Source: Collibacillus ludicampi
GTDB lineage: Bacteria > Bacillota > Bacilli > Tumebacillales > BOQE01
Length of the DNA: 64,000 nucleotides
Assembly (NCBI RefSeq): GCF_023705585.1
Contig: NZ_BOQE01000001.1
Location: 526,501-590,500 of the forward strand
Direction of reading: 5' to 3'
Shown here: positions 1-64,000 of the stretch, in pieces
Numbering within the stretch: the first letter of the stretch is position 1
How the letters are laid out: each line of letters opens with the position of its first letter
Notes under the pieces: model-generated
What the model saw: only the letters and a program-made list of their open reading frames with translations
Database searches by the model: none
What the model was told of the DNA's origin: nothing
Made by a program: the position numbers and the translations under genes

Positions 1-827
1 GGCGAACGATTCTACAACAGCAAATAGTCGATGCCCAAAATCGCATGTCGAATTCAAGGAGTTCGAATGATATGCGTCAGGCGTTGAAAATCCGTATAGC
101 CCAGGAGCAGTACTATTTGGATCATAATATCAATCCGAATGCGCCGGGTGCACCAACCTTCATGCGAACCTTTGGCGGACAATCTGTATCCTTGCTTCTT
201 CCCCTTCTCATTATGGTAGCCACATCCGATATTGTCTCTTCAGAGTACAGTGGAGGCACGATCAAAATGTTGTTAACTCGCCCGGTTCGAAGGTGGAAAA
301 TTCTATTAAGCAAGTATATCGCCATGATTCTTTCTGTGTCGGCGATCGTCTTTCTTGTAGTTGCTGCCTCCTATCTGATTCCTGGGTTTATTTTTGGTTA
401 TGACGGGTGGACCATGCCGGTATTAAGCGGTTTTTCCGTATCTTCGGGAGACCTCAATACGTCGAATGTTCATCTCATGCCGCAGTGGCAATATCTGATC
501 ATGGAATATGGATTGGTCTGGTTTGTCTGTGTGGTCGTAGGAACCTTATCCTTTATGGTTTCGGTTTTGATTCGCAGTACGGCCGCAGGTATGGGCGTGA
601 TGTTGGCTTCGCTTATCAGTGGGGCTGTATTGAGCAACATGGTCTCCAGTTGGGAATCCGCGAAATATTTGTTTATGATCAATTTGTCCCTACCCAACTA
701 TTTAAGTGGATCGGCTCCGCCCGTCGATGGCATGACACTGGGCTTTTCCATCGCCGTATTGGCGGTTTGGGGATTCGCTGGGATCCTGGTTTCTTTTTGG
801 GTTTTCCTAAGACGAGATGTTTATTAA
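1..827 (+). CDS. ABC-2 type transporter permease, 5'-truncated by window edge
   Basis: The reading frame is open from base 3 to the TAA ending at 827, with no ribosome site before the first ATG (45), so the gene begins outside the window. The visible 270 or so residues hold about six hydrophobic segments and an ABC-2 permease pattern: a segment around SLLLPLLIMVATSDIVSSEY followed by GGTIKMLLTRPVRRWKIL, the usual cytoplasmic loop of membrane subunits of bacitracin/lantibiotic-type exporters. Such a permease pairs with an ATPase, which should lie to the left. Substrate cannot be read. A terminator follows directly. Confidence 0.75.
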   Translation, partial: RTILQQQIVDAQNRMSNSRSSNDMRQALKIRIAQEQYYLDHNINPNAPGAPTFMRTFGGQSVSLLLPLLIMVATSDIVSSEYSGGTIKMLLTRPVRRWKILLSKYIAMILSVSAIVFLVVAASYLIPGFIFGYDGWTMPVLSGFSVSSGDLNTSNVHLMPQWQYLIMEYGLVWFVCVVVGTLSFMVSVLIRSTAAGMGVMLASLISGAVLSNMVSSWESAKYLFMINLSLPNYLSGSAPPVDGMTLGFSIAVLAVWGFAGILVSFWVFLRRDVY

Positions 828-828
828 A

Positions 829-855
829 AAAGCTGTCGGCGAACCGACAGCTTTT
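829..855 (+). terminator. Rho-independent terminator after ABC permease
   Basis: An 11-bp perfect stem AAAGCTGTCGG / CCGACAGCTTT with a CGAA loop is followed by a short T run, just after the permease stop codon. Confidence 0.8.
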
Positions 856-907
856 AGTTTATGATTCCGGCATTGGGCGTAGTCTAAAGGAGATGTTTGC
901 CGTGCAT

Positions 908-1543
908 CTATTTATGAATCGATATCGTAGCATTCATCCCCGGTACCCAATCGTCGGGATAATTGCTCATTGAGATGCGTACCGGTATGCGCTGAACCAC
1001 TTTCGTATAGTTTCCGCTTGCATTCTGCTGCGGGAGAAGTGAAAACGTCGAATTTGTCGCTAAACCGATTTGCTCCACTTTTCCCTTCACGGTGGTGCCC
1101 GGATCCGCATCGACTGTGATATCCACGTCCGCTCCAGTCTTCACATCCTGGATTCTTGATTCTTCGATGTTTGTGAGAATATACAGCTTCGATAGATCTG
1201 TCATGGTCGCTATGGACTGTCCGGGTGCCACCACCTGACCGTTTACCGCGCTGCTTTGTATGATTTTTCCGTTGATCGGTGCCGTAATATTGCCACGATC
1301 CCCCATACCCTCGATCCGACCGACAACGTCCCCTTGATTGAAGTTTTGTCCGATCGCTCCTTTCCAATCTGTCAACTTGCCGGGAACTGCGGCAGACAAG
1401 GGAACAAGATCCCCCCATACTTTCGCATCGTCAGTCTTCACATAGTTTAGATTCTGAAATAAATAGTAATAAAGCGCACGGCCGGCCGCAACGAAAACAA
1501 GAATTCCAAGAAAATTAAACAAGAACAAGCGAGCTGTTTTCAT
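908..1543 (-). CDS. HlyD/EmrA-type membrane-fusion adaptor (short form)
   Basis: A 211-residue protein with one N-terminal membrane anchor (about residues 7-27), then the split biotinyl/lipoyl-like motif of HlyD family adaptors (VPLSAAVPGKLTDW near 50, ITAPINGKI near 85) and a beta-barrel ending VPGMNATISIHK. In Gram-positive cells such adaptors assist exporters on the outer face of the membrane. It lies 25 bp downstream of a paralogous adaptor and diverges from a DHA2 exporter, its probable partner. The start ATG has GGGAGGCG upstream. It lacks the long coiled coil of Gram-negative EmrA. Confidence 0.8.
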   Translation of the reverse strand: MKTARLFLFNFLGILVFVAAGRALYYYLFQNLNYVKTDDAKVWGDLVPLSAAVPGKLTDWKGAIGQNFNQGDVVGRIEGMGDRGNITAPINGKIIQSSAVNGQVVAPGQSIATMTDLSKLYILTNIEESRIQDVKTGADVDITVDADPGTTVKGKVEQIGLATNSTFSLLPQQNASGNYTKVVQRIPVRISMSNYPDDWVPGMNATISIHK

Positions 1544-1568
1544 GTTCGCCTCCCATTCCTTCCATGAG

Positions 1569-2294
1569 TTATTTATGTATTTTGACGGTTGCGTTCATTC
1601 CCGGCACGACATACTTTCCTTGAAAACTATCAATGCTGATGCGCACGGGTACTCGTTGAACGACTCTCCCTGGGCTTACAGATGAAGATAGAGAGGCAGC
1701 GGGTGATAAAACATTCCCTGCCACATCATCAATTCGGGATACCGTACCGCTGAATTTCATTCCCGGGTAGGCATCGAGATACACATCGGCGGTATTACCG
1801 GTTTTTACATCTTTGATCAACTCTTCATCAATATAGGAAAGAATATATTGTTTTGTCAGATCCGCCACCATGGCCAATGGTTGCCCCTGTGAGACTACTT
1901 GTCCGGGAATGGCCGCCGTTTCCAAAATGGTGCCGCTCACAGGTGTCACGATATCGGTGGACGCTGGAGATGTAGCAGTATCCGTTCCCGGTGCAGGCGA
2001 TGCGGGAGATGTTCCCCGCCTTGTGGCCGTTATACTAGCCGAATAACGGGTTTGCATGGGGGAAGCCTCTTGTGTCCCCAAGACATCCCCTGCGTGTACA
2101 CGGTCTCCCGTATGGACGAGCCAATCGGTCAATTTGCTCGTCTGTGTCGGGATGATCGACACCCAATCGGCCGCCACTCTTGCATTATCTGTGGTGACAT
2201 AATTCATGTTCTGGTACATCACATATGCCGCCCACGAACCCCCGACGATCAAAATGAGAATCAAAAGAACATTGGCGATCAGGATGCGCTTCAA
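1569..2294 (-). CDS. HlyD/EmrA-type membrane-fusion adaptor with low-complexity insert
   Basis: This 241-residue paralogue of the next gene has an N-terminal anchor (residues 5-25), the two halves of the lipoyl-like motif (near 50 and 125) and a C-terminal barrel ending VPGMNATVKIHK. Between the motif halves, where HlyD proteins carry a coiled coil, it instead has a Ser/Ala/Pro/Thr-rich stretch of about 35 residues (near 80-115). Translation starts at TTG with AAGGGAG five bases upstream. It is the first gene of a two-adaptor operon, head-to-head with the DHA2 exporter at 2414. Confidence 0.8.
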   Translation of the reverse strand: MKRILIANVLLILILIVGGSWAAYVMYQNMNYVTTDNARVAADWVSIIPTQTSKLTDWLVHTGDRVHAGDVLGTQEASPMQTRYSASITATRRGTSPASPAPGTDTATSPASTDIVTPVSGTILETAAIPGQVVSQGQPLAMVADLTKQYILSYIDEELIKDVKTGNTADVYLDAYPGMKFSGTVSRIDDVAGNVLSPAASLSSSVSPGRVVQRVPVRISIDSFQGKYVVPGMNATVKIHK

Positions 2295-2339
2295 GCTTCT
2301 CCCTTCCCTTCAATTTCAAAATTCCTACGCTTAGTATTC

Positions 2340-2356
2340 AAAATGATGATCATTTT
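2340..2356. promoter_or_regulatory. Palindromic operator candidate in divergent promoter region
   Basis: AAAATGAT-G-ATCATTTT is a perfect 8-bp inverted repeat around one base, in the 119-bp region between the divergent adaptor and exporter genes. The position suits a shared regulator site. No regulator gene is adjacent, so its protein is unknown. Confidence 0.45.
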
Positions 2357-2413
2357 ATCCCAGAAGATACATACTAAAGAGCATCAGACTTGAAATGGGA
2401 AAGGAGAATGTGC

Positions 2414-3961
2414 ATGGCCTCCGGACAACGAACGGAACTGCAGAAACATCAGGAGAATTTCTGGCCGGCACTGATCGCGATCATCTTCGGCGCTTTTATG
2501 GCCATTCTGAGCAACACGTTAGTGAATGTGGCGCTGCCCAGTTTAATGAATGATTTTAATACGGACCTTACGACTGTCCAGTGGGTTCTGACCGGATTCA
2601 TGCTCGCTTCCGGATCCATTATTCCGGTCACCGGTTATTTGGGTGACCGATTCAGCAACAAAAGGGTTTATTTATTGTCTATTGCCGGTTTTACGCTCTT
2701 TTCCGCATGTTGCGCCTTTTCTCCGAGTATTTCGATTCTCATTGTTTTTCGCGTTCTTCAGGGGCTGTTTGGAGGGATGGTGATGCCCTTAAGTATGGCG
2801 ATCGTCTATCAGATCGTTCCGCTTGAGAAGCGAGGACTCGCCTTGGGCGTATGGGGGATTGCCGCGATGGCCGCTCCAGCGATCGGTCCAACATTAAGCG
2901 GTTGGATCATACAGCATGCAAGTTGGCGTTGGTTGTTTCTCGTGAACGTTCCGGTGGGGATCAGCGCTCTTTTTGTCGGGATTCGCTTACTTCCCTATTA
3001 CCGGCTCAACAAGCCGCAAACACTCGACATGTTTGGACTCATTACCGCCGTTACCAGCAGTTTTTGCTTCCTGCTCGCGTTTAGTGAAGGACAGACATGG
3101 GGATGGAAGTCTATACCGATTGTCGGCTTGCTGTTTATCGCCGTCATCAGTCTCCTGCTTTTTATTTGGCGGGAACTATCGATCGACGATCCTCTGCTAG
3201 ATTTGCGCATTTTCAAGAAGTTTCGCTTTACAATCAGTGTCCTCACTTCCAGTCTGATTACGGTCGGCTTGTTCTCAGGTATGTTTTTGACACCCGTATT
3301 TCTGCAAAACATCCAACAGGCGCAACCGATCGATGTCGGCTTGATTTTGCTTCCCGCCGCCCTGATCATGGCACTTTTCATGCCTGTCAGCGGATTTCTC
3401 TTCGATCGCATCGGCGCCCGTTTTCTCGTTCCCATCGGTATCTTCTTTCTCGTATACGGTACGTATCATATGAGTAAATTGACCATGGATACCCCTCATT
3501 CTTATATCACCTTCTGGATGGCTGTGAGAAACATCGGTATCTCACTTTCCATGATGCCTGCCACCACCGCGGGGATGAATGCCGTCCCCGTCGCATTGGC
3601 GGGGAGGGCTTCTTCCATCAACAACTGGATCCGACAAGTGCTGGCCTCCTTCAGTATCGCGATCTTCACTGCGTTACTGAACCATCGGCAAGCCTATCAT
3701 GCTTCTGTATTGAGCGATCAAGTTCAGCCGTTCTCCCTTCCCGTACAGGAGTGGTTGTTAGCAGCGGGTCAAATGGCAGGGCGGATCGGACAGGGTGTGA
3801 CGGAAAAAACGGCTGCCCTTCTCCAATTGTTTATGAGAACACAAATGGAGTCGTTCACCTTGGGATTTAATGACGTATATTTCGTTTCCCTGTGGGTGAT
3901 CGCGATCGCGTTACCTTTAGGATTTTGGCTAGGAGGACGCGCGAAAAAGAAAACATCATGA
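2414..3961 (+). CDS. DHA2 family (EmrB/QacA-like) 14-TM drug:proton antiporter
   Basis: A 515-residue major facilitator protein with about 14 hydrophobic segments. Motif A appears as GYLGDRFSNKRVY (near 75), and the DHA2 features LVNVALPSLMNDF in TM1 and ASWRWLFLVNVPVG after TM6 are present. It should export drugs or other toxic amphiphiles with the two divergent HlyD adaptors, as EmrB works with EmrA. I chose the ATG at 2414 because AAAGGAG (2400-2406) lies seven bases upstream; the in-frame TTG at 2390 and ATG at 2408 are badly spaced. Confidence 0.88.
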   Translation: MASGQRTELQKHQENFWPALIAIIFGAFMAILSNTLVNVALPSLMNDFNTDLTTVQWVLTGFMLASGSIIPVTGYLGDRFSNKRVYLLSIAGFTLFSACCAFSPSISILIVFRVLQGLFGGMVMPLSMAIVYQIVPLEKRGLALGVWGIAAMAAPAIGPTLSGWIIQHASWRWLFLVNVPVGISALFVGIRLLPYYRLNKPQTLDMFGLITAVTSSFCFLLAFSEGQTWGWKSIPIVGLLFIAVISLLLFIWRELSIDDPLLDLRIFKKFRFTISVLTSSLITVGLFSGMFLTPVFLQNIQQAQPIDVGLILLPAALIMALFMPVSGFLFDRIGARFLVPIGIFFLVYGTYHMSKLTMDTPHSYITFWMAVRNIGISLSMMPATTAGMNAVPVALAGRASSINNWIRQVLASFSIAIFTALLNHRQAYHASVLSDQVQPFSLPVQEWLLAAGQMAGRIGQGVTEKTAALLQLFMRTQMESFTLGFNDVYFVSLWVIAIALPLGFWLGGRAKKKTS

Positions 3962-3967
3962 AAAAAG

Positions 3968-3999
3968 AGCCTGTGAAGAAACACATTCATTCACAGGCT
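3968..3999. terminator. Bidirectional terminator between exporter and mnmH
   Basis: A 10-bp stem AGCCTGTGAA / TTCACAGGCT is preceded by an A run. It lies between the stops of convergent genes and ends on the last base of mnmH, so it can serve both strands. Confidence 0.7.
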
Positions 4000-5057
4000 T
4001 ACTTCACGAAAGAAGGACGCGCGAACAAGTTTTCGTAGATCCATTCTTTGATCGTTTTGGCGCATGCAAATAAGTCTGTCGAATCGACTTGGATAAAGGA
4101 TACATCATACTTTTGCAGCGAGTGTTTGTAACGGGGATCATAATAATGTACCAGAAGAAGACCGACGAAGTCCGCGTATTGTCGTTCTTCAATGTATTGC
4201 CAAGCGAGAGAACGATTTTGTGGCGAGAGCTTCTTTTCGATGGCGCGAAACGATTGCGACACTTTTTCATGAAAATCGTCCGTCCCGACCAAATATTGTT
4301 TCAATATCCTCTCAATCCGTATATGCAAGGGTGCATGGAGCATAAAGTGTATTCCCTCATTCCGTTTTTCCAAAAGAAAATCAGGAAGATTGACTCTCCC
4401 GATGCGCTTGCTTTCCGCTTCCATGATGATATAGGGTTGATTTTGCAAACGTTCCAATTCCTCCACCACCAACGATTCAAACAAACGTTGATTATTCGGT
4501 TTCATTCCAAGATGGCCGAAAGTGGAGCCGCGGTGTCCTGCGAGTGCTTCCAGATCGATGACGGGCTCTCCTGCCGCATGTAAAAGGCCAAGGATCTCAG
4601 TTTTTCCGACACCCGTCATCCCATGCAGCGTAACAAGGCGAGCCTTCAATTCATAATTTCCCAAACGCTCGACCACATCGCTGCGGTACTGCCTGTAACC
4701 GCCGATCAACCGATAGCAAGGAATCCCCATCAAATCGGCAACCGTAGCCACGCTCTTGCTGCGCATACCGCCCCGCCAGCAAAAGATCACTGGTTTTCGT
4801 TCATCCGCATATTTTCTAATTTGGGAAATAAGATCAGGCAATTTGCGCGAAGCGATCTGAAGTCCCAGTTCCTTCGCCTGTTCCCGGCCGACCTTCTTGT
4901 ATGTCGTTCCCACTTCGGCCCGCTCTTCATCATTGAAAAGGGGAACATTCACTGCCCCTGGAATGGTCGATTCTTCATATTCACTCGGTGAACGGACATC
5001 GATAAAAACAACATCTTTATTTTTGCGAACATCTTTATAATAAACATCTTCAAACAT
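3999..5057 (-). CDS. mnmH: tRNA 2-selenouridine/geranyl-2-thiouridine synthase
   Basis: This 352-residue protein has an N-terminal rhodanese domain with catalytic Cys93 in IFCWRGGMRS and a P-loop GMTGVGKT at 146-153, the two-domain build of MnmH (SelU/YbbB). MnmH replaces the sulfur of 2-thiouridine at the tRNA wobble position with selenium via a geranylated intermediate. The selenium donor needs SelD, which is not in this window, so which of its two products is made here is open. Length matches the family. It is followed upstream on the same strand, 13 bp away, by an unknown gene. Confidence 0.93.
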   Translation of the reverse strand: MFEDVYYKDVRKNKDVVFIDVRSPSEYEESTIPGAVNVPLFNDEERAEVGTTYKKVGREQAKELGLQIASRKLPDLISQIRKYADERKPVIFCWRGGMRSKSVATVADLMGIPCYRLIGGYRQYRSDVVERLGNYELKARLVTLHGMTGVGKTEILGLLHAAGEPVIDLEALAGHRGSTFGHLGMKPNNQRLFESLVVEELERLQNQPYIIMEAESKRIGRVNLPDFLLEKRNEGIHFMLHAPLHIRIERILKQYLVGTDDFHEKVSQSFRAIEKKLSPQNRSLAWQYIEERQYADFVGLLLVHYYDPRYKHSLQKYDVSFIQVDSTDLFACAKTIKEWIYENLFARPSFVK

Positions 5058-5070
5058 CTTCGTTCATCCT

Positions 5071-5481
5071 TTACGCAAAATACGAAGCGATTTCACCCAT
5101 GATTGTCTTTCCCGGATCTGTCTGATATTGTGCCTGACAGTCTTCAATAAACGCATCAAAAGACCCTGGAGGAATCTCGACAGCGATCTGTGCCTGTGGA
5201 TCCGTCTCATCCTCTTTATAATGAATCATCAGTTGTTCGGGCTGTTGCGACAGATCGTTCCAATGCTCTCTGCGAAATAATATATCGAAACCGCGTCCTT
5301 GATGACGCACACCTATGACGATCGCCGGTTCATTGCCCATTCTTGCCAACGCCCAGCGAATCGAAAGCCCCGTATACGCCTCCCCCATCGACAACCATTT
5401 TTCGATCATCCCTGCCACTTGCGGGATATGAACATGCAGCGTATCTTGGTCCAAGCGAACCGTTTTGGGGTGTGTCAGCAT
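5071..5481 (-). CDS. Conserved-looking hypothetical protein upstream of mnmH
   Basis: I do not recognise this 136-residue acidic, soluble protein; it has no signal peptide or membrane segment. It starts at ATG with AGGAGGGAG well placed upstream, and ends 13 bp before mnmH, so the two are probably cotranscribed. Aromatic-rich short segments (GRGFDILFRREHWNDL) alternate with acidic stretches. A function in tRNA modification would be a guess from position only. Confidence 0.7.
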   Translation of the reverse strand: MLTHPKTVRLDQDTLHVHIPQVAGMIEKWLSMGEAYTGLSIRWALARMGNEPAIVIGVRHQGRGFDILFRREHWNDLSQQPEQLMIHYKEDETDPQAQIAVEIPPGSFDAFIEDCQAQYQTDPGKTIMGEIASYFA

Positions 5482-5590
5482 ACGTCGCTCCCTCCTGTTT
5501 CTCTAATAAGGATGTCCATTTATTCTTTGATTCAGTATAATGAAAGATAAAGCGAGATGGAATACTTCGAAACAAAAAGAGGTGAATCCG

Positions 5591-5860
5591 TTGGTAAAGC
5601 GTTCCCGTACGCATTCATCCGTCCATTCTCCATCTTCCCATGATACCGAGAAGAAACACACGCTTGCTGATGCGCTTTCCGCTTCTGTATTGCAAAAGTT
5701 AAAACAGACGAAGGAGGAATTGGAAGCGGAAGAAGCGCGAAAAAAAGAAGAGTTACGCAAACAAGAGGAAGAAAGACAACGTTTGGAAAAGAAGCGTTTA
5801 GAAAATGACTTTCAGTACTTGCTTGAAAATAGTAACCTGGATTGGAGAAAATTTAAATAA
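5591..5860 (+). CDS. yqkE: YqkE-like small charged protein
   Basis: An 89-residue, very charged protein with a Lys/Glu/Arg coiled-coil segment (EELEAEEARKKEELRKQEEE) and a C-terminal end NLDWRKFK, as in the Bacillus YqkE (DUF3886) family, whose function is unknown. I start it at TTG 5591, six bases after AGAGGTG. The ATG at 5540 lies inside a likely -10 box (TATAAT 5536-5541) and cannot be the start if that promoter is used. Confidence 0.7.
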   Translation: MVKRSRTHSSVHSPSSHDTEKKHTLADALSASVLQKLKQTKEELEAEEARKKEELRKQEEERQRLEKKRLENDFQYLLENSNLDWRKFK

Positions 5861-5878
5861 ATATCATGAGGTGATCCC

Positions 5879-6220
5879 ATGGAAGACTGTATTTTCTGCA
5901 AGATCGTCAGAGGGGAACTTCCTTCGAAAAAAGTGTACGAAGATGAACATGTCGTCGCTTTTCACGACATTCAACCTGTCGCACCCGTACATATTCTTAC
6001 CATTCCGAAAAAGCACATCTCATCACTGATGTCGATCACTCCTGAAGATAAGGAATTGATCGGGCATCTTCATCTGGCTCTGCAGGAAGTAGCAAAGATC
6101 GTCGGAGTAGAGCAAGACGGGTTCCGTATCATTACAAACGTGGGTACCCACGGGCAACAAACGGTTCACCATATCCATTATCATTTGATCGGTGGCCGTC
6201 AATTAAAGTGGACGATGTGA
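5879..6220 (+). CDS. hit: HIT family nucleotide hydrolase/transferase
   Basis: A complete 113-residue histidine-triad protein. The signature His-phi-His-phi-His is H98-I-H100-Y-H102 in HHIHYHLIGG, and the N-terminal CIFCKIVRGELPSKKVYEDE is typical of the HinT/Hit branch, which hydrolyses nucleoside phosphoramidates. The two Cys of CIFC may bind zinc as in other bacterial HITs. The start follows GAGGTGATCCC. It lies 18 bp after the yqkE-like gene and is closed by a strong terminator. Confidence 0.93.
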   Translation: MEDCIFCKIVRGELPSKKVYEDEHVVAFHDIQPVAPVHILTIPKKHISSLMSITPEDKELIGHLHLALQEVAKIVGVEQDGFRIITNVGTHGQQTVHHIHYHLIGGRQLKWTM

Positions 6221-6227
6221 ACAAACG

Positions 6228-6251
6228 AAGGGCCCCATATGGGCCCTTTTT
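6228..6251 (+). terminator. Rho-independent terminator after hit
   Basis: AAGGGCCC (6228-6235) pairs with GGGCCCTT (6241-6248) across a 5-base loop, followed by T residues. Confidence 0.85.
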
Positions 6252-6279
6252 TCGTTTCGATGATTCAACACATGCTTAT

Positions 6280-7584
6280 CTATCGAATGTTCAATTTGTA
6301 CAGCGTCTGTTGCAGTTCACGAGACATTTGAAGCAAATGCTGGGTTTTTCGTGAAATTTCTTCGATATGTTCCGTTTGTTCCGCTGTCGCCGCGGCTACT
6401 TCCTGACCCGTCGCCATCGCCTCTTCTGCCACTGCCGCGATGTGATGGGACTGATCGATCACGACTTCCATTTCACGCACTTGGTTTTCGACCAAATCTT
6501 CGATTTCATGTACCGATTGGCGCATGGCCGACATTTTGGCTTCCGTCTCCGCCAGAACGCGATTCACTTCGTCCCCTTTTTCGCATTCCTGATGAGCTTG
6601 TTCATATTGTTCCCTCATCTGTGAAACGACTTCCAAAACCGCTTTTTGAATATGTTGGATGCGTTCATGGATATCTTCCGCCGCTCGTCCGCTTTGTTCC
6701 GCGAGTGTTCTCACCTCATTGGCGACAACGGCAAACCCCCGCCCTACTTCGCCAGCCCTGGCAGACTCGATCGACGCATTCAGTGCCAACAGATGGGTCT
6801 GTTTGGCGATATTTCGCACCACATCGGAGATCTGGCCAATCTCTTTGCTATGGTTTTCGAGAAGCTCCACCTGTGTCATGGAAACGCTCGATACTTCCGC
6901 AATCTTACGCAATCCTTGCACCATACCGCTGATGATGTTTCCCGAATCATGAATCGTTTCCGTCAGCGCTTCTGCTTGTGCAACACCGTCCTTCGCAGTG
7001 GAAGCGATGTTCCTTGCCAAGACGATATTCCGATCCATGGCCGTCGCCTGTTCCTGCGTGGCGATCGCTTGCTGTTCGCTCCCTTTTGCCACTTCTTCCA
7101 CTGCAGTAGCCACATTCCTTGCCGTACTGGCCACGCGTTCAGAAGCTTTCGTCAAATCATCGATCGTTTCACTCACAACCAGCGAATGATGTTCCAATTC
7201 TTCCGCCAAGAGCCTTAAACTTTGCAACATGCCCGCGAAAGCTTCAAGGACGTCGCCGACCTCGTCTTTCGTACGGACCGTTGGGACTTCCACTTTCAAG
7301 TTACCCGCGCCTACCTGCTTCGCCACATCCGCCAATGCCCGTAACGGTTTGATGAGATATCTCACAGCGAGCCAACCGAGAATCCCCTGCCAGATCACGC
7401 CGGCCAACAGTGTTAAAATGACCACGCGGGATAATGAGAGAACGGCTTGTCCGTCAATGTAATGGGCCGCACCGATGATGATCACCGCACTGCAGGTGTA
7501 TGTAATGAGTGAAACCAGAAGAAAACCGAGCAGCCATTTTCTTTGCATACCCCATCGATAGCGTGTGACCTGTACTTCCTGCAT
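6280..7584 (-). CDS. Methyl-accepting chemotaxis protein without extracellular sensor
   Basis: This 434-residue chemoreceptor has two adjacent membrane segments (about residues 15-65) with almost no loop between them, then a HAMP domain and the MCP signalling coiled coil. The conserved hairpin tip reads [19 protein letters not shown]. With no room for an external ligand domain it probably senses membrane or cytoplasmic state, or couples to another receptor. The start is the ATG at 7584, preceded by GGGGAGGG; the in-frame ATG at 7626 has no ribosome site. Confidence 0.9.
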
Positions 7585-7750
7585 GATACACCCTCCCCAT
7601 ACTTCACCCTTTTGATTCAAATACATTTGAATGATCTCACAATGATATTAACATTAGTTTCATAGGGAGGTAAATATATGTGTTATTCGGCTTCGGTGAT
7701 AGCATTCCCTATGTTACAATAAATCGGGTAAAACAAAAGAGGTGATCGAG

Positions 7751-8083
7751 ATGGATCGATTATATAGTCAAATGAGTAAGGAAGAACTGCAAGACGTCAT
7801 GCGAGAACTGAAAGAAGAAGCGATTGCTTTATTTGAGAAAGGGTTGCTTTCTGAAGTCATGGTCTTGCGAACGAAATATTATTTGGCCGCTTCCTATCTG
7901 ATGGATCCGGAAAGCATCGAAGTGGGAGGCGTCTATTACGTGGAAGGGCTTCCTGAGGACACAAGATTTACCGTGACGAAGGTCGACGGGGTCATGGCAC
8001 ACGGAAACTTGTCTTCTTCGCCAGAACCGCAAGCGTTCCCGATCGCGATGCTTTCGAAAGAACCGACGGATATTGAACCGTAG
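7751..8083 (+). CDS. yfhH: YfhH-like protein (DUF1811)
   Basis: A 110-residue soluble protein matching Bacillus YfhH in length and layout: an N-terminal helix RLYSQMSKEELQDVMRELKEE, a helical hairpin LAASYLMDPESIEVGGVYYV, then a small beta domain with GNLSSSPEPQAFPIAML. Function is unknown in the family. AGAGGTG (7738-7744) stands six bases before the ATG at 7751; the GTG at 7742 lies within that site. It is monocistronic, with a terminator after it. Confidence 0.8.
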   Translation: MDRLYSQMSKEELQDVMRELKEEAIALFEKGLLSEVMVLRTKYYLAASYLMDPESIEVGGVYYVEGLPEDTRFTVTKVDGVMAHGNLSSSPEPQAFPIAMLSKEPTDIEP

Positions 8084-8097
8084 AAAGAATCTCCGCG

Positions 8098-8141
8098 AAA
8101 ACCCACCGAGCGGGCCTGCCAAACCTCACACGGTGGGTTTT
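8098..8141 (+). terminator. Terminator after yfhH
   Basis: AAAACCCACCG (8098-8108) pairs perfectly with CGGTGGGTTTT (8131-8141) across a 22-base loop. The A and T ends make it potentially bidirectional. Confidence 0.75.
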
Positions 8142-8172
8142 CGATAAAAAGCGTTTCCCGAAAGAATAGCTT

Positions 8173-8754
8173 TTATTGCCTAAAAATAATATTCAATTCA
8201 ATGGTTAAATCATCAAAAATGCCAACTTTTACAGTATCGTCTTTTCCGTAAGAGCCGATCAATTCATACTTTCCACTTTCATTTAAAACAAACACATCCA
8301 CGAGTTCATTCATGGGATCCACAATCCAATATTCCTTTACTCCCGCTCGTTCATACAGTTTGTATTTTAACCAACGGTCCTGTTTTCCGGTGGCAGGGGA
8401 AAGTACTTCAACGATGAGATCTGGAGTGCCCTTACATCCCCTTTCATCCAGTTTGTCCTTATCGCAAACAACTGTTATATCGGGCTGAATCACATTGATT
8501 ACTTGATCATCTTCTTTATTTTCAGCAAATAAACGAACGTCAAAAGGTGCAGGATAAGCACGACAATCCTTGTTCCTTAGATAATTTCTAAACTCAGCAA
8601 ATAATTCTCCCGTGACCTCTTGATGTTTTCTGGAAGGGGCAGGACTCATCGCATACGGGACACCGTTAATTAATTCGTATCGTTCCTCTTCAGGCCACTT
8701 TAAATAATCCTGATACGTATATTTCCGTTCTGGTTCAAGAGTTGGAATCGTCAT
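8173..8754 (-). CDS. Uma2 family PD-(D/E)XK nuclease-like protein
   Basis: A 193-residue protein with the Uma2 (DUF820) pattern: YELINGVPYAMSPAPSRKHQ at the N-terminus, then QPDITVVCDK, GTPDLIVEVLSPAT and YKLYERAGVKEYWIVDP. The Asp of PDI/PDL, the Glu of VEV and the downstream Lys form the restriction-like active site. The biological target is not known; such genes are common in Cyanobacteria and in some Firmicutes and often appear transferred. ATG 8754 follows AGGTG by six bases; the upstream in-frame GTG is part of that site. Confidence 0.85.
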   Translation of the reverse strand: MTIPTLEPERKYTYQDYLKWPEEERYELINGVPYAMSPAPSRKHQEVTGELFAEFRNYLRNKDCRAYPAPFDVRLFAENKEDDQVINVIQPDITVVCDKDKLDERGCKGTPDLIVEVLSPATGKQDRWLKYKLYERAGVKEYWIVDPMNELVDVFVLNESGKYELIGSYGKDDTVKVGIFDDLTIELNIIFRQ

Positions 8755-8830
8755 GCTATTCACCTACTACCACTTTTTCATCATTGTAACAGAAAATGAG
8801 GAAGTCATTCCAAACGGTTTCCTTCGGATA

Positions 8831-10582
8831 TCAGAGCGAGACTCGCCTGACTTTTGCAGGGACAAGGATCTCTCCCGATTTGACATGCAGAATCCCTCGC
8901 GGCGTGAAACGCACCTCTGGCAGATGTGTCGATGTAAAGAACAACAACGTGTAGATCAGATCATAGTGAGGATATCCGCGTTCAGAGAGCAGTCGTTCCA
9001 ATTTCTTGTTTTCAACTGTCAACTCTGTAAGCGGACGTTTCGACATCTTTCCGGCAAGAGGCAAGGCGAGTTCAAAGAGAACTTCTCCATTTTCGATTAA
9101 CACGATCCCTCCACCGATCTGAAGAACGCGATTTAACGCCTGCTGCATCGCTGCAGGGTTCCGGCCGAGAGCCATAAAGTCTCCTGACGCAGTAAAGGAA
9201 CTTGCCATTCCGTCAAGACGGCGGGCAAATCCGCGAACGGCCGAACGTACCGCATGTTTACCGTCACGGGTTATCAGAATACCCGTGAGATCGTCTGCGG
9301 TGATACCCTCCCGAATTCGCGTGATCGCAGGGTTTTCCAAGTCAATCACGTAGACCTTTTCATCCTCTTGCAAATAAAAATCTTCAGAAACGGTCAGCCA
9401 ATCGAGTAGAAGTCCGGATTGGCCGTAGTATGCCCAATCGGGTTCTTTCCAGTCGATTTGCAATTCTCCCTGTGATGCGGCCAGTTTTCCATCCGCCCAC
9501 ACTTGCTCGGGAGTCGGAATCGTTGGAGCGGATAAGAGCAATAAATCCGCAATCCTGCCTGGTGCAATCCCTCCGACTTCCCCGTCGATTCCGTAATACA
9601 TCGCCGGTTGAACAGTCACCATCTGGTATGCGCGCATCGGCTCCAGACCCGATTCAATCGCCACCCTCACCATTTCATCGGTCAGTCCGCGTTCCAGAAA
9701 AGCGGGCGTCGCCCCGTCAGTCGTCATCATCATGCGATGAAAATCCGCTTGACTCAATAACAAGTCGCGAATCAGGACAGGAAGATCGGGCCGAAGGGAA
9801 CTGTAACGCAAACTTGTCCATAGTCCTAAACGCAGGCGCCGCAACGCTTCCTCTCCGGTCATCGCCTCATGGCAAGCGGTAACTCCGGCAGCCGTCATAG
9901 CGGACAAGGTTTCTATCGATGCTCCCGGCATATGGCCTTCCACTCTCTTGCCCATGTTTCCCGCTTCCCAGAGATTGAGCTCCAGCTCATCATTCGTACC
10001 CGCTAGAATTTGCGGCCAAGCGGTCAACTCACCGCCCTGTAACACGTACGGGTTGCCAAGTAATCTACGAATGCGTACGGGATCGAATAACGACTCTGAT
10101 TCAGGGGAAGACGTTTGCGGATCAAACCGGGCCCACCACGTCATTTTGACCGGCCACTGTCCCGCTTCGTGAAAAAATTCCTCCATTCTCTCGATCGGCA
10201 TTGTCAAATAAAGCGTCAAATTGTCATTCACAAGAAACGTGGTTCCGTGCAATAACGCGAATTGGGCAAACGTATAGGGATTATACAGTTGAAACGGATG
10301 GGCATGCGGTTCCATGTACCCGGGTACGATGTACTGATCATGCACATCGATCACACGCGTGTTTTCTCCAACCATTTGATCGGACATTCCTACATAGGCG
10401 ATATGCCGTCCCTTAACGGCAACATTGGCATTGATCCATTCTCCCGAGTAGACGTTACACACCGTTCCGCCGCAAAAATAAACGTCCGCTTCCTCGATTC
10501 CTTTAGAAACTCTCATAAGGCTCCGAAATTCGCTGATGGTCAAAGGGCGAATTCGTCTTCTCCCGTCATGAACGAATCCCAT
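8831..10582 (-). CDS. YerA-like amidohydrolase, putative adenine deaminase
   Basis: This 583-residue protein belongs to the adenine deaminase family of metal-dependent amidohydrolases. Metal ligands are visible in VPGYMEPHAHPFQLYNPYTF (His-X-His), GHMPGAS, ACHEAMTGEE and TTDGATPAFLERG. The N-terminal part is closer to my memory of Bacillus YerA than to AdeC, so deamination of adenine to hypoxanthine is likely but not certain. The C-terminal two fifths form the usual family extension. ATG follows GGAGGG by six bases. It appears to be a single gene. Confidence 0.8.
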   Translation of the reverse strand: MGFVHDGRRRIRPLTISEFRSLMRVSKGIEEADVYFCGGTVCNVYSGEWINANVAVKGRHIAYVGMSDQMVGENTRVIDVHDQYIVPGYMEPHAHPFQLYNPYTFAQFALLHGTTFLVNDNLTLYLTMPIERMEEFFHEAGQWPVKMTWWARFDPQTSSPESESLFDPVRIRRLLGNPYVLQGGELTAWPQILAGTNDELELNLWEAGNMGKRVEGHMPGASIETLSAMTAAGVTACHEAMTGEEALRRLRLGLWTSLRYSSLRPDLPVLIRDLLLSQADFHRMMMTTDGATPAFLERGLTDEMVRVAIESGLEPMRAYQMVTVQPAMYYGIDGEVGGIAPGRIADLLLLSAPTIPTPEQVWADGKLAASQGELQIDWKEPDWAYYGQSGLLLDWLTVSEDFYLQEDEKVYVIDLENPAITRIREGITADDLTGILITRDGKHAVRSAVRGFARRLDGMASSFTASGDFMALGRNPAAMQQALNRVLQIGGGIVLIENGEVLFELALPLAGKMSKRPLTELTVENKKLERLLSERGYPHYDLIYTLLFFTSTHLPEVRFTPRGILHVKSGEILVPAKVRRVSL

Positions 10583-10632
10583 TTCTATCCCTCCATTCGT
10601 CCGTCTGTTTGGTAGATATAGAACCGACTCTG

Positions 10633-10703
10633 CGGGGTGGGCGTATGTTTACTTACATGTACGTGGAAGTTGCTCTTTCACGCACAACATGATGCCCACC
10701 CCG
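10633..10703. repeat. Inverted repeat, possible copy of a dispersed hairpin element
   Basis: CGGGGTGGGC (10633-10642) is the perfect reverse complement of GCCCACCCCG (10694-10703), enclosing 51 bases. The GGTGGGCGTATG start resembles the arm of the element at 18849. It lies in the 206-bp gap between the yerA-like gene and ispH, which holds no other feature I can see. Confidence 0.5.
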
Positions 10704-10788
10704 ATAGCAGTCTTCACGGATCGGTGCCTGAGACGCATTCATCGACTCGAACTACAATAAGGATAGCCCCGTTTTGATCGTCAAGTAC

Positions 10789-11733
10789 TTACGTTCGTTC
10801 CTTCACGCGGGGCAAAATTTTGTCCCAATTCACCGTTCTTGTCTTCTCCCAGGTAGCAGGATCGTTTTCATCGAATCGTTCCAGCCAATCGATCACTTCC
10901 TTCGTGATCGGGGTTGGCGTCGAAGCGCCGGAAGTGACCCCTACTTTTTTCTTGCCGACAAGCCAATGAGGATCCAATTCAGACAAGTCGGCAATCCGAT
11001 ATGCGGGTACTCCCGCGATCTCTTCGGCGACTTGCGCCAGACGATTGGAATTATTGGAACGGGGATCACCGACAACGATCACCAAATCCGTCTCCTTGGC
11101 CATTTCGGCTACCGCTTCCTGGCGAACTTGAGTTGCCAAACAGATTTCGTTGTAAATTTCCGCTTTCGGATATTTTTCAAGACATTTATTCATCAAGTGT
11201 TTCGTATCCCACTGGCTCATCGTCGTTTGGTTCGTAATGATGATTTTGTCTGTGGAAAGCCGGATGCCTTCCAGATCTTCCTCTCTTTCCACCAGATGAA
11301 CCTTGCCGGGTGCCACTCCCATGGCGCCTTCAGGCTCAGGGTGTCCTTTCTTGCCAATATAAAGGACTTCATACCCTTCAGCCACTTTTTCCGCGATGAG
11401 CGTATGTGTTTTGGTTACATCGGGACAAGTGGCATCGACGACGGTCAATCCTTTCTCCAGGGCTTTCTTGCGCACTTCCGGAGAAACCCCATGTGCCGTG
11501 AAGATAACCGTGCCTTTATCGATCTGATCGAGCAAGGAAAGACGATCGGCTCCATCTAACGTGACGATGCCTTCTCGTTCGAAAGCTTCCACTACATGGC
11601 GATTATGAACGATCATGCCCAGAATATAGATCGGCCGAGGAACGTTTAAATCCTTCGCTGTCTGTTGCGCCAAAACCATCGCATCAACGACTCCGTAACA
11701 ATATCCGCGAGGAGTGATTTTTACTACTTCCAT
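10789..11733 (-). CDS. ispH: 4-hydroxy-3-methylbut-2-enyl diphosphate reductase
   Basis: The 314-residue product carries the three iron-sulfur cysteines of IspH: Cys12 in GYCYGVVDA, Cys103 in [13 protein letters not shown] and Cys198 in [12 protein letters not shown], plus His81 (HGVSP) and the [11 protein letters not shown] substrate segment. It makes IPP and DMAPP in the last step of the MEP isoprenoid pathway. Its [4Fe-4S] cluster would come from the suf system encoded at 37-42 kb. The start is ATG 11733 after a G-rich ribosome site; the longer frame to 11772 has none. Confidence 0.95.
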
Positions 11734-11873
11734 GACTGCCCCCCTGAAAGTGAAGATGTATTCATTATACATGAGTAAACGGCGAAAATCTCAATATTCT
11801 CTTGAGCCGTGTCCAAAAAATTGTAGGCGAGAATATTCTATGATAACGAAGTCTTGGAAAAGGAGGTGTCACT

Positions 11874-12269
11874 GTGCAGTTTGGCACTCTTTTGAAAATC
11901 GGTTCTCTCGCTATGAACGTATTGCAACATGGCCCATTCAAAGATCTATCGGGGATCATAGGAAAAGGAGTTCAACGCCGGATGCAAGAAAATCTTCCAG
12001 GGAAAACGCAGCAAGACGGTCATCATCCTTATTCCCCGCCTTATCCGGGGCATCATCCGGGTATGCATCCCTTTTCCCATCCCATGCACGGCCATTTCCC
12101 TCCATCGCCTGTTAGAAGAAGCCCATCCCGGAATGTGCCTAGCCAGCAAGGGGGTTTTACTCCTCATCCGCGTGAATTTATGAAGTATATCACGCCCGAA
12201 AATGCGCAAAAGCTTTTGCAATGGCACGGCGTCATCCAGGAATTTTCGAAAATCATCAAGCCAAAATGA
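11874..12269 (+). CDS. His/Pro-rich hypothetical protein
   Basis: I do not recognise this 131-residue protein. Its N-terminus (QFGTLLKIGSLAMNVLQHG) is amphipathic. The middle (residues 45-85) is dominated by His, Pro, Gly and Met (HHPGMHPFSHPMHGHFPP), which could bind metal, and the C-terminal 35 residues look folded. Translation is secure: AAGGAGGTG ends five bases before the GTG at 11874, and a terminator follows. An inverted repeat, AATATTCTC (11793-11801) with GAGAATATT (11829-11837), stands upstream. Confidence 0.7.
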   Translation: MQFGTLLKIGSLAMNVLQHGPFKDLSGIIGKGVQRRMQENLPGKTQQDGHHPYSPPYPGHHPGMHPFSHPMHGHFPPSPVRRSPSRNVPSQQGGFTPHPREFMKYITPENAQKLLQWHGVIQEFSKIIKPK

Positions 12270-12286
12270 AGATTCATCAAAAATGG

Positions 12287-12323
12287 AGAGGCGGTTGACG
12301 GAAAAGGGACAATCGCCTCTTTT
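12287..12323 (+). terminator. Terminator after His/Pro-rich gene
   Basis: AGAGGCG (12287-12293) pairs with CGCCTCT (12314-12320), followed by TTT, just behind the stop codon. Confidence 0.65.
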
Positions 12324-12393
12324 CTTGTTGTCCGCCAGTAGCAAGGGCGTCCTCCCAAACACTACATTTCAAGTTCGTTCTATACATGCGGCT

Positions 12394-13230
12394 TTAGGAT
12401 GATTCAAAACCCGTCGCTTCAGACTCTTTTAAAATATGTAAAACGTCCTGGTGGATGCGCCCGTTCGTTGCGAGAACATGACGGACCGCCAGCGTATAGG
12501 CGTTCCCCGCGGTATCAGTCACTTGGCCTCCCGCTTCTTGTACGAGTAAACATCCTGCGGCAAGATCCCAAGCGTTTAAATCGATTTCCCAAAATCCGCT
12601 TAAACGTCCTGCCGCTACATAAGCGAGATGCAAAGCGGCAGAACCTGCCGTACGGATGCTGCGAACATGCGGAACCAGCGCCATGAGGCCTCGCAAGTTC
12701 GTTTTACGCGCCCCCTCTGGTTCTCCCGCGAACCCTCCTGCAAGGAGCGCGTTCTCTAATCGATCTTCCGCGGATACTCGTAAGGGTTTTCCGTTACAAG
12801 TCGCCCCTTCTCCCCGTACCGCGCGGAAGAGTTCGTCGCGTACCGGATCATATACGACCCCCGCGATCACTTCCCCGCGATGGGCCAGAGCGATGGAAAC
12901 ACAGCAAAAAGGAAATGCGTGGATAAAATTGGTCGTCCCATCGATCGGATCGATGATCCACAAATATTCCGCTTTCCTCGCCTTTTCCAATGCTTCGACG
13001 GAAGCGTATGCTCCGGGAGCCACGTCTTCCTCTCCCAGGATCGTATGTTGCGGAAATACGGAAAGCACGTGTTTCTCAATGATCTCTTGTGATGCCTTAT
13101 CCACCTCAGTCACAAGATCCGATGCGGATGTCTTCTCCCGGATCTCCGAAGCCTGTCCAATCTTCTCTTTGATCAAGGCTCCCGCTTTGCGAGCAGCTTC
13201 TTCCGCGCATTGCACGAATGATCGATACAT
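12394..13230 (-). CDS. suhB: Inositol-1-monophosphatase family phosphatase
   Basis: A 278-residue magnesium/lithium-sensitive phosphatase of the IMPase fold. The metal-binding signature is WIIDPIDGTTNF (near 91-102), with an upstream GEEDVAP and the downstream WDLAAGCLLVQEAGGQVTD. Substrates in the family include inositol phosphates, fructose-1,6-bisphosphate and PAP, so the exact one is open. ATG follows GGAGGGGAGATC. The SuhB symbol is by family only. Confidence 0.85.
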   Translation of the reverse strand: MYRSFVQCAEEAARKAGALIKEKIGQASEIREKTSASDLVTEVDKASQEIIEKHVLSVFPQHTILGEEDVAPGAYASVEALEKARKAEYLWIIDPIDGTTNFIHAFPFCCVSIALAHRGEVIAGVVYDPVRDELFRAVRGEGATCNGKPLRVSAEDRLENALLAGGFAGEPEGARKTNLRGLMALVPHVRSIRTAGSAALHLAYVAAGRLSGFWEIDLNAWDLAAGCLLVQEAGGQVTDTAGNAYTLAVRHVLATNGRIHQDVLHILKESEATGFESS

Positions 13231-13381
13231 ATGATCTCCCCTCCTATTACGTTCACTATATCATACTTGAAAAGAGATACCAGAAACGTGAACCTGTCTT
13301 ACACAACGATTTGCAAATGGAATCGCTGCTTCATGTATAATATGTTCTGTCCGCGAACCTACATACCGAAAGGAAGTGAAT

Positions 13382-14065
13382 ATGATGAGACGCACGCGCT
13401 TGATTACGTATGCCCTGCTCATCACATTGTTCTTGGTTTCCATTATGACTGGATGCGGTTCTGCACCGGGACCCACTGGCGGCAGTACATCCGGATCGGA
13501 GCAAACGGCTCTCCCTGACACTTCGTCCAAAAACAACAAATACAGCAAGCCGCCTGCTATGCAAATTGATCCGAATAAATCCTATACGGCGATCGTCAAG
13601 ACGAACAAAGGAGATTTTACGATTCAATTGTTGGCCAAAGATGCGCCGAAAACGGTGAACAATTTCGTTTTTCTCGCGCGAGACAAGTTTTATGACGGTA
13701 TCAAATTCCATCGTGTGATTAAAGATTTTATGATCCAGACGGGCGATCCGATGGGAAACGGGACGGGAGGACCCGGCTACCAATTCGCGGATGAACTTCC
13801 GCCAAAAATTCCGTATGCACCGGGAGTCGTCGCCATGGCGAACGCGGGCCCGAATACAAACGGAAGCCAATTTTTCATCGGTACAGGGGATGATGTGAAA
13901 TCACTCAATCAGACACCGAACTACACCGTCTTTGGAAAAGTCGTCTCCGGTATGGACGTTGTGGAGAAAATCGCTAGCGTACCTGTGGGGCCGAGTCCAA
14001 TCGGTGAAAACAGTGTCCCCAAAGAACCTGTCTACATAAAAACGATCGAAATCCAAGAAAAGTAA
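13382..14065 (+). CDS. Cyclophilin-type peptidyl-prolyl isomerase, lipoprotein
   Basis: This 227-residue protein has a lipoprotein signal peptide with lipobox IMTGC (Cys25), a Gly/Ser/Thr-rich linker, then a single-domain cyclophilin: FHRVIKDFMIQTGDP, the active-site strand MANAGPNTNGSQFFI and NYTVFGKVVSGMDVV. It should isomerise prolyl bonds of exported proteins at the outer membrane face. AGGAAG precedes the ATG at 13382; the GTG at 13376 is closer to the site and less likely. A TATAAT box lies at 13336-13341 with TTGCAA at 13311-13316 (19-bp spacer). A terminator follows. Confidence 0.9.
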   Translation: MMRRTRLITYALLITLFLVSIMTGCGSAPGPTGGSTSGSEQTALPDTSSKNNKYSKPPAMQIDPNKSYTAIVKTNKGDFTIQLLAKDAPKTVNNFVFLARDKFYDGIKFHRVIKDFMIQTGDPMGNGTGGPGYQFADELPPKIPYAPGVVAMANAGPNTNGSQFFIGTGDDVKSLNQTPNYTVFGKVVSGMDVVEKIASVPVGPSPIGENSVPKEPVYIKTIEIQEK

Positions 14066-14066
14066 G

Positions 14067-14091
14067 GGGCGAGATACACCTCGCCCTTTTT
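14067..14091 (+). terminator. Terminator after cyclophilin gene
   Basis: GGGCGAG (14067-14073) pairs with CTCGCCC (14080-14086) across six bases, followed by five T. Confidence 0.85.
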
Positions 14092-14113
14092 GAATGCCGA
14101 ACATTATTTGAAA

Positions 14114-16126
14114 TTATAACTGATGATTTGTTGCTTCATGGAGTTTAAATTTCTTCACGGTTTGTTCCAAATCATTCGCCAAACGGGACATCTCCTCCGA
14201 AGAGCGAGCCAGTGTATGGATCGTGTTGGATTCTTCTTCCACAGATGCTGCCACTTCTTCCGAAGCCGCAGCCGTTTCCTCCGAAAGAGATGACAGATTG
14301 GCAGCCACGCCCGCCACTTGTTCCGCCGAGCGGTTCATCCGCTCGGTTGCGTCGGCTACATCTTGCGTATGGTGGACGATCTGTTGAATCGACTGGCTGA
14401 TTTGTTCCAGAGACATCAATGTCTCACGAACAAATGTTGTACCTTTCTCCGCCTCCATCTTGCCTAACCTCATCTCCTCCACAGTCAAACGGGTTTCTTG
14501 ATGGATCTCGGAGATGACAGATGTAATCTGTTCAGCCGCACGACTGGATTGTTCCGCCAGTTTGCGCACTTCGTCCGCTACAATCGAGAATCCCCGCCCG
14601 TATTCTCCTGCACGGGCAGCTTCGATCGCTGCATTTAAAGCGAGTAGGTGTGTTTGTTGCGCAATATTCGTAATGATCATGACCATCTCTTCAATCCGCT
14701 GGGACTTCTCCTCAAGCGCCTGGATTTGATCTGCGGAACGCCGCGTCATCTCTTGGATCGTGTCCATTTGTTTGGTCGCTTGGTTAACTCCCCCCATACT
14801 CTTCTTCGCTTCACTGTTCAGGGCGGCTGTAAGTTCATGCACTCGATTCATTTTTTCAAGAATTCCTTGAATCTCTTGACGCAGTTTTTCCGTTTCGGCA
14901 GCGACCGTTTCAACCTGCCGGCTCTGATGATCGTGAGCGGCAGACATTTCTTGCATGGTTGCCGCGATCCCGTTCGCACTCATAGAAAGCATAGCCGTTC
15001 CCTCAGAGAGTTGTGCCGATGCCGTAGCAACTTGGCCGGCATGCTCCTGAGCGATCATCAAGAGATCACGCAGTTTTGCTATCATATCGTTGATCGATTC
15101 GCGTAACTGGGAAAATTCTCTTGTCTTTGTTCGGTATGCTAAAACTCGAGTCAGATCTCCGTCGCTGACCTTCTTTGTCGTCTCGATGATCTGTCTGACA
15201 GGTTTGACAATCCAGTTGGATAGGAAATAAGAGAAAAGAATGGCGATGACGGTCAAAAGGATGCCAATTTCCACATTTCTCAGCAAGATGTTTTGACCGA
15301 TCGTATATAACTCGGCAGCTGGAATTTGTACGACAACCGACCAGTGAAAATCATGCCCGGGGATGTTTATAGGCAAATATTCCCCATACATCTCGATCCC
15401 TTGTGGGTTGATCCATGTAGTTACACCGCTTTTGCCCGACAAGGATTCTGCAACCGAAATTTGATTCTTCAGATTTTTTTGTTGCAGCACGTATTCCGAA
15501 AACTTCGGATGGGCAATTGTGACCCCATTTTGATCGGTCAAGTACGCGTAGCCTTCCTCTCCCGCTTTGACATTCTTGACCAGCGCCTGCAAATCGGCCA
15601 AACTTAAATCACCGCCGATCACTCCGATGATACCGCCCGCTTCATTTTTGATCGGTAATGCAAACGTTACCGTGGGCAAGCCGGTCGTTTTGGAGATATA
15701 TGAGCCAGTGACGAAATAATTCCCTTGAATGGCGGATTTGAAATCCTCTCGATCTATACTTTCCAAGTAGGTACCCGAGCTTCTTGCCGTCTGTATTCCA
15801 TTTTTGCCTATCACATAGAGCAGTTCGAATTGGGGATTCATCTTCACTACTTTTTCCAATAATGCACGCTGCCTTTTTGGATCCCCCGACCGGATCTCCG
15901 GATCCTGACTTACATGTTTCATCAGGTTATCGACTTCGATCAAACGCGATTCTGTTGCATGTTTGATGTCGCTGGCAAGAATGGATAATTGCTGTGTCGC
16001 GTATTGACGGCTCGATGTGAGGTTATCTCGATAGTTGAGTATGCTAAGACTCGCGATTGGCACGATCAACACGAGCGTCATCACCGTTATCATGAGGAAT
16101 TTAAGACTGATGTGTCGCTTCACCAC
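14114..16126 (-). CDS. Methyl-accepting chemotaxis protein with Cache sensor domain
   Basis: A full-length 670-residue chemoreceptor: TM1 (about 10-30), an extracellular double-Cache-like domain (about 35-280) with motifs such as [19 protein letters not shown] and [18 protein letters not shown]2 (about 285-305), HAMP, and the MCP coiled coil with tip [20 protein letters not shown]. Cache domains of this kind commonly bind amino acids or small organic acids; no ligand can be assigned. Translation starts at GTG with AAGGGG five bases upstream. Confidence 0.92.
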
Positions 16127-16207
16127 ATGTACCCCTTTTCTGTTTTTCTCTCTTCATTCGGTATGATAATGTAAAAGTTTACAAACTGCAAGAATGTTTC
16201 ACAAAAT

Positions 16208-16240
16208 AAAAATCCTCCTTCCCGTATGGAAAGGAGGAAT
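16208..16240 (-). terminator. Terminator of the fadR-etfB-etfA operon
   Basis: Read on the minus strand, TCCTCCTT pairs with AAGGAGGA across the intervening bases and is followed by T residues, directly downstream of the etfA stop. Confidence 0.75.
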
Positions 16241-16256
16241 GGATTCTGCTACTTTT

Positions 16257-17240
16257 TCATGACTCAACCAATACTTTTTTCAATTCTTCCGTCAGAAGCG
16301 GAACCACCTGGAACAAATCACCCACGATACCGTAATCGGCCACTTTGAAGATCGGAGCTTCCGGATCTTTATTAATCGCAACGATCACCTTCGAATTGGA
16401 CATTCCGGCCAAATGCTGTATCGCCCCTGAAATCCCGCAAGCAATATAAAGATCAGGAGTGACCACTTTACCCGTTTGCCCGATTTGCATCGCGTAATCG
16501 CAATACCCAGCGTCACATGCGCCGCGCGACGCTCCCACAGCGGCTCCGAGAACGTTGGCGAGCTCTTGCAGAACTTGAAAACCTTCTGCAGATTTGACCC
16601 CGCGTCCCCCGGAGACGATGATCTTCGCTTCAGACAAGTCCACGCCTTGTGTCGATTTTCGAACCACTTCTTTAACCAAGGTACGCAAACTGTCTGCCGG
16701 AATCTGCACATTCAGGCTCACCACGTTTGCTGTCCTTGAGGAATCCGGCTCGGTTTTCGACAAGTTGTTCGGACGAACCGTTACAAATTTCAGTCCGTCT
16801 TTGATCGCCACTTTCGTGAAAGCCTTGCCCGCATAGATGGGGCGTGTGAAGACGAGTTGATCGCCATTCGTTTCGATTTTAATGATGTCCGATACCTGTC
16901 CTGCATCAAAGCGAGCGGCCAGCTTTGGAGCCACATCGCGCCCGATCGCCGAATGGGCGAGAAAGACCACGTCCGGATTCGCCTCTTTGATTACAGCTTC
17001 TAGCGCATTCGCATAACCGTCCGGCACATAGTTGGCCAGTGGCTCCTGATCGACGACAAAAACCCGGTTTGCCCCATAATGTGCGAGAAGATCCGCATGT
17101 TTTGCCACATCATGGCCGATCAGAGCCGCGGATACTTCACCTCCATCGGCGATGTTTACAGCAGCCGTCAGCATTTCAAACGTCACATTGCGAACCTTTC
17201 CGTTACGAAGATCAGCCAGTACGAGTATATGTCTGCTCAT
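16257..17240 (-). CDS. etfA: Electron transfer flavoprotein, alpha subunit
   Basis: A 327-residue EtfA with the C-terminal FAD-binding signature running through LYIACGISGAIQHLAGM and VAINKDPEAPIFKVADYGIV. With EtfB it takes electrons from acyl-CoA dehydrogenases and passes them to the quinone pool. The N-terminal domain matches the family in length. It lies 41 bp downstream of etfB in an operon headed by a FadR-type repressor, which ties it to fatty-acid beta-oxidation. Confidence 0.95.
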   Translation of the reverse strand: MSRHILVLADLRNGKVRNVTFEMLTAAVNIADGGEVSAALIGHDVAKHADLLAHYGANRVFVVDQEPLANYVPDGYANALEAVIKEANPDVVFLAHSAIGRDVAPKLAARFDAGQVSDIIKIETNGDQLVFTRPIYAGKAFTKVAIKDGLKFVTVRPNNLSKTEPDSSRTANVVSLNVQIPADSLRTLVKEVVRKSTQGVDLSEAKIIVSGGRGVKSAEGFQVLQELANVLGAAVGASRGACDAGYCDYAMQIGQTGKVVTPDLYIACGISGAIQHLAGMSNSKVIVAINKDPEAPIFKVADYGIVGDLFQVVPLLTEELKKVLVES

Positions 17241-17281
17241 TCTTCCTTCTCCCCTTACGAAATCATTGAAACGTTCCGCTG

Positions 17282-18049
17282 TCAGAACAGTTTTTCTTCA
17301 TTTTTTAACATGTGAACCAATTCTTTCACTTGATCCGCCAGTTCACCTTCCAGCATTCGCCCGCCCGTTTTCTCAGGAGGCAATGTCGTTTCGAGAACTT
17401 CCGTTTTGGCTGCCACATCTGATGCGGATAGTCCGAGTTCACCGGCACCAAGCACCGCGACCGGTTTCTTATTCGCTTTGCGAATACCGATCAAAGACGG
17501 GTAGCGCGGTTCGTTTAACCCCTGCTGAGCGGTTACCAAGACGGGAAGGGTTGCTTCCACAACTTCCACATCCCCTTCTGCATCGCGCTCTGCCGTTACT
17601 TTCGACCCGTCAATCGTAAGCTTTGTGATCGTAGCGATGTGAGGAATGCCAAGCAATTCCGCGAGTCGTACCGCCACTTGTCCTGAACCGTCATCCACCG
17701 CCTGGTTACCCGCGAGGATGATATCAAAAGATTTTCCTTCAATCGCTTTGGCCAACACTTTAGAAGCAGTGTACTCATCTCCGAACAACGTCTCATCGGA
17801 GATGTGAATCGCTTCATCCGCCCCCATGGCAAGCGCTTTCCGAATCGCTTCTTCTGCGCGCGCAGGACCGATCGTCAACAGTGTGACGGTTCCTCCGAAT
17901 TTGTCCCTCAGGACGATCGCTTCTTCTACCGCATATTCATCGTATGGATTGATGATAAATTGAACGCCGTCTTCTTTGACCTTGCCGTTTTCCACGACAA
18001 TTTTCTCTTCTGTATCAAACGTTTGTTTGAGACAAACCAAAATGTTCAT
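17282..18049 (-). CDS. etfB: Electron transfer flavoprotein, beta subunit
   Basis: The 255-residue product begins MNILVCLKQTFDTEEKI and carries the EtfB nucleotide-binding stretch ILAGNQAVDDGSGQVAVRLAELLGI and a C-terminal arm that wraps around EtfA. It binds AMP and shuttles electrons with EtfA. It is 36 bp downstream of the fadR-like gene; unlike Bacillus subtilis, no fadB or lcfA gene lies in between. Confidence 0.95.
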   Translation of the reverse strand: MNILVCLKQTFDTEEKIVVENGKVKEDGVQFIINPYDEYAVEEAIVLRDKFGGTVTLLTIGPARAEEAIRKALAMGADEAIHISDETLFGDEYTASKVLAKAIEGKSFDIILAGNQAVDDGSGQVAVRLAELLGIPHIATITKLTIDGSKVTAERDAEGDVEVVEATLPVLVTAQQGLNEPRYPSLIGIRKANKKPVAVLGAGELGLSASDVAAKTEVLETTLPPEKTGGRMLEGELADQVKELVHMLKNEEKLF

Positions 18050-18085
18050 CCTATAAGTACTCCTTTCACATCAACTTTACGTGTG

Positions 18086-18619
18086 TCACGCTTTCAAACC
18101 ATTGACAAGGACGTCACAGACCGGGTCGATCAAGGAAATGAGATCATACTTGGCTCCCGAGAGGATCCATGCGGTAACCGTTTCGTCAAGCGTCCCGAAG
18201 ATCATGCGACGGGCGATTCGCCGGTCGATCGTCTCCCGAAAAACGCCCTTTTCGACTCCGCGGTCGATCGTCTTAGCGATAATCTGTTGGAAAGGTCTCA
18301 TGATTTCGCCGATCTTCCTGCGCATTTCCGCATCCGTCTGTCGTAAATGAACTTGCGTGACGGTCGCCAGATTCGTATCGCTCCCCAACGTTCGGAAGTA
18401 TATGGATACGATCGCGTGAAGCGCATCGATCGGTTTATCTTCCAAGCGTTTATATTGAATCAGGATCTGTTCGACGATATCGCCGATCGTCACGCGCAAA
18501 ATCGAGATGAGAATATCCTCTTTGTTCTTGAAATACAGGTAAACAGTTCCGTCAGCAACTCCCGCTTCTCGAGCGATGCGCGAGATCGGCGCGCCATGAT
18601 ACCCCGATTCTCCCATCAC
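18086..18619 (-). CDS. fadR: TetR-family fatty-acid regulator, FadR (YsiA) type; N-terminus out of frame
   Basis: The visible frame has the TetR helix-turn-helix ISRIAREAGVADGTVYLYFKNKEDILISI and the FadR-like C-terminal domain ending in VTAWILSGAKYDLISLIDPV. FadR represses beta-oxidation genes and is released by long-chain acyl-CoA. Homology continues upstream of the first usable start (GTG 18619): KDKYATILSAAVKV, helix 1 of the fold, is encoded in the same frame up to about 18660, but no ATG, GTG or TTG precedes it before a stop. Removing one base of the A7 run at 18661-18667 would join it to TTG/GTG codons at 18684-18692. So either an odd start codon is used, or the run has a length error or real slip. 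The FadR box is just upstream. Confidence 0.85.
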   Translation of the reverse strand: MMGESGYHGAPISRIAREAGVADGTVYLYFKNKEDILISILRVTIGDIVEQILIQYKRLEDKPIDALHAIVSIYFRTLGSDTNLATVTQVHLRQTDAEMRRKIGEIMRPFQQIIAKTIDRGVEKGVFRETIDRRIARRMIFGTLDETVTAWILSGAKYDLISLIDPVCDVLVNGLKA

Positions 18620-18692
18620 CTTGACAGCAGCACTTAAAATGGTTGCATATTTATCTTTGGTTTTTTTGTTTGCGATCGTTAACCACCACCAA

Positions 18693-18710
18693 TGAATGAA
18701 TAATCATTCA
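18693..18710. promoter_or_regulatory. FadR operator
   Basis: TGAATGAATAATCATTCA is a near-perfect palindrome that matches the known Bacillus FadR consensus TGAATGAMTANTCATTCA at every position. It lies right before the fadR-like gene, so the operon is probably autorepressed and induced by acyl-CoA. Confidence 0.88.
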
Positions 18711-18848
18711 CTTGTCTACAATCGTATGATAATTCTACAACTTTGTCAACCGGTTGTTTGGTTGAGTCGAAAAATTTTTTGCAAAAACACTGTTTGTTTC
18801 CTGATAGCCTCTCATGCCGTAAGCGGTGCCTTTGAGGAGGAAAAGTTT

Positions 18849-18966
18849 CTTGGGTGGGCGTAATGCTTTGCGTGAGACAGCGACTTTGGAGGTCGTCTCG
18901 CTACAACTAAACATATTCTAAGCGAGACGACCTCCACGGAGCGCGAACGCAAAGCATACGCCCGCC
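18849..18966. repeat. Nested palindromic intergenic element (reference copy)
   Basis: Two nested inverted repeats: outer arms GGTGGGCGTAATGCTTTGCGT (18853-18873, trimmed here to its core GTGGGCGTAATGCTTTGCG) and the complementary segment at 18947-18966, and perfect 15-bp inner arms GGAGGTCGTCTCGCT (18888-18902) / AGCGAGACGACCTCC (18921-18935). No gene overlaps it. A related element is at 43226 and half-elements are at 50571 and perhaps 10633. Confidence 0.8.
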
Positions 18967-19037
18967 AAACTACACATTTTTCAAAATAGTTTCCGAATGA
19001 CACGATTTCCTATCTTGTTATGGATGGAACTGTTCAA

Positions 19038-19066
19038 TTGACACAATTAACCTATAGATGTAAAAT
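19038..19066 (+). promoter_or_regulatory. Sigma-A promoter of phasin-like gene
   Basis: TTGACA (19038-19043), a 17-base spacer and TAAAAT (19061-19066). A direct repeat of TATAGATGTA spans the -10 region and the bases just after it, a possible regulator site. Confidence 0.75.
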
Positions 19067-19109
19067 ACATATAGATGTACAATTTGTTTTTTGAAAAGGA
19101 GGATCCACC

Positions 19110-19697
19110 ATGAGTCAAAAAGAACAAAAACTCGGAGTAGCGGAAGTAATACCAAAAGAGCAAAAGAAAGAAGCGAAGGCACCTCAATATCGCGTGGATG
19201 CATTGGTTGACACATTCTGGAACGGATATTTGTCCGCTGTCTCCCATACCCATCAATCATTAGAGAACTACGAAGACGCGTATCTACTCACCTTGAAAGA
19301 AACATTGAAACTGACGGAAAGTTATCGTCGCCAAGTCGAAGAGTTAAAAGAAGCGTCACAAACCAATTGTCATCTGTTTAAAGGTCTCTTCTCCGTATTG
19401 AAGAATGATGATGCGAAAGCGTATACCCATGCGGAAGAATTGACAAACCAGTTTCAGGACGTAACAAAGAAGCTTGGGGAAATGGCGTGGGGGCCATGGA
19501 AAGTGGCTGCGGAGTTGGCAGAGACGGCGGAAAAGTGTTTCGAAGAAAACAACAAAGAATTCATCAAGTCGTTGCGCGAGCAGCGGAAAACATTTGCCTC
19601 ATTCACAGAACAGGTGATTTCCTCCGCAAAAAGTAACCATCGTACGTTTCTACGCGCCATCGAGGATACGGTTCATCCCATTGTTGTGACACAATGA
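19110..19697 (+). CDS. Phasin-like helical protein (PhaP-type candidate)
   Basis: A 195-residue, almost wholly alpha-helical amphipathic protein with a Lys/Glu-rich N-terminus and no signal or membrane segment. The pattern VDTFWNGYLSAVSHTHQSLENY and repeated Gln/Glu-rich heptads resembles phasins that coat polyhydroxyalkanoate granules in bacilli, but no conserved residue proves it and no pha genes are nearby. A strong sigma-A promoter and AAAGGAGG before the ATG suggest abundant expression. Alternative: another coiled-coil cytoplasmic protein. Confidence 0.6.
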   Translation: MSQKEQKLGVAEVIPKEQKKEAKAPQYRVDALVDTFWNGYLSAVSHTHQSLENYEDAYLLTLKETLKLTESYRRQVEELKEASQTNCHLFKGLFSVLKNDDAKAYTHAEELTNQFQDVTKKLGEMAWGPWKVAAELAETAEKCFEENNKEFIKSLREQRKTFASFTEQVISSAKSNHRTFLRAIEDTVHPIVVTQ

Positions 19698-19702
19698 TCG
19701 CA

Positions 19703-19739
19703 CGGTTCGGGGAGAGATGTTATGTTTCTTCCCGAACCG
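19703..19739. terminator. Hairpin between convergent genes
   Basis: CGGTTCGGG (19703-19711) pairs perfectly with CCCGAACCG (19731-19739). It overlaps the last codons of the leftward ger operon and lacks a clear T run, so terminator function is only probable. Confidence 0.45.
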
Positions 19740-20850
19740 ATGTCGTCTGATTTTCCATTTTTCTCTTCCTGCGCTTATTTTTCACCAAAGCAATCAGCAG
19801 CAAGCATGAAGGAATCAACGTGAAAAACAAAGTGCCATAAAAAGGAATGACTCTTTCAAGTATATGAGCCACGGCTTGCAAACTGGGGAGAGACCAGAAT
19901 GAGAACAGGGTCATGATGAAACCGTATGGAAGAACGAGAGGCCGGTAATCGGAAAGATTCAACCATTGGGCGGTTCCCAAGACTAAGGCATAATAGAACG
20001 CATTCACCTTGACGAATATTCCCACGACCCATACAGCCATCACCACCGATTCCAGGTGTTCGAGAAAATCGGCGATACTCACATAACTGGCGACATTCAT
20101 CACCGGATAAACGAGCATGGGAGTTATCCTCCCGAATACGAAAAGAGCCGTTAAATCCGTGATGACCAGTGTCAGCAAAATCGCAAACACGGTCGCGTAT
20201 CCATATTTCCGTACTTTCACGCGGTCCGTTACGAAAGGAAGGAAAAAAGTCAACAAAAACGATTGACTGAACCAAGCTTGCGGAGTAGCCGCCCCCCTGA
20301 TGGAGGGCATAATCCCGTGTTCCAGAACCGGAAACAGGTTGCTGATCTTCCATTCCGGAAGAAGCAACAGGATCATCAAGAGAAGCGGGAATACGAACAG
20401 ACCGCTGAACACCTGTGCAGATCTGCCTATGACTTCCAAACCGCCGCGGACAGTAGAGGCACATACAAATGTAAGGCATCCAATCACGACAGCCATCGGG
20501 GTTTTTATGAGAAAGGAACTGGCGACAAATTCCGCATATTCTCTGAGTATAATTCCGGAAAAATGAACGAGGGCAATGAGATACAAAAAACCGATGACCT
20601 TTCCCGGAAATGGACCGAGAATATGCTGGCAATACTGAATGATCGTTTCTCCCGGGTACAGTTTATGCAATCGTGTCACGACATACACCGTGAAGAAACC
20701 GATGGGGGAAGCCCATACGGGCGACAACCAGAGGTCTCTTCCCGCAAACTTGCTCGTCAGCGAAGGAACGATGAGAATGGAGGTCGCCAGTACGGTCGCA
20801 TAAAGAATGATCGCCATCTGAAATGCGGAAATCTTCCCTTTCTCAATCAT
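19720..20850 (-). CDS. Spore germination receptor subunit B (second GerAB paralogue of the operon)
   Basis: A 376-residue integral membrane protein of the GerAB/APC transporter-like family with about ten TM segments, beginning MIEKGKISAFQMAIILYATV. The B subunit forms the germinant-binding part of the receptor in the spore inner membrane. It closes the operon, so this receptor locus encodes two B subunits; the other is at 22299. ATG 20850 follows AGGGGTG; the in-frame GTG at 20859 lies in that site. It lies 16 bp after the small D subunit gene. Confidence 0.9.
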   Translation of the reverse strand: MIEKGKISAFQMAIILYATVLATSILIVPSLTSKFAGRDLWLSPVWASPIGFFTVYVVTRLHKLYPGETIIQYCQHILGPFPGKVIGFLYLIALVHFSGIILREYAEFVASSFLIKTPMAVVIGCLTFVCASTVRGGLEVIGRSAQVFSGLFVFPLLLMILLLLPEWKISNLFPVLEHGIMPSIRGAATPQAWFSQSFLLTFFLPFVTDRVKVRKYGYATVFAILLTLVITDLTALFVFGRITPMLVYPVMNVASYVSIADFLEHLESVVMAVWVVGIFVKVNAFYYALVLGTAQWLNLSDYRPLVLPYGFIMTLFSFWSLPSLQAVAHILERVIPFYGTLFFTLIPSCLLLIALVKNKRRKRKMENQTTSVREET

Positions 20851-20866
20851 CTTGATCACCCCTGTC

Positions 20867-21094
20867 CTACTTTTCCAAGATGTTGCTCAGGGGTTGAAAA
20901 ATCGTTTCTACCACCTGTGTAGGGCCTGGCAGATCGGGAAAGAAGATGAGCAAGACTGCAAGAATCCATCCGATCAAATTGAGCGAAAGGAAAGTGATCT
21001 TTTCCTTTTTTTTCGCTTTGTCAATTTTGGGCCATTCGTAGATGAATATGAGAGCCACCAAGATAGTCATGGCCGCGACATATCCAAGTTTCAC
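20867..21094 (-). CDS. GerD-type small two-TM germination receptor subunit candidate
   Basis: A 75-residue protein with two hydrophobic helices (residues 4-19 and about 38-54) joined by the very basic loop IDKAKKKEKI. Its ATG overlaps the stop of the C-subunit gene by four bases, so it is translated with it. Small two-TM proteins in ger operons (GerKD, GerUD, GerVD) adjust receptor sensitivity; assignment here rests on size, topology and position, not on a sequence signature. Confidence 0.75.
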   Translation of the reverse strand: MKLGYVAAMTILVALIFIYEWPKIDKAKKKEKITFLSLNLIGWILAVLLIFFPDLPGPTQVVETIFQPLSNILEK

Positions 21095-22302
21095 TTTTTC
21101 TTCACTTCCTCTTCCGGAATGCCCGCCGGTGATGTTGACGCTCCTGGTCTGCGCACATATACTTTGGTATCGATCTTTACTTCGATCTTGGGAAAGATTT
21201 CATCCCAGTGATCCTTTGCCTGATCCCACTCCTTCGGGTATTTCCGTTGAAACGCTTCAGAAAACCCAAAGATATCAGCATTCATCCCTTTCTGAATCTT
21301 TTTCAATGCCAACTTCATCCGCTTTTCGATTTGAACGCCCGCTGCTTTCGCTATCCGTTGCGTATGATTTGGATTCATCATGCTTAAAGATGTCGTATTT
21401 TCTACCACATCGTCACTGGTTACGGCTTCGATCCTCATGAGCCATTTTCCCTTTTCAATCTGCGGAACCAATTTCGTATGAAATCCAATCATATTCAAGG
21501 AAACCTTCCCTTTTTCCCCACTGGGTTGAACGGTAATAGTAGCCATCGCTACCTCGTTTCTTATCCAGAGGAGTCCTCTTGTGGTATAATCGTCCACATA
21601 TCCCACCATTTTCCCGTTTTTTAAAATCGCCGCACCATTGAGACGTATTCTGCTTCTTTCTGGATGACTGGAACTCCATTCAACGACTTCAATCCAGGGC
21701 AAAGCGGCGGCCTTTGCGTCACTTTTGATCATCTGCGTTAAATCTTTCAGTGTTACCTCCAAGTTAAAGCGAAGTTTGTTCAGTTCTCTTATCGTTTCGG
21801 ACGAGAACCGTTCAAGGTAACCTGGAACCTCCAATAGTTTGGATGCCTTTCCCTTGGAGACATATACAAATGTTCTCATCCGCGGTTCCGGGTGGCGTAA
21901 GAAGAAGTCGATATTATCGGTGATCCCTTCTTTCGCTATATCTTCCCCGATCACCAACGCTTTCATATGACCCCAGAAAATTTTGCGCGGGATCTTTTCC
22001 TGGAGCCTTGCCATCGCATCCGCAATCGTGAGACCCTCTCCCGATTCCACCTTTGTTGTCGCCTCCCCACCACTACCACCACCACCTCCTCCCATTCCCC
22101 CTGCTTGTCCTGTAAGCGTTTTCGGGATGATGTATTGAAGGGAAAGCATGAACCCGTCCTTTTTCTTGTCAATGCTTACCCCTACGACCAAAGCTAAATC
22201 ATTGATTTCCTTGCGATCCCAGCAACCGGACAATAGAAGGACCATGAAACAGAGGAGAAGCAATTGGATGACGATTCTTTTCCTCTTAAAAGAACGGTTC
22301 AA
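21091..22302 (-). CDS. Spore germination receptor lipoprotein subunit C (GerAC family)
   Basis: A 403-residue lipoprotein with signal peptide and lipobox LLSGC followed by WDRKEINDLALVVGVSIDKK, the standard start of GerAC proteins. A Gly-rich loop (AGGMGGGGGGSGG, near 68-80) is unusually long. It sits on the outer face of the spore inner membrane with the A and B subunits. The start overlaps the end of the upstream B gene by four bases and the stop overlaps the D gene start. Confidence 0.93.
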   Translation of the reverse strand: MNRSFKRKRIVIQLLLLCFMVLLLSGCWDRKEINDLALVVGVSIDKKKDGFMLSLQYIIPKTLTGQAGGMGGGGGGSGGEATTKVESGEGLTIADAMARLQEKIPRKIFWGHMKALVIGEDIAKEGITDNIDFFLRHPEPRMRTFVYVSKGKASKLLEVPGYLERFSSETIRELNKLRFNLEVTLKDLTQMIKSDAKAAALPWIEVVEWSSSHPERSRIRLNGAAILKNGKMVGYVDDYTTRGLLWIRNEVAMATITVQPSGEKGKVSLNMIGFHTKLVPQIEKGKWLMRIEAVTSDDVVENTTSLSMMNPNHTQRIAKAAGVQIEKRMKLALKKIQKGMNADIFGFSEAFQRKYPKEWDQAKDHWDEIFPKIEVKIDTKVYVRRPGASTSPAGIPEEEVKKK

Positions 22303-23408
22303 TTTGCCTGCCCTCCCTTCTCCTGCTTCCTTTTACGCAGGACAGCGACCGGAAGCAGTAAAACAGGAATCACAACAAATAGAAGCGTCACCTCAAAAAT
22401 TTTTACCTTTGTAATTAATTCTCCCAATTTCTGATGAGAAGGGACGATCCAGAACGTGAACAAAATCATCAGGAAGCCGAACGGGAGCACGAGTGGTCGG
22501 TAATCAGACAGCTTTATCCACTGGGCAGTACCGAGCACCAGTGCATAATAGTAAACACAGACCTTCACGAACACACCCGCTACCCAAACGGCCATGACAA
22601 TCGACTCCAGATGTTCGATAAAGTCAGCCAGACTTACATAGCGGGCCGCATCCATGACCGGATAGGTGAGCATCGATGTAACTTCTTGTCCAAACAGGAA
22701 CAAGACGGTCAAATTGGCCATCAGCAGATTCAACATGATAAAAAAAACGGTGATCATTCCCCATTTTTTTCCGTTTGCACGATCAACGACATAAGGCAGA
22801 AAAAAGGCGCCTAAAAAAATTTGACCCATCCAACTTTGACTCACAAATGCTCCCTTTATGGTCGGCATGATTCCGTGCGCCAAGATCGGGAACATATTCC
22901 TGACGTGCAAGTCAGGGAGAAGGAGCAGTACCATCAAGAAAAAGGGAAGGATAAAAAGACCTACGAATAACTGCGCGCTTCTCCCGACGACTTCTACCCC
23001 TCCCCGCACGGCACAGGCGCAAACGAAGACGAGACTTCCTACGACGACAAGAAATGGGGTTTGACTGAGGAATGATCCAATCACAAATTCCGCATATTCT
23101 CTCAGTATGATCCCTTCTGCATAAAGGAAGTAAGACAGGTAGATCAATCCGAGCATTTTCCCCGGAAGTACGCCGAGAATGTGCTCACAGTATTGAAAGA
23201 ACGTTTGCTCCGGGTACAGTTTGTTCAATCGGTCGATGACATACACCACCAAGAAGCCGACAAGAGAAGCCAAGATCGTCGATAACCACAAGTCACGTCC
23301 CGCATATTTTATGCTGATGGACGGTACAGTGATGATGTCGGTGGCCATCACCGTAGGATAAAGCATGACCCACATCTGCAATGCGGAAATCCTGCCTTTC
23401 TCAATCAT
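22299..23408 (-). CDS. Spore germination receptor subunit B (GerAB family)
   Basis: A 369-residue, about ten-TM protein starting MIEKGRISALQMWVMLYPTV and sharing many blocks with the second B protein of the same operon (GRDLWLS, ILREYAEFV, WIKLSDYRPLVLPFGFLM). Duplication within the operon is the simple reading. One of the two may bind a different germinant. It is 43 bp after the A-subunit gene and overlaps the C-subunit gene by four bases. Confidence 0.92.
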   Translation of the reverse strand: MIEKGRISALQMWVMLYPTVMATDIITVPSISIKYAGRDLWLSTILASLVGFLVVYVIDRLNKLYPEQTFFQYCEHILGVLPGKMLGLIYLSYFLYAEGIILREYAEFVIGSFLSQTPFLVVVGSLVFVCACAVRGGVEVVGRSAQLFVGLFILPFFLMVLLLLPDLHVRNMFPILAHGIMPTIKGAFVSQSWMGQIFLGAFFLPYVVDRANGKKWGMITVFFIMLNLLMANLTVLFLFGQEVTSMLTYPVMDAARYVSLADFIEHLESIVMAVWVAGVFVKVCVYYYALVLGTAQWIKLSDYRPLVLPFGFLMILFTFWIVPSHQKLGELITKVKIFEVTLLFVVIPVLLLPVAVLRKRKQEKGGQAN

Positions 23409-23451
23409 TTCCTCACCTCACCCCCCGCATGCTGCTTGCTGTATGTTTCTT

Positions 23452-24999
23452 CTAATCGCCTCCTTTGTCAGGACCCGGTTTGAGCCCGGGAGACTGCGTG
23501 TATTTGTCATACTCGCCTGTCAAGTGTGTGCGTACGTCCCTCGCCCACACAGGTGCCCGGACGATCGTATCTAACAATCCGCTTCCTTTTAAGGGTGCAA
23601 GCGGTTTTAAATAGGGGTCGCCGAAAGACCGGAGTGAACATAAATGAACCACAATGCCGATGATACCAAGCATGATACCTAACAATCCCAGTGTTCCTGC
23701 AAGAAAGATCATCGGGAAGCGCAACAACCGCAAGGCGATTCCTGCAGTAAAACGAGGGATCATAAAAGAGGAAATCCCTGTGAGAGCCACCACCATGACC
23801 ATCGGCGCCGAAGCCAATCCCGCGGAAATCGCTGCTTGTCCGATCACCAAAGCACCGACAATACTGACAGCGGCCCCCACCTGTTTGGGGAGACGTACCC
23901 CTGCTTCACGCAGCGCTTCGAATGTAATTTCCATAAGAAGTGCCTCGACGAGTGCCGGAAAGGGAACTTCCTCCCGGGAAGCGGCAACCGTAAGGAGAAG
24001 TGTCGTCGGCAGCATCTCCTGGTGATAGGAGAGTATGGCAACATACAGGGAAGGAAGAAGAAGGGAAAGACCGACAAATAAGTATCGCAAGAAACGAATC
24101 GCTGTCCCGATTAGAAATCGCTGATGATAATCTTCCGGTGATTGCAAGAGAGAAAAGAAACTGGTCGGTGCAATCAACACAGTTGGAGTGCCATCCACCA
24201 AAATCGCTACCCGTCCTTCCAATAGGTTGTACGTGACAACATCGACCCGTTCCGTATCCAAGAGTGTCGGAAAAGGAGAGAACGAATCGTCTTCGATAAA
24301 TTCCTCAATCTCCCCACTATCCAAGATGCCTTGATGATCGATCCGTTTCAATCGGTTCATGACTTCCTCAACCAGCGTCTTGTCGACGAGTCCTTCCACG
24401 TAAGCCACAATGACTTTTGTCTGCGTGTACCTTCCGAGTGTCACTGATTTCATTTTGAGAGCGGGACTTTTGATTCTTCTCCGCAGAAGGGACATATTGA
24501 CAACGATCGTCTCCGTAAATCCTTCACGAGGTCCACGTACGACCCCTTCGGCGATAGGTTCTTCGATCCCACGCTTTTCAAACTTGGCCAATGCCAAAGA
24601 AAGCCCTCGGTCTTCCTTATCCAGCAATAGAACCGGATTCCCTGTTGATATGTGCTCGATGCACTCGCCAAAAGTCTTGATTTCTTTGATATCGGAAACG
24701 GGAATTCGTTCACCATCCATCAGATCGTTGAATCCTGTCACCGACTCATGCATGAGCGGGGAAAGTACGTTTTGATCGATCTCTTCCTTATTGCTGAGTC
24801 CCTCAATATAAACAAGATACGCTTTTGTCGTTCCGCCAATCGAAAAGGATCGAAAAACAATATCCTCGCAATCGGAATACATCGAGCGAAGGACCTGTAT
24901 GTTTTGTTCCACTTCGGAAAACAGGTTGACATCTTGTTGCGGAAATTGCTTGACTGGTTGCTGGGGTTCCCTTGATCTCCAAAGTCGCACTTGCTTCAT
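23452..24999 (-). CDS. Spore germination receptor subunit A (GerAA family)
   Basis: A 515-residue GerAA protein: a soluble N-terminal domain of about 250 residues with VVRGPREGFTETIVVN and VDGTPTVLIAPTSFF, then five or so TM segments with LPSLYVAILSYHQEMLPTTL and LLMEITFEALREAGVRLP. First gene of the five-gene leftward operon. I chose ATG 24999, preceded by AAGGGG; the frame is open to 25029. A sigma-G-type promoter is about 60 bp upstream, as expected for forespore expression. Confidence 0.93.
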   Translation of the reverse strand: MKQVRLWRSREPQQPVKQFPQQDVNLFSEVEQNIQVLRSMYSDCEDIVFRSFSIGGTTKAYLVYIEGLSNKEEIDQNVLSPLMHESVTGFNDLMDGERIPVSDIKEIKTFGECIEHISTGNPVLLLDKEDRGLSLALAKFEKRGIEEPIAEGVVRGPREGFTETIVVNMSLLRRRIKSPALKMKSVTLGRYTQTKVIVAYVEGLVDKTLVEEVMNRLKRIDHQGILDSGEIEEFIEDDSFSPFPTLLDTERVDVVTYNLLEGRVAILVDGTPTVLIAPTSFFSLLQSPEDYHQRFLIGTAIRFLRYLFVGLSLLLPSLYVAILSYHQEMLPTTLLLTVAASREEVPFPALVEALLMEITFEALREAGVRLPKQVGAAVSIVGALVIGQAAISAGLASAPMVMVVALTGISSFMIPRFTAGIALRLLRFPMIFLAGTLGLLGIMLGIIGIVVHLCSLRSFGDPYLKPLAPLKGSGLLDTIVRAPVWARDVRTHLTGEYDKYTQSPGLKPGPDKGGD

Positions 25000-25054
25000 G
25001 AGAAACAGCCCCTTCCTTCCCATGAACAACTAACTTTTGCACTTGCTACCAATG

Positions 25055-25084
25055 TAGGATGTGCAAAAAAAAACCTCTCCATTC
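25055..25084 (-). promoter_or_regulatory. Sigma-G-type promoter of first ger operon
   Basis: On the minus strand GAATG (-35), an 18-base spacer and CATCCTA (-10) fit the sigma-G consensus GMATR / CATNMTA. The -35 lies inside a small hairpin CCATTCCT / AGGAATGG followed by nine T, which also looks like a terminator for whatever was once upstream. The IS66 element begins 13 bp behind the -35. Confidence 0.7.
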
Positions 25085-25149
25085 CTACCAGGAATGGGTA
25101 AGCGTAAAATAATCCCCACCTTTCGAAGAGATGGGGATTTTCGTATGAT

Positions 25150-26757
25150 TTACGTATTCTTTTTTATAGCCCGGCAGGTAAGCGGTAGGCTTTCTGACCA
25201 AGGGAGGAGCTGATCTAAGAAATCTTTGTTTTTAGTATCTAGGTTAGGTAGTTTCTTAAAGAGATAGGTAAGATAGGAATAGGGATGTAATCCATTTTCT
25301 TTCGCTGTCTCTATGATACTGTAAATGATCGCACTCGCCTTTGCACCACGCGGGGTATTGGAGAACAACCAGTTTTTGCGACCGATCACAAACGGTTTGA
25401 TCGCGCGTTCACTTCGGTTGTTATCGATCTCCAATCGCCCATCTTGTAAAAACGCCTCTAATTTTTCCCACTGGTTCAGACAATACAAGATGGCCTGACC
25501 GAACGCACTTTTGGGCAGCACTTTCGGTTTCTGGGTACGTAGCCATGCCAAAAAAGCATCCAACACAGGGCGGCTGCGTTCTTGACGGATTTGGTAACGT
25601 TCCTCAGGCGTGCACTCCTTTAAGTCCCGTTCAATCGCAAAGAGTTGATTGCAGAAATTGAGTCCCTCTTTGGCTGCTACCGGTGACGAGCGCTTCGATT
25701 CAGGCAGCGCCTTGAGTGCCTCATCGAATTTGCGCCGGGCGTGAGCCCAACAACCGACCAGGGCCACATCCGGTATCCCATGGTAACCCGCATAGCCATC
25801 GACGTGCAGGTATCCTTTGAAACCGGAAAGAAACTGACGCGGGTGTTTGCTCGCCCGTGTCGTCTGGTAGTCATAGAGGATGATGGGCGGATCTTCTCTC
25901 CCGGTACGGTACAGCCATAGATAAGAAGTTGTCTGTGCGGCCCGGCCCGGTTCACGGAGCACTTGTAAGGTCGTCTCGTCTGCGTGCAAGATGTCCCGCT
26001 TGAGTAAGTGCTCGCGCATGCGATCATAGAGCAGACTCAACCAGGTATTCGCTCCGTAGAGGATCCAGTTGGCCAGGGTCTGACGAGACAACTCAATCCC
26101 CAGGCGTGCAAACTGTTGCTCTTATCGGTAGAGAGGCATGCTCTCCACATATTTTTGACTCATGATATAGGCCATACTGGAAGCAGAAGCCAAACTCCCC
26201 GGAAAGACAGGGGCAGGCATAGAGGCTGTGACAATCGGCGTGCTTGTCTCCTCACGCTCGCAACGGCGGCAGGAGTAGACGTAACGGACATGCTTGACCA
26301 CTTTGACTTCGGCCGGAATAATCTTCAGCTCTTGCCGTATCTCCGTGCTCATTTCATGCAAAGAACCACCGCAACACGAACAAACCTGCTCCTCAGATGG
26401 CAGGCGATACTCGATCGTCTCCACAGGCAGGTTTTCAAGCTGGGTTTCCCGGTGGCCGCGTTTTTTCGAACGGCGATACGTAATGGTTTCGAGGGTAGGC
26501 TCCGCTACAGTGGGATCGGCCTCCACCTCGGCTTCGTTAAAAAGCTCAAGCTGATCGGCATTCGTTCGTTCGCTCGAAGAGCCAAACCGGCGCTGTTGGC
26601 TGAGGCGAAACTGCTCCTCATACCACTTCAGTTTGGCGGTCAGTTCCGCATTTTGCTTTTTCAGCCAATCGCATTCTTTTTGGAGATCTTCTATTGTAGT
26701 AGGGGTCGGGTTCAATGTATGATTTTTCATAATACTATTGATTTCGACAATGTACAA
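25150..26757 (-). pseudogene. tnpC: IS66 TnpC transposase interrupted by an in-frame stop
   Basis: The frame is that of the IS66 DDE transposase: leucine-zipper-like N-terminus, a zinc-finger region [11 protein letters not shown], then HADETTLQV and [10 protein letters not shown] with the catalytic Asp residues and [18 protein letters not shown] with the Glu. A TAA at 26122-26124 interrupts it after ESMPLYR; the same frame continues [19 protein letters not shown] without a shift. One base change (for example CAA to TAA) explains it. The likely start is ATG 26730, or TTG 26757. Confidence 0.88.
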
Positions 26758-26800
26758 CCAATTCCTTTTCCATTCAAAAAAAATAGGTGGATGTGTGGAA

Positions 26801-27157
26801 TCATACGATTGTGCGCGCGGTCACCGCAGGGTGAGCTTGTCGCTGTTCGAGAGATAAACCATCGAGTAGCCAACGCAACTCCCGACGACTGATTTTCAAC
26901 GGTACGGAGCTCGCTTCCGCTGGCCACTGAAATTTTCCTTTCTCTAACCGGCGGTAATAGAGCCAGAAACCGTTGTGTTCCCAGCGAAGAATCTTCAGTT
27001 TATCTCGCTTTCGATTGCAGAAAACGAAGAGACAGGGCGAGAAAGGGTCGAGTTCAAACTCTTCCTTGACGAGTACGGCTAACCCGTCAATCGATTTCCG
27101 TAGATCGGTGCTTCCGCAGGCCAGATACACCCGCTCTACGCTAGCTTCGCTTAGCAT
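26801..27157 (-). CDS. tnpB: IS66 accessory protein TnpB
   Basis: A 118-residue IS66 Orf2 protein with the family pattern [39 protein letters not shown] and [21 protein letters not shown]. Required for transposition in IS66-family elements; its biochemical role is not settled. Its start overlaps the end of tnpA by seven bases. Confidence 0.92.
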
Positions 27158-27468
27158 AACGTTTGGAGTGTTCGCACGACGTCTGCCAGCAGCGCGGGAT
27201 CAAAGCCAGGCTGGATTTCTACGGTTGCTTGCCCTACTCTAACGAGCAAGGTGTTTCTAGACTCGCCAGTCTGCCCGTCCACTTCTACCGATATCCATTT
27301 GGATGATGGGTTCACAGCGGCTTCTTTGTGTTCAATCTTCCGGAGCCAATACCGGAACTGATGAAGCTTCAACTGATGAGCTCTACACCATGCTGATGCA
27401 CTCTGTCCGCTAGCCCGAAAAGCAGCGATCCGTACCTCCCACTCTTTTCTCAATTCTACATGAGACAT
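27151..27468 (-). CDS. tnpA: IS66 accessory protein TnpA
   Basis: A 105-residue IS66 Orf1 protein with an N-terminal helix-turn-helix-like segment ASGQSASAWCRAHQL followed by HQFRYWLRKIE, and a beta-rich C-terminus. First gene of the IS66 operon, translationally coupled to tnpB. Intact. Confidence 0.85.
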   Translation of the reverse strand: MSHVELRKEWEVRIAAFRASGQSASAWCRAHQLKLHQFRYWLRKIEHKEAAVNPSSKWISVEVDGQTGESRNTLLVRVGQATVEIQPGFDPALLADVVRTLQTLC

Positions 27469-27580
27469 TGAAAATTCTCCTCTCCGAATATCTTGAGGAG
27501 ATTATCTCAAATACAAAACGAGGTTAGTAGGTGGGGAGTATTTGACGCTTACTTTTCTCATGTAACATTCCTTCTAAATG

Positions 27581-28843
27581 TTAGACTTGGAATCGATCAA
27601 CAATAACTTGAAGTTCTTGTGCCATCTTATTTAATGATGTTGCGGAAGAAGCGATTTCTTCCATAGAAGCCAAGGTTTCTTCGGTAGCAGCAGCCACCGT
27701 TTGTGTACCGGAAGCCGTTTCTTTAGCAATACGAGAAACTTCCGCTGCAGATGCTGTGACCTCTTCTATTCCGGCGGAAACTTCTTCTGAGGATGCGGAA
27801 ACCTCCTGAATTTGTGCAGCGATTTGTTTCATCGATTCGATAATCACACGGAAATTTTCCTCTGCTTCATGAACAGCTTGATAGCCTGCATTCACTTCAT
27901 TTTGCACTTTACTCATAGATTCCACAGATTTAGCCGTCTCATTCTGGATTTGTGAAATCAAATCCATAATTTCTTGGGCAGAGGAACCAGATTGTTCAGC
28001 AAGTTTGCGTACTTCTCCTGCCACGACTGTAAATCCATGCCCGTGTTCACCCGCTCTGGCCGCTTCAATAGCCGCGTTTAACGCAAGTAAGTTTGTTTGA
28101 TCCGCGATACCTTTGATCACGTCCAGAATCTTTCTGATTTCTTTTGAATGTTCATAAAGACGTTGAATAGATGTACTGCAATCGGAAACGGATGAAGTAA
28201 TCAAATCCATTTGATCCACAACTTTCTGCATGGAACGGTTTCCATCTTCGGCTTGTTTTGTTGTTTCCACGGATTCCTCTGAAACAGTGCTCATATTTTG
28301 GGCAATATTCTGCATACTCGTGGCCATGTCTTCTAAAGCCTTTGTATTCTCGTCTATTGCATCGGTCTGTGTTTCGGTTCCACTTGCCACTTGTTGCATA
28401 GTTGTCGCAATATGTTCTGTGGCCGCACTTGTTGATTCTGCACTCGCTGTCAGTTCTTCTGAAGATGCAGCAACTTGTAGAGAAATACTTTTCATTTGCT
28501 CTATGATGTCACGCCATTCTTTCAACATACGAGCCAATGTTTCTTCAAGCATTCCAACATCGTCTTTACTTCCTATCTTAATATTGTTAATCGCGAGATT
28601 TCCATGTGATACTTCCTGCAGAGCAATCGCTACGTTACTCAGGCGTTTCGTTAAAGAAAAAACGAAGTATGAATAAAATGCAATGCCCGCCATAATCACG
28701 ACAAAAAATGGGATAACTATTTGAAGACTTCCATGACTTAGCTTTACCTGATACCAGATTAGAACTAGCATCGGTACCAATATTAAAAGAGAGAGAAAGA
28801 AAAATTTTTGACGAATTGACAGACCAGCAATTTTCTTACTCAT
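27581..28843 (-). CDS. Methyl-accepting chemotaxis protein, sensorless
   Basis: A 420-residue chemoreceptor with two close membrane segments (about 15-30 and 42-62), HAMP, and the signalling coiled coil with tip [22 protein letters not shown]. There is no extracellular domain. Ends 28 bp before the IS66 right end, which now separates it from the terminator-like hairpin at 25079-25097. Confidence 0.9.
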
Positions 28844-28930
28844 AGAGATCCTCCTGTAACAATACGTTTACAAATACGTCTTGTATTCTGTGATTCTTGT
28901 CATTTCTATTTTTCGTAACTTCCGGATAAA

Positions 28931-29692
28931 CTATAAGATGTTATTAGTGTTTTGAAGAAAATTTTTTCCTGAAAAAAGGTGCCGAGACGGTTCTCCTAAT
29001 AAAAAACCTTGTCCAAAAGGAATACCTAACTCTTTTGCAACTGTTAAATCTTCAGGCTTTTCTATTCCTTCTAATATAATCTGTGAGTAATCTTTAGTAA
29101 AATCCATGAGAAGATTAATGAATCGTTGCTTCTTATTTGATAGAGATAAGTTTATAGAAAAATACCGATCTAATTTTATAAAATCAGGTTCAAGTTCAAT
29201 TATTTTTTGTAAATCTGAATCCCCTTTTCCTATATCATCGATAGCAATTAAAAAACCATAACTTCGTAGGTGAGATACAGCTTTATAGAGTAAGGTCATA
29301 TCTTCAATTTTTTTTGCTTCATTAATCTCGAATACGATTTGACTGCAACTGACTTTTAATTGTTTTGATAAGTGATCAAGGAAAGAAGGAAAGTCGGAGT
29401 TTAATAATGTAAATGGAAAAACATTCACAAATAACAGATTTTTATCCGTTTGATAGTGATCGTAAAAGTGAGAAATGGATTTAAAAATTGAATGAGTATC
29501 TAGTTCATAGAGATTGTTTGTTTTCATCGCTAATTGAAAAACATGTTCTGGATTCGAATAAATTTCTGAACGAAAAAAAGACTCAAATCCTAGTACTCGT
29601 AATTCGAACAGATTATAAATTGGTTGATATTCATGATAAAAATCTTTATTGTATACAAAATTATTTAACTTTAAAATAGTAATCTCCTCCAA
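28931..29692 (-). CDS. Divergent EAL-domain protein (c-di-GMP phosphodiesterase-like)
   Basis: A single EAL domain of about 253 residues. The signature motif reads FESF instead of EAL, but the metal and catalytic positions seem kept: Asn in VNVFP, Glu in FEINE, the two Asp in AIDDIGKGDSDL, Lys in DFIKLDR, Glu in LEGIE and Gln in PFGQGFLLGEP. It may hydrolyse or bind c-di-GMP. The gene is AT-rich relative to its neighbours. The start is unclear: the TTG at 29692 is part of the only ribosome site (GGAGGAG, 29684-29690), and no ATG follows; an ATT six bases downstream of that site is possible. Confidence 0.75.
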   Translation of the reverse strand: MEEITILKLNNFVYNKDFYHEYQPIYNLFELRVLGFESFFRSEIYSNPEHVFQLAMKTNNLYELDTHSIFKSISHFYDHYQTDKNLLFVNVFPFTLLNSDFPSFLDHLSKQLKVSCSQIVFEINEAKKIEDMTLLYKAVSHLRSYGFLIAIDDIGKGDSDLQKIIELEPDFIKLDRYFSINLSLSNKKQRFINLLMDFTKDYSQIILEGIEKPEDLTVAKELGIPFGQGFLLGEPSRHLFSGKNFLQNTNNIL

Positions 29693-29789
29693 ATCAAATT
29701 AAGTAACCCATGATTTATTTAAAAAATCCATTAAAAGCCTCAATGAGATCAGGGGATAAACATCTTTTTCTTCATTATTTTCTACACGA

Positions 29790-29870
29790 TATTTTCGTTA
29801 ACTTTTTATTTTTTTAATTCATCGATTGAAGTGATATCTTGCAATAAGTTATTGATGTCAAATAAGATCA
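29790..29870. repeat. Direct repeat of the cheW 3' end
   Basis: This stretch aligns with about 30490-30575, covering the last 20 or so codons of cheW and the adjoining noncoding bases, with scattered differences. It marks the junction of the chemoreceptor remnant. Confidence 0.7.
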
Positions 29871-30334
29871 TCGCCGCGTTACGAGCAAGCAGATTGATTT
29901 GATCCGCTATATGTGTGATTGTTTGCACCATTTCCGAGATCTGGTTAGAACTTTCATCTAGTTTCTCAATCACGTCATTTAAAAATTTGGTGCTATCTTT
30001 CACGAGAACCAAACGATCCACCACATTTTGAACCATGTCGACACCGTCTTGAGACACTTTATTCACAGCGGAGCTTGCTTGTTCATCCGACGCCTTGAAG
30101 ATGGCTTGGAAAGCTTCCTCGTTTTGTTCCTGGGTACCGGCGGAAGCTTGTTCCAAGGTAAGGGCTAATTCTTGAATGGATTTTTCAGACCGATTTGATA
30201 CCTCGGACAATGTAGTCATCTCTCCTATTAAGCTGTTCAAGTTGCCTTTGATATTTGTTAATAACAAGATTCAGGAGACTTTCAGTTATTCCGTTGATGG
30301 ACGCGGAAAGTATCCCGACTTTACCGAACGACAT
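29806..30334 (-). pseudogene. Chemoreceptor remnant fused to the tail of CheW
   Basis: A fragment starting at ATG 30334 (MSFGKVGILSASINGITESL) needs a frameshift near 30270 to enter the frame of a chemoreceptor signalling arm (EKSIQELALTLEQASAGTQEQ). That arm breaks at the hairpin tip DQINLLARNAA and continues straight into FDINNLLQDITSIDELKK, almost the same as the end of CheW encoded at 30507. A deletion between a receptor gene and a second cheW copy explains it. Not expected to work as a receptor. Confidence 0.8.
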
Positions 30335-30506
30335 AACTGAGGATCACTAAGTTAAATCTCCCTCCAAAACTGATTGTTCCCGACCTATCAATTCGTTGAC
30401 CGGTTTTATCACGCAGGACTGTTATCAGGAACGAAAAATGGAGAAAGGGAAATGAGTAAAATGGAGAAACTTCTTTTCCCCAGTTATTTTCTGCACACCT
30501 TTCTTG

Positions 30507-30974
30507 CTAGCTTTTTAATTTTTTCAGTTCATTGATTGAATTGATATCTTGCAACAAGTTATTGATGTCAATCAAGATCAAAATACGATCGTGCAGTTTC
30601 GCTACTCCCAGTAAAAAGGGTACTTCGTGGTCTTCCACAAGAGTCGGTTTATGAATGGAATCCGAAGGTATGTCAATCACATCAGTTGCCGCGTCGACCA
30701 CAAGCCCGATGGGGTTTCCGTCGATGCTCACTACGATGACGCGCGTGGATTCGTTCTCTTGCACTTCGCGCTGCAACAGCGCTTTCCGGAAATCGACGAT
30801 CGGAGTGATAACCCCACGCAAATTGATTACGCCCTTCACGTGTTCGGACATCTTTGGAACCGCAGTGATGGGTTGTATGCGCTCAATGGAAAGTACTTGA
30901 TCGATATGAAGTCCAAATTCTTCTGCTCCGACTCGAAAAACGACAGCTTTGAAGCTTTCTACTAACACTTCCAT
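30507..30974 (-). CDS. cheW: Chemotaxis coupling protein CheW
   Basis: A complete 155-residue CheW with the two SH3-like subdomains: FRVGAEEFGLHIDQVLSIERI, VPKMSEHVKGVINLRGVITPIVD and IGLVVDAATDVIDI. It links chemoreceptors to the kinase CheA. It stands alone here beside receptor genes and a receptor remnant, with no cheA in the window. Its 3' end and the bases after it (about 30490-30575) are repeated at about 29790-29870. Confidence 0.93.
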   Translation of the reverse strand: MEVLVESFKAVVFRVGAEEFGLHIDQVLSIERIQPITAVPKMSEHVKGVINLRGVITPIVDFRKALLQREVQENESTRVIVVSIDGNPIGLVVDAATDVIDIPSDSIHKPTLVEDHEVPFLLGVAKLHDRILILIDINNLLQDINSINELKKLKS

Positions 30975-31166
30975 CCCTTTCCTTTCTTTAATGCCAAACC
31001 GGGCTCATGGATACAATCTAAATCGCAGCCCTTTGTAACTTGCATCCATGCCCATCTATACTTGTGATCCCGACTATACACTCTACGTTACTCCAAACTT
31101 CCTTTCTTAGCTGATTGCTCACGCGGACTGACCTCCCTTTCTGTGCAAAATATGCAAAAAAAAAAT

Positions 31167-31188
31167 TAACAAAAGAGCCATTTTGTTA
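31167..31188 (+). repeat. Left inverted recombination-site candidate
   Basis: TAACAAAA (31167-31174), spacer GAGCCA, TTTTGTTA (31181-31188): an 8-bp inverted arm pair around six bases, the geometry of tyrosine-recombinase core sites. Confidence 0.75.
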
Positions 31189-31252
31189 GATTTTCATAGA
31201 ATATAAATATATTGGTCTAAATCCTTGATATCATTAGGGTTATTTATTGTTA

Positions 31253-31281
31253 TTGAATAATCATAGTAGGATTGTTAATAT
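31253..31281 (+). promoter_or_regulatory. Promoter of recombinase gene inside the cassette
   Basis: TTGAAT (31253-31258), a 17-base spacer and TAATAT (31276-31281) precede the recombinase gene by about 50 bases. Confidence 0.6.
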
Positions 31282-31332
31282 AACATATTGAATTTTATTA
31301 CAGATTTTATCTAACATTTTGAGGTGGCGTCA

Positions 31333-31896
31333 GTGTCTAACAAACTTGGAGCAAATGCAGTTGAACCAATTCGAGATATGGAAAAAATTATGGAAATAAA
31401 AAATTATTTACTCCGACGATCCTATCGTGATTATTTCTTGTTTGTTTTTGGAATTAATTCTGGGCTTAGAATAAGCGATATTTTGCCCTTACGAGTCATG
31501 GATGTTAAATACACCAAGTATTTAATAATCAAAGAAAAAAAGACTGGAAACATTAGAAAAACTATCATAACACCTGCTTTAAAAAGTGAAATTGAGAAAT
31601 ACACGTACAGAATGGCTGATTCTGAGTATTTATTTCCATCACAAAAAGGAAATAAGCCAATTAGCAGGATTCAAGCGTGGCAAATCATTCACAATGCGGC
31701 AAAAGCTTGTGGAGTTGAAGGAGCAATCGGTACGCATACTCTCCGCAAAACATTTGGGTATCATTTTTACCAACAAACTAAGGATGTTGCTATGTTGCAA
31801 TATATTTTCGGTCATTCTAGTCCATCTATAACATTGAGATATATCGGAATCAATGACGATATGGTAGATAAAGCTTTAGAGAAATTTTCTTTATAA
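31333..31896 (+). CDS. Small catalytic-domain tyrosine recombinase
   Basis: A 187-residue tyrosine recombinase with only the catalytic domain. The full active site is visible: Arg in NSGLRISDILPL, Lys in IKEKKTGNIRK, His-X-X-Arg in GTHTLRKTFGYHF, His in FGHSSPSITL and the nucleophile Tyr in LRYIGI. The N-terminal SAM-like DNA-binding domain of XerC/D or phage integrases is absent apart from about 20 residues. GTG 31333 follows GAGGTG by six bases; the upstream GTG at 31324 lies in that site. Codon use is AT-rich, suggesting recent arrival. Confidence 0.88.
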   Translation: MSNKLGANAVEPIRDMEKIMEIKNYLLRRSYRDYFLFVFGINSGLRISDILPLRVMDVKYTKYLIIKEKKTGNIRKTIITPALKSEIEKYTYRMADSEYLFPSQKGNKPISRIQAWQIIHNAAKACGVEGAIGTHTLRKTFGYHFYQQTKDVAMLQYIFGHSSPSITLRYIGINDDMVDKALEKFSL

Positions 31897-31970
31897 AAAA
31901 TTTAACGAAGTATGTCGATTTTTGTACTAAAAGAGTTTATAATAAAAACTAGATAATTATGTAATAATAA

Positions 31971-31994
31971 ATAACAAAATGGCTCTTTTGTTAT
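31971..31994 (-). repeat. Right inverted recombination-site candidate
   Basis: ATAACAAAA, spacer TGGCTC, TTTTGTTAT: 9-bp arms around six bases. Its central 22 bp are the exact reverse complement of the left site. The IS4-type element begins three bases further on. Confidence 0.75.
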
Positions 31995-31996
31995 AT

Positions 31997-33566
31997 ACAG
32001 GACTTATGCACTTCGTGGAATAAGTTGGAACCATCCTAATGAGATCGTTGTGGGCAATAAGATTCTCAAAGTTCTTTCGAGATAACGGGCTTTTGGAGTA
32101 TACTGAAGAAGAACTTCGCCATTGGCAAGTTCTCTTATTTCGGTGATAGTTCCAAGAAATGCTCGGATCACTTGGCCGTGGGTGAGCTTTTCTTCCGGAG
32201 CTATTGTTTTATTGTGGATCTCGGCTAATAAAACGAGTAACGTGTGGGCGCACATCTGAAGAGTAAGATAGGCCTCCACATGATGTTCATTGGTCGAATG
32301 ACAAGCCTCAAAAGCCAGATCCTGCTTGACTTCTCGGAAGAACGTTTCAATCCCCCAGCGAGCCTCATAGGCGGAAAGCACCTCTTCAGGCGAAGCCGAC
32401 AGATCACCGGTTACAAGAAGAAAAGCTCGATTTCTGGTGGTAGTTTCTTCTCTTTGGCTGCGATGTCCTGAAACGGCAACCACCTGAACCTGTTTATAGA
32501 TCGCCAACCCTGTGGACTCGTCTTCGATCTTGATGTACAGCTTCTTGGAGGCGATTTTGCGGATCGTATGGTAGGAGTCTCCTAACAATTGACGGAGAAC
32601 CTGTTTTGCGGAGAGCCGCTCGTAAGCTCCTCGATCTGTGGCACGTTTCCCAGGCTTCAGGGTATAAAACACCATGTTCGACTTGGCCTTGCTGACAATG
32701 CGGAATCCCAGTTCCTCCATTGCGAGTAGAAACGGACGAACCAAATACCAACTGTCCATCGCCACAAAACAACCGCCAACATGAGGGGCAATAGCTACCA
32801 ATTCTCCCAGCATTTGTAGAGCCATTTGCCATTTGTTCAACTGATTTTCTCCCGGCTTCCAGAAACGGGCGTTGATCATGTAACTGGGACCTTGAAAGCG
32901 AGCGGCGTACAAGGCGACTACGTTCTGAGCGTAGACATAGCGTTTCGTTGCGTGATCCAGAAGTTTTGAAACAAACGGGATTTTGCGAGAATGTTCATGG
33001 AGAATCATGCTATCGTCAACAGCCAGTACATCTTGGGACGTTAAACGGCAATTCGGTCGATCCTGCAGAGTTCGAAGCCGTTCTTCATTAAAGAGATCCC
33101 ATCGGAACGGACGAGTCAGCAGGCGACTGAAAGCAGATTGGCTAACACGGCCTACAATTTTCGAGACTACATCATCTGTGGACACCCATTTTGCCGTTTG
33201 GAGAACAGAAGTTTTTTGAGCAAACCAACCGGCAATCAGAGCAAATACCAAAGCCCAGGTAGAAGCACCGGAGCGCTTCATGATCCCGGCGCGAGAGAGC
33301 GCCAGGGAAAGGTCGAGATCATCCCAGAGTTTTTTCAGAGCAAGAAAGCCTCCACTTCCGAGTTGACTAGTACGGTCAAACGAGAGTTTCATAATACCAC
33401 CTACATCGCTTCAAGATAGGCTTTTAGAAGTGCCTTCATCGCGATTGTGGTGGTGATTCAAAAAAGTCAAGAGATCATTTGTTCTATTTTCAGGGAACAA
33501 AAAAGGTAGTTTATCTAAGTCTCTTAGATTTCTACCAGTTTATGGAGTGAACTGCATAACTCCTGT
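31997..33566 (-). mobile_element. IS4-family insertion sequence, apparently intact
   Basis: The ends ACAGGACTTATGCACTTC (31997-32014) and the reverse complement of 33549-33566 agree at 16 of 18 positions. One full-length transposase gene fills the interior. I see no clear target duplication (flanks TTTGTTATAT and CACTTACTAA). The insertion is only three bases from the right site of the recombinase cassette. Confidence 0.85.
32004..33392 (-). CDS. IS4-family DDE transposase
   Basis: A full-length 462-residue transposase. The acidic triad is seen in VLAVDDSMILHEHSRK, CFVAMDSWYLVRP and YEARWGIETFFREVKQDL; the last fits the IS4 signature Y-(2)-R-(3)-E-(6)-K exactly. ATG follows AGGTGGTATT. No frameshift or stop is seen, so it may be active. 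The stop codon lies within the left terminal repeat. Confidence 0.93.
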   Translation of the reverse strand: MKLSFDRTSQLGSGGFLALKKLWDDLDLSLALSRAGIMKRSGASTWALVFALIAGWFAQKTSVLQTAKWVSTDDVVSKIVGRVSQSAFSRLLTRPFRWDLFNEERLRTLQDRPNCRLTSQDVLAVDDSMILHEHSRKIPFVSKLLDHATKRYVYAQNVVALYAARFQGPSYMINARFWKPGENQLNKWQMALQMLGELVAIAPHVGGCFVAMDSWYLVRPFLLAMEELGFRIVSKAKSNMVFYTLKPGKRATDRGAYERLSAKQVLRQLLGDSYHTIRKIASKKLYIKIEDESTGLAIYKQVQVVAVSGHRSQREETTTRNRAFLLVTGDLSASPEEVLSAYEARWGIETFFREVKQDLAFEACHSTNEHHVEAYLTLQMCAHTLLVLLAEIHNKTIAPEEKLTHGQVIRAFLGTITEIRELANGEVLLQYTPKARYLERTLRILLPTTISLGWFQLIPRSA

Positions 33567-33978
33567 CACTTACTAATTTTATCATCTCATTAATAATTCT
33601 AATAAAGATGCAAATTCAAACTACCAAAAGCTTATTGGAGTTGCTTCGAAGTCTAAAGGCCTTCTTATGGTGCGATTACATAGAATGGTTCAAGTACAAT
33701 AGATCATCGAAAAAAAGGCGAAGGTAAGAGATCTCAGCAATGAATCGACATGCCAGAATACAGGACAGTAACGGAACCCTTTCTTTCTTAGAATATACAT
33801 ATTATACCAAATGGACAGGGGCTACCTTTAACGTGTTCTGTCCTTATTTTGTTAAAATAGCATTAGATTAAAATGCAGAAAATTCAGTTATAATTTATGC
33901 AACACTAGTGATTCCTGAGGTATTAGATGAGATAGGGGAGAATTAGGAATAAATAAACCTACGAGTATTATCGCGGGC
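33567..33978. other. AT-rich gap without recognised feature
   Basis: Between the IS4-type element and the toxin gene I find no ORF with a ribosome site, no strong hairpin and no repeat shared with the rest of the window. Confidence 0.5.
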
Positions 33979-34353
33979 TTACTTTAGGTTGATGGCTTTT
34001 ACTGCACTATCAATTAATTCTTGAATTTGAGTATTACTTAAGTTATGTTTTATTTTAAACTCCAATTGATTACGTCCAATGACAAAAATCTTATTTGTAC
34101 GTACATACGTCTGGTACTTTAATTGTACTGGTTTGTCATAAGCGCTTCGAGCGGGATGCGTTGTACATAAACATACAATTACATCATCGGAATCGTTCGA
34201 GTCATTATGTTTCCCAACCACAAATACAGGATGGGGAATTAGTCGATTGGATGAATCAACTACCTGAGCGAAAAAGAAATCTCCTTGATCTGCGTTCCTT
34301 CTATCTTGTTCAAGTTTCTGTTTAATTCGATCGGTCCGATTGATGATCGGCAT
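33979..34353 (-). CDS. PemK/MazF-like toxin candidate
   Basis: A 124-residue protein with the outline of PemK/MazF toxins: GDFFFAQVVDSSNRLIPHPV at the start of the barrel, DDVIVCLCTTHPARSAYDKP in the centre, YVRTNKIFVIGRNQL, and a C-terminal helix. MazF enzymes cut mRNA. The usual R-P of the first loop is replaced by H-P, so activity is uncertain. I start it at ATG 34353, inside the antitoxin gene (32-bp overlap), the usual toxin-antitoxin arrangement; the frame is open to 34428. Confidence 0.65.
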   Translation of the reverse strand: MPIINRTDRIKQKLEQDRRNADQGDFFFAQVVDSSNRLIPHPVFVVGKHNDSNDSDDVIVCLCTTHPARSAYDKPVQLKYQTYVRTNKIFVIGRNQLEFKIKHNLSNTQIQELIDSAVKAINLK

Positions 34354-34585
34354 ACAGATTTCGCAGCTCTTCTTCGTACCAATCTCTAAACACGTCGCCG
34401 CCTTTTTGGTCAATATCTTTGCGTACACCAGGCGAGACGTGAATAGGCTGAATTTGATCGAGTCCTAATTTACTTCTTATGAATTCTATAGGTGGATTTT
34501 TCATCAGGAGGTTCGCCCCTCTTGTTATTTTTATACGGTGCATATTTTTAGCCTTCTGATTCATAATATGCGCATCCACTACCAT
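34322..34585 (-). CDS. Putative antitoxin partner
   Basis: An 87-residue basic/acidic protein, MVVDAHIMNQKAKNMHRIKI then a middle region with FIRSKLGLDQIQPIHVSPGV and an acidic C-terminus DWYEEELRNLYADHQ. The layout (DNA-binding-like front, charged tail) and overlap with the toxin gene suit an antitoxin, but I recognise no family. ATG 34585 follows AAGGAGGTGGT, an excellent ribosome site; the longer frame to 34666 is not needed. Confidence 0.6.
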   Translation of the reverse strand: MVVDAHIMNQKAKNMHRIKITRGANLLMKNPPIEFIRSKLGLDQIQPIHVSPGVRKDIDQKGGDVFRDWYEEELRNLYADHQSDRSN

Positions 34586-34599
34586 TTTGAACCACCTCC

Positions 34600-34845
34600 T
34601 TAGAAAATAAACAGAACACAGACAAGGAATTGAGATGCCAAATTGACAATCCATCTTTGAACACATATTACACCTAAACTACACAATTTGTGAATAGGAG
34701 ATTGGTAGTCTAGTAAAAAAAGATAATACATAGCCTCGACCGCGATGGCGACCAAGGCTGAGTTAGTTAATTTCAACGTATAATTCTGATCCGATGGAGC
34801 CGTTTTCTTCTTATTCAAATACGCCATCACAACGCCCGCCACCAT
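34600..34845 (-). CDS. Small hypothetical membrane protein upstream of antitoxin
   Basis: An 81-residue frame with hydrophobic segments (MVAGVVMAYL and SALVAIAVEAMYYLFLL) ends 15 bp before the antitoxin start. Upstream, short frames are chained by ATGA overlaps (stop at 34944 with ATG 34947; a 29-residue frame ending at the ATGA near 34858), which hints at a degraded operon of phage or plasmid origin. Support for expression is weak and no family is recognised. Confidence 0.35.
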   Translation of the reverse strand: MVAGVVMAYLNKKKTAPSDQNYTLKLTNSALVAIAVEAMYYLFLLDYQSPIHKLCSLGVICVQRWIVNLASQFLVCVLFIF

Positions 34846-35318
34846 ACCACTTCTCACTCATGTATACGCGGACATACGCCCCCGTCTTTCTCGCAGATTT
34901 GCGAACAGAACAGAATCAATCCTTTTTCCATCCACACGTGCGATCATGATTCCTGCCCTCTCTTCGCTGCGACGACGCATTTCTCAATCGCCTGCTCTAC
35001 GATCCTCTCAATCGGTCCTATCAACCTACTGCCTCTCTTTGAGCAGGCCCGGGTTGGCGAGTACATCCTACACCGCTTAAGATCGAGATTGTCGGTTAAA
35101 CCTGAGTCACTGTCTTTATGTGAATGGAATTGATAACTATGTTCCACAATAAAAGTCTGAGGAGGGATTTTGAGTTGAGTCCGATATACTGTGTAAAAAT
35201 GGTTCAGTGATCTAGCAAAAATTGAGCCATTTCGCTTCCTCTTTGGTAGAATAAGGTTGGCACCCAATCTACTAAGGAGCATTCCTGTAACGAAAAAAGA
35301 TTCACTTTGAAAAAGAAA

Positions 35319-35386
35319 AGTACCTCCTGTTAACATACTGGGTGTCAAGCCCGCAGTGCTGACCCCTAAATAACAGAGGAGGTACT
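35319..35386 (+). promoter_or_regulatory. Hairpin hiding the IS110 transposase ribosome site
   Basis: AGTACCTCCTGTTA (35319-35332) can pair with TAACAGAGGAGGTACT (35371-35386), which contains the AGGAGG of the transposase gene. An inner stem GGGT/CCC-type pairing is also present. It may prevent translation from read-through transcripts or be part of the noncoding (bridge) RNA of IS110 elements. Confidence 0.55.
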
Positions 35387-35390
35387 CATT

Positions 35391-36457
35391 ATGAAGTATA
35401 AAACGAATCAACGAATTCTGCAAATCACAGAATCGACGTTAGTCGTTGGGGCAGATATCGCTAAGAAAACGCATATTGCCCGCGCCATGGATTTTCGTGG
35501 GGTTGAGCTTGGTAAGCCTTGCACTTTTGAAAACACACGGCATGGACTTATGAGTCTCCTGCATTGGCTGAATACGCTCAAGGATCTCCACGACAAATCA
35601 CGGATATCTACGCAGAACTCCGCGTGGTCATGGTACAAAGGGATCAACTAAATGGGGATCTAAATCGCGTCAAGGGAAGAATTCATAATTGGTTGGATCG
35701 CTTCTTCCCAGAGTATATCCAGGTCTTTAAAGACTGGGAAGGGAAAGCGTCTCTATTAACCCTGAAAAAATTCCCCCTTCCACAAGATGTGGCGGATATG
35801 AGCGCCGATGAGATTGTTTCCGTGTGGAAGACGGAAGTGAAGCGGGCCGTAGGCCGGAAAAGAGCAGAGAGTCTCATTTGGCATGCCAAGCAATCGATTG
35901 GTCTTACGGAAGGAATCGAGTCTGTTCGATTGGAGTTAAAGTTTCTCCTGGAACAATATGAAATGCTCGGTCGGCAAATGGAAGATCTGATGCAGAGAAT
36001 TCAGCAACTTCTTGAACAGATCCCCGGTGCCAAGGAAATGATGACAGTACCTGGGGTGGGATGGGTGACTGTAGCAGGCTTTTTAGCGGAAGTAGGGGAT
36101 CTTTCTTCCTATGAGGATGGGCGACAAATCATTCGGTTAGCAGGGCTGAATCTCAAAGAAAACAGTTCGGGCAAACACAAAGGGAAAACGAGGATCACCA
36201 AAAGAGGCCGGCCTCGCCTGCGATCCTTGCTTTTTAAGTGCGCTATGGTACTCGTCGCCAAAAACGAGCAATTGAAAACCCTGCATCAATATTTAACCAC
36301 TCGCCCACAAAATCCGTTAAAAAAGAAACAGTCCATCATCGCCATATGCGGAAAAATCGCCCGAATTCTCTTTTGTTTAGGACGTAAAAGGTTGTCTTAC
36401 GATGCACAGAAAGTATTAGGTTCTATACAGCAAAAATCGTTACAGAATGCAGCTTAA
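35391..36457 (+). pseudogene. IS110-family transposase with internal deletion and frameshift
   Basis: The N-terminus MKYKTNQRILQITESTLVVG, with the first catalytic Asp in GADIAKKTHIARA, runs to about 35580 and then jumps, in another frame, to QITDIYAELRVVMVQRDQLN. The rest is a normal IS110 C-terminal domain with IPGAKEMMTVPGVGWVTVAGF and SGKHKGKTRITKRGRPRLRS. About 90 residues, including the other acidic residues of the DEDD site, are missing. Hence the copy is dead by itself. ATG 35391 has AGAGGAGGTA upstream. Confidence 0.88.
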
Positions 36458-36871
36458 ATTCATTCTAAGTATTTATTTTGCGTCTAACTCTTAAAGCGAA
36501 CGATTTCAAATGAAAAACAAGGAAGCACGGAGAAGCCGGGATTGATTCATTCCATCAGGGCAATGACCCAGTAAAGGAGCATACCTGGCCTCCACCCCTT
36601 GATAGGTAGAACGAAGGAATGTAAGGGCCGTGAGAATGGACCCAGTGAGACATGGGAGGGTAAACCACAAGGGTACATGTGGAGATCCAATGTGCGATCA
36701 TACATTTTTTAACAAAAGGGGCTCACCCTTCTGTTTCGCTACATTCTCGATGACCATTTTCCTTCATTTCTTCAAAAACATAGATAAACACAAACTACCT
36801 TAGAATTTGAAATCGTTAGAAATCAAGAGAAAACGAGAGGAATATTTAAATTATTGAGGGAGGAATGGAAA
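36458..36871. other. Noncoding flank between IS110 remnant and IS256 remnant
   Basis: No ORF with a ribosome site. It probably holds the right end of the IS110 element (the stretch around 36540-36690 looks like IS110 3' noncoding sequence) and then the 5' leader of the IS256 remnant. Exact ends cannot be set by eye. Confidence 0.4.
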
Positions 36872-37028
36872 ATGGCTCAATATCAGATTAACCTAAACGA
36901 TGAAATTTTGCCGGTTTATTTCAGAGGGATGAAGCGGTAGCTCGATTGATCGAGCAAGTATTGAATCAGGTCCTTCAGTCCCAGGTTACAGAACAGCTGA
37001 AAGCAGCTCCGTATGAGCGTACCGAGGA
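36872..37028 (+). pseudogene. N-terminal remnant of an IS256-family transposase
   Basis: ATG 36872 behind GAGGGAGGA starts MAQYQINLNDEIL, the beginning of IS256/Mutator transposases. A frameshift near 36920 is needed to continue as RDEAVARLIEQVLNQVLQSQ and VTEQLKAAPYERTEE. At about 37028 it breaks off and an integrase sequence follows. About 50 of roughly 400 residues remain. Confidence 0.8.
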
Positions 37029-37291
37029 ATGTCAAACGGGCTGGTGTTCCTGTTTTGTCGCCTCATGCGCTACGACATACACATGCCGTCCATTTACTTG
37101 AAGCCGGTGCAAATATAAAATACGTGTCCGAGCGACTTGGACACGCGAGCGTCAAAATCACTGCGGACACGTATTTGCATGTTACAAAGAAAATTGAAGA
37201 TGATGCGCTTACCCTTTACGAGAGCTATTTAGAAAACCGGGCAAAAAACGGGCAAGCTGAAATTTCGGAACCGAAAACCCTTGATGCGTAA
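37013..37291 (+). pseudogene. C-terminal fragment of a phage-type tyrosine integrase
   Basis: From about 37028 the frame reads RAGVPVLSPHALRHTHAVHL, EAGANIKYVSERLGHASVKI and TADTYLHVT, the last third of an ICE/phage integrase with His-X-X-Arg, the Gly-His motif and the catalytic Tyr. The first Arg and the N-terminal domains are missing, and it is joined to the IS256 remnant. It is unrelated in detail to the small recombinase at 31333. Confidence 0.85.
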
Positions 37292-37294
37292 GGG

Positions 37295-38725
37295 TTATCC
37301 TACCGAACCCTCCATTTCCAACTCGATCAAACGGTTGAGCTCGACCGCATATTCCATCGGCAACACTTTCGCAAACGGTTCGATGAACCCGGAAACGATC
37401 AGGTTGGTCGCTTGTTGCTCGGAAAGACCGCGGCTTTGCAAATAGAAGAGCTGGTCTTCCGAAACTTTGGATACGGTCGCTTCGTGTTCGATCGCTACAC
37501 GGTCATTGCCGATCTCCATGAAAGGAATCGTGTCGGAAACCGATCCGTCATCGAACATCAAGGCGTCACATTTGACGTTGACTTTGGAACCTTTCGCGTT
37601 TTCCGCTACTTTCACCCAACCGCGGTAGGTCGTTTTTCCGCCGCCTTTCGAGATCGACTTGGAAACGATGGTACTTGATGTGTTCGGCGCCAGATGGAAC
37701 ACTTTTGTACCGGCATCCTGATGTTGCCCGGAGCCCGCGAAAGCGATGGAGGTGATTTCAGCACGCGCACCTTCGCCTTTCAGGATCACGGCCGGATACT
37801 TCATCGTCAGCTTCGAACCGATGTTTCCGTCGATCCATTCCATCACCGCGTTCTCGTGAGCAACCGCGCGCTTGGTCACCAGGTTATACACGTTCGGCGA
37901 CCAGTTTTGGATCGTCGTATAACGAACACGAGAATCTTTCAAGCACACGATCTCAACCACTGCGGAGTGCAGGGAATCACTTGAATATTTCGGTGCCGAA
38001 CATCCTTCCACATAGTGAACAAACGACCCTTCTTCCGCGATGATCAACGTGCGTTCAAACTGACCCGCATTCTTGGTATTGATACGGAAATAAGCCTGCA
38101 GAGGAATCTCGACATGTACCCCTTTGGGCACCCAGATGAACGAACCGCCCGACCAGACGCATGAGTTGAGTGCGGCAAACTTGTTGTCCGACGGCGGAAT
38201 CACCGTCGCGAAATATTTTTTCACGAGATCCGGATGTTCGCGGACGGCCGTGTCCATATCGGTGAAGATGACGCCCATTTCCTCGAGGTCTTTGCGCATA
38301 TTGTGGTAGACGACTTCCGATTCGTACTGTGCCGTGACGCCCGCCAGGAAATTGCGTTCCGCTTCGGGGATCCCCAATTTGTCGAACGTTTGCTTCACCG
38401 TATCCGGCACTTCCGACCAGTCTGTCACCGATTTGTCGGTTGGACGCACGTAGTAATGGATATCATCGAAATCCAGATCGTCAAGATCTTTCGTCCACCA
38501 GGGCATCGGCATTTTCACAAATTGATCGTAGCTTTTCAGCCGGAAATCGGTCATCCAGCCCGGCTCGTTTTTCATTTCCGATATTTTCTTGACGATCTCC
38601 CGGGTCAAACCTTTTTCCGCTTTATATACATAGTTCTCCGGATCGGAGAAACCGTATTTGTAATCGGACACAATGTCAAGTGCCGGGTTGCTGTTTTGCG
38701 CTACTTCTTTTTCCAGTTTGGCCAT
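37295..38725 (-). CDS. sufB: Fe-S cluster scaffold SufB
   Basis: A 476-residue SufB with the family blocks [39 protein letters not shown] and [20 protein letters not shown] and the conserved C-terminal [20 protein letters not shown]. With SufC and SufD it forms the complex on which iron-sulfur clusters are built. Last gene of sufCDSUB, separated from sufU by one base. ATG 38725 follows AAGGAGGGG. Confidence 0.97.
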
Positions 38726-38726
38726 G

Positions 38727-39155
38727 TTAACACCCCTCCTTTTTGTCCATGCCTTGTTCAAGTGCTTTCCATGCGAGCGTCGCACACTTAATCCTTACAG
38801 GATATTTGGCGACACCTTTCAAAGCCTGCAGTTCACCGAGGTCTTCGTAATTTCCTTCGACGCCTTTCATCATGTCATAAAAACGCTGGATCAGGTGGCG
38901 AGCGTCCTCGAGCGTCTTACCTTTCAATTTCACGGTGAGCATCGAAGCACTTGACTGGCTGATGGAACAACCGTGGCCATGAAACTTGGCATCTGCCACG
39001 CGTCCTTCCTCATCCAATTTCAGATGAATGCCGATGACATCCCCGCATGTCGGATTCGCAAGTTCCATACCGACATCGTAATCTTCGATCTTCCCTACAT
39101 TGCGCGGTCGTTTATAATGATCCAGGATGATATCCTGGTAGAGACTCTCCAACAT
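38727..39155 (-). CDS. sufU: Sulfur relay protein SufU
   Basis: A 142-residue zinc-containing SufU with the three metal/thiol cysteines in [18 protein letters not shown] and [12 protein letters not shown]. In Gram-positive bacteria it accepts persulfide sulfur from SufS and passes it to SufBCD. Its ATG overlaps the sufS stop by one base (TAATG). Confidence 0.97.
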
Positions 39156-40375
39156 TAGCCGAACACCTCCTTCACTCTCTGAAGTGCGGCCACCAGTCGA
39201 TCGATATCTTCCTTTTCATTATAAACGTAAAAGCTCGCCCGGTTGGTAGCAGGCACGTGCAACCATCTATGCAACGGCTGTGCGCAATGGTGTCCCGCAC
39301 GAACGGCAACTCCCTCCGCATCCAAGATGGTCGATACATCATGCGGGTGAATATGATAGAGATTAAATGAGATCAACCCTGTCCTTGGACTGCGTGGGCC
39401 ATACATTTCGATCCCTTCGATGCCCGACAAACGTTCCCACGCATAAGTGAGCAGTTCCTGTTCGTGCCGCTCGATATTCTCCAAGCCCAAATCTGTCAAA
39501 TAATCGATGGCTGCCGCCAATCCCACAGCACCCACGATGTTCGGCGTTCCAGCCTCAAAGCGGGCGGGCACTTCCGCCCAAGTGGATTCATAGTAATCGA
39601 CAAGTCCGATCATGCTTCCGCCCAGTTGGAACGGTTCCATCTGTTCGAGCAGATGCCCCTTCCCGTAGAGAAAGCCGATGCCTGTCGGGCCGAGCATCTT
39701 GTGTCCGGAAGCAGCGAGGAAATCGACATCAAGATCTTGTACGTCGATCGGCATGTGCGGGACGCTTTGAGCCGCATCCACACACACGAGAGCACCGGCT
39801 TCGTGCGCCTCGCGCACGATCTCTTTGATCGGTGTGATCGTTCCAAGCACGTTCGACGCATGTGAGACAGCAACCATTTTAATTTTTCCTGTCTTGAGGT
39901 GGGAGCGATATTGCTCCATGTTGAGTGTACCATCCTCAAGCAGTTCGACCATATACAATTTGGCTTTTTTTAACTTGGCAATTTGTTGCCAGGGGACGAG
40001 GTTGGCATGGTGTTCCAAGAGAGTGACGACGATCCCGTCTCCTTCTTCAAATTGGTGAAGTCCGAGCGCATATGCGACCAAATTGATCGCTTCCGTGGCA
40101 CCGCGTGTAAACACAATATTTTCAGGTGCCGGAGCGTTGAGGAAACGGGCCACTTTTTCCCGTGCTCCTTCATAGGCGGAAGTGGCTCGCTCTCCCAGCG
40201 TGTGCACCCCGCGATGGACGTTCGAGTGAGCATATTCGTAATAGCGGGTCATCGCGTCCATCACCGGCTTCGGAATATGCGAACTGGCGGCAGAATCCAG
40301 GTAAGCGATCGGTTTTCCGTTCACCTCTTGGTTAAGGATCGGGAAGTCCTGTTTCACCTTTTTTACATCAAACAT
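39155..40375 (-). CDS. sufS: Cysteine desulfurase SufS
   Basis: A 406-residue PLP enzyme. The PLP lysine lies in AASGHKMLGPTGIGFLYG and the catalytic cysteine in VRAGHHCAQPLHRWLHVP. It takes sulfur from cysteine for cluster assembly. I use ATG 40375, so that it overlaps the end of sufD by eight bases; the frame is open to 40417 without a ribosome site. Confidence 0.97.
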   Translation of the reverse strand: MFDVKKVKQDFPILNQEVNGKPIAYLDSAASSHIPKPVMDAMTRYYEYAHSNVHRGVHTLGERATSAYEGAREKVARFLNAPAPENIVFTRGATEAINLVAYALGLHQFEEGDGIVVTLLEHHANLVPWQQIAKLKKAKLYMVELLEDGTLNMEQYRSHLKTGKIKMVAVSHASNVLGTITPIKEIVREAHEAGALVCVDAAQSVPHMPIDVQDLDVDFLAASGHKMLGPTGIGFLYGKGHLLEQMEPFQLGGSMIGLVDYYESTWAEVPARFEAGTPNIVGAVGLAAAIDYLTDLGLENIERHEQELLTYAWERLSGIEGIEMYGPRSPRTGLISFNLYHIHPHDVSTILDAEGVAVRAGHHCAQPLHRWLHVPATNRASFYVYNEKEDIDRLVAALQRVKEVFG

Positions 40376-41675
40376 TTTGATCACCAAGTTTCTTCCGAAT
40401 AAGGGCATATACCTCATCGCGGATCACTTCAACTGGGATACGGTCGAGCACAGCCCCGAAGAATCCTTCCACGATCATACGATGCGCTTGCGCGAGTGTG
40501 ATCCCGCGGCTCATCAAATAGAAAAGTTGTTCTTCGTCGATTCTCCCGACGGCTGCCGCATGACCGGCGCCCAGAACGTCCGTCTCCTCAATGAGAAGTC
40601 CCGGAATAGCGTCCCCTTTTGCGCCTTCCGAAAGAATGAGACTCCTTTCCGCCTGGTAGGTCTTACAGCTTTTCGCCCCCTGTTTGATATGGCCGAGACC
40701 TCTCCAGATCGTGCGTGCCTGGTCTTTCATGACACCTTTCGCAACGATATCGGAAACCCCGTGATTGCCCGTGTGAATCATGCCTGCAGATACATCGAGG
40801 GATTGTTTTTCCGAACCGAAGAAGACGACAACCGCGTCAGATGCAGCTCCATCTCCTTCAAGATACGAGACACTTTCCGAACGAGCCAGTTGCGCCCCCA
40901 ATTCGCTGACCGACCATTTGACTTCCGCGTTTTTTCCAATGTGCGCGCGGCGGGGGTTGAAGCTAAACACACCGTTATCAAAGTTTTGCAGCGCGATATA
41001 GGAAACCTTCGCTCCCTCTTCCGCAAAGATTTCGACTGCACCACTATGGACACATTGTCCACCGCGTAAATCGGACACTGAATAGTCAATAATACTGACT
41101 TGAGAGAACGGTTCCGCGACGACCAACGTATGATTGAATACCCCTGCATTCGCCTCATCCGCATAGGTAAAGACTTGGATCGGCTGATCGATCACCACGT
41201 TCTTCGGAATATAGAGGAACATCCCGCCGGTACGCAGCGCGTAATGCAACGCGGCAAACTTGCTCTCCTTCACATCGTACAGTTTGCCGAGGTACTTCTC
41301 GACTTTATCTGCATGCTTGCTGATCGCTTCCTGCAGGCTCATGAAAATGACCCCTTTGGCTTCCAGTTCAGGGTCGATACGTACCTGCTGAACCTCGCTG
41401 TTGTAATGAACGAGAGTAGCCGCAGAAGAGATTTCCAGTTTCTTGAACGGTTCAGTCGCCAAGGGTTTGGCTACCGTATAAGGTATGATGGAATCCAGCG
41501 GCACATCGCGCAGGCGCAGATTTCGCCATCCTTCATCTTTTGCAGGAAGCGCCATAGTTTGAAATGCCGCAAACGCCTGTTCGCGCAAATCCCTCGCCCA
41601 CTTGGGTTCATTGTAGCGGTCGGCCAGGGATTGGATGGCAGTCGAATCGATCGTGGAACTGATCACTTGCGACAT
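40368..41675 (-). CDS. sufD: Fe-S cluster assembly protein SufD
   Basis: A 435-residue SufB paralogue with GGMFLYIPKNVVIDQPIQVF, RARTIWRGLGHIKQGAKSCK-type sequence and the C-terminal SRGITLAQAHRMIVEGFFG. It forms the SufBC2D complex. Start 41675 lies two bases after the sufC stop. Confidence 0.96.
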   Translation of the reverse strand: MSQVISSTIDSTAIQSLADRYNEPKWARDLREQAFAAFQTMALPAKDEGWRNLRLRDVPLDSIIPYTVAKPLATEPFKKLEISSAATLVHYNSEVQQVRIDPELEAKGVIFMSLQEAISKHADKVEKYLGKLYDVKESKFAALHYALRTGGMFLYIPKNVVIDQPIQVFTYADEANAGVFNHTLVVAEPFSQVSIIDYSVSDLRGGQCVHSGAVEIFAEEGAKVSYIALQNFDNGVFSFNPRRAHIGKNAEVKWSVSELGAQLARSESVSYLEGDGAASDAVVVFFGSEKQSLDVSAGMIHTGNHGVSDIVAKGVMKDQARTIWRGLGHIKQGAKSCKTYQAERSLILSEGAKGDAIPGLLIEETDVLGAGHAAAVGRIDEEQLFYLMSRGITLAQAHRMIVEGFFGAVLDRIPVEVIRDEVYALIRKKLGDQNV

Positions 41676-41677
41676 AA

Positions 41678-42436
41678 TTAAACCTCCTTCCCGGCCGAAA
41701 CTTCGCTCCTAATCCAGTCATATCCTTTCGCTTCAAGCTCCAGTGCCAATTCCGGACCACCCGAGCGGACGATACGGCCATCCATCATCACATGCACGAT
41801 ATCCGGTTTGATGTATTCGAGCAAACGATGGTAGTGCGTGATCACAAGCACGCCGAGTTCCGGCCCGCGCAAACTGTTGACGCCTTCGGATACGATTTTC
41901 AATGCGTCGATATCGAGACCGGAATCCGTCTCGTCAAGGATCGCGATCTTCGGCTCGAGCAAGGCCATTTGCAAGATCTCGTGGCGTTTCTTCTCGCCGC
42001 CGGAGAATCCTTCGTTCAGATGCCGGTTCGCAAACGATGGATCCATTTTCATCATCTGCATTTTTTCCATCATGATGTTGTAAAACTCAAAAACTTCCAA
42101 ATCGGTTCCCTTGACGGCGTTGTAGATTTGACGGAGATAATTTTTCACAGGAACGCCGGGGATTTCCGCCGGATACTGGAATGCCAGGAATAGACCTGCA
42201 CGTGCGCGCTCGTCCACAGACATTTCGAGCAAATTCTGATCGCCGAGCCATACTTCTCCGCTGGTGATTTCATAACGAGGATGACCAGCAACGGCCATGG
42301 ACAAGGTGGTTTTGCCAGTACCGTTTGGCCCCATGATCGCGTGTACTTCACCGCCTTTAACGGTAAGCGAAAGCCCTTTTATCACTTCTTTTCCTGCAAC
42401 GCTCACGTGCAGGTCACGAATGACCAAATCTGCCAT
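41678..42436 (-). CDS. sufC: Fe-S cluster assembly ATPase SufC
   Basis: An ABC ATPase of about 252 residues with Walker A GPNGTGKTTLS, signature FSGGEKKRHEILQ, Walker B IAILDETDSGLDID and the H-loop His in ITHYHRLLEYIKP. It powers SufBC2D. Two starts are possible: ATG 42436, typical for the family (MADLVIRDLHV), or GTG 42445, four bases after GGGAG. First gene of the suf operon, 115 bp downstream of the rrf2 gene. Confidence 0.96.
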   Translation of the reverse strand: MADLVIRDLHVSVAGKEVIKGLSLTVKGGEVHAIMGPNGTGKTTLSMAVAGHPRYEITSGEVWLGDQNLLEMSVDERARAGLFLAFQYPAEIPGVPVKNYLRQIYNAVKGTDLEVFEFYNIMMEKMQMMKMDPSFANRHLNEGFSGGEKKRHEILQMALLEPKIAILDETDSGLDIDALKIVSEGVNSLRGPELGVLVITHYHRLLEYIKPDIVHVMMDGRIVRSGGPELALELEAKGYDWIRSEVSAGKEV

Positions 42437-42550
42437 AAGCTTCACTACACTCCCTTTTACGACTATAATAGTGTTTATTGCATATGTTCTTGCTACTTTT
42501 GTCCATTTGAAAATGTTTGCCCGCTTGTTTCATGAGCGGCTGACTTCATT

Positions 42551-43045
42551 TTATTGCTCGGAAAGAACCGCGTGACCGTCTGCTTGTACAGCGGCCGGAA
42601 TCTCCAAGCGGCCATACAGCTTATCGCTTCGTTCAACGATATCTTCCAAAGTGATACTATCCAGGAAAGCGACCATAATATCGCGCAATCTCTCCCAGAC
42701 AATTTTCGTCGAACAAGAACCGATTTTGCAACAACAATCTCCTGCAGCATTAAGATCCAGACATTCCACGGGGGTGATCGGACCTTCCAACGCGCGTACA
42801 ACTTCGCCCGCCGTCAATTGATTGGAAGGACGGGCCAGACGAAAACCTCCGCGAGCTCCCCGAACACTGGTCACAAGCCCTGACTTTCGCAGTGTATGAA
42901 AAATCTGTTCCAAAAAAGATTCCGGAATCTGTTCTGCTACAGCTATCGTTTTAATGGATACCGGTTCTTCATTTCCGAGTTGAGCAAGGTACGTCATTGC
43001 AATTAATCCATAATGTCCACGGGCTGAAAGCTTCACGATCCCCAC
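42551..43045 (-). CDS. Rrf2-family regulator with cysteine cluster, probable suf regulator
   Basis: A 164-residue Rrf2 protein: winged helix MGIVKLSARGHYGLIAMTYL, recognition region VTSVRGARGGFRLARP, and a cysteine cluster at 95, 104, 105, 106 and 111 (VECLDL, GDCCCKIGSC) where IscR binds its Fe-S cluster. CymR-type Rrf2 proteins lack such cysteines. Position directly ahead of sufC on the same strand makes it the likely Fe-S sensing regulator of suf. Two candidate operator sites stand upstream. Confidence 0.9.
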   Translation of the reverse strand: MGIVKLSARGHYGLIAMTYLAQLGNEEPVSIKTIAVAEQIPESFLEQIFHTLRKSGLVTSVRGARGGFRLARPSNQLTAGEVVRALEGPITPVECLDLNAAGDCCCKIGSCSTKIVWERLRDIMVAFLDSITLEDIVERSDKLYGRLEIPAAVQADGHAVLSEQ

Positions 43046-43080
43046 CCTTTCTGTGGACTTCTGTTCAACGCTCTTCTTAA

Positions 43081-43103
43081 ATCCTGACCATATAAGTCAG
43101 GAT
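43081..43103. promoter_or_regulatory. Rrf2 operator candidate
   Basis: ATCCTGAC-N7-GTCAGGAT is a perfect inverted repeat 36 bp upstream of the rrf2 start; a further half site ATCCTGACT lies at 43138-43146. Both fall between the likely promoter (TATACT-like box around 43160) and the gene, as expected for autorepression. Confidence 0.65.
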
Positions 43104-43225
43104 TACATCCATAAAAGAAAGCCAGGTTATCTTTTTAATCCTGACTGATTCTCTCATCTATAGTATATACGAATCGTTCACACGATTGCAAGGAATAAAC
43201 GTATAATTTGCAATGTATCGTGATC

Positions 43226-43345
43226 TGGGTGTGTCTCTTCGCGCTTGGAATCTATTCTTACAGGCGTATTCGTGCCCCGCGAAGGTCGTCTCGTCATCAT
43301 CTATAGAGGCGAGACGACCTTACACGCGTTACGCACGTACGTGAC
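43226..43345. repeat. Second copy of nested palindromic element
   Basis: It has the same order as the copy at 18849: a CTGGGTG...TTCGCGCTTGG arm, an inner hairpin AAGGTCGTCTCG (43282-43293) / CGAGACGACCTT (43310-43321), and a worn opposite arm. It lies between the rrf2 gene and the LysM-CAP gene. Confidence 0.65.
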
Positions 43346-43352
43346 AACGGTG

Positions 43353-43994
43353 TTACGGACGAATAAATTCTTCCACCCAGTAGGTTCTATAGGTTCCCCC
43401 ACTGACAAATCCCACGCCGATACGCGTATAATTGCGGTTTAATATATTGGCTCTGTGGCCAGGGCTGTTCATCCAACTGTTTACGACCGATTGTGGATCC
43501 GGTTGCCCTGCAGCGATGTTTTCCCCGGCATAGGAGAATGAGATGCCGAATGTCTTCATCATCTGAAACGGTGAACCGTACGTGGGAGAGTTGTGATCGA
43601 AGTAATTCTTATCACGCATATCTTGTGCTTTGACATGAGCCATATGAGCTAAGTCTGCATTGAGCGACAGGGGCGGCAAGCCGTTTTTCGTCCTTTCCGC
43701 ATTGCACAGATCAACGACTTGTTGCTCATACGATGAAACCTGGATGTTTGCGGATGGTATCGCGAGTACCTGACCTGGATAGATCAAATGAGGGTTCGGA
43801 ATCTGCGATTTGTTTGCCTGCCAAATATCCTGCCATTTTAGGTGATACTTTAATGAAATCAACCACAAAGTATCTCCTTTTTGTACCGTATACCGGTCAA
43901 TGGCAGCCGATGATGTGGTTGTGAAAAGCAATCCGCAGAGCATCGCCGTAGCAGAAAGTAGCCCCAGGCGACGCAATCGCTTGTTTCGTTTCAT
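43353..43994 (-). CDS. Secreted LysM plus CAP (SCP-like) domain protein
   Basis: A 213-residue exported protein: signal peptide (about 1-30), one LysM domain (RYTVQKGDTLWLISLKYHL to IYPGQVLAIP) and a CAP domain (VVDLCNAERTKNGLPPLSL, MRDKNYFDHNSPTYGS, YAGENIAAG, NSPGHRANILNRNYTRIGVG). Similar proteins (YkwD, SafA-associated forms) bind peptidoglycan and are often made in sporulation; the CAP function is unknown. Ends beside the nested palindromic element. Confidence 0.9.
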   Translation of the reverse strand: MKRNKRLRRLGLLSATAMLCGLLFTTTSSAAIDRYTVQKGDTLWLISLKYHLKWQDIWQANKSQIPNPHLIYPGQVLAIPSANIQVSSYEQQVVDLCNAERTKNGLPPLSLNADLAHMAHVKAQDMRDKNYFDHNSPTYGSPFQMMKTFGISFSYAGENIAAGQPDPQSVVNSWMNSPGHRANILNRNYTRIGVGFVSGGTYRTYWVEEFIRP

Positions 43995-44104
43995 GTTTCT
44001 CTCACCTCCAGAACGTAGGATGAGCGATTTCCCGTGCGTACATGCAAAAGAATCGTCTTTTTTTATAAAGTTGGGTTGTTCACTGACCGCCCAGGAAATA
44101 TCAC

Positions 44105-44133
44105 TTGAATTTTTATTTCACATCACTTATATT
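44105..44133 (+). promoter_or_regulatory. Promoter of marR-exporter operon
   Basis: TTGAAT (44105-44110), a 17-base spacer and TATATT (44128-44133), about 64 bases before the marR start. Confidence 0.6.
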
Positions 44134-44196
44134 TTATCAAGCAAAATATTATTAATCGAAATATGTGCAAAGAAATAATCGGGAGGTGAATCATCT

Positions 44197-44652
44197 TTGA
44201 TCGAACATTTTGATGAGTATCTTGATCGTTTTCACGCCGCTTATACCGAGACTGCGCGTAAAATTGGATTCGAGCTGTCCAAACAGCTTGAAGCGGAGTT
44301 AGGGTTAACGGGCCCTCAGTTCTTTATTCTTCACCTCTTATCGAAAAAAGGGAGAAGTATGGTCTCCATGCTCGCGGAAGGAATGGGAGTCAAACCGAGC
44401 GCCATCACAACGATGATCGACCGGCTCTATAAAAGCGGCTTGGTTTCACGCGAACGGGATGATCATGACCGCAGGATCGTTTTCGTTGAATTGTCGGACA
44501 AAGGACAGCTTGTCCTGTCACAAGCGGAACAACTGCGTAAACAAATTCTCGGACAATTCCTCGCCCGTTTGAAACCCGAGGAACTCCGGTTCCTCGTCAA
44601 CGTCTATGAAAAAATGGCACCGATCATCAAGTTGGAAGAGGAAAATGAATAA
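44197..44652 (+). CDS. MarR-family transcriptional regulator
   Basis: A 151-residue MarR protein with winged helix MVSMLAEGMGVKPSAITTMI, DRLYKSGLVSRERDDHDRRI and a dimer helix at each end. MarR regulators usually repress the adjacent efflux gene until a ligand binds. It starts at TTG, eight bases after GGGAGGTG, and lies just ahead of the DHA2 exporter, with which it is surely cotranscribed. Confidence 0.92.
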   Translation: MIEHFDEYLDRFHAAYTETARKIGFELSKQLEAELGLTGPQFFILHLLSKKGRSMVSMLAEGMGVKPSAITTMIDRLYKSGLVSRERDDHDRRIVFVELSDKGQLVLSQAEQLRKQILGQFLARLKPEELRFLVNVYEKMAPIIKLEEENE

Positions 44653-44683
44653 GATTTCTTGTTTGAAGAAAGGAGAAAAACCT

Positions 44684-46294
44684 TTGGACAATCATCACGT
44701 ATCATTACCCCTGGAAAGAGAGCATGAAGAAGGTGATGCGCGACGCGGTCTCTTGATCGCCGGATTGATTGTGGCGATGCTCTTCGCGGCTTTGGATAAC
44801 ACGATCGTGGGTACGGCGATGCCCCGCATCGTTGGCGAACTCGGTGGACTTGAAGTCATGACCTGGTTGACAACCGCCTATATGTTGACTTCCACCACCA
44901 TCGTTCCGATCGCCGGTAAGCTCGCTGACCTGTTGGGGCGTAAGGCCGTCTATGTCACCGGATTGCTCGTATTTATCATCGGTTCTGCCCTTTGCGGAAC
45001 CTCCCAGACCATTTATCAATTAATCGGTTATCGCGCTTTACAGGGCATCGGCGGGGGAGTCATGATGCCGATGGCCATGATTATCGTAGGAGACATGTTT
45101 ACAGGCGCACAGCGCGCCAAATGGCAAGGGGTGTTCGGTGCTCTTTTCGGCCTTTCTTCGATTGTCGGTCCTCAGATCGGTGGATGGATCGTCGATAGTC
45201 TCAATTGGCGTTGGGTTTTCTATATCAATCTTCCAGTGGGTATTCTGGCCACCATTTTGATCAGCCTCGGTTTGAAAAGCCATCGGGCGAAAGGACCTGT
45301 GAAGATTGATATCCCAGGGATGATCACGATGATTATAGGTGTTGTGAGCCTCTTGCTCGCTTTGACATTCGGCGGAAAAGACTATCCATGGTCATCGTGG
45401 CAGATTCTCTCGCTCTTCGCTCTTTCTGTCGTGTTTCTGATCGCTTTTGCCGTAATCGAAACGAAAGCCAGCGAACCGATATTTCCGCTTTTTCTGTTCA
45501 AGAATAAAACATTCGCCCTTTTAAACGGAATCGGATTTCTGATGAGTCTTGGAATGTTTGGCGCCATCATGTTCGTGCCTCTGTTCATGCAAGGGATTAT
45601 CGGAATCAGCGCGGCTGCCTCAGGCACCGTTATGACCCCCATGATGATCACGATGATTCTTACAAGTATCGTCGGCGGACGGTTTGTGAGAAAAATTGGC
45701 GTTCGCACTCAAATCATCATCGGAATGGCATGTATGGCTATCGGTTTTTGGTTACTCTCTACCATGAGCATACACACCGGAAAATTAACCGCGATGAGCT
45801 ATATGTGCGTCCTCGGCGTCGGGATCGGTCTCGTAATGCCAACAGTGACAATCGCGTTGCAAGAGTCGTTTCCCAAATCGGAACTCGGGGTGGTCACATC
45901 TTCCAGTCAATTTTTCCGGCAGATCGGCGGAACGTTCGGCATGACTATCTTAGGAGCGATCATGAACCAGCGGTCGACCGATCTGTTGACTCAACAAATG
46001 GTTCCTTTGCTGCAAAAGCTCCCTCCCCAAGCTCATGGGATGGTCGAACAGTTCGAATCCTTGATTCAAACCAACCCGCAAGGGGTCTATTCCCTTCTGT
46101 TAAATCCGGATGCTATGCAAAAAATTCCGGCCGCGATGTTACAAAGGGTAGTCCCCATCTTAAAATCTACGTTAGTGGATTCCCTGCACAGCGTCTTTTT
46201 GTACGGTTTGGTCTTTGTTCTTCTGGGAGCGTTTCTTTCCCCGCTCTTGAATTCCATCAAACTGTCTGACAAAAAAGAGAAGAGTGTGTCATAA
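44684..46294 (+). CDS. DHA2 family 14-TM drug exporter in MarR operon
   Basis: A 536-residue EmrB/QacA-type transporter: LDNTIVGTAMPRIVGELGG in TM1, GKLADLLGRKAVY as motif A, and LNWRWVFYINLPVGILA after TM6. I prefer TTG 44684, eight bases after AAAGGAG, which places the gene 31 bp after marR. ATG 44645 in the same frame would overlap marR and has a weaker site. An extended loop before the last TM (residues about 455-490) is Gln/Pro-rich. Confidence 0.9.
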   Translation: MDNHHVSLPLEREHEEGDARRGLLIAGLIVAMLFAALDNTIVGTAMPRIVGELGGLEVMTWLTTAYMLTSTTIVPIAGKLADLLGRKAVYVTGLLVFIIGSALCGTSQTIYQLIGYRALQGIGGGVMMPMAMIIVGDMFTGAQRAKWQGVFGALFGLSSIVGPQIGGWIVDSLNWRWVFYINLPVGILATILISLGLKSHRAKGPVKIDIPGMITMIIGVVSLLLALTFGGKDYPWSSWQILSLFALSVVFLIAFAVIETKASEPIFPLFLFKNKTFALLNGIGFLMSLGMFGAIMFVPLFMQGIIGISAAASGTVMTPMMITMILTSIVGGRFVRKIGVRTQIIIGMACMAIGFWLLSTMSIHTGKLTAMSYMCVLGVGIGLVMPTVTIALQESFPKSELGVVTSSSQFFRQIGGTFGMTILGAIMNQRSTDLLTQQMVPLLQKLPPQAHGMVEQFESLIQTNPQGVYSLLLNPDAMQKIPAAMLQRVVPILKSTLVDSLHSVFLYGLVFVLLGAFLSPLLNSIKLSDKKEKSVS

Positions 46295-46424
46295 TCCATC
46301 ACAAACATGAAGCCTCCAACTCGTTTTGGGGGCTACTATTCCATACCTCTCCTTTCGTCTCACAGATCTTGATGACCTCAGTCTTACATTCGTTATTAAA
46401 AAATTTCCCATGAATAATTCGGAA

Positions 46425-46443
46425 ATCATCATCAAATGATGAT
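46425..46443. promoter_or_regulatory. Inverted repeat upstream of the glutamate-synthase-like gene
   Basis: ATCATCAT-CAA-ATGATGAT is a perfect 8-bp palindrome around three bases. It covers the first ATG of the frame, which argues that translation begins later, at TTG 46478. Confidence 0.4.
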
Positions 46444-46477
46444 AGTTACATGGAATCTCTGTGCAGGAGTGTTTTTC

Positions 46478-47956
46478 TTGGCAACATTTTGGCAAACGAT
46501 AATCATTACTTTCATCTGTGTGATTGCAGGACTGATGATTTTTTCCATCTTACTTGTTTTAGTGAGCCGATTCATGATTTCCCTTCTCGTTCATCGAACC
46601 CTCGTACGATTTATGTCCGATCGGTATGCAGAGAATTTATGGGAACTTGCTTCCGCCTTGACCCGCATGTCTCCGCAATTGGTACTGGAAAACGCCCTTC
46701 GCTCTCATAAAGGGGGAGTGATTGAACGGCCTATGGGGAGTCCGCGCAAGTTTCTTCATCTCGATGGACTTGTTTTTTCTCCCGCTCAGCTCGCGGTTCT
46801 TCCCTGTCCTGAAGACATTCCCGTCGAAACGACCACCGTCATCGGTCCGTCAAGCGAGAACCCCCTCGTACTGGATATTCCTCTTCTCATATCGGCTATG
46901 GGCTGTGGAGTGGGAGTGAGTGAACAAACGAAGATCGCTTTAGCATTAGGGGCGACCATGGCGGGAACGGCGACGAACACCGGTGAAGGCGGCTTTCTTC
47001 CGGAAGAACGAAAACTCGCGAAACACTTAATTATTCAATATCATTCCGGAAAATGGACGAAGAGTCCAGAAATTCTAAAACAGGCAGATATGATCGAAAT
47101 CCATTTCGGACAAGGGGCATCCGTCGGTGCCCCCAGTCTGATCCCGCCGGAGTATCTACAAGGACGTGCACGTCAAATCATGGGTCTCAAGCCGGAAGAA
47201 ACAGCTGTCCTGCATTCCCGACATGAAGAAATACAGGAACCTTCGGATCTCAAAAATTTGGTTGATCATTTACGCACTCTCACAGGCGGTATACCGATTG
47301 GAGTCAAGATCGCCGCAAGCGGCATGATCGAAAAGGATCTCCAAGTCGCATTGGATGCAGGGGTTGATGTGATTGCAATCGACGGTGGACAAGCGGGAAC
47401 CAAAGGGAGCTTGCCCATCTTGGAAGACGACTTTGGACTTCCAACCGTATATGCATTATCCCGTGCCGTTCGTTTCCTTGAACAAAGCGGGCAGCGGGAA
47501 AAGGTCAGTCTCATCATAGGAGGAGGCCTTTTTACTCCGGGCCATTTTCTGAAAGCGCTTGCACTCGGAGCGGACGCAGTTTATCTTGGCACATCCGTTC
47601 TTTTTGCTATGACGCATACGCAAGTGACAAAAACAATTCCGTGGGAACCACCGACACAATTGGTGTTCTACTCCGGAAGCCACAAAGAAAAGTTTGATCC
47701 CGCCCGAGCAAGTTTGTATTTATCGAACTTTTTGAACTCTTGCATGGAAGAAATCAAAATAGCTGTCCGTGCCTTGGGTAAATCAAGCATAAAAGAAGTA
47801 AATAAAAGTGATCTTGTTGCACTCGATGACCTAACTGCCAAAGTAACAGGAGTGCAATCCGCTTACGAACCGGCCTTGCATGTACACCCATCCTTTCGAC
47901 AAAAATCTTCCGTGCTTGCCTCCCGTCCTTTCTATAAAACAAAAATTGTGCGATGA
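46478..47956 (+). CDS. FMN-binding glutamate synthase-like protein (YerD type)
   Basis: About 493 residues: an N-terminal membrane segment or two, then the FMN/Fe-S domain of glutamate synthase: ISAMGCGVGVSEQTKIALAL, GTATNTGEGGFLPEE, IEIHFGQGASVGAPSLIPPE, VIAIDGGQAGTKGSLP and IIGGGLFTPGHFLKALALGA. There is no glutaminase domain, as in Bacillus YerD; the substrate is unknown. TTG 46478 lies eight bases after AGGAG; ATG 46436 has no site and sits in a palindrome. Confidence 0.88.
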   Translation: MATFWQTIIITFICVIAGLMIFSILLVLVSRFMISLLVHRTLVRFMSDRYAENLWELASALTRMSPQLVLENALRSHKGGVIERPMGSPRKFLHLDGLVFSPAQLAVLPCPEDIPVETTTVIGPSSENPLVLDIPLLISAMGCGVGVSEQTKIALALGATMAGTATNTGEGGFLPEERKLAKHLIIQYHSGKWTKSPEILKQADMIEIHFGQGASVGAPSLIPPEYLQGRARQIMGLKPEETAVLHSRHEEIQEPSDLKNLVDHLRTLTGGIPIGVKIAASGMIEKDLQVALDAGVDVIAIDGGQAGTKGSLPILEDDFGLPTVYALSRAVRFLEQSGQREKVSLIIGGGLFTPGHFLKALALGADAVYLGTSVLFAMTHTQVTKTIPWEPPTQLVFYSGSHKEKFDPARASLYLSNFLNSCMEEIKIAVRALGKSSIKEVNKSDLVALDDLTAKVTGVQSAYEPALHVHPSFRQKSSVLASRPFYKTKIVR

Positions 47957-48046
47957 AAGAATGAATTCACAGGATGGGAAGCAATATAAGTGTGTAATCG
48001 TTATCTTGCGGAAAACGCAGTTTAGACATGTCGAGGTGATCTTGAG

Positions 48047-48262
48047 ATGAAAATGGAAGCCATACAGGAACAGTTGAAGGAATGGGGAGAACTCATCATT
48101 ACGACGGACGCCGGAGACAGTTATGAAATTCATCTGGGTGACACGAAGTTTGACATGACGAGCCGAGTCATTACAATTTCCACCCCGGAAGCGGAATATA
48201 TTCTTGACGGGGATTCAATTGAAAGTATTAAGAAGCATTACAGCCACAAGATGGAGCAGTAG
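48047..48262 (+). CDS. Small hypothetical protein
   Basis: A 71-residue acidic protein with an alternating pattern that suggests a small beta domain (DSYEIHLGDTKFDMTSRVIT, TPEAEYILDGDSIESIKKHY). No family recognised. GAGGTGATC precedes the ATG and a good terminator follows, so the gene is real. Confidence 0.75.
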   Translation: MKMEAIQEQLKEWGELIITTDAGDSYEIHLGDTKFDMTSRVITISTPEAEYILDGDSIESIKKHYSHKMEQ

Positions 48263-48286
48263 TATGTACTTTCTGTTCAAAATGCA

Positions 48287-48324
48287 AGAGGAGCTAGCTC
48301 ACTTTAAAGCTGGCTTCTCTTTTT
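48287..48324 (+). terminator. Terminator after small hypothetical gene
   Basis: AGAGGAGCTAGCT (48287-48299) pairs with AGCTGGCTTCTCT (48308-48320) with two G-U pairs, followed by four T. Confidence 0.75.
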
Positions 48325-48409
48325 ACTGTCAACTATCTTATTGATCAGATCATCATGTATAATAGATAAGTGCATCCAAATATCGGAGAAAGATCTGGAG
48401 TGAGATCGG

Positions 48410-49612
48410 TTGAATTCGTGGAAACGAAATCTTTATCTCATGTGGTTCGTACAATTCGGGGCCGGTATATCGCTGAGTTTTATCTTCTCGTTTGTTCCTT
48501 TATACTTGCCGCATCTCGGTGTAACTGGCACCCGCCAAGTCGGGATCTGGTCCGGCATCCTCATGGGAGCTGCTCCGCTGTTTGCCGCGCTTCTCGGGCC
48601 TTTCTGGGGGAATCTTGCCGATAAACATGGACGCAAGATCATGGTGGAACGGGTGCTTTTGAGTAACATCGCTGTCGTCATCGCCATGGGATTTGTCACA
48701 AACGTGTATCAGTTCCTCGCGTTGCGTATCCTTCAAGGCATACTCGGGGGATTTACCTCGGCGGCGATCGCGTTGGTGACTTCCTTTACCCCCAGAGAAA
48801 AAACCGGGTATGCACTAGGGATCTATCAAACCGCACAAATCGTGGGTTCCGCTTCAGGCCCAATGATCGGAGGCTTTCTGGCGGATGCGTTCAACTACCG
48901 CTTTCCTTTTTTCTTTATGAGCGTCGTCAGTCTGACTTCTTTTCTCGTCGTCTTTTTTCTGGTGAAGGAACCTCCTCTCCGAGGAAACGTCAAAAAGTCG
49001 GAATCCTTTGTCCGAAGTCTTTCCGCCGTTACCCATATACCCGGTTTAATGCCCATGGCCTTTATCAACTTTCTCATCCAATTCGGACTGATGATCATCG
49101 CACCGATCGTCCCTCTCTACATCAAGTCCCTTTCCCACGAAGGGGCTTATGTCGCAACGATCACAGGAATCATCCTGGCGCTCGGTGGAGCGGCCGCCGC
49201 ACTTTCCTCCGTCATAACGGGAAGAATCGGCGATCGCGTGGGACACCGCAGAATTTTGCTCACATTATCGATGGGAACCGGTATCATGTTCGGATTGACA
49301 GCTTTGGCCTCCTCGATTTTCACATTTGGACTGGCAAGAACAGCGACCGGGCTCTTTCTTGGAGGGTTAATGCCGACGAGCAATGCGCTGATTTCACAGT
49401 TTGTTACGGAAGAAAAACGGGGAGTAGCTTTCGGTGTCACCACAAGTATGACCTTGCTGGGTAATGTTCTTGGCCCATTGGCAGGCGGTTGGTTATCGGG
49501 CGTCATCGGGTTGGCCGAAACGTTTTTGGTTACGATGGGATTGTTTCTCATCACAGCACTCTGGGTCTGGACGCACAATCCACAAAAAATGCTCAAACAA
49601 TCGGAAGGATGA
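48410..49612 (+). CDS. MFS transporter, DHA1-like, 12 TM
   Basis: A 400-residue facilitator with twelve predicted helices; motif A is GNLADKHGRKIMVE after TM2, repeated in the second half as GRIGDRVGHRRIL. It resembles multidrug exporters of the MdtG type. Translation starts at TTG, six bases after GGAGTGA. A TATAAT-like box lies at about 48356. Six bases separate it from the EamA gene, so both are cotranscribed. Confidence 0.88.
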   Translation: MNSWKRNLYLMWFVQFGAGISLSFIFSFVPLYLPHLGVTGTRQVGIWSGILMGAAPLFAALLGPFWGNLADKHGRKIMVERVLLSNIAVVIAMGFVTNVYQFLALRILQGILGGFTSAAIALVTSFTPREKTGYALGIYQTAQIVGSASGPMIGGFLADAFNYRFPFFFMSVVSLTSFLVVFFLVKEPPLRGNVKKSESFVRSLSAVTHIPGLMPMAFINFLIQFGLMIIAPIVPLYIKSLSHEGAYVATITGIILALGGAAAALSSVITGRIGDRVGHRRILLTLSMGTGIMFGLTALASSIFTFGLARTATGLFLGGLMPTSNALISQFVTEEKRGVAFGVTTSMTLLGNVLGPLAGGWLSGVIGLAETFLVTMGLFLITALWVWTHNPQKMLKQSEG

Positions 49613-49618
49613 TCCATC

Positions 49619-50536
49619 ATGCAAGAGCTTTATTTTTACGCCTTGCTCTTATTCACGAGCATGCTTTGGGCAGGAAACTTCGTCGCGGGAAAATTCCTGG
49701 TGGGCCACGCATCGACTTTAACACTGACGGAAATGCGCTGGGGACTCGCGGTTCTCTGCCTGATTCCTTTCGTTTGGCTGCGAGAAAAGCGCTTATTTCC
49801 TTCGCGAAAGGCGCTTCTTCCCCTTTTTTTCATGGGCATTACGGGTGTCGTCTTGTTCAATATGTTCATGTTCCTCGCATTGGAAAAGACGTCTGCTGAC
49901 AACGTGGGTCTACTGTCAGCGTTGAACCCTGTTTCGATCGCGCTTGCCTCTTTTGTTATCCTGCATGAGAAATTGAAATGGCAACAAGTTGGCGGCATGT
50001 TGGTATCTCTGCTCGGCGTGATCATCGTCATTACGCACGGGGACTGGCAGAAACTCTTGCGCTTTCACTTCAATACGGGTGATCTTTTCATGCTCGCGGC
50101 CGTAGGTACATGGGGACTTTATTCTGTCGCAGGGAAAAAAGCGATGCAATATGTATCTCCCTACATGTCAACGTTATGGTCGGGGATTATTGGCTGTCTT
50201 CTTCTCCTCCCTTTCGACCTCTTTTCATTCGAAGTGAAAAACACGAACCCGGCCTTCTGGATCGCTACCTTATACGTGAGTGTAGGCGCCACCGTTTTAG
50301 CGATGGTGTTTTGGAATCTCGGAGTCCAGAGAGTTGGAGGGACGAGATCAGGGGTGTTTCTCAATTTCAATCCCATTTTTACAGCCATTCTGGCTTTCTT
50401 TTTCTTGAAGGAGCACATGAACCTCATACAAGGAATCGGAACCTTGTTGGTCATCGGCGGCGTGTATTGGTTTACCATGCAAAAAAAGGAGCGAGCGGAA
50501 ACAGTCCATGCCACGTCTTGTGAGATCAACAGATGA
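49619..50536 (+). CDS. EamA/DMT family transporter
   Basis: A 305-residue protein with ten TM helices in two EamA repeats (SMLWAGNFVAGKFLVGHAST with VSIALASFVILHEKLKWQQV; GTWGLYSVAGKKAMQY with PIFTAILAFFFLKEHMNLIQ). Such transporters export or import small metabolites; substrate unknown. ATG lies behind GGAAGGATGATCC. Confidence 0.88.
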   Translation: MQELYFYALLLFTSMLWAGNFVAGKFLVGHASTLTLTEMRWGLAVLCLIPFVWLREKRLFPSRKALLPLFFMGITGVVLFNMFMFLALEKTSADNVGLLSALNPVSIALASFVILHEKLKWQQVGGMLVSLLGVIIVITHGDWQKLLRFHFNTGDLFMLAAVGTWGLYSVAGKKAMQYVSPYMSTLWSGIIGCLLLLPFDLFSFEVKNTNPAFWIATLYVSVGATVLAMVFWNLGVQRVGGTRSGVFLNFNPIFTAILAFFFLKEHMNLIQGIGTLLVIGGVYWFTMQKKERAETVHATSCEINR

Positions 50537-50570
50537 GCCGTCTTGCTTTGTGTGATTTTTGAAAATGAGT

Positions 50571-50600
50571 GCTTGGGTGGATGTATCGCTTTGCGCTTGG
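50571..50600. repeat. Half copy of the dispersed palindromic element
   Basis: CTTGGGTGGATGTATCGCTT and the following TGCGCTTGG match the left arms at 18849 and 43226. The inner hairpin is missing. Confidence 0.5.
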
Positions 50601-50619
50601 GTTCAATGAGAATCTTATA

Positions 50620-50653
50620 AAAACCGGAGTGCCTGCAAGCACACCGGTTTTTT
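50620..50653 (+). terminator. Terminator after EamA gene
   Basis: AAACCGGAGTGC pairs with GCACACCGGTTT with one mismatch, followed by T residues. Confidence 0.8.
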
Positions 50654-50665
50654 ATTCATCAGAAT

Positions 50666-50695
50666 GAGTATTTTTCTTGTGATTCACACATGCTA
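50666..50695 (+). promoter_or_regulatory. Sigma-G-like promoter of second ger operon
   Basis: GAGTA (one mismatch to GMATR), an 18-base spacer and CATGCTA, which fits CATNMTA. It lies 36 bases before the first ger gene. Confidence 0.6.
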
Positions 50696-50731
50696 TTAAA
50701 AAGTTGGTATCCATGAAAAGGATGATCGACA

Positions 50732-52354
50732 TTGCGCAGAACAGCAAAGTTATTCCGTAAAAAACAACCAATCGTTATCGATCGGTTGGAAGAGGGAACG
50801 GCCAAGTATCGCGGGCAACCGTTGCCCAGTTGTATCGAGCAATCGATTGATTTTCTACAAAACGTCCTGGGGAAAAGCAGCGATGTGATTATCCACCGGT
50901 TTGAAATACCAAGTCCTGCTAAGCAACGTGCCGCACTGGCATATATCGATGGACTCGTCAAACAAGAAGCAGTGAATGATTTCATTTTGCGACCTTTACT
51001 GCGAGCAGATGTTCCTTACGAGGAGAATCGCTTGCAGACACCCGTGTGGGAGCGCATTCCCATGAGCGATACCCGCTTTCTCGACGACTGGCAACAGGTC
51101 CTGCGTGCGGTGTTATCGGGAGACACGGTGATCTTCTTCGATCAGCATGAACGTTGTCTCTCAGTTTCGACAAAGGGATGGGAGAAAAGAGGCGTAGAAG
51201 AACCTAGCACGGAATCGGTCGTCAGAGGCCCTCGCGACGGTTTGACAGAAACGTTGCGTATTAATACGGCACATATCCGCAGGAGGGTCAAAGACCCGAA
51301 TCTGCGAGTGCAAAACGTGAAAGTCGGTTATCGCACAGACACCGATGTGGCGATTCTCTATATTGAAGATATCGCCAATCCAAAGATTCTTCAGACCATT
51401 CGTTCCCGTATTGAAAACATCGAAATCGACGGGGCTTTTGAAAGCGGGTATATCGAACAGTTCATCGAAGATCACCCGTGGTCTCCTTTTCCCCAAATCC
51501 AAAATACGGAGCGCCCGGACAAAGTGGCCGCCTCCCTATTGGAAGGGAAAATCGCTATTCTCGTCGACGGAACACCTTTTGCTTTAATCGCACCCGCGAT
51601 CTTTTCCCAGTTTTATAACAGCCCGGAAGATTATTATGAACGGTTTCTGATAGCCACATTGATCCGTTTTATCCGGATCATCAGTATGTTAATGGCTCTG
51701 ATGCTGCCATCTTTATATATTGCATTTTCCTCTTTTCACCCGGAGATGATTCCATCGAAATTGGTCATCGCCATGGCTGCAGGTCGTGCGACTGTTCCGT
51801 TCCCGTCAGTACTTGAAGCATTCTTAATGGAGGTAACGATGGAGATCTTGCGTGAGGCGAGCGTACGTCTGCCGGGGCCCGTTGGACCGACCATCGGCAT
51901 CGTAGGCGCCTTGGTCGTAGGAGAATCTGCCGTCCGCGCCGGTATCGTCAGCCCTATCATGGTGATTATCGTAGCCTTGACCACGATCGGATCGTTTGCG
52001 TCGCCAAGCTATAGTGCAGCCATCTCTTTGCGCATGCTTCGTTTTCCCATGATGTTGTTTTCCGGAACATTCGGGTTGTATGGCGTCATGTTGTTCCTGA
52101 TTATCATTATCATCCATCTTTGCAGTATTGAATCGTTCGGTGTCCCCTATTTAACTCCATGGGCGCCTCGAATGTTTTCCGGTTGGAAAGATACTTTTTT
52201 CCGCACACCTTTGTATCGATTGTTGAAGCGTCCGCTATATACGCTGCCTCAAGAATCCAACCGAACGTCTGATACTGTTACACGCAAAGGAAAGAAGAGG
52301 GGCAAGAAAGGAGACACCAATGAACAAACAGAATCTTTCGATCGAAACGGATAA
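50732..52354 (+). CDS. Spore germination receptor subunit A (GerAA family)
   Basis: A 540-residue GerAA protein with the usual soluble N-terminal half (VVRGPRDGLTETLRINTAHI, EGKIAILVDGTPFALIAPAI) and a membrane half (LMLPSLYIAFSSFHPEMIPS, LMEVTMEILREASVRLPGPV). The C-terminal tail is basic (RKGKKRGKKGDTNEQ) and longer than in the first operon. It starts at TTG after AAAAGGATGATC. It overlaps the B-subunit gene by 35 bp. Confidence 0.92.
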   Translation: MRRTAKLFRKKQPIVIDRLEEGTAKYRGQPLPSCIEQSIDFLQNVLGKSSDVIIHRFEIPSPAKQRAALAYIDGLVKQEAVNDFILRPLLRADVPYEENRLQTPVWERIPMSDTRFLDDWQQVLRAVLSGDTVIFFDQHERCLSVSTKGWEKRGVEEPSTESVVRGPRDGLTETLRINTAHIRRRVKDPNLRVQNVKVGYRTDTDVAILYIEDIANPKILQTIRSRIENIEIDGAFESGYIEQFIEDHPWSPFPQIQNTERPDKVAASLLEGKIAILVDGTPFALIAPAIFSQFYNSPEDYYERFLIATLIRFIRIISMLMALMLPSLYIAFSSFHPEMIPSKLVIAMAAGRATVPFPSVLEAFLMEVTMEILREASVRLPGPVGPTIGIVGALVVGESAVRAGIVSPIMVIIVALTTIGSFASPSYSAAISLRMLRFPMMLFSGTFGLYGVMLFLIIIIIHLCSIESFGVPYLTPWAPRMFSGWKDTFFRTPLYRLLKRPLYTLPQESNRTSDTVTRKGKKRGKKGDTNEQTESFDRNG

Positions 52355-53594
52355 ATTTACGCCGAGCCAATCCATGTCTTTGATTATCAGCTCGATCATC
52401 GGTGTGGGGATTCTGCTTCTTCCGCGGACGACCAGCAAGTATATGTTCCAGCAAGGCTGGATAGCTATGGTAATCGGCTTGTTCGCGACATTATGCTTCA
52501 CCTGGGCGATCACAAAGCTGATTACCCACATGAGAGGGAGGATATTTGCCGATTATGTAATCCATATTTTAGCACCGACACGGTATCCCTGGATTGGAAA
52601 ATTAATTGGAATTCCTCTCCTTTTCGCTTTTGCAGGGTTATGGTTGCTCTTGACCGCTTTGGTCTCTCGTGCGTTCGGAGAAGTGGTGATCACAGCTGTT
52701 TTAGTCAATACGCCGCTCGAAGTGATTGTTACCAGCATGCTTTTGGTAAGCTTGTATTTATGTATGAAAAAAGAGATCGTTGTTGCCCGGGTGAATGAAT
52801 TTCTCATTCCCGTAATGATCGTACCCCTCTTGATCTTGGCTCTTTTATCTTTTCAAAATGCAAATGTTTATCATTTAATGCCTTTGTTTCCTCTCGAGAC
52901 AAAAGGAATTCCGAAATCACTGGTAACAACCATTTTTGCATTCCAGGGATACGATATCATTTTGCCGTTTGCCTCACGTTTTTCCCAAAATGTCAAGTAT
53001 ATGCGGGCCAATCTGTTGGGGATCTGGGTTGTTGGCATTTTGTATATTTTAGTCGTCATTGCCGGATTGCTCGTATTTGGATATGAAGAATTGCAACGAC
53101 AGACATGGCCGACTTTGGAATTGGTCAAAACGGTGAACGTCCCTGTCTTTATTCTCGAGCGAATGGAAGCCGTCTTTATCGGCGTCTGGGTCGCCGCCAT
53201 TTTTACGACAGCAGCCAACTACTATTATGCGGCATCGAAACTGATTTGTGATATCTTTCATATCCGAAAGTTATTTTACGTGGCATTGGCCTTCGCGCCC
53301 CTTTTATATTTCGTCGCGATGCATCCACGCAATCTTTTCGATCTGCTTGCATACCTCGATCGCATTTCATGGATTTGGTTTTTTATGGGCAGCGTTATCC
53401 CTGTCTTTTTCTTAGGGTTATCTTTTTTGCGGACCGGGGGACTGCCAAATGAAACCGTACGCAAAAGTCTTAAGTCTCTCCATCCTGATCGCGATGTTTC
53501 TCACCGGATGTTGGGATCAGGTGGAGCTGGAAGAACGGACCTCTGTTATCGCATTCACTGTGGATATCAATCAAAAAAACCCCAAACTCCTTGA
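52320..53594 (+). CDS. Spore germination receptor subunit B, with abnormal C-terminal extension
   Basis: A GerAB protein with about ten TM helices up to residue 375 (IISSIIGVGILLLPRTTSKY, FAFQGYDIILPFASRF, TTAANYYYAASKLI). After the last helix the frame runs 146 bp into the C-subunit gene and encodes about 48 hydrophilic residues that look like non-coding read-through (CYRIHCGYQSKKPQTP). One more G in the G5 run at 53436-53440 would end the protein at a TGA overlapping the next ATG (ATGA), the common arrangement. It begins with ATG after AAGGAGACACC. Confidence 0.88.
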   Translation: MNKQNLSIETDKFTPSQSMSLIISSIIGVGILLLPRTTSKYMFQQGWIAMVIGLFATLCFTWAITKLITHMRGRIFADYVIHILAPTRYPWIGKLIGIPLLFAFAGLWLLLTALVSRAFGEVVITAVLVNTPLEVIVTSMLLVSLYLCMKKEIVVARVNEFLIPVMIVPLLILALLSFQNANVYHLMPLFPLETKGIPKSLVTTIFAFQGYDIILPFASRFSQNVKYMRANLLGIWVVGILYILVVIAGLLVFGYEELQRQTWPTLELVKTVNVPVFILERMEAVFIGVWVAAIFTTAANYYYAASKLICDIFHIRKLFYVALAFAPLLYFVAMHPRNLFDLLAYLDRISWIWFFMGSVIPVFFLGLSFLRTGGLPNETVRKSLKSLHPDRDVSHRMLGSGGAGRTDLCYRIHCGYQSKKPQTP

Positions 53595-54597
53595 TGTATC
53601 GATACAAATCCCTATTCCGATCAAGATCGTAGGAGCGGGCGGTGGAGGAGCGGCAGAAGGCGGTCGAGAAGCAGTGAAAGTGATGACCGGATCGGGCTCA
53701 ACGATTTCGGAAGCCAAGCAAAACATTCAGAAGAATCTCAATCAGCGATTATTTTTCGGGCATACACGTGTGGTCGCTATTAGCTCAGAAGTGGCGAAAA
53801 CGGATATCTCCGATTTTGTCGATAACATGCGTCGTTTTCCTCAGATCAGACGTCTGTTGGTTCCTGTGATTGTTCCGGGACGTGCATCGCAAATCCTTGA
53901 AAAAGACCCGAAGCTAGAACAGATCCCCGTCATGTATATCAAGGAAATGATGGAATCAGGAGCAAAAATACAACTCATTCCCGATATCAGTTTGGGAGAA
54001 TTTTTCATCAATATGTCTGATTCCTCGATCCATCCGATCATGAATATGGTAACTCCAACAGATAATGGGTTTAAATGGTCAGGTGTGGCGGTCTTCAATG
54101 GCCCGAAAATGGTAGGACAGTTGAATGATGAAATGGTTTGGGCGTACATGAATCTGCATGAAAATCATCCAGGCGGGGATATCAAAATTCCGTGCTTTGA
54201 TGAGAAAGGGAAATATTCGGTGTTCCACGCGCGTAAGGCAAAAACAAAGGTTAAAGTGGAAAAGAAGAACCACCAGATTCACGCCTATTATCAGGTGGAT
54301 GTCGAAGGAGATATCAGAGAATCGGAATGCAATCTCGACTTTAACAATGAAGAGATCATCAACAAGATTCAAAAGTCTGCCGCAGAGGTATATGAAGCAC
54401 GCGCAAAAAAAATGATCCAGTATGTGCAAAAAGATATCCGTGCGGATGCAATCGGTCTCGGATTCATCGTCCGAGCCCGATACCCTGAGATTTGGAGAGC
54501 GGTCAATTGGGAACAGGAGTTTCCAAACGTTCAGATCCATGTAACATACAAAGTCAACATGCGGAGGTTTGGCATGGTCATCGGAAAATCGCGGTAG
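53449..54597 (+). CDS. Spore germination receptor lipoprotein subunit C (GerAC family)
   Basis: A 382-residue lipoprotein with lipobox FLTGC then WDQVELEERTSVIAFTVDIN. A Gly-rich segment (GAGGGGAAEGG, near 64) matches that of the other GerC. Last gene of the second operon. It holds three subunit genes only, with no D gene. Confidence 0.92.
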   Translation: MKPYAKVLSLSILIAMFLTGCWDQVELEERTSVIAFTVDINQKNPKLLDVSIQIPIPIKIVGAGGGGAAEGGREAVKVMTGSGSTISEAKQNIQKNLNQRLFFGHTRVVAISSEVAKTDISDFVDNMRRFPQIRRLLVPVIVPGRASQILEKDPKLEQIPVMYIKEMMESGAKIQLIPDISLGEFFINMSDSSIHPIMNMVTPTDNGFKWSGVAVFNGPKMVGQLNDEMVWAYMNLHENHPGGDIKIPCFDEKGKYSVFHARKAKTKVKVEKKNHQIHAYYQVDVEGDIRESECNLDFNNEEIINKIQKSAAEVYEARAKKMIQYVQKDIRADAIGLGFIVRARYPEIWRAVNWEQEFPNVQIHVTYKVNMRRFGMVIGKSR

Positions 54598-54639
54598 CCC
54601 CATGTCATGAGGAACGCCATCGGATGGACGAAAAGCGAT

Positions 54640-55398
54640 TCACCCATCCGAACGGATCACCAATTGCTGTTGTTCATTAAAGAGGGTAGGATATGTTAAA
54701 TAGCCGAGCGCAATGCTCGTCAATGCGGCGGAAGCGATAAAAGCGAAAACGATGAGCAATTGATACCGCACCGCTTGTACGGGATCCGCTCCAGCGATGA
54801 TCTGTCCCGTCATCATGCCGGGGAGTTGAACGAGTCCCATCGTCTTCATCCCATCGATCGTCGGGATCATAGCCGCGCGAATCGCTTGTTTCAAAACGAA
54901 GCGGCTGGATTGCCTGGGGGTGGCACCAAGCGACAAGAGGACGAGGATCTCGTTTTTGCGCGCGTTCGCTTCCGCTTGCAGTCGGTTGAGCAATAAACCG
55001 GAAACGACCATGGCATTTCCTATGATCATGCCGCTGATCGGGATGATATATTGCGGTGTCCATGAAACCACATGGAGCCCTACTAATAATCCCTGCGTAA
55101 TGAGTTCCGTTAATGTGATGGCGGCAAGCACGCGCCAAAATACTTGCGGCAATCCTTTTCCGCGTTTGCTGGCATTTTGGGCAGCCACAAGAATCATGAC
55201 CGTGACGATCAGGAGGATGAACCATACATGTTGCGCGGAAAAGACGATTTGCAAAATATATCCGATCACAAGTAACTGTACCGCGGAGCGAACCGTCGCG
55301 ATCAACATGTCTTTTTCCACGCCAAGCTTCAACCCAATCGACAAGAGCATCGCCAAAACGACAAAAGTAAGCGTCACCCCTAATGAGAAGAGACTCAC
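54640..55398 (-). CDS. fetB: Iron-export type ABC permease FetB (UPF0014)
   Basis: A 252-residue protein of the FetB/YbbM family with about seven TM segments and the family stretches AAQNASKRGKGLP, ISGMIIGNAMVVSGL and ALLSLGATPRQ-like LVLLSLGATPRQSSRFVLKQ. With FetA it exports iron and protects from oxidative stress in E. coli; metal specificity here is inferred. It starts at an ATGA overlap with fetA. Confidence 0.9.
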   Translation of the reverse strand: MSLFSLGVTLTFVVLAMLLSIGLKLGVEKDMLIATVRSAVQLLVIGYILQIVFSAQHVWFILLIVTVMILVAAQNASKRGKGLPQVFWRVLAAITLTELITQGLLVGLHVVSWTPQYIIPISGMIIGNAMVVSGLLLNRLQAEANARKNEILVLLSLGATPRQSSRFVLKQAIRAAMIPTIDGMKTMGLVQLPGMMTGQIIAGADPVQAVRYQLLIVFAFIASAALTSIALGYLTYPTLFNEQQQLVIRSDG

Positions 55399-56156
55399 CT
55401 TCCTTCACCTCCTGACAATTCTCCGGATAGAAAAAGGCGCGTCGTTTCTGTGGCAGGATTCTCAAACAGCGACGTTGTTTCCCCTTGTTCGATTATTTGT
55501 CCTTGTACAAGAACCCACGTGATATCGCCGACGCGTCTTGCCTGTTCCAATTGATGGGTAATCCAAACGACTGTGGTTCCACGCTCGCGGTTCCACTCAC
55601 AGATACACGTCTCCACTTCGCGTGCGGATGTCGGATCAAGCGCGGATGTCACTTCATCAAGCAACAGAATCGACGGTTGCGTGACCAGTGTCCTGACCAA
55701 TGCCACCCTTTGTTTCTGCCCGCCGGACAATTCTTGCGCGTCCCTATGTAAAATCTCTCCGGGCAATCCGACTTTCTCCAGATATTCTTCCGGTCTTTCC
55801 ACCGTTTTACCAGAAATCTTGGCGCCAATTACGATGTTGTCATACACGGTTCCGGGAAGCATCGTCGGCGTTTGAAACACCATGCCTACATGTCTGCGTA
55901 ATGAGGGAGTCGCCCAGTGACGAATCTCTTTTCCATCCACGAAGATGCGCCCTTCATCCGGAGTTAGCAGGAGGTTGCATAACGAGAGCAGAGTGCTTTT
56001 GCCCGATCCCGAAGGTCCGATCACGGTCAGAATGCTTCCGTGTGGAACCTCCCCGCAGATATCATGTAAGACCCGAACTGCCTCCCCCTTCGTGTGAATC
56101 GTTTTGCTCACATGCTCGAAGCGAAGGGCTGCCGACGGTTTTGTACATGCATCCAT
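55395..56156 (-). CDS. fetA: ABC ATPase FetA
   Basis: A 253-residue ABC ATPase with Walker A GPSGSGKSTLL, signature LSGGQKQRVALVR, Walker B ILLLDEVTSALDP and H-loop WITHQLEQAR. Pairing with fetB by ATGA overlap gives the name. ATG 56156 follows GAGGTG. The same frame is open for 48 more codons upstream to a GTG at 56300, six bases after the preceding gene; that extension looks coding-like but has no ribosome site. Confidence 0.88.
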   Translation of the reverse strand: MDACTKPSAALRFEHVSKTIHTKGEAVRVLHDICGEVPHGSILTVIGPSGSGKSTLLSLCNLLLTPDEGRIFVDGKEIRHWATPSLRRHVGMVFQTPTMLPGTVYDNIVIGAKISGKTVERPEEYLEKVGLPGEILHRDAQELSGGQKQRVALVRTLVTQPSILLLDEVTSALDPTSAREVETCICEWNRERGTTVVWITHQLEQARRVGDITWVLVQGQIIEQGETTSLFENPATETTRLFLSGELSGGEGR

Positions 56157-56305
56157 AGGAAACACCTCAACTAACGGTTCCGTATCTTGCTTTTTCGCCT
56201 CATCCAGGAGACCAGCATATTCATCGTACCCGTTCCGTTTCGATTCTACAAGCAAAAAAGCCGTGATCTGCTTGAACAGAACACGGACTTTTACAAACAC
56301 TTCGA

Positions 56306-56923
56306 TTAAAGGCCTTCAAATAACAACACGCGGGCGGGAGCAGCATCTGTACCGGTCAAATGTAAGGGTGCCGCCACCATAAAATAATTTCCTTCCGGTA
56401 CATGGCGTAAGCGCAAACCCTCGATGATCACAATATCGTTTTCGAAAAGCGTTTTATGCGTGGGATGTCCAGGCTGGCTCCGTTCGATTCCGAGAGAATC
56501 GATCCCGACTCCCCTGATTCCCTTCTCGGCTAAAAAGCGGGCTGCATCTTCCTTCACATAAATAAATTCGAAATTGAATGCTTCATCGAACGAATTCTTC
56601 GTTTTGAAAAGTAAAAATTCCCCTTGTTGAATGTCGATCTTTTCCAAATCCTCGCGCGTGATTCCATCTGTCACTTCCGTGAGATCGACAACTCGACAGG
56701 AACCTACGAGGCGTTCGAGCGGAATGGTTTCAAGCGTCGGCCCGTCCTCAACCATATGTAAGGGGGCATCTACATGTGTCCCCGTATGAACATCCAAACG
56801 AACGCGCGATTCGCTGACATATCCCGATTGTACCCTCTCAAAGGAAGGTTGTTTTTCCGGTTTGTTCTTATAAACAGACATTCCGGAAAAAATGGGCATG
56901 GTCACATCGTAAATTTTATACAT
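56306..56923 (-). CDS. Cyclase/kynurenine formamidase-like hydrolase
   Basis: A 205-residue member of the cyclase family (PF04199 type) with the metal motif DVHTGTHVDAPLH and ISGM-like SMPI start (MYKIYDVTMPIFSGMSVYKN). Family members hydrolyse N-formylkynurenine or cyclic amides; no other kyn gene is near, so the substrate is open. Its ATG overlaps the zwf stop by one base, so it is coupled to zwf. Confidence 0.85.
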   Translation of the reverse strand: MYKIYDVTMPIFSGMSVYKNKPEKQPSFERVQSGYVSESRVRLDVHTGTHVDAPLHMVEDGPTLETIPLERLVGSCRVVDLTEVTDGITREDLEKIDIQQGEFLLFKTKNSFDEAFNFEFIYVKEDAARFLAEKGIRGVGIDSLGIERSQPGHPTHKTLFENDIVIIEGLRLRHVPEGNYFMVAAPLHLTGTDAAPARVLLFEGL

Positions 56924-58473
56924 TATGAAAACACCTCAACTGCTTTATGAACCTTCTGTACACTTTTTAATTCTTCCGGTGATTGGCCTGAAACAGGCCA
57001 CCAGTGAAACCCGTCTTTTCGCAACAACTGATTCGCTTCCTCGGGTCCCCAAGTTCCGGCCGTGTAGTGCGCGAGATCACTGGTACTCGTTTCCCAAGCG
57101 GCGGAAATCGCGTCGACAAACTTCCAAGCCAGTGAAACTTCATCCCATCGCGTAAAAAATGTGGAATCGCCGTGCATCGCATCATAGAGTAAACGTTCAT
57201 ACGCTTCCGGCGTACCTTCCGCACAATTTTGACAGAAATCCATAGCAACCGGAATGATTCCTCCCTCTGTTCCCGGTCGTTTCACATTTAACATGAGATG
57301 CATACCTTCGACAGGATGGATACGAATCACGAGCAGATTGGGCCCAAGAGTCCTTTCTCTATTAAAATAGAGATTTATGGGCATCTCCTTAAACTGTACA
57401 ACGATCTCCGTCGATTTTTGGGCCATTCGTTTCCCGGTGCGGATGTAAAAAGGTACCCCTGCCCATCGGAAGTTATCGATATACAATTTGGCCGCGACGA
57501 ACGTTTCGGTTGCGGAGTTCGGATCCACGCCAGGCTCCTCCCGGTAACCAGGCACGGCTTGTCCTTTGATTCTGCCAGCCGTATATTGCCCGCGAACGAC
57601 ATGTTCTCGTACTTCCTCCGGGGTATACCTGCGCAAGGAACGCAAGACTTTCACCTTTTCGTCACGAATGGCCTCTGTCTTTAAGCGGCTGGGTGGTTCC
57701 ATCGCCATCATCATGACCATCTGCAACATGTGATTTTGTACCATGTCGCGTAACGCACCAGATTTTTCATAATAGGCAGCCCGCTCTTCCACACCGACCG
57801 TTTCACTCGAAGTGATCTGGATATTATCAATATATCGGTTGTTCCACACCGATTCGAACAACGTGTTAGCGAAACGAATCACTTCGATATTTTGCACCAT
57901 TTCTTTTCCTAAATAATGATCGATCCGGTAAATTTCATCTTCCGCGAACGCTTCGCTGATTTGTTGGTTGAGCTGTTGCGCAGACAATAAATCGTGACCG
58001 AACGGTTTTTCGATAATGAGCCTCTTCCATCCTTGCGTGCTGGTGAATCCGGTTTTTTTCAGATTGGAAGCGATTGTTCCGAAGAACTCGGGGGCCATAG
58101 CTAGGAAAAAGATCCGATTACCGGGTATCTGGTAACGATGATCCAAACGTTCCAACAAGGCTTTTAACCCCGTGTAACCTTCATGCGACTTGACATCGAG
58201 TGGATAATAGTAGAATCGGTTCTTGAATGCATCCCAATCTTGCTGATCTTTCACATCAAAACGCGCGTATGTTTCAACGGCGGAAAGAACATCGGAGCGA
58301 AACCCTTCATCCGTGTTTTCGCCGCGAGCCACGCCCACAACCGCGAATCGCTCAGGAAGCAAACGTTCTTTATGTAGGCTGTATAATGCAGGAAACAGTT
58401 TTCTTTTTGCCAGATCACCCGTTGCGCCAAAAAGTACAAAAATTAACGGATGATGTTCATGGCTTTGCTTCAC
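56923..58473 (-). CDS. zwf: Glucose-6-phosphate 1-dehydrogenase
   Basis: A 516-residue G6PD with the NADP-binding motif LFGATGDLAKRKLFPALY and the active-site RIDHYLGKEMVQN. It feeds the oxidative pentose phosphate pathway and makes NADPH. I prefer GTG 58473, eight bases after GGGAG, which gives MKQSHEHHPLIF; ATG 58497 and GTG 58488 are in frame and possible. It leads the run zwf, cyclase, fetA, fetB. A TATAAT box (about 58531) lies between it and the RNA gene upstream. Confidence 0.95.
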   Translation of the reverse strand: MKQSHEHHPLIFVLFGATGDLAKRKLFPALYSLHKERLLPERFAVVGVARGENTDEGFRSDVLSAVETYARFDVKDQQDWDAFKNRFYYYPLDVKSHEGYTGLKALLERLDHRYQIPGNRIFFLAMAPEFFGTIASNLKKTGFTSTQGWKRLIIEKPFGHDLLSAQQLNQQISEAFAEDEIYRIDHYLGKEMVQNIEVIRFANTLFESVWNNRYIDNIQITSSETVGVEERAAYYEKSGALRDMVQNHMLQMVMMMAMEPPSRLKTEAIRDEKVKVLRSLRRYTPEEVREHVVRGQYTAGRIKGQAVPGYREEPGVDPNSATETFVAAKLYIDNFRWAGVPFYIRTGKRMAQKSTEIVVQFKEMPINLYFNRERTLGPNLLVIRIHPVEGMHLMLNVKRPGTEGGIIPVAMDFCQNCAEGTPEAYERLLYDAMHGDSTFFTRWDEVSLAWKFVDAISAAWETSTSDLAHYTAGTWGPEEANQLLRKDGFHWWPVSGQSPEELKSVQKVHKAVEVFS

Positions 58474-58590
58474 GATCCATTCTCCCACAATGATCATCCT
58501 TGCTTTCTATAAGTTTAACCTAATAAATTATACATATTTTATCCCCTTCTTGCGATTCTATAACGAAAATATCTTTTAAAAAGGAGGTTC

Positions 58591-58628
58591 TCTTCAAAAA
58601 GAAAAAGTTCCCGCAAGAAGCGAGAACT
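58591..58628 (-). terminator. Terminator of the RNA gene upstream of zwf
   Basis: On the minus strand AGTTCTCGC-TTCTT-GCGGGAACT is followed by TTTTCTTTTT. It lies about 45 bases after the structured RNA ends. Confidence 0.8.
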
Positions 58629-58673
58629 CTGATTTCTCTGTATGAAAACGTCTACAAGTCACACCAGGCTACA

Positions 58674-58877
58674 AATCCCGCCAATGCCGTCGGACAACAT
58701 GTTTCACGAACCTGCTCTCGCAGGTGGGCGACTCATCATCGTTTCTGCCTTCCCACTTATCACCCTTCGCACGTGGGCCTGACATAGACGATGATATCTG
58801 TCTCCCTCATATATACTCACGGTTCGAAACATCCGATGCCCTAACGCACATCGCAGGATTAAGGATCGTTCTTTGTA
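58674..58877 (-). ncRNA. ssrS: Structured noncoding RNA, 6S RNA candidate
   Basis: This stretch has its own promoter and terminator and no credible ORF. Long-range pairing closes it: AATCCTGCGATG (58849-58860) with CATTGGCGGGATT (58674-58686); then GGATGTTTCGAACC (58821-58834) with 58692-58712. A terminal stem pairs 58788-58795 with 58735-58742 and 58773-58778 with 58747-58756, and a small CCTGC-GAGA-GCAGG hairpin lies on the 3' side. About 187 nt with closing stem, open centre and terminal stem is the 6S plan, and the 5' CCTGCGATGTGCGTTAG recalls bacterial 6S ends. If so it would bind sigma-A RNA polymerase. A leader of zwf is the alternative. Confidence 0.55.
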
Positions 58878-58883
58878 TCCATT

Positions 58884-58912
58884 ATTATAAGTGAAATATG
58901 CTCTGCTTGCAA
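58884..58912 (-). promoter_or_regulatory. Sigma-A promoter of the RNA gene
   Basis: On the minus strand TTGCAA (58907-58912), a 17-base spacer and TATAAT (58884-58889). The expected start is near 58877. Confidence 0.8.
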
Positions 58913-58979
58913 ATACACTGTTTTCCAAAAACGTACTCGCGGTAACGTTCTGATATCACTTGTCCTTTTTGAAGAATCG

Positions 58980-59831
58980 TTATTCTTTATCCGACTCATC
59001 GTTTCCACACGTTTGATGATTTTCGCCCGCATGCAATGAACTTGGATGACTTGCGGAACACAGGGCTTCCCGTACCTTTCCGGCGAGTTCTGTCAGTTGA
59101 TCGAGATCGCCGCTTTTATCGTGGAATTCCTTTTGGAATGTGATCGCTTCAACCACCCGTCCCAAATCGTATAAACGTTCGATATCGCGCAGAAGCGTGA
59201 GAACCTGATTGGATTTCATCTCAAAATGACGCTGCGCTTCGCGGATTTCTTCTCTGATCTGCGACATCTCTTCATCGAGGCGAAAAGCCGCTTCGGCCGC
59301 ATTGCGCAGTCGGTCTTTGATGTCCTGAGGAATATTCCCCTGGTATTTATAACTCAATGAATGTTCGATCGTTGCCCAGAAATTCATCGCCAATGTGCGG
59401 ATTTGAATCTCTGCCAAGATACTTTTTTCCCCGTTGGCTGTCTGTAAGGGATAACGAATCACGATATGATAACTCCGATAGCCGCTTTCCTTCGTATTCT
59501 TGACGTAATCTTTTTCTTCTACGATTGTCATATCTTTGCCGTTCCGCTGGTGGATCAATTGGACAACCCGGTAGATATCATCGACAAACTGAACCATAAT
59601 GCGGATTCCGGCGATATCCGGAACTTCCTCCGGCCGTTCTTGAGGGATCCCTAATTTTTTGGCTTTCTCCAAAATGCTCGAAACTTTCTTCACTCGGCCG
59701 GTAACAAATTCAATCGGCGAGTATTCCATCTTTCGTTTCAACTCGCTCCGAATACTGCGAAACTTTACTTTCAATTCTTCAACCGCTTGCTCATAAGGAA
59801 TCAAAAATTGATCCCAATCCCGTCCGTGCAT
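58980..59831 (-). CDS. relQ: Small alarmone synthetase (RelQ/YjbM type) with C-terminal extension
   Basis: A 283-residue (p)ppGpp synthetase-only protein: VPDIAGIRIMVQFVDDIYRV, VEEKDYVKNTKESGYRSYHI and AEIQIRTLAMNFWATIEHSL are the RelA/SpoT synthetase motifs. There is no hydrolase, TGS or ACT domain. Typical RelQ is about 210 residues; here the coiled-coil tail is followed by about 60 extra polar residues ending DESDKE. ATG follows AAGGAGGGG. Last gene of the thiM-thiE run. Confidence 0.9.
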   Translation of the reverse strand: MHGRDWDQFLIPYEQAVEELKVKFRSIRSELKRKMEYSPIEFVTGRVKKVSSILEKAKKLGIPQERPEEVPDIAGIRIMVQFVDDIYRVVQLIHQRNGKDMTIVEEKDYVKNTKESGYRSYHIVIRYPLQTANGEKSILAEIQIRTLAMNFWATIEHSLSYKYQGNIPQDIKDRLRNAAEAAFRLDEEMSQIREEIREAQRHFEMKSNQVLTLLRDIERLYDLGRVVEAITFQKEFHDKSGDLDQLTELAGKVREALCSASHPSSLHAGENHQTCGNDESDKE

Positions 59832-59843
59832 CAGTTCCCCTCC

Positions 59844-60383
59844 TTAATGGCCCAGGGGAATATCGTATAAAGGTTTCCATGGATGTCCTTTTTCTAGTTG
59901 TTGATAAACGCGAACACTCTTCGCGTGAAACGGCGGAAAACCGCTTAACTGCTCAGCGGCCAGGATGAAAGCTTGCTGCATCTCATGCTCCTTCAATCCG
60001 AACGATTTCATCGCGATCGTGAGATGCGGGTGGTAATCATCCCCTTCGAAACGCCTTCGGTCTTGCGGCGGACAAAAAGGACGCAAACATGCCAATACCG
60101 CTTTGTGAAAAGAGAGAATGCGTTCCGAGTGTATAGAAAGATACAAGACAGCTGACCTCCCAAAAAACATAGGGGAGCCTAATTGTATCTCTACAGGTTC
60201 TTGCCGTTCACATGTCTCTTTGAGCATTGGCATCCAAAGTTTGGGATCCCCGAGATATTCAGGAGATTTTACGGTAATATGCGCTTCGATGTGGCGGAAG
60301 TGTCTCTCATTCGTGCGTTTGCGAAAATCTTCTATGCGTTTGTAGATCTCTTCCGGAGGAACGAAGCCAAGGAAATATTTCAC
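59844..60383 (-). CDS. 2H phosphoesterase (2'-5' RNA ligase-like)
   Basis: A 179-residue protein with the two His-X-Thr/Ser-X motifs of the 2H superfamily, HITV near 36 and HLTI near 121, in the order and spacing of YjcG/LigT proteins. Possible activities are cyclic phosphodiesterase or 2'-5' RNA ligase. It overlaps the thiE stop by four bases (ATGA) and ends 12 bp before the alarmone synthetase gene. Confidence 0.85.
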   Translation of the reverse strand: MKYFLGFVPPEEIYKRIEDFRKRTNERHFRHIEAHITVKSPEYLGDPKLWMPMLKETCERQEPVEIQLGSPMFFGRSAVLYLSIHSERILSFHKAVLACLRPFCPPQDRRRFEGDDYHPHLTIAMKSFGLKEHEMQQAFILAAEQLSGFPPFHAKSVRVYQQLEKGHPWKPLYDIPLGH

Positions 60384-61015
60384 ATATTCATCCTCGCTTT
60401 CAAGCCTGCAGCCGCCTCTTTCGGATTGGCAGCGCTCATGACGGCAGAGACCACCGCAACTCCTGCCGCACCTGTCCGCATCGTCTCCGCCACATTGCTT
60501 GCCTGGATTCCCCCGATCGCAACAACTGGGATATGTACAGCCTTGACGATGTCACGCAATCCATCAAGGCCCGTATATCCCGCGTCCGCTTTCGAGCGCG
60601 TCGGGAAGACGGCACCTACCCCCAGGTAGTCGGCGCCGTCCCTCTCCGCGGCAATCGCTTCCTCCACCGTATCCGCCGAAACGCCGATCAATCGATCGCC
60701 TAGAATACGTCTGGCGTCGCGACAAGAAATATCATCCTGTCCGACATGTACGCCGTCAGCATCGACCAGCAGTGCCACATCCACGCGATCGTTGACGAAG
60801 AACAGGACACCATATTCTCTCGTCAGTTTTCTGACCGCCATTCCCAGTTCCACAAATCTGCGCCCCAATTCCTGTTTGCGTCGCAGTTGAATCGCGGTCG
60901 CCCCTCCTTCGATGGCGGAGCGTATAATCGGCAATAATTCATCCCCATTGGGCCGTTCATCTGTAACCACATAGAGTTGCAATGCTTTTCCTAGTTGTTG
61001 CCGATCCATGTTCAT
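60380..61015 (-). CDS. thiE: Thiamine-phosphate synthase
   Basis: A 211-residue TIM-barrel ThiE with AIEGGATAIQLRRKQELGRR, NDRVDVALLVDADGVHVGQD and ADYLGVGAVFPTRSKADAGY then PVVAIGGI. It joins HMP-PP and thiazole phosphate to thiamine phosphate. It starts in an ATGA overlap with thiM. Confidence 0.96.
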   Translation of the reverse strand: MNMDRQQLGKALQLYVVTDERPNGDELLPIIRSAIEGGATAIQLRRKQELGRRFVELGMAVRKLTREYGVLFFVNDRVDVALLVDADGVHVGQDDISCRDARRILGDRLIGVSADTVEEAIAAERDGADYLGVGAVFPTRSKADAGYTGLDGLRDIVKAVHIPVVAIGGIQASNVAETMRTGAAGVAVVSAVMSAANPKEAAAGLKARMNM

Positions 61016-61842
61016 TCACAATCTCCCATTTGAACGATTTTTGCACGCTGTTCAACCAGTGAAACATCGAGGTTGTATAAAGCATCAAACAAAGCCGTCA
61101 GGAATGATCCCGGGCCCACCGCTTTTTCTGCCGCGATCTCTGCCGCAACGTTGTAGCAAGCGAGAGCAGCAACACAGGCTTCAGCATAAGTCCTCGTATC
61201 CGCCTTTCTCCCTGCCGCACCCAGAAATGCACCGAGAATCCCTGTCAGCATACATCCAGATCCGGTGATGGCCGCGAGAAGCGGATGACCGTTTTGCAAT
61301 TGCCAAAGTGTGTATCCATCGGTGACATAATCGGTTTCACCGGTCGCAATCAGTACACAGTTGTTTTTCCGGGAATATGCTCGCATGTTCTCGGGGAGGT
61401 CTTGGGCCATGGAAACGGCATCGACCCCTTTGACCTCTCCTCCAGTCCCCAATAGGATACCCATCTCTCCGGCATTACCGCGCAACACCGTGATGTGGAG
61501 TTGATCGATCACACGTTTCGCGACTTCATTTCGATAAGGAGTTGCGCCGACTCCCACCGGGTCGAAAATCACGGGTACGCCTTCCTCATTTGCTGCACGT
61601 CCCGCAAGGAGCATGGCTTCCACCGTAGATTCATCCAGCGTTCCCATATTGAGCGCGAGCGCGTTCGCAATTCTGGCCATGTCACCCACTTCCTGTTTCG
61701 CGTACGCCATAACGGGCGAAGCGCCTACCGCCAACAAAGCGTTGGCAACGATGTTGGTCACCACCAGATTCGTGATGTTATGTACAAGAGGACGTATTTC
61801 CCGTACTTTCTCCATCCATCCCTTAATATCCAAATCATGCAT
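61012..61842 (-). CDS. thiM: Hydroxyethylthiazole kinase
   Basis: A 276-residue ThiM with PLVHNITNLVVTNIVANALL, MAYAKQEVGDMARIANALAL, DPVGVGATPYRNEV and AITGSGCMLTGILGAFLGAA containing the catalytic Cys. It salvages thiazole alcohol for thiamine. With thiE and no thiC/D/G or TPP riboswitch visible, this locus suggests salvage. It overlaps the Nudix gene by eight bases. Confidence 0.96.
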   Translation of the reverse strand: MHDLDIKGWMEKVREIRPLVHNITNLVVTNIVANALLAVGASPVMAYAKQEVGDMARIANALALNMGTLDESTVEAMLLAGRAANEEGVPVIFDPVGVGATPYRNEVAKRVIDQLHITVLRGNAGEMGILLGTGGEVKGVDAVSMAQDLPENMRAYSRKNNCVLIATGETDYVTDGYTLWQLQNGHPLLAAITGSGCMLTGILGAFLGAAGRKADTRTYAEACVAALACYNVAAEIAAEKAVGPGSFLTALFDALYNLDVSLVEQRAKIVQMGDCE

Positions 61843-62464
61843 CTCGTATTTCCCCTCCCGCTATTTCCAGAAAATTATGCAGGATTCTCGCGGTTAATCC
61901 CCATATCGTACGCCCTTGATAGGAAACAAAGTACTCTGGCATTGTACCTTTACTCCAATTATAATATTTTCCTCTCGGGATCCGTTCAAAGGGAAAATCT
62001 TCTGGAGGTTCCACTTTCAAATAAACGTCATGCCGTTCAAATGACTCTTGCTTCAAAACATGTAAAGGCACATAGAAAACTTCCTCGACTTCATCGGGAT
62101 TCGGTGTGAGAATCGCATGCTCCGCAATCGTACAGACATAGGGATGGATCATCTCTTGAAACGGTGTGACGAGAATGTCCAACGCACCGATCACCTTGAT
62201 CAATCCGCGCTCGATTCCAAGTTCCTCGCTCGTTTCCCGGATTGCGGTTTCTTCCGCGCTTCGGTCGCCGGGATCCACCCTCCCTCCAGGAAAGCATATT
62301 TCCCCCGGCTGTCTTTTTAAATGCTTAGCCCTCACTTCGAACAAAACGCACCATTCGCTTTCGTGCCGTACCAGCGCGAGCATGACTGCAGATTTTCGCA
62401 TCTGTTCCTGCCCTAATATGTGAACGTGTCGATTCATGAGCTTTTTTTGTAAGGAGGTAAACAT
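61835..62464 (-). CDS. Nudix hydrolase, CoA pyrophosphatase (NudL/YeaB) type
   Basis: A 209-residue protein with a full Nudix box GGRVDPGDRSAEETAIRETS followed by EELGI, and the CoA-ase flanking motif LKRQPGEICFPGG. It probably cleaves CoA or acyl-CoA to phosphopantetheine and 3',5'-ADP. ATG 62464 lies behind GAGGTG; the frame reaches 62482. Confidence 0.9.
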   Translation of the reverse strand: MFTSLQKKLMNRHVHILGQEQMRKSAVMLALVRHESEWCVLFEVRAKHLKRQPGEICFPGGRVDPGDRSAEETAIRETSEELGIERGLIKVIGALDILVTPFQEMIHPYVCTIAEHAILTPNPDEVEEVFYVPLHVLKQESFERHDVYLKVEPPEDFPFERIPRGKYYNWSKGTMPEYFVSYQGRTIWGLTARILHNFLEIAGGEIRDA

Positions 62465-62532
62465 CGCACACCTCAATGTCAATAAACGCTGTTTTCAACA
62501 TTCAAATTGTAACATAAAACTGTCATTAATTT

Positions 62533-63351
62533 TCATGATTCCTGACCCAGTTCGCGGGAACGTTCCGCCGCCCGTAAAATCGCACGTTTCATCCATTCAT
62601 TGACTTCACCGGTACGGAGCACTTCCAGACCGGCCTGTGTCGTGCCATTGGGGGAAGTGATCTGACGACGCAATTCGGCAGGCGGGAGTCCTGTTTTCAT
62701 GAGCATACATCCTGCACCGTAAATCGTTTGCACCACTAATGTTTTCGCGATCTCTTCCGGCAGTCCCAGCATCACTCCCGCTTCTTGCATGGCTTCAACG
62801 ATGTAGTAAAAGAAAGCGGGGCCGCTTCCCGACAGCCCTGTTACCGCATCCATGAGCGATTCTTCGATAACGGAAACCGTCCCGACGGAAGAGAGCAACT
62901 GGTTGGCCAGTCGTTTCGCGTTTTCGTCACATCCGGAACTAAAGCTGACAGCGGTCGCCGATTGCAGGACGGCACACGACGTATTGGGCATTGCCCGTAC
63001 GACGGAAATGTTGCGCCCCAACTGATCCTCGATCGTCTTGATCGTCACACCCGCGGCGAAACTCACCACCACCTGATTTTCTTTCACATCCTCAGCGATT
63101 TCTTGTAAAAGCGGCACTACATCACTCGGTTTGACCGCAATCACGAGAACGTCCGCTTTGCGAACCGCTTCCCGTTTCTCTTGAAAGGGAACGACTCCAT
63201 ACGTTTCTACCAACTGTTGCAATCTTTCTTGGTTCGAGCGATTCACGACAAACATCTCTTCAGCCAGAACGTTCCCTTCTGTAATCAATCCGCGAATCAA
63301 TGATTCGGCCATCGAACCGGCACCCAGAAAAGCGATTTTTTTCCGCAACAT
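62533..63351 (-). CDS. proC: Pyrroline-5-carboxylate reductase
   Basis: A 272-residue ProC: N-terminal Rossmann motif IAFLGAGSMAESLIRGL, VIAVKPSDVVPLL, and the C-terminal signature with VTGLSGSGPAFFYYIVEAMQ and RQITSPNGTTQAGLEVL. It makes proline from P5C. ATG 63351 lies five bases after GGGGTG; the TTG at 63366 is worse. A proline T-box leader precedes it. Confidence 0.96.
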   Translation of the reverse strand: MLRKKIAFLGAGSMAESLIRGLITEGNVLAEEMFVVNRSNQERLQQLVETYGVVPFQEKREAVRKADVLVIAVKPSDVVPLLQEIAEDVKENQVVVSFAAGVTIKTIEDQLGRNISVVRAMPNTSCAVLQSATAVSFSSGCDENAKRLANQLLSSVGTVSVIEESLMDAVTGLSGSGPAFFYYIVEAMQEAGVMLGLPEEIAKTLVVQTIYGAGCMLMKTGLPPAELRRQITSPNGTTQAGLEVLRTGEVNEWMKRAILRAAERSRELGQES

Positions 63352-63461
63352 TTGCCGCACCCCCAATTTTATCTAGTGATTCTTTCTTCCAACCTGAGAA
63401 ATAAGCGATAGATCCGTATTCGCTGTTTCAAAGTCTCACGCTCCATCCAGGCGACCAGACG

Positions 63462-63722
63462 AAAAAATAAAAACCTCCCGTCCGTGAAGGACGGAAGGTC
63501 AGCTTCCGTGGTACCACCTTCGTTGACGCATGCGCAACCCGCAATGCGCCCACTTCATCCAATAACGGTCGAACCGTCCCCAGTTGTGACCTTGGGGAAA
63601 CTCCGGAGCGGGTTCCGCTTCCGTCACGCGAGGGCCTTCCAGCCGATGAGCCCCTTCTCTGTACGTTACTTGAAGCGTACTGCTCTCCATCATCGTTATG
63701 GATATGAACATGTTAAGATTAT
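63462..63722 (-). promoter_or_regulatory. T-box riboswitch of proC, proline specifier
   Basis: On the minus strand the T-box core AAGGTGGTACCACGGAAGC (63502-63520) is followed by a terminator CCTTCCGTCC-TTCAC-GGACGGGAGG with a T run (63462-63498). In stem I, GGAGAGC-AGTA-CGCTTC faces GAAGCG-GAACCC-GCTCC, which places CCC (proline, 63610-63612) as specifier. Uncharged tRNA-Pro should thus switch on proC. Confidence 0.9.
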
Positions 63723-63727
63723 TCATA

Positions 63728-63757
63728 GTTATACATCGAAGATCTTGTCCAAGTCAA
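63728..63757 (-). promoter_or_regulatory. Promoter of the proC T-box leader
   Basis: On the minus strand TTGACT (63752-63757), an 18-base spacer and TATAAC (63728-63733). Confidence 0.65.
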
Positions 63758-63797
63758 TATGATTTATGTATGATCAGTACGTCAGGAGGTAGGTATC

Positions 63798-64000
63798 GTG
63801 TCTCTCATTCGTCTTATTCCTTTCCGTACGGAATACGCGGCCGATATGGCGGAATTGCTCGCTGACCAAGCTGTACATCAATATCTTGATCTTCCGTTAT
63901 GTACAACAGATGACTGTATCTTCAACATCACGAACGCTATGGCCATGGAGGCTCTCGGATTCGCGCTGCATCGTTTGATCCTCGATTCAAATGACAGACT
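63798..64000 (+). CDS. GNAT-like acetyltransferase, 3'-truncated by window edge
   Basis: A frame starting at GTG 63798, with AGGAGGTAGG just upstream, runs off the window after 67 codons: MSLIRLIPFRTEYAADMAEL, then a region with DCIFNITNAMAMEALGFALH and RLILDSND. The end looks like the GNAT beta4 region before the acetyl-CoA loop, but that loop is outside the window. Confidence 0.55.
   Translation, partial: MSLIRLIPFRTEYAADMAELLADQAVHQYLDLPLCTTDDCIFNITNAMAMEALGFALHRLILDSNDR

Follow-up and report, generated by a model that had tools for sequence, protein, structure and literature searches.

A segment of 827 bp (31167-31993) is probably an autonomous cassette for phase variation, equivalent to Hin of Salmonella but built on a tyrosine recombinase. 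This reading is based on two identical inverted sites, on a second genomic copy whose similarity ends at those sites, and on spacers that match within every site pair of the family. It is further supported by a segment interior that is inverted between sister species, by opposite cassette orientations among other relatives, and by a TATAAT element facing outward from most segments. The outward-read genes for c-di-GMP and chemotaxis beside the cassettes, and site pairs lacking a recombinase in front of EAL-MCP and MCP operons, point the same way. Positions without a prefix are those of the window, the whole 64-kb stretch of DNA analysed (C1:526501-590500 of a 4.09-Mb genome).

Anatomy of the cassette and its recombinase

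The cassette is bounded by two 22-bp sites with an 8-6-8 layout (Table 1). Exact matching upheld the original prediction of two identical inverted sites and moved the end of the feature from 31994 to 31993. The spacer of the right site is the reverse complement of the left-site spacer, GAGCCA. No further match to the site with up to three mismatches was found in the 64-kb window (none expected, from 100 dinucleotide shuffles). Genome-wide, just four sites rise above background, two for each of the two cassettes, and other sites with one mismatch occur at about the control level.

Table 1. Coordinates of the cassette, its neighbours and a small protein family found near related switches.
Feature	Position	Strand	Evidence or remark
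Left recombination site, TAACAAAA-GAGCCA-TTTTGTTA	31167-31188	+	Exact match
Right recombination site, exact inverted copy of the left	31972-31993	-	Exact match
Weak hairpin	31223-31239	+	-4.2 kcal/mol, no better than shuffles; position of the terminator-like hairpin of relatives
TAACATATTGAAT, resembles a half site	31281-31293	+	Alignment of cassette left ends; 5' of the recombinase gene
Tyrosine recombinase, 190 aa, GTG start, catalytic domain only	31324-31896	+	PF00589 and XerC/XerA alignment
Putative outward promoter, TCGATT-N17-TATAAT	31915-31943	+	28 bp inside the right site; comparison between cassettes
cheW, first outward gene left of the cassette	30507-30974	-	PF01584, E 3.1e-35; 193 bp from the site
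MCP signalling-domain fragment	29806-30267	-	PF00015, E 1.2e-6
EAL protein, putative c-di-GMP phosphodiesterase	28931-29692	-	PF00563, E 2.3e-39
Methyl-accepting chemotaxis protein (MCP)	27581-28843	-	PF00015, E 2e-52
IS701/IS4-like transposase, right flank, outside the cassette	32004-33392	-	PF01609 and NCBIfam IS701, below curated cutoff
Members of the 63-79 aa protein family	L254:4469-4705, L256:5459-5695, L255:4682-4873, L207:3646-3834		

The only Pfam domain matched by the enclosed gene product is PF00589 (residues 18-177, E 1.7e-25). Residues 32-188 align to residues 118-276 of the XerC-like 4a8e, which is the catalytic half, and the Arg, His-x-x-Arg, Gly-His and Tyr motifs are kept in alignments to 4a8e and 5hxy. 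The protein thus belongs to the tyrosine recombinase superfamily (PF00589; R...HxxR...H...Y), and it had been correctly described as a catalytic domain with all catalytic residues. It falls outside the Xer equivalogs, for which the C-terminal part alone matched (NCBIfam bits of 95.8 against a cutoff of 220 for XerA, 76.6 against 329.6 for XerD and 59.3 against 335 for XerC). It is also outside the FimB and FimE invertases (51 and 47 bits against cutoffs of 221 and 222); NCBIfam invertase models match it at E of about 1e-12 to 1e-13. With PF00589 as its sole match, it is not a serine invertase of the Hin/Gin type. Elsewhere in the window, a C-terminal 92-aa fragment of another tyrosine recombinase (37013-37291, +; PF00589) is apparently a remnant.

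The element TAACATATTGAAT occurs at 109-115 bp from the left end in nine cassettes. Its sequence suggests that it may be half of the site or an imperfect version of it, and it may provide an autoregulatory or accessory binding site. An imperfect site is present at a similar place in L031. The recombinase promoter previously placed at 31253-31281 is a weak consensus match, absent from our scan hits. The terminator-like hairpin at the left end is strong in L208, L212 and L216; its z-score is -8 in G037 and about -3 in G017 and G032, and is not significant in the window copy or in G014.

We identified a candidate promoter near the right end. Of the 16 segments, 13 have an outward TATAAT in the interval 25-40 bp inward of the right site, versus 0.57 expected from shuffling; the distances are 27-37 bp, and the same test at the left end gave one of 16. 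A hexamer close to TCGATT or TAGATT stands exactly 17 bp 5' of TATAAT in eight of those 13 segments. Position and 17-bp spacing are common to relatives and to site pairs without a recombinase, and the signature is absent from G040, G022 and G021. Generic scans of the window copy for promoters and terminators gave no excess over shuffles and no terminator-like signal, and the promoter claim therefore rests on comparison between cassettes. On that same comparison, the Hin-like layout of a recombinase gene and an outward promoter between inverted sites is present here. The recombinase had been proposed as the sole cargo; the segment carries this putative promoter too, and its neighbours are c-di-GMP and chemotaxis genes.

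The cassette family, its spacers and natural inversion

A second copy of the recombinase gene is present in the same genome (C1:2894279-2894845, 98% protein identity), with its own matched site pair and the spacer GGCCCA. Nucleotide similarity of the two copies ends exactly at the sites and the flanks are unrelated; a PilZ gene lies 54 bp from the right site of the second copy. A collection search identified cassettes of the same anatomy in several lineages of Bacillota (Aneurinibacillus, Paenibacillus, Cohnella, Tepidibacillus and relatives), with one or two per genome. For comparison we used 14 cassettes (759-861 bp) and two site pairs that lack a recombinase, here called satellites.

In each of the 16 pairs, the 6-bp spacer of one site is the exact reverse complement of the other, though the set includes 13 different spacers; when spacers were shuffled among pairs, no more than eight matches arose in any of 100,000 trials. 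Such concerted change would be the expected product of repeated strand exchange between the two sites. The arms depart from consensus in four of 32 cases for inner arms and in 14 of 32 for outer arms. It is conceivable, if speculative, that exchange of cassettes between site pairs is one route of spread, which would fit the variable outer arms. Where switches coexist in one genome their spacers differ (GAGCCA/GGCCCA, TAGACA/TGGTCT and TAGACA/TAAACA). From general knowledge of tyrosine recombinases, differing spacers would be expected to keep these switches from recombining with each other.

Inversion is evident in relatives. A satellite in A. aneurinilyticus (G015, L254:5045-5410) corresponds to one in G037, a sister species (L256:4830-5190). 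The flanks of the two are co-linear (81 and 87%), whereas the 322-bp interior aligns only when inverted, with 81.4% over its full length and a score of 342; without inversion the score is 27, and shuffles reach no more than 42. The left site of the G037 satellite is partly deleted, and thus this copy may be locked. Among complete cassettes, the recombinase gene points to an EAL gene and away from a GGDEF gene in G014 and G037. In G040 it points to the GGDEF gene, between EAL and GGDEF genes homologous to those of G014 and G037 (43-52% identity). In A. terranovensis (G018:C26, L255:4953-5709), a run of N starts and ends exactly at a matched inverted pair (TAGTCA/TGACTA). This is suggestive of an assembly gap caused by mixed orientations; since the collection also masks some stretches, it could instead be a masked stretch, or a gap holding a second recombinase or cassette. 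Both orientations are therefore found in relatives, and the window copy is seen in one. The original prediction of a self-inverting cassette gains its support from these relatives, in which the segment lies in opposite orientations between such sites.

The cassette recombinases cluster in a tree, with a sister group from Domibacillus, Anoxybacillus and Bacillus badius that is partly plasmid-borne. The sister group mostly has a palindromic 11-6-11 site 5' of the recombinase in place of an inverted pair. Among the relatives of 45-60% identity that were sampled, no convincing inverted pair around the recombinase was found. In plasmid-type relatives (L202, L030, L032-L035 and L037) the palindrome is ATGCAACATAA-N6-TTATGTTGCAT, often perfect and sometimes present more than once per contig; together with the recombinase it probably forms a system of this family that resolves plasmid multimers. 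A divergent relative in a Paenibacillaceae MAG (L027:2910-3668) has the sites TTACAAAA-TGAATG-TTTTGTAA and lacks signalling neighbours; its right site is embedded in a longer palindrome, AAGCCCGTTTTACAAAA-N6-TTTTGTAAAACGGGCTT.

Neighbouring genes and a proposed switch

On the left, cheW leads a group of genes (cheW-mcp'-EAL-mcp) transcribed away from the cassette. The EAL protein is 55% identical to the cassette-adjacent EAL protein of G006, and the complete MCP shares 72% identity with the MCP that follows the satellite of A. danicus; both MCPs come after an EAL gene. On the right, 11 bp separate the site from the end of the IS701/IS4-like transposase gene. This gene is the single full copy in the genome, and no terminal repeats of the element were found. 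The C-terminus of the MCP fragment (DINNLLQDITSIDELKK) nearly repeats that of the adjacent CheW (DINNLLQDINSINELKK), which looks like a duplication or recombination scar in the operon. An IS66-like gene set (25150-27468) and an apparently split IS110-like transposase (35391-36457) were recognized from translations only, and the surroundings of the cassette are apparently insertion-rich.

Across the family, the flanking outward genes encode EAL, GGDEF, PilZ, HD-GYP-type HD, MCP, CheW or sensor kinase proteins (Pfam). The cassette of G006 has an EAL gene 27 bp to its left and a histidine kinase gene 39 bp to its right; in G014, G037 and G040 the cassette separates a GGDEF gene from an EAL gene. 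In G016 and G018 the neighbour is an HD-GYP-type gene with an MCP gene behind it (the HD gene is broken in G018). G017, G019 and G032 have a chemotaxis operon whose first genes are a small ORF and an MCP gene. The satellites lie 5' of EAL-MCP and MCP operons. Proteins of 63-79 aa, about 33-37% identical between loci, are encoded beside switches or neighbouring MCP genes.

We infer that the cassette's own recombinase is the inverting enzyme. It would act on both inverted, spacer-matched sites and flip the segment, its own gene included. The sigma-A-type promoter predicted inside the right site would be active and read outward, and each flip would change which of the two flanking gene groups is transcribed from it. 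The group facing the promoter would be ON and the other OFF, with the non-promoter end often insulated by a terminator-like hairpin; this arrangement is suggested by TATAAT at one end and by the hairpin at the left end of several relatives. In the present orientation the promoter would read into the IS-like element. The cheW-mcp'-EAL-mcp group is thus predicted to be OFF with respect to the cassette promoter until inversion turns it ON. The earlier suggestion that inversion changes transcription toward cheW would fit an outward promoter conserved at that end. The genomes with satellites also encode a cassette recombinase of the same family, which suggests that this enzyme would serve them in trans.

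Some observations count against this reading. The -35 element of the putative promoter is weak, and the 193-bp leader 5' of cheW may hold a promoter of its own. At four loci with MCP/CheW operons all cassettes have the same direction, and the divergent L027/G021 cassette is an exception in lacking signalling neighbours.

In Aneurinibacillus, a cassette between a diguanylate cyclase and a phosphodiesterase gene possibly poses an either/or choice. More tentatively, and with the balance tipping slightly to the doubtful side, we consider a horizontally dispersed self-inverting family dedicated to c-di-GMP and chemotaxis, with the Aneurinibacillus cyclase/phosphodiesterase toggle, satellites served in trans and spacer-isolated switches. 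If true, populations of the spore-formers would divide heritably into c-di-GMP-making and c-di-GMP-breaking cells, or into cells with a chemotaxis operon on and off, through a single DNA flip and without a separate recombinase locus. Phase variation with the recombinase inside the cassette would extend from the serine recombinase Hin to a small tyrosine recombinase. The cassette would also offer a small inversion module that is complete in itself and comes with no fewer than 13 natural spacers, and it would become testable whether spacer identity alone isolates coexisting switches.

Alternative explanations and known systems

The segment could instead be a one-gene mobile unit resembling an insertion sequence, with the sites as its ends, targets like AACAAAA-N6-TTTTGTT and inversion as a by-product. 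Two copies between unrelated flanks in one genome, similarity that ends at the sites, occurrence in several genera and outer arms more variable than inner ones would fit, but we consider this unlikely. Copies number just one or two per genome, the two spacers of a pair are in inverted and not in direct orientation, almost every neighbour is a c-di-GMP or chemotaxis gene, and site pairs without a recombinase exist and invert. A family-level search for an empty locus by the EAL gene returned satellites and no empty site, and no target duplications were seen at cassette flanks. The dispersed copies, target duplications and empty sites of insertion sequences and transposons are thus not the pattern found, and the one-gene mobile unit of the original prediction is not indicated in the form of a classical transposon. 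We rejected that form as the main reading on low copy number, signalling neighbours, inverted spacers and recombinase-less pairs. The cassette has dispersed nonetheless, as its second genomic copy is beside a PilZ gene. Tn916-like coupling sequences were also rejected, because the spacers are mutually reverse-complementary in every pair, not unrelated or directly repeated.

It is very improbable that the cassette is the chromosomal remnant of a plasmid-derived dimer-resolving recombinase with duplicated sites. The sister clade, with its plasmid-borne members and mostly upstream palindromic sites, speaks for such a history; the chromosomal cassettes have an inverted, spacer-matched pair around gene and promoter, their signalling neighbours are conserved, and some relatives are naturally inverted. 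A plasmid resolution system is plausible as the origin of the cassette, not as its present function. We give hardly any weight to the possibility that the sites serve the recombinase gene as terminators or operators and are not sites of recombination. Such a role would fit the inverted-repeat form of each site and the possibility of autoregulation by recombinases, but the window copy has no terminator-like signal, the spacers co-vary in exact inverted register, homology stops at the sites, and a segment interior between such sites occurs in inverted form. We therefore retain the phase-variation cassette as our reading.

The statement that no such layout had been described was too strong, as Hin (PMC9368917) and, in passages of a 2018 survey, a segment of Providencia stuartii (PMC5903667) share the general layout. 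In the open-access literature we did not find this cassette family, the Aneurinibacillus and Paenibacillus switches or the GGDEF/EAL either/or arrangement. As those passages describe it, the P. stuartii segment is a putative fimbrial switch of 844 bp, in which inverted repeats likewise enclose a recombinase ORF (PMC5903667). It differs in its 14-bp imperfect repeats, its fimbrial locus and its proteobacterial host, and the passage on it gives no analysis of family, promoter or spacer (PMC5903667). The survey passages also report that invertible sites of Clostridia have signalling and chemotaxis genes as neighbours (PMC5903667).

In C. difficile, the tyrosine recombinase RecV is described in the same passages and elsewhere as acting in trans on several inverted-repeat promoter switches (PMC5903667, PMC9286219), and an invertible promoter controls the c-di-GMP phosphodiesterase gene pdcB (Cdi2; PMC9286219). 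As far as these descriptions go, inverted-repeat promoter switches 5' of c-di-GMP and motility genes are common ground with the cassette (PMC5903667, PMC9286219). In C. difficile, however, the recombinase gene is outside the switch, and the pdcB switch is 174 bp with imperfect 19-bp repeats and a recombinase that is not settled (PMC9286219). The likeness of the cassette recombinase to RecV would be functional only.

Like FimB and FimE, which act on fimS of E. coli, the enzyme is a short tyrosine recombinase of catalytic-domain type, and it would be an invertase that uses inverted repeats. The fimB and fimE genes lie outside the inverted segment fimS. The scores of 47-51 against cutoffs of 221-222 set the cassette recombinase apart from both. 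PsrA of the Streptococcus pneumoniae cod locus is a tyrosine recombinase encoded within the locus that it inverts, but there several inverted-repeat pairs shuffle hsdS coding sequence and there is no promoter cassette (PMC7096588).

The closest parallel in layout is the Hin segment of Salmonella (hixL-hin-hixR with the fljBA promoter), in which the recombinase is inside the inverting segment (PMC9368917), given as 966 bp in the survey passages (PMC5903667). In both, inverted sites delimit a segment of comparable length that contains a recombinase gene and an outward promoter, the latter putative in the cassette (PMC9368917). Hin belongs to the serine recombinases and has an enhancer bound by Fis, whereas the cassette has a small tyrosine recombinase and 8-6-8 sites, and genes on both flanks are possible targets. 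The cassette would work like Hin but falls outside the Hin family.
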